Assembly: GCA_036940085.1 (NCBI GenBank)
Contig: JALLBK010001219.1
Span: 1-13,157 of the forward strand
Direction: 5' to 3'
DNA length: 13,157 bases
Origin: Discostella pseudostelligera
Lineage: Eukaryota; Bacillariophyta; Thalassiosirophyceae; Thalassiosirales; Thalassiosiraceae
The notes beneath the pieces are model-generated. The model made no database searches. It was not told the DNA's origin and saw nothing but the letters and a program-made list of their open reading frames with translations. Of the stretch, positions 1 to 13,157 are shown one piece after another. The translations under genes were made by a program, and so were the position numbers. Every line of letters begins with the position of its first letter. The first letter of the stretch is position 1.

Positions 1-104
1 TCATCATGGGTTTCAGTTTGAGTACGGATGAGGAGCTCGAGAGGCCAGCAGAGGAGGAAGAAAATAATTTCATGCTCCTGCCACTGCCAGCAAAGGATGG
101 ATAG
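1..104 (+). CDS. possible 3' end of an unidentified gene (partial)
   Basis: Reading frame 3 is open from the left edge of the window to a TAG stop at 102-104, about 33 codons. The peptide is acidic in its middle (DEELERPAEEEENN) and ends in LPLPAKDG. No domain is recognisable. An open frame this short can occur by chance. The reasons for listing it are the biased composition and the non-coding character of the sequence after the stop. It could equally be untranslated sequence. Confidence 0.22.
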   Translation, partial: IMGFSLSTDEELERPAEEEENNFMLLPLPAKDG

Positions 105-358
105 CTAATGGTAATGGGTCGAAGAAAGGTGAGGCAAGCGGTAATCGATGTTGCCGCACTAATAGTCATCGTCCTCGTCGTCTATCTCATCGTATATCTC
201 ATCGCAGGGTATCAAGTAATACCTATTCCATGGTCCTGGGTCCAGGGTCCAGTTGGATGGTGCATGGGTGCATGGTGCCGTCGGCCGTCGGCCGTCTATT
301 GTACCATAGGGTGATGGAAAATTCCACATTAGTATGAATTTCGTACTTTTGGAGGCGG

Positions 359-390
359 CAAAATACCGGATCACCGAATCTGGTATTTTG
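359..390. repeat. inverted repeat, 9-bp arms
   Basis: CAAAATACC at 359-367 is the exact reverse complement of GGTATTTTG at 382-390, with a 14-nt spacer. It could form a hairpin or be the remnant of a small element. No function can be assigned. Confidence 0.4.
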
Positions 391-444
391 AATCAGTACT
401 ATTCCTACGTAGGCCTAGGTGGCAGTACTACCAGTAGATTCTCC

Positions 445-478
445 TTCCCGCCAAATTACTGCTACCTCCCGCCAAATT
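445..478. promoter_or_regulatory. pair of E2F-like motifs (CCCGCCAAAT)
   Basis: TTCCCGCCAAAT (445-456) and CTCCCGCCAAAT (467-478) are two near-identical copies 22 bp apart. They resemble the E2F/DP site TTTCCCGCCAAA. They lie about 350 bp upstream of the permease start. A further GGCGGGAAG (694-702) lies nearer the gene. The match is visible; binding is inferred only. Confidence 0.35.
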
Positions 479-693
479 ATTACCGTACGTAACACGTAGG
501 ATTTATGTGACGTAAAAATATTATTATGCTGTAGGGCTTTTTGCCGGTAATTTGCCAGTATTTGGCCACTTTGGAGCCGGTAATTTCACCCCCCTATCGT
601 ACGGCCGTCGGAATGGCGGAAAGGTTATTGGCGAAGGAAAGGGGCGAAAATACTAGCGGGAAGAATATTTGGCGATAATTGTCAATTGAAAAC

Positions 694-702
694 GGCGGGA
701 AG
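694..702. promoter_or_regulatory. E2F-like motif GGCGGGAAG
   Basis: This is the reverse orientation of the TTCCCGCC core, 120-130 bp upstream of the permease start codon. A related GCGGGAAG occurs at about 656-663. It is a weak, short motif and its relevance is inferred from recurrence at other promoters in the window. Confidence 0.25.
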
Positions 703-821
703 AATCTTTTGCAAACGAGACATAAAGAGTGTAAGATGAAAGAGACGCCGCATCGAATCCCCACCACCATGACCAGAATAATTGCTCATGATCATGGTGG
801 ACCATCGATCCAACAGAACTA

Positions 822-3088
822 ATGAAGCAAGCGAATGAGATAAGCGAAATATTAACAATGGCCAGTGACACGTTTCCGAATCTAAGCGAACCACTACTCA
901 CGTCGCAGCTGCAACAACATGACGATGACGATGACGATGCAGATGCAGATTGCGAATCACAGTCTCCTACGCAATCGTCCACAGTCGCGAGCACATCGAG
1001 AGTTGCCTCCAGCGATGAAGCAGATGCAGCGGGTGGTATTGATCCATCATCGTCGTCGCAACGGCGAACGAAGATGAATGGTTTTGTTCTGGCGGTCATT
1101 CTTTTCTTCAATGCATCAGGTACGTCACATGTCACCGAGTGCGTTTCCATTTACTCTTGGCATTGACATAGAGATCCTCATCGTTCTATTGTTGTCCTCT
1201 CTTCCCCCAACAGGTGGGCCCTTTGGAATTGAACCATCATTAAACGCAGCTGGAAATTTGTATGCAATTATTGCTTTTTCGGCCATGCCTTTTTTGTGGT
1301 CGTTTCCCGAGGCGCTGATGACCTATGAACTGTCTACAATGTTTCCTTGTGCTAGCGGCGGCGTCCGATTTGTAAGATGAAATATCAGTGATTCTTTAAT
1401 CATCGGATTAATTGTTCATCTCATTTGTATGTTTCCTACTTGCTTTTGGTTGTAGACGGAAGAAGCGTTCGGAGAAATATGGGGTCTCCTCGTGGGCTAC
1501 CTCGGTAAGTAAGACGGTGGCCGATGCAACTGTTCCCTAGGAATGATACGGGTATCCACTAATCATTCGGTCCTTTCGATCCAACTACCTTTAAGGGTGG
1601 ATATCGGGAGTAGCATACAATGCATCACTCCCAATTCTCTTTCTTTCTTACGTCAACAACCAATTCTTCCCGCACAGTGCTGAAAATTGGGCTTTGCAAT
1701 ACGGCATCTTAGTTGGCATCACTATCATCTTAACATTTGTGAACTACCGAGGTCTTGAAGTCGTTGGGAGTGCATCAGTACTGATATTTTTCTTGACGAT
1801 GGCTCCTTTTGTCATACTCGTAATCATTGGTATACCCAAGGGTGAGGTCGTAACTGATGGCTCAATCTTGTCGACCGTAATCTATGAACTCACATCATAA
1901 TACACTTCTCGTCATCTGCCAGTGGACACAAGAAAGTGGCTACAGACGCCAAGTGGAGATACCGCCACTGTTGAATATAATTCATTGGATGAAAATGGTT
2001 GGTTCCCTCTACCAAACATCGCTGGGATAGCTTGTGAGTGAACATGAAATTGAAGTTATACGTTGCTTGTGCCTCGCGAGTCCACAAATCAGTACGCTCA
2101 ACAATATTCGGTTGGTTATCAGTACGTCCTTTCATTAACAACCTTTATTGGAATTTCAACGGATTCGATCAAGCGAGCCACTATTCAACAACTGTACCAA
2201 AGAAAACTCTCCGGAATGGCATTGCAGGATCGCTTGTGTTGGTTTCGTCTGCATATTTGATACCGATATTAGTCATCACGGGAGCCACCAACATACAGCA
2301 AAATCAATGGAACGCAGGGTCATTCGCTACTGCAGGAACGGAAATTGGAGGACGATGGCTTGGTAACTGGATAGTGTTTTCTTCAGGAGTCTCTCTTTTG
2401 GCGCAATTTTTCTCCGAGATGGCTGCCGATTCCATGGGGGTCCAAGGTTTGGCTGACCGGGGACATATCCCCTCGATATTTCGCCACCAGAGTCCACACA
2501 ATACACCCACTGTAAGAATGATCGAGGGACTATCGACATTGATTTGTCGTATTATGTTTGCGTGCTCACGTTATCTTCTGTTCATATCGTTCAAAGTACG
2601 CAATGCTCCTCGGCCTTGTAGTGATACTGACGATGCTTCCATTCTCATTCAGTGTAATCATCGAACTGTCCAACTTTTCGTACTGTCTGAGGTTAGTCCG
2701 TCGTATTGTTGTGCATTACTTTGATAATTGAGATTCTCCGTTTATATTTACTTATTCTTCTCTCATTCCGACAGTATCTCTATCGAGTTTTTGGCATTTG
2801 GTCAGCTCATGATTCGTAGAGGAGGTGCGTTCATCATCTCTTGCTTACAACTTGCATTTTCATGTTCGACTGACCAACATTATCTCTTTTTCGATTCGTT
2901 TAATAGAGAGTTCAGCATTTCATAAGACAATGTATTCGTTGTTGCTCATTGCACCGTTGTTATTCAACGTTGCAGTAATACTTCTGGCAAGTTATGCAAC
3001 CTACATCTACATCGCGTGTGTGTTTGTTTTCGGCATCTTGCTAATAAATGCAAGGAGAGTGGATGTATCCTGCTGTAATTCTAGATGA
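822..3088 (+). CDS. APC-superfamily amino acid/polyamine permease (PUT/LAT-like), 9 exons
   Basis: This is a multi-pass transporter, probably for polyamines or amino acids, of the class seen in plant PUT proteins. Exons read in frame: 822-1119, 1214-1371, 1456-1504, 1596-1841, 1923-2033, 2123-2511, 2597-2691, 2775-2824, 2907-3088. All eight introns are GT-AG and 81-94 bp. They join to 525 aa. The first membrane segment carries NASGGPFGIE across intron 1, the unwound substrate-site motif of the family. Other family blocks are WSFPEALMTYELSTMFP, GWISGVAYNASLPILFL, NNLYWNFNGFDQ, FFSEMAADSMGVQGLADRG and IIELSNFSYCLR followed by IEFLAFGQLMIRR. The N-terminus is a soluble Ser/Asp-rich tail (DDDDDDADAD). 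An in-frame ATG at 858 has a better context (ACAATGG) and would give 513 aa. The C-terminal loop lacks the usual RPYKIP-type motif, so exon 8/9 boundaries are the least certain. Substrate cannot be read from sequence. Confidence 0.85.
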
Positions 3089-3100
3089 GGCTTCAGATTC

Positions 3101-3110
3101 AATAAATAAA
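3101..3110 (+). terminator. polyadenylation signal (AATAAATAAA)
   Basis: Overlapping AATAAA motifs lie 12-22 bp after the permease stop codon, within the 66-bp gap before the convergent homeodomain gene. Cleavage downstream would place the mRNA end very near or inside the 3' end of the opposing gene. Confidence 0.45.
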
Positions 3111-3154
3111 GAGACTTCACTACTTTACTCTAGCACTTAGTATTCAGCTCCTCA

Positions 3155-4617
3155 CTAAACACCAGCGATGAGACCCAGAACGTAGTCATCAACGCAGTCA
3201 TCAAAAGGTATGTCGCCGAGGCTCTCGAACGACACAACAAAAGGCTGCTCGCCATTGCTGATTGCGACGGGTGGGATGGAATCGAACTCGTTTCCAATTT
3301 GTTCAAATATTCGTACATCTACGGCATCGAAGCCCAACTTGTTGTCATCCTTATCGAAGTATCCAGCAGGTGTATCATCCATTCCTCTCGGAGCGACATC
3401 TTGAAGCACGCATCGTTCACTCTCTCTAGCTCCCTCTCGTTCTGCAAGTTGAGCAAGCAACTCTGCCTTCTTGTGGCCCTGGCCCTTCCCGCGGCGAAAG
3501 ATTTGCGCACTGTTCTTTGGCGAAGCAACGTGGCGACGGGTATTCATGGGTTGTTGCTGAGCCTGATGATTACTCTCAGACGGTGCGTAATCCGGTACCA
3601 ATCGTTGCACAGGCTCCATGTTACGGACATGACTCTCTAAGCAATTGATCGTATTTGGAGCCTGCGCGATATTGAACATGGACATATTTATCTCAGGATG
3701 CACCTCCAACATCCGCTTCTCTCTGTCAGTTGCGAGGAACAAGTAGTCCAGAAAATGATGCGGCTTCTTCTCTTTCACAACAGTGGCTTTCAGATTGCGC
3801 TTTCGTACGTTTGTGGTCCAATTGGTGACTGTTGAGTGATAGATGGGAGAAGGATGATGTTTAGACTTTGCGGTGTATGGATTGCAAGCGAAAAGAGAGT
3901 ACTGACATACTTTGGGTCGGTGACAAGTTCGCAGCAATAGCGAGTGCGTGAATCTCGTCATTATCAGGGAAGGGATGTTCCTATAAAATCAAGTCAATGA
4001 ACGCAAATTAGGCTCTGCAGTTGAAGCGTCGCAATACGGGGCAATGCCGAAACAACAACTCGTACCTTGTGCGCTATCATCCAGTCAGTCAACAGGTCCG
4101 TTTGCATCTTGGAGAATTTGTCCGCGACGGGATTTCTCTTTTCATCGACAGCAAAATTCATAGTGTCGCCTTCGTTGGAGATGGGATCGGAGAATTGGCT
4201 TCCTCGATGGGCAATTCGCTGCTTCTTAATGTCGAGGTAAAATCTAAGTTCATCGGCGAGTGATTCGATCGTTTCGTCGATAAGAGAATCCGTGATTATG
4301 CACTCGCCGCGTTCCATTGCAATCGAGCCAGAGTTTGAAGGAGGAAGGAGTGATACACGAAGAAGCTCCGCTGCATTATCATATACGTTCGACTCTCGAA
4401 AGCCGACCTCGCGACATTGAGATACTTCACTGCGACTGCCACCGAAAGCACTTTTCTTCTTCCTTGTCTGCGATGGTGACGATGGAGCGTAGATGGGTTG
4501 GAGCCCTTCATGGCCACGAAGGTTCTCGAGCTTGGCCTTTTGGTACCTCAGCATGTCGGCAAGCTGGAGGACCCTCCTGAAGTCCGCATGGCGGATAAAA
4601 TTATCGAAATCGCTCAT
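3155..4617 (-). CDS. TALE-class homeodomain transcription factor, 3 exons
   Basis: This is a nuclear DNA-binding protein of 431 aa. Minus-strand exons: 4617-4066, 3980-3911 and 3828-3155, with GT-AG introns of 85 and 82 bp. The homeodomain (about residues 165-225) is assembled across both introns. Helix 1 is FSKMQTDLLTDWMIAHK. Next comes EHPFPDNDEIHALA, the TALE three-residue loop extension (HPFP in place of PYP). Helix 3 is SPTQITNWTTNVRKRN. W211, N214 and R216 correspond to homeodomain W48, N51 and R53. The normally aromatic residue after the Trp is Thr212. A basic/aromatic block (KKPHHFLDYLFL) follows the domain. The N-terminal half (MSDFDNFIRHADFRRVLQLA) and the Gln/Asp-rich C-terminus have no recognised domain. 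The start is the first ATG of the long exon. Its targets are unknown; TALE proteins often act as dimers in developmental or mating control. Confidence 0.85.
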
Positions 4618-5115
4618 GGAATGATGACCCTTTCAATGATGTTGATGTCGAGATTGGTTCAGTGTTGTGAGATGAATACTGGGGGTGCTTTCGGAGAGGA
4701 GGTGGAAGCAGCTGCGGGTTGCCGTCGAAGGAGTAAAAACATCTGAAAATTAATTTTGAAGTGAATGAAAATGAAAACCCTTCCTCCCCAAGACCAAGCG
4801 AGCGGGGGCGCGTCCTCGGAGCAGCCCCGCCTTGTTGACCTCAAACAGCCCCAAAGAGTTGTTGAGCCCCCTACCTCCGACGACAGGTTGGCGAGGGGAG
4901 TAGTAACCCAGATGCTAATAATGGATGCGCTTGTTCAGGATACCTCGATTACGTAGCATGAAATATTTTTGCCCCCACGTGAGCTTGTTGTTCGTAATCC
5001 AACCTCTGGATGTCGGTGCTAATTTTGACATGATGATAAGTATGCTGATCAAGAATCTGGTTGCGGCGATAGTACTGAAAGATCTCATTGTCTCGAGGTC
5101 GATACTTTTGCGTAG
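4618..5115. other. intergenic: 5' region of homeodomain gene, 3' end of THOC5
   Basis: Both neighbours are on the minus strand, so this 498-bp gap should hold the THOC5 3' UTR (right part) and the homeodomain gene promoter (left part). It contains a GC-rich patch near 4785-4890. Open frames of 63-92 codons on the plus strand have no recognisable features. No tRNA, repeat or clear polyadenylation signal was seen. Confidence 0.4.
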
Positions 5116-7803
5116 TTACAGTCCTTTCCTATACCAAAAGAACGGAGAGCGTTCTCCAAAGCCGATCAACCTGCGATCCCTTCCCTTCCGCATACGCACT
5201 TGACCGGCAATGATTCCTAATTCACCACCACCTTTTGACGCATTATTGCTGCCACCGACATTTCCATCACATGCGATCATCACCTCGTCCCAGCACGACA
5301 TAATATCGGCCAACTGATGGATGAGAATCCAGTCAAAAGTTGACTCTACAGACTGATTGACAAATTTATCCAAGTCTTGATTGACATGATATTCGATACG
5401 ATGCAAGGTCGCATCGAAGAGAGGTGGTAAAGTTTTAGTATTGCTGTTGGAACTCTGTTGCAAGGACGATACGCTCCCATGTTCCTCTGCCCAGGACGAC
5501 GGCATTCCCACGGAGCCATCTTCGTTCTGAAGCGACCAGACGGGTGGATCGGCGGGGTAGTTCTGCATGTCAACAGTAACGGTTGCTTTCAACGTCGACG
5601 ACTTTCTTTTGATGATGGCAATGTAAGTCTTTCGTGTCGTTCCTGCTGCCCTTTGGTTGCCGTCCTTCGAGTCCTCTGTCCATGAATGCAATTTCACCTT
5701 GGCCGACTGAGACTGACTTGCAGTACTATCCTCTACTTTCATCGCAGGGTGGATGGGAATTGGTAACGGATGCAATGAACTGCGTTTTCCAAGGTAGTCA
5801 AGGATGGACGCGAGTGTCTTACGAGCACGAATACGTCGAGTTAGTTGTCGGAATACCGCCTTGGTGCACGTTTGGATCTGAAAAGGCGCATCGTTTGCCT
5901 CCCCTCCGGAATCTGCCTTGTCGTTACTGTTTGCTGCCGACATTGGTGGCGGAAAGTCGAGTCCGCTTAGCACTTGACACCAGTAATAGGGCTTTCCAAA
6001 CTTCCAAATACTCGTGTTGCTATTGGTTCCATCCTTCTCATCTTGATTATCTCCCCCAGTAGAAATACTGTGATCTCGTCCCTCGTCACCCCCCTCCTCG
6101 TCTAGCAACGACAATGCGACATTCGGGTTGGATAATCCGTCATCGCCAGGAAACAAATTATCCAAGAGTTCGCCATTCATTTCCCCATCTCCCTCTGCTG
6201 CATGTACCAGCACCACGCCCAGATTATCATTGAAGGAGAATACAATTTTGATTGCCCCCGCACTACTCGACGAACGAGAAGTTGAATAGGACTTGCCCAA
6301 AATTGACGATACCTCGGGTGGAAGAATATCCGCGGGAGAGAGTGTCAAAACAACACTCCACTTGTCATCACCGTCGTCACCCGTCTCATTCGGAACCACC
6401 GAAACATTCATCCCATTTGCACCCACTAACCCATCGAGGACATTGTTGGACTGTAATCCCCCCAATTTGTCCAATGTTGCCCACGCATCAATGTATCCCA
6501 TAAGCTGCACAAATAGAACATAGAGCGGTGATGGTAAATTCGATTGTGCCATTTGAAATCGTTTCGTACGATCAGACGATGCCCGATGGACTAGTAGATT
6601 GGCAGCCTGGACCTGTTTCTTCTCGTTGGATTTCTTGGCATCATTGTCGGATACTGCTACATCCATCATCGCCTCGTCAGTGTCATCTTTAAGAACTTCA
6701 TCATTCTTTCCTTCGTTGCTCACCAACACATCCTTCCAAACAGCACTATTTCCAAAAAAAATATTCAAACTCTCCCCGGCCTTCTCCAACTCCATCACTT
6801 TCTTGGGTATCATATTCAAAAATCCACGTAAATTATCACGCTTCTTTTGCAATTCCCGCAATTCTAACTTTGATTTGGATAATTGTTCCACGAGAGATGC
6901 CCGTGCTTCCAGATCAGATTGGATTTTTTGGAGAATAAATTGATGTTGGGATGGATCTCGATGAGAAGATGCAATGGCAGAGGGTGATGATGATGATGAT
7001 GATGACGATGATGGTTCAGAGCTAGTATTTCCAAAAAGGTAGGCATCAATAGCCTCTTCGGCAGTGGTAATCTTGGTAGGAGTCTTTGATGATACCTCAT
7101 CAACTTCCATCCCATCACCCCCGCNATCACCCCCACCTCTTTGTCCACCCCTGGAAATGGTACCACCTCTTCCAATCCCCAACTCACTCCATGCCATCTT
7201 CTCCAAGTCCTCCGGTTTCCAACTACTCAAATCCATAATTTCATGCTGTAAATACTGTCGTTCATACATTAAATTTTCCAGTAATAAACTATATTGTTCC
7301 ACACGGTCTCTCCGACTTTTGGAAATGGTGGCATGTTCTTCCACTTGGAGGGCTAATCGACGTTGGAGAGATTTTAGATTGGAGAGGGCGAGTGATGAGG
7401 TTAGTAGATGCTCGTTGTACTGTGGATCATCAGTCATGACATTATTGTTGCTGTTGTCGCTAGTGGTAGTCGCCTTGAGGGCAAGCTGGGCAATATTGTC
7501 CTGTAGGGTCTTGAGTGTTGATCGGTGCATATCAAATAATTTGGCGGTGAGAATGCCATGCTGATGAAAGTCGTTCTCGGGGACGGAATTATTCGGCTGA
7601 GGTATGTCAGAGGCAGATGTGGACATGGCAGGATCTGCATTCGATGGAGGCGGAGGTGGTACGACTATTGCGGCGTTGGCGGCATTGGCATCATCGTTGG
7701 CAGCAGTCATGGCCACGTCGGCAGTATCATCGGAGCCAACGTCAAAATTACTTTCGGCAGCGGCCTTGGCTGCCGCAACGCGACGTTTCTTTGCTGGTGG
7801 CAT
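5116..7803 (-). CDS. THOC5: THO complex subunit 5 (THOC5/Fmip family)
   Basis: The product is a component of the nuclear THO/TREX complex, which packages nascent mRNA and couples transcription to export. The single open frame is 895 aa without introns, longer than the animal protein (near 680 aa, from memory) because of low-complexity inserts. It opens with a nuclear-localisation-like MPPAKKRRVAAAK. Family blocks in order: coiled coil at about 135-195 with YSLLLENLMYERQYLQHEI; second coiled coil at about 290-350 ending in LRGFLNMIPKKVMEL; PLYVLFVQLMGYIDAW at 426-441; PYYWCQVLSGLDFPPP at 605-620; and a C-terminal helical region (KAVFRQLTRRIRARKTL, then DLDKFVNQSVEST). A Ser tract (about 264-273) is encoded by a TGA/TCA microsatellite near 6985-7013. 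An undetermined base at 7125 makes residue 227 ambiguous in a Gly-rich stretch. The gene diverges from the AP endonuclease across 377 bp. Confidence 0.87.
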   Translation of the reverse strand: MPPAKKRRVAAAKAAAESNFDVGSDDTADVAMTAANDDANAANAAIVVPPPPPSNADPAMSTSASDIPQPNNSVPENDFHQHGILTAKLFDMHRSTLKTLQDNIAQLALKATTTSDNSNNNVMTDDPQYNEHLLTSSLALSNLKSLQRRLALQVEEHATISKSRRDRVEQYSLLLENLMYERQYLQHEIMDLSSWKPEDLEKMAWSELGIGRGGTISRGGQRGGGDXGGDGMEVDEVSSKTPTKITTAEEAIDAYLFGNTSSEPSSSSSSSSSPSAIASSHRDPSQHQFILQKIQSDLEARASLVEQLSKSKLELRELQKKRDNLRGFLNMIPKKVMELEKAGESLNIFFGNSAVWKDVLVSNEGKNDEVLKDDTDEAMMDVAVSDNDAKKSNEKKQVQAANLLVHRASSDRTKRFQMAQSNLPSPLYVLFVQLMGYIDAWATLDKLGGLQSNNVLDGLVGANGMNVSVVPNETGDDGDDKWSVVLTLSPADILPPEVSSILGKSYSTSRSSSSAGAIKIVFSFNDNLGVVLVHAAEGDGEMNGELLDNLFPGDDGLSNPNVALSLLDEEGGDEGRDHSISTGGDNQDEKDGTNSNTSIWKFGKPYYWCQVLSGLDFPPPMSAANSNDKADSGGEANDAPFQIQTCTKAVFRQLTRRIRARKTLASILDYLGKRSSLHPLPIPIHPAMKVEDSTASQSQSAKVKLHSWTEDSKDGNQRAAGTTRKTYIAIIKRKSSTLKATVTVDMQNYPADPPVWSLQNEDGSVGMPSSWAEEHGSVSSLQQSSNSNTKTLPPLFDATLHRIEYHVNQDLDKFVNQSVESTFDWILIHQLADIMSCWDEVMIACDGNVGGSNNASKGGGELGIIAGQVRMRKGRDRRLIGFGERSPFFWYRKGL

Positions 7804-7968
7804 GGTCGTATGGGGAGTATGTTAGGGTAGTAGGCGGGTAATAGATGTTTGGCCAGTAGTACTACGTGTGCCCCAGCCAAGCCGTCACCGTCATGGTCAT
7901 CCATCATGGGGTCGACGGTGGCGTCCATCGGGCGTCCGTCGGTGGAGTTTTGGAGTTGGTGGCGACTC

Positions 7969-8097
7969 TGACGCCAGACAGACCAAAGATCTTTCCCGAC
8001 GCCAGACAGTCGAAAGAACTTTCCTGACGTGGCATGACGCCAGACAGACGAAAGATCTTTCTGACGTAATAGCATGTCTGACAGACGAAAGATTCTG
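7969..8097. repeat. four imperfect tandem repeats with GAAAGATCTTTC core
   Basis: Three 27-bp copies start with GACGCCAGACAG and end with AAAGAWCTTTC: 7969-7995, 7997-8023 and 8035-8061. A diverged fourth lies at about 8075-8097 (CTGACAGACGAAAGATTCTG). Spacing is 28, 38 and about 40 bp. The core of copy 3 is the perfect 12-bp palindrome GAAAGATCTTTC; copies 1 and 2 differ from it by one base each. The repeat lies in the divergent promoter. Confidence 0.8.
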
Positions 8098-8100
8098 CGC

Positions 8101-8112
8101 TTTCCCGCCAAA
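8101..8112. promoter_or_regulatory. E2F-like site TTTCCCGCCAAA
   Basis: This is an exact match to the classical E2F/DP consensus, 69 bp upstream of the AP endonuclease start codon and just after the tandem repeats. A role in S-phase expression of a DNA repair gene would fit, but is inferred. Confidence 0.5.
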
Positions 8113-8180
8113 TTTTAGGTAGCACATCCGATCGATCCAACATCCATCCAACAAATATTATTGTTTTCAGCACATTCACC

Positions 8181-10130
8181 ATGCATGGACATGGACCCAT
8201 GAACATCCTATCCACCATTCGACTTTGTTGCTGCCTTCTTGCCTCGCCACCATCCGCTACATTTCTGGCAAGCAAGCAAGCCGCCCATTCTTCTCTCCTC
8301 GTTGCGGCATTTCGAACGGGGACCGGCGCACGACGACGACCTTCTTCGCCGGGTGTCCGATTTGCGCCATTGGCAGTGGCATTGGTGCCGACAACCTACT
8401 CCGCAAGCCTCCTGCATTATTACCAACCGCGCTTCACGCCATTATTTCACGGCGCATCCACATCTTTTCATTCACCGCATCAGCTGCTTCGACCCCACCA
8501 ACAAGTTATTGGTAGTAGTACAGCATTGACACTCTTACCTACCATGCCACGACGATCTACTCGCAATCGTACCACCCTTGCCAGTGGCACAAACGACGAT
8601 ATCAATCCAATCAATGGCAATGAGGCCACAACATCTATCGAAGAACAGAACTCTTCAGCTGCGATCAATGATTCATTGAAAGGGACCGATAAAACTAAGA
8701 CAGTCGACGATGCTGCTCCCAAGAAAAAGACGACAACATCGAATAAGAAATCGACATCACCCAAAAAGAAAGCTGCGGCTACCAAATCTGACACTAAGAA
8801 CAACAAAAAAGCAGCAGAAGCATTGACAAACAAAAATGGCGATGCACCCAAAAAACGAAAGACCAAGAATTTAGCACCGGCAAATGATGAAGATGCGGAT
8901 ACTACCACCCCTACCAGCATCACCGAAGAGCAGCAACAGCAGCAGCAACAACCTGAGCAGCAGCAGGAGGAGGAGGAGGAGGAGGCACCAAAGAAAAAGG
9001 CAAAGAAAGCACCCACCCATCAACAATGGACCGAAATCACACCCCTCATCAAACATTGGGATGCTGCACATGCCATGAAATCTACCGGTTCCTACACGTT
9101 TACCATCCTTTCATGGAATGTGGCTGGATTACGTGCACTCATCAAGAATCATCCCAATACATTGTCCGATCTCGCCAACAGGTATGATGTCGATGTATTG
9201 TGTTTGCAAGAGACGAAATTGCAAGAGGGGCATATGGACGATGTCAAACTCAAATTAAAGGAATATTTTGAGGAGAAGTTAAGTGGGTATGATGGATATT
9301 TTGGTTATTCGATGGAGAAGAAGGGATATTCTGGCACAGCCATGTTTATCAAACGTAGGAAGACGGTGGAAGATGGAGAGGATGGCAATGGAAAGAAGGT
9401 GGATGCATCGAAGAATAAGAAGAAGCAGGCTACGTTGGGTGCATTTTTCGCCCCTGCCAAGAAAGATGATGAAACAACAACCTCTCCGGGTGCCGAATCA
9501 GGAGAGAATAAATCATCGACTGGTAACATCGCCATATCTCATCTTCGACCAATCAAGGTGGAAACTACACTCGGTCTACCATCCCACGATGGCGAGGGAC
9601 GTTTCATCACGGCTGAATTCCCTTTATTTCATCTCATGAATGTATACGTGCCCAACTCGGGCCAAAATCTCGATCGATTATCCTATCGTACTCAACAATG
9701 GGACTCCGACTTCCTGGCCAAGGTGCAACAATTAGAGAAGGAAACAAATAAACCAGTCTTGTGGCTTGGTGATTTGAATGTAGCACATAATGAGAAGGAT
9801 ACATGGAATGAGGGTGCAAAGCATTTAGCCAAGAGTGCGGGAACGACGGCGGAAGAGCGTGCCTCGTTTGCAAGGCAGTTGAAGGCTGGGTATGTCGATG
9901 CCTTTCGTCACTTGCATCCTGAAGGACGCGGGCATTATACGTATTGGAGTCAACGTGCGGGAAATCGAGCACCCAATAAGGGACTGAGACTGGATTATTT
10001 CATTTGCAGTAAAGATCTGATGGAAGATGATGCTAATGGGAAGGTTCGCGTGAGAGATTGCTTCATGGTTCCGGAGATTATGGGCAGTGATCACTGTCCC
10101 ATTGTGTTGGTAAGGGTGCATTGCGTATAA
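8181..10130 (+). CDS. AP endonuclease, ExoIII/APE1 family, with PIP-box insert and organelle-like presequence
   Basis: This base-excision-repair enzyme cuts DNA 5' to abasic sites. The frame encodes 649 aa without introns. Catalytic motifs are complete: SWNVAGLRA (N313), LQETK (E344), NVYVPN (Y489), GDLNVAH (D531, N533), LDYF (D605) and GSDHCP (D637, H638). Residues 1-121 contain no Asp or Glu and many Ser, Arg and His, like a mitochondrial or plastid presequence. An in-frame ATG at 8544 (M122, MPRRSTRNR, context ACCATGC) could start a nuclear form. Residues about 165-300 are a Lys-rich, histone-H1-like linker with Gln and Glu tracts. Between SGTAMFIKRR and ETTLGLP, where APE1 has a short connection, lies an insert of about 60 residues. 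It holds the PCNA-binding motif QATLGAFF (416-423) flanked by lysines. It lacks a visible C-terminal GRF zinc finger, unlike APE2. Confidence 0.9.
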   Translation: MHGHGPMNILSTIRLCCCLLASPPSATFLASKQAAHSSLLVAAFRTGTGARRRPSSPGVRFAPLAVALVPTTYSASLLHYYQPRFTPLFHGASTSFHSPHQLLRPHQQVIGSSTALTLLPTMPRRSTRNRTTLASGTNDDINPINGNEATTSIEEQNSSAAINDSLKGTDKTKTVDDAAPKKKTTTSNKKSTSPKKKAAATKSDTKNNKKAAEALTNKNGDAPKKRKTKNLAPANDEDADTTTPTSITEEQQQQQQQPEQQQEEEEEEAPKKKAKKAPTHQQWTEITPLIKHWDAAHAMKSTGSYTFTILSWNVAGLRALIKNHPNTLSDLANRYDVDVLCLQETKLQEGHMDDVKLKLKEYFEEKLSGYDGYFGYSMEKKGYSGTAMFIKRRKTVEDGEDGNGKKVDASKNKKKQATLGAFFAPAKKDDETTTSPGAESGENKSSTGNIAISHLRPIKVETTLGLPSHDGEGRFITAEFPLFHLMNVYVPNSGQNLDRLSYRTQQWDSDFLAKVQQLEKETNKPVLWLGDLNVAHNEKDTWNEGAKHLAKSAGTTAEERASFARQLKAGYVDAFRHLHPEGRGHYTYWSQRAGNRAPNKGLRLDYFICSKDLMEDDANGKVRVRDCFMVPEIMGSDHCPIVLVRVHCV

Positions 10131-10449
10131 TGCTTATGTCGATAGATTTTCACCTCTCATTCTCAACTCTATGAACAACCACCGTTTCCATCATTTCGTT
10201 GCTGTTATCCAAGGAGATGGAAATCAAAAGTAGATGGTAACGTCTACCTTTGGGATTCAAACTACATCTATATCGTAAGTAATAAGTGCATACTCAACGC
10301 TATCCATGCTTCGAATCTCTTCGAATATGAACAGTGGCATTGACCTCCCAGTGATCCATAGAAATAATCCAGATTGTAGTTGAAGCACTCAGTTACAAAT
10401 AAGTTGTTTATTCAATTATTGTGTGTGCATTGCCTCTTCATCCTCTAAC
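10131..10449. other. intergenic between convergent endonuclease and phosphoribulokinase genes
   Basis: This 319-bp gap between two stop codons should hold both 3' UTRs. The only signal seen is the minus-strand AATAAA at 10413-10408. No gene or structured repeat was found. Confidence 0.5.
10408..10413 (-). terminator. polyadenylation signal AATAAA of phosphoribulokinase
   Basis: TTTATT on the plus strand reads AATAAA on the minus strand, 37-42 bases past the phosphoribulokinase stop codon, a usual distance for a poly(A) signal. Confidence 0.5.
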
Positions 10450-11628
10450 TTATGCCGATGCCGCCGCCGCAACCTTATTGGCCGTCAACTTCGCCGTAGC
10501 CGCCTTCTTGTTGTACAATTCACGAATAGCAAAGGCCGCCAAAGTTTGCATCAATCCAGTACCATTGTTCGATCCGGGGGAGTCAGCAAGACTGAGCATG
10601 GCTTGGGTCACCTCTCCATAGAACTTGGAGTTGGCATTTCCCAAGTTGGATTCAACGTAGACCAATTCTTGGATGTTGTCAAAGTTTCCATCCATTTCGA
10701 GGACGGAAACATCGTTACCGAAATACTGTTCTTGGGTGTAGGCAAGCTTAATTCCGGGAGCGGGGCTGGAAAGCTTGTCGGCGGAGGGAACCCAGGAGAT
10801 GGTAGATCCTTCATCAAAGAGGTAGGTGGGGTTGAAGTCCTGAACGCCCTTCTTTTGGATGGCACGGACCTTCAATGTCTTCTTATCATTGGGGTCCAAG
10901 TCGGTGGGGAGGACCTCAATGATGTAGTCGGCAAACTTCTTTTGGGGTTCAATGAAGGCATCAAAGTCAGGCTTTCGGGCTTCGATGGAGGCCATGATGG
11001 ATTCAAGGGAGTGGCCACGCTCTTCCATATCGCGTTGGATCTTCCAGTTGAGCTTCACCTCGGGGCTGATGTCAAGGTAGAGACTGAAGTCAATGAGGTC
11101 ACGGACACGCTCATCGACGAAGGGGTGAAGGCCCTCAATGATAATGACGGGGGTGGGTTCAATCTTTTCGGGTTCATCGAGTGTTCCATTGACGTGGTTG
11201 TAGATGGGCTTCATGATGGTCTTGCCCTCCTTGAGTGCCTTGACATGCTCGAACATGAGATCGAAGCGCTGCTCGGCGGTGTTTAGTGCGGTAAGACCGG
11301 AGACCTTGCGTCCAGTGCGGTCGTTGAGATGGTAATCATCGAGGCAGATGACCGTGGCCATGTCGGACACGAGGGTGTTCGTCTCCCATCCGCCGTTGCC
11401 AAATCCACCGCCGAGGGGTCCGCATTGATCACCGCCAAAGGTGGAGGTGACACGTCGCATGAAGGTAGATTTGCCGCAGCCGGAGTCGGCGGCAAGGCCG
11501 ATGACGATGGGCACCTCGCCATCCTTCAATGCCATCTGAAGAGATGAAGCGCGAAGGCCGGAGTTGCTGGGCATGAAGGCCGAGGCGGTGGCGGCCGCGA
11601 GGGCAACGATGGAGATGGAAAGCTTCAT
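10450..11628 (-). CDS. PRK: phosphoribulokinase, plastid-targeted (Calvin cycle)
   Basis: The enzyme phosphorylates ribulose 5-phosphate with ATP to make ribulose 1,5-bisphosphate in the plastid stroma. The protein is 392 aa without introns. The start at 11628 is chosen because MKLSISIVALAAATASAF is a signal peptide ending in the diatom ASAF-type motif, followed by a short Ser/Arg-bearing transit segment. The P-loop is GLAADSGCGKST (44-55). Further family motifs are VICLDDYHLNDRTGRK (93-108), IYNHVNGTLDEP, VIIIEGLHPFVDERVRDL and FVDERVR followed by DISPEVKLNWKIQRD. The protein has only three cysteines: C51 in the P-loop, C69 in a Gly-rich loop, and C95 in VICLDD. C51 and C95 match the plant redox pair, but 44 residues apart rather than 39. 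The C-terminal cysteine pair of plant and green-algal PRK is absent. The frame stays open 131 codons upstream, probably by chance. Confidence 0.95.
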   Translation of the reverse strand: MKLSISIVALAAATASAFMPSNSGLRASSLQMALKDGEVPIVIGLAADSGCGKSTFMRRVTSTFGGDQCGPLGGGFGNGGWETNTLVSDMATVICLDDYHLNDRTGRKVSGLTALNTAEQRFDLMFEHVKALKEGKTIMKPIYNHVNGTLDEPEKIEPTPVIIIEGLHPFVDERVRDLIDFSLYLDISPEVKLNWKIQRDMEERGHSLESIMASIEARKPDFDAFIEPQKKFADYIIEVLPTDLDPNDKKTLKVRAIQKKGVQDFNPTYLFDEGSTISWVPSADKLSSPAPGIKLAYTQEQYFGNDVSVLEMDGNFDNIQELVYVESNLGNANSKFYGEVTQAMLSLADSPGSNNGTGLMQTLAAFAIRELYNKKAATAKLTANKVAAAASA

Positions 11629-11945
11629 GGTTACACAGATGTATGTTTGAAGTGCTTTGACAATCGATGACGAAATTGTGTAATCTGGAGGCGAGGAAGA
11701 CGAGAGGCGTGCGGCAGGAGAACGACGTCGTCCTTCTCGATTGGATTTGGATGGAATGCAGATGCACTCTCCTTTGCCTTCCTTTGGTGGTGAATCCAAA
11801 GATGACGCGAACACACTCACACTCACATCTCGTGCAAGTACGTGGTCAACGTGGTGGGAAAAAGTGGCGGCAGCGTCGTCGGTCGGGGTGGATGACGTTC
11901 GTTGGGACACATGACCAATTGGGAGTCCATCGTCGCTGGGTTTTC

Positions 11946-11957
11946 TTTGGCGCGCCA
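11946..11957. promoter_or_regulatory. E2F-like motif TTTGGCGCGCCA
   Basis: It contains TTTGGCGC, a match to the E2F core TTTSGCGC, and a GGCGCGCC palindrome. It lies about 320 bp upstream of the phosphoribulokinase start. Function is inferred. Confidence 0.35.
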
Positions 11958-11987
11958 TTTTTGTAAAATTAAATTTTGAAATTAATG

Positions 11988-11996
11988 GCGGGAAAT
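11988..11996. promoter_or_regulatory. E2F-like motif GGCGGGAAA
   Basis: This is the reverse complement of TTTCCCGCC, 31 bp from the motif at 11946. It sits between the phosphoribulokinase and permuted tRNA genes, 58 bp before the tRNA 3' half. Confidence 0.35.
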
Positions 11997-12053
11997 TTCC
12001 ACCTATTTTTGCTAATTTCATATGCTTTATGCCGTCCCTGTTTCAATGTAGAC

Positions 12054-12131
12054 ATCAGGAGATTCCGGGTTCGAATCCCGGGCGGGTTTCTCTCTGACCC
12101 GTTGGCCCAACGGTAAGGCGCCTGACTACGG
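12054..12131 (+). tRNA. circularly permuted tRNA-Arg(ACG) gene
   Basis: The 3' half comes first (12054-12088, positions 38-72), then six or seven bases (CTCTCT, with T12089 as possible discriminator), then the 5' half (12096-12131, positions 1-37). Reordered, they give a full cloverleaf. Acceptor GACCCGT pairs with GCGGGTT over all 7 bp (two G-U). The D stem is GCC/GGC. Anticodon stem CCTGA pairs with TCAGG around loop CTACGGA (anticodon ACG, 12128-12130). T stem CCGGG/CCCGG surrounds TTCGAAT. Box B (GGTTCGAATCC, 12068-12078) precedes box A (TGGCCCAACGG, 12103-12113), opposite to a normal gene. Leader bases GTAG (12048-12051) pair with loop bases CTAC (12126-12129), leaving a 3-nt bulge ACA at the 3' cut site, as tRNA splicing endonuclease needs. 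The outer helix of a full bulge-helix-bulge is not seen. U73 and G1-U72 are unusual for Arg. Confidence 0.85.
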
Positions 12132-12147
12132 ATCTCTCAACTGACAA

Positions 12148-12158
12148 TTTTGCCTTTT
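12148..12158 (+). terminator. Pol III terminator of the permuted tRNA
   Basis: Two T4 runs (12148-12151 and 12155-12158) begin 17 bases after the 5' half. They would end a Pol III transcript that includes both halves and a short trailer. Confidence 0.5.
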
Positions 12159-12260
12159 GCCTCTCTTACATCCGTTTTCACTTTGCCCATTAAAATATTT
12201 TGACCACTGCCGGCAAACCAGCCAACCACAAACGGTTCGAAAGAGAAAATGCAATGGAGT

Positions 12261-12267
12261 AAAAAAA
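12261..12267 (-). terminator. Pol III terminator of tRNA-Pro
   Basis: A run of seven A on the plus strand is a T7 run on the minus strand, three bases after the tRNA-Pro 3' end, a typical strong Pol III stop. Confidence 0.7.
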
Positions 12268-12270
12268 TCC

Positions 12271-12342
12271 GGCTCACTCCGGGGATCGAACCCGGGACCT
12301 CCTGCACCCGAAGCAGGAATCATACCTCTAGACCAAGTGGGC
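12271..12342 (-). tRNA. tRNA-Pro(CGG)
   Basis: This is a 72-nt linear tRNA without intron. Anticodon stem CCTGC/GCAGG closes loop TTCGGGT, giving anticodon CGG (12310-12308), and G37 follows as usual for Pro. T stem CCGGG/CCCGG surrounds TTCGATC, and the discriminator is C73, usual for eukaryotic tRNA-Pro. The sequence around TTGGTCTAGAGGTATGATTC is close to known eukaryotic tRNA-Pro. The acceptor stem GCCCACT/AGTGAGC has one mismatch, C3 against A70. The gene converges on the permuted tRNA-Arg. Confidence 0.93.
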
Positions 12343-12389
12343 ACAATACCAATATCTGAATTTTTTAAATTTTAAACTATGTTTTTTGT

Positions 12390-12410
12390 GACTCCCACTC
12401 AGTGGGAGTC
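12390..12410. repeat. palindrome with 10-bp arms around one base
   Basis: GACTCCCACT (12390-12399) and AGTGGGAGTC (12401-12410) are exact reverse complements around a single C. As RNA it would fold into a tight hairpin. It lies about 50 bp upstream of the tRNA-Pro 5' end. No function is known. Confidence 0.6.
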
Positions 12411-12494
12411 TTTGGGATAGTGCAGTGAATAGAGTTGATGATTGATGATGCACACTTTTTTTAGAGTAGAGCCTAAAGTAGTTAATATAATAGT

Positions 12495-12641
12495 ATGAGG
12501 ATTATTTGTGGCTCATGGATGTGGATGGCTGCAGCAGCCACAGCTATCTTTATCAATACTACTTTTCTACAACATGGAAGAACACACTATGATGGACAAG
12601 ATCAAGATGCAACAACAGCAAGAGTAGACAATAGACAATGA
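12495..12641 (+). CDS. small open frame with a signal-anchor-like N-terminus (doubtful)
   Basis: A 48-codon frame starts MRIICGSWMWMAAAATAIF, a hydrophobic segment that could be a signal peptide or membrane anchor. It ends in a polar tail rich in Asp, Gln and Thr. It could be a tiny gene, the first exon of a gene interrupted by or running into the MITE, or chance. No homolog is recognised. Confidence 0.15.
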   Translation: MRIICGSWMWMAAAATAIFINTTFLQHGRTHYDGQDQDATTARVDNRQ

Positions 12642-12680
12642 AGCAAGAAGGAACAAAGAGGCAGCCAACCAAGATGCAGC

Positions 12681-12688
12681 CTAACACC
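12681..12688. repeat. target-site duplication, left copy (CTAACACC)
   Basis: This 8-bp sequence directly precedes the left terminal inverted repeat of the element and is identical to 13020-13027 on its right side. Confidence 0.85.
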
Positions 12689-13019
12689 TAGAGCTGTATC
12701 CCGATTGGACTTGGTGGTTCTCATGAGATTCGGGACGAGACAAGGGCTGGCGAGACGGGATTTTTGAGACTTAGTAGCGAGACAAAGGAGGGCTTTCTGC
12801 GTAGGAATAGGTACATTGACACATAGAGTGTACGTATGGGTATTTCTACGTGGCACATTGTACGTACAGTATTTACGACTTCACGTACACTTTACGTGCA
12901 TGTACGTAACTAGCCCTTCCGCTCGATCGTCTCGATCTCATCCCGGCGGGATGAGACCCCGATCTCATCCCGTCTCGTCCCAATCTCGAAACCAATTCTC
13001 GGACTGAGACACAGCTCTA
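12689..13019. mobile_element. hAT-type MITE (non-autonomous DNA transposon)
   Basis: This is a 331-bp element bounded by TAGAGCTGT (12689-12697) and its exact reverse complement ACAGCTCTA (13011-13019), flanked by perfect 8-bp duplications CTAACACC. The imperfect inverted arms extend further: GAGATTCGGGACGAGAC on the left matches the reverse complement of GTCTCGTCCCAATCTC on the right. The 8-bp duplication and a terminus fitting YARNG are typical of the hAT superfamily. The interior encodes no transposase. It is rich in TACGTA/GTACGT-type words (12790-12910) and has a 10-bp-arm palindrome (12936-12956, TCTCATCCCG/CGGGATGAGA), which may be transposase-binding subterminal repeats. The intact duplications suggest a fairly recent insertion. 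Confidence 0.85.
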
Positions 13020-13027
13020 CTAACACC
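13020..13027. repeat. target-site duplication, right copy (CTAACACC)
   Basis: Identical to 12681-12688 and directly adjoining the right terminal inverted repeat of the MITE. Confidence 0.85.
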
Positions 13028-13133
13028 ATGATGGAATGTATGGTGGGTTTCCTTTTAGCAGAGTTGGTTTCTTGGTACTCTTAGAAGAAGATAGTCACCA
13101 TACTAGTAGTACTTTGTGCCTTGTTGCTTGATA

Positions 13134-13157
13134 CTGAATGCTGAATGCTGAATGCTG
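13134..13157. repeat. heptamer tandem repeat (CTGAATG)
   Basis: Three full copies of CTGAATG plus CTG run to the window edge, so the true array length is unknown. Between the MITE and this repeat (13028-13133) nothing was recognised. Confidence 0.8.

Follow-up and report, generated by a model that had tools for sequence, protein, structure and literature searches.

A putative permuted tRNA-Arg(ACG) gene on a nuclear contig of the diatom Discostella pseudostelligera

A locus on the forward strand of the window (the whole 13,157-nt stretch of DNA that was analysed, contig C913 of a genome assembly of 23,041,147 bases in 963 contigs) is very probably a nuclear type II (37/38) permuted gene for cytosolic tRNA-Arg(ACG), transcribed and spliced via a circle. 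The available sequence tests mark the locus as a true permuted tRNA gene of type II, most likely a functional one. The two halves of the tRNA stand in swapped order and form a near-complete cloverleaf with a bulge-helix-bulge core and a terminator; tRNA-intron endonuclease and ligase domains are encoded in the genome, and no ordinary copy of the gene was detected.

The sequence-only reading had taken the DNA for that of a probable diatom genome, and the neighbouring genes agree with this. The neighbouring phosphoribulokinase (PF00485) was 75-94% identical in 119 of the 120 matches listed and 59% identical in the other one. The named matches included Skeletonema potamos (89%), Thalassiosira profunda (87%), Cyclotella atomus (86%), Detonula (87%), and Stephanocyclus; according to a taxonomy look-up, Skeletonema, Thalassiosira, Cyclotella, and Detonula belong to the Thalassiosirales (Bacillariophyta). 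Other window ORFs matched THOC5, the exonuclease/endonuclease/phosphatase family, and an amino-acid permease (Pfam), and three of the seven window ORFs scanned had no Pfam family. On the diatom-type phosphoribulokinase and these other ORFs, the assignment to a nuclear diatom contig is well supported. One undetermined base is present at window position 7125, inside the THOC5-like ORF. Exact patterns of the locus had 0 matches in viral contigs and in prokaryote contigs; the phosphoribulokinase search confirmed no locus in the viral contigs and 70 loci, mostly cyanobacterial, in the prokaryote contigs. An ordinary tRNA-Pro(CGG) gene is located at window positions 12271-12342 (-), tail to tail with the permuted gene and with 139 bases between them.

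Gene order, cloverleaf, and bulge-helix-bulge

The 3' half of the tRNA (positions 38-73; 12054-12089, +) was read from the sequence upstream of the 5' half (positions 1-37; 12096-12131, +), with a 6-nt linker, CTCTCT (12090-12095, +), between them. Joined at 37/38, the halves give tRNA-Arg(ACG), with the anticodon ACG within the 5' half at 12128-12130 (+). The 3' half begins at A38 (12054) and continues with TCAGG (39-43), the variable region AGATT, the T arm CCGGG/TTCGAAT/CCCGG, GCGGGTT (66-72), and T73 (12089). The 5' half begins at G1 (12096) and consists of GACCCGT (1-7), TG, the D arm, CCTGA (27-31; 12121-12125), and CTACGG (32-37), ending at 12131. The joined 72-mer reads GACCCGT TG GCCC AACGGTAA GGC G CCTGA CTACGG up to the join and A TCAGG AGATT CCGGG TTCGAAT CCCGG GCGGGTT T after it. 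The T-loop GGTTCGAATCC (12068-12078, +), found as a T-arm anchor place, is taken here to be box B from its consensus, and it stands upstream of TGGCCCAACGG (12103-12113, +), presumably box A by the same token. An upstream T-arm half and a cloverleaf with a 7-bp acceptor stem, a 5-bp anticodon stem, and a 5-bp T stem after joining at 37/38 had been proposed from the letters, as had reversed boxes B and A; the order of the halves and the stems were borne out by the pair check and by a full-length covariance model match (62.8 bits, described below).

Twenty of the 21 cloverleaf pairs of the joined tRNA are standard. The anticodon stem and the T stem have five standard pairs each, and the acceptor stem has seven pairs (five Watson-Crick, G1.U72, and U7.G66); G1.U72 is also found in the Arg(TCG) and Arg(CCG) of this genome. 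The D stem has three standard pairs (10:25 to 12:23), the fourth pair of the model, 13:22, being the non-standard C.A; D stems with only three pairs also occur in several ordinary tRNAs of this genome. U8, R15:Y48, G18G19, U33, and TTC at 54-56 were read from the joined sequence. ARAGORN was blind to the gene in genomic order and called the joined sequence tRNA-Arg(acg), a call that includes one extra pair made with artificial poly-A padding.

The leader GTAG (-6 to -3; 12048-12051, +) is complementary to CTAC (32-35; 12126-12129, +), the anticodon-loop strand of the central 4-bp helix, and all four pairs are Watson-Crick; G36:U-7 could add a fifth. With the cut before A38, this is a 3-4-3 bulge-helix-bulge core (hBHB form), in which the 3-nt bulges, read from sequence and pairs, are AC/A across the 3' cut site before A38 (12052-12054, +) and GG/A across the 5' cut site after G37 (12130-12132, +). 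An outer h' helix was not evident from the same reading. The chance of a GTAG complement in a fixed register is about 1/256 (our estimate, assuming equal bases). The pair C32:G(-3) and the CTAC:GTAG helix pointed out from the sequence are both present, and C32:G(-3) is shared with the intron of an ordinary tRNA-Tyr(GTA) gene (L039/L067, C329:1603-1692), which has a 17-nt intron at 37/38 and is the sole intron-bearing tRNA gene among the 43 typed. That intron pairs alike at three positions, C32:G(-3), U33:A(-4), and 34:-5, and is unpaired at the next two. ATC is present at both outer ends (12054-12056 and 12132-12134), so the join is not fixed within a few bases by sequence alone; the 37/38 position would instead be set by the bulge-helix-bulge geometry, on which our assignment rests.

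Folding predictions count against the permuted-gene reading: for the free precursor, the minimum free energy structure (-33.1 kcal/mol) differs from the cloverleaf, which with the splice helix reaches -31.3 kcal/mol, and the anticodon-stem pairs have a probability of about 0.07. The precursor was no more stable than shuffled sequences (z -0.74; 43 of 200 shuffles were at least as stable).

Transcription, processing, and ordinary copies

The first downstream T4 run begins 16 bases past G37, within TTTTGCCTTTTGCC (12148-12161, +), which by its T4 and TTTTGC content resembles the Pol III terminators of the ordinary tRNA genes of this genome. T4 occurred within 30 bases of 42 of the 43 ordinary tRNA genes at offsets of 0-14, against a background of about 11% in 34 bases, and TTTTGC occurred within 40 bases of 19 of the 43 (background 1.8%). 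No T4 was found from 12048 to 12131, linker included. By eye, the leader is AT-rich, and no clear TATA box was seen upstream of the gene.

Because the halves are in swapped order, the RNA would need circularising and recutting before use. RNA polymerase III would produce a transcript of leader, 3' half, CTCTCT linker, 5' half, and trailer, stopping at TTTTGCCTTTTGCC, and this transcript would fold into a cloverleaf with its open ends in the anticodon loop, where the leader GTAG and CTAC 32-35 would form the bulge-helix-bulge. The splicing endonuclease would then cut off leader and trailer, a ligase (the RtcB type is encoded) would close the RNA into a circle by linking G37 with A38, after which RNase P and tRNase Z would excise the linker and CCA would be added. 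For transcription, circularisation, and end processing, we infer this route from red and green algae. On C524, a profile search located the tRNA-intron endonuclease domain PF01974 (58 bits), and an RtcB ligase was found on C340 in three pieces (best 290.3 bits). A search of the genome for a Trl1-type ligase domain, run with no positive control, found none. A tRNA-Asn(GTT) gene precedes the RtcB matches on C340, which start about 1.5 kb downstream of it.

It had been held from the sequence that a full set of ordinary tRNA-Arg(ACG) genes would count towards a rearranged pseudogene. No such gene was detected with Rfam, ARAGORN, BLAST, or a 14-mer search in the 23-Mb assembly, which itself apparently lacks other essential tRNAs. 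The Rfam tRNA search, in which 63 of 691 candidates were scored, listed 43 ordinary tRNAs, and ARAGORN typing of these 43 gave Arg TCG, CCG, and TCT, with ACG absent. The T-arm 14-mer of the permuted gene was unique in the 23,041,147 bases, and when the joined tRNA was compared with the whole genome by BLAST, only the two halves came back, each once; a search of this kind with an Arg(TCT) query picked up an 85% identical Arg isoacceptor. The Rfam list is incomplete, as an ordinary Pro(AGG) gene was missed and was recovered by BLAST with the genome's own tRNAs. Rfam, ARAGORN, the D-arm anchor, and BLAST yielded no Lys, Cys, or Trp tRNA gene, and queries with the Lys, Trp, and Cys tRNAs of plants and yeast matched only three known ordinary genes; the assembly or the searches are therefore incomplete for tRNAs. 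Since other essential tRNA families and Pro(AGG) were missed, the failure to find an ordinary Arg(ACG) carries moderate weight, and the searches directed at Arg(ACG), by 14-mer and joined tRNA, are stronger than the general tRNA list. Contig C105 opens with a truncated Asp(GTC) copy.

The anticodon ACG of tRNA-Arg is read as ICG after editing, and CGT, CGC, and CGA are the codons read by ICG. These made up 63 of the 83 Arg codons in three window ORFs, and the organism should therefore need tRNA-Arg(ICG), for which the permuted gene is possibly the sole gene.

It is improbable that the locus is a rearranged tRNA pseudogene, that is, a permuted remnant that has ceased to be expressed as tRNA while an ordinary tRNA-Arg(ACG) gene lies in a genome region missing from the assembly. 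The missing Lys, Cys, and Trp genes, a sign of incomplete assembly or searches, would leave room for such a copy, and both U73, where the three other typed Arg tRNAs have A73, and the predicted fold of the free precursor, which is not tRNA-like, would suit a gene out of use. A dead copy would, however, be expected to lose some of what is kept here, namely an intact 4-bp splice helix, a terminator in place, and a unit without T4; just one cloverleaf pair in 21 is non-standard (13:22), in a stem that also has three pairs in several ordinary tRNAs of this genome, and the 14-mer search and BLAST of the genome detected no ordinary copy.

Covariance model searches and other candidates

A covariance model, R1, was trained on 35 ordinary tRNA sequences, chosen from the 40 distinct ones that were typed in this genome and each rearranged artificially into permuted order at 37/38 with N linkers; the gene in the window, Tyr (intron), the odd Glu of locus L043, and three near-duplicates were left out. 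R1 spanned 12054-12131 end to end with 62.8 bits and an E value of 2.4e-23, a rough figure for the window. Among 67 other genome loci (154,838 bases) used as a control, the top scores were 48.9 and 40.2 bits, followed by scores of up to 31.1 bits, which fell on ordinary tRNA halves. Over 22 further loci, the best score was 19.5 bits, besides the tRNA-Pro of the window itself (21.1 bits).

The two top control scores were tandem pairs of ordinary genes, Gly-TCC on C493 (48.9 bits) and Glu at the end of contig C104 (40.2 bits). A tandem duplication can therefore mimic permutation in the R1 search, and tandem copies need excluding at any R1 match. At the window locus, such mimicry was tested with half matches, BLAST, and the R1 controls, and none was seen. 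No second, normal-order copy of either half was found in the window, where the next-best ungapped matches were 21/36 and 23/36 bases, the latter within the ordinary tRNA-Pro; this and the BLAST result agree with the sequence-only reading that neither half has a partner in the normal direction.

The same tandem genes are what might make an assembly artefact conceivable, in which a tandem ordinary array was collapsed or mis-joined to leave just a 3' half with a 5' half behind it, and the assembly is in 963 contigs. After a collapse, the true outer flanks would be kept, starting at G1 and ending at T73, but here other sequence abuts A38 and G37, and a collapse would not yield a leader complementary to the anticodon loop; an artefact of this kind is very unlikely. 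The idea that two unrelated tRNA fragments lie side by side by chance, or that the locus is a repeat derived from a tRNA, deserves hardly any credence: loose base-pair counting is unspecific and gives permuted-looking matches near ordinary tRNAs, some with an equal number of pairs, but the halves found here make up a single isoacceptor whose acceptor and anticodon stems match, each half occurs once in the genome by BLAST, and the R1 E value is about 1e-23 (rough).

Searches for further permuted genes were made with anchors. The T-arm anchor GGTTCGANYCC had 74 places, of which 49 were read (30 loci, 15 places at ordinary genes, the C188 repeat, and 3 small stretches), and no second permuted gene was seen among these 49. 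The D-arm anchor TAGCTCAGTNG had 22 places; 10 were at listed ordinary tRNAs, and the other 12 were neither tRNAs by ARAGORN nor permuted by R1. The anticodon-arm pattern CTGNCTACGNANCAG, when as many as 2 mismatches were allowed, had 1181 places versus 2197 for the reversed control and was hence uninformative; none of the 8 loci and 2 small stretches checked among the 100 places listed was a tRNA. The C104 Glu match was rejected as a second permuted gene, since two ordinary genes lie there in tandem and are truncated where the contig ends; at this locus (L043, C104:46450-46811), the first Glu tRNA gene has a broken acceptor stem, and the second is cut off.

A locus on C188 (L056, 30327-30436) has repeated tRNA-like pieces (TTAGCTCTATTGGTTAGAG... 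and CCTGGGTTCGAATCCAG), in which a D-arm-like unit flanks a T-arm-like unit on both sides, with an inverted copy as well. It scored 19.5 bits with R1, neither ARAGORN nor Rfam identified it as a tRNA, and it is perhaps organelle-derived.

YrlA is a Y RNA-like sRNA that carries a tRNA-like module. The Rfam YrlA model was the only Rfam match over the permuted locus and was rejected there as sub-threshold (22.7 bits versus a gathering threshold of 69). Its genome scan (46 of 411 candidates scored) gave three sub-threshold places: the permuted locus, the ordinary Arg-TCG gene on C437, and the C188 repeat; the model also gives sub-threshold matches in 13 of 14 control genomes. The best genome match, window positions 12057-12126 (+), is sub-threshold and falls on the permuted tRNA, which suggests a similar order of elements.

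Comparison with known permuted tRNA genes

A 2014 review tabulates 34 permuted tRNA genes with linkers of 1-74 nt from a red alga, four green algae of Ostreococcus and Micromonas, a chlorarachniophyte nucleomorph, and Thermofilum (PMC3978253). The list of known cases given in the sequence-only reading (Cyanidioschyzon, prasinophyte algae, a chlorarachniophyte nucleomorph, and Thermofilum) stood as far as it went and needed two additions, the Amorphochlora nucleomorph (PMC4494063) and Auxenochlorella (PMC12636532). The review gives 37/38 as the join found most often in the green algae and in the nucleomorph, and it describes algal processing as splicing into a circle, next probably cleavage by RNase P and tRNase Z, and last CCA addition (PMC3978253).

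The type II genes of Cyanidioschyzon merolae, Ostreococcus, and Micromonas have the same half order, 37/38 join, and bulge-helix-bulge as the diatom gene, and its 6-nt linker is within the 1-74 range tabulated there (PMC3978253). As described in that source, C. merolae genes have a T-run downstream and none between the halves, as in the diatom gene, and most have a TATA-like element within 50 bp upstream, which is not evident at the diatom gene (PMC3978253). Unlike the genes of that table, the diatom gene has a stramenopile host, and Arg(ACG) is absent among the 34 listed (PMC3978253).

The permuted tRNA-Ser genes of chlorarachniophyte nucleomorphs are like the diatom gene in their type II join, their short linkers (5 nt), and their secondary-plastid host, and they sit in a green-algal relict nucleus (PMC3978253, PMC4494063). 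In contrast, the contig of the diatom gene carries diatom-type phosphoribulokinase, THOC5-like, and exo/endonuclease/phosphatase genes. Auxenochlorella UTEX 250-A has reversed halves as well, in a green alga, and its permuted genes were noticed because an ordinary tRNA search gave an incomplete set (PMC12636532). Thermofilum pendens also has reversed halves at a bulge-helix-bulge type site and differs in being archaeal and in having a 59/60 join, an encoded CCA, and a further intron at 37/38 in each gene (PMC3978253).

A literature search, made outside subscription papers and supplements, found no permuted tRNA in diatoms or stramenopiles, in line with the earlier statement that no diatom example is established. 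Within the literature searched, the lineage and the isoacceptor are new, and the kind of gene is already known. Whether tRNA-Arg(ICG) comes from the permuted gene alone here, perhaps in relatives as well, and stramenopile permutation arose or persisted independently of that in red and green algae, is in our judgement an even call. If it is the sole source, CGU, CGC, and CGA are translated only by way of a circular RNA intermediate.

So far, permuted tRNA genes have been described in few lineages. The diatom case would add the stramenopiles and would concern a tRNA serving the majority of Arg codons in the genes examined. Ordinary annotation may under-count such genes, as ARAGORN missed this locus. 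Culturable, transformable diatoms would permit direct tests of whether the permuted form matters.
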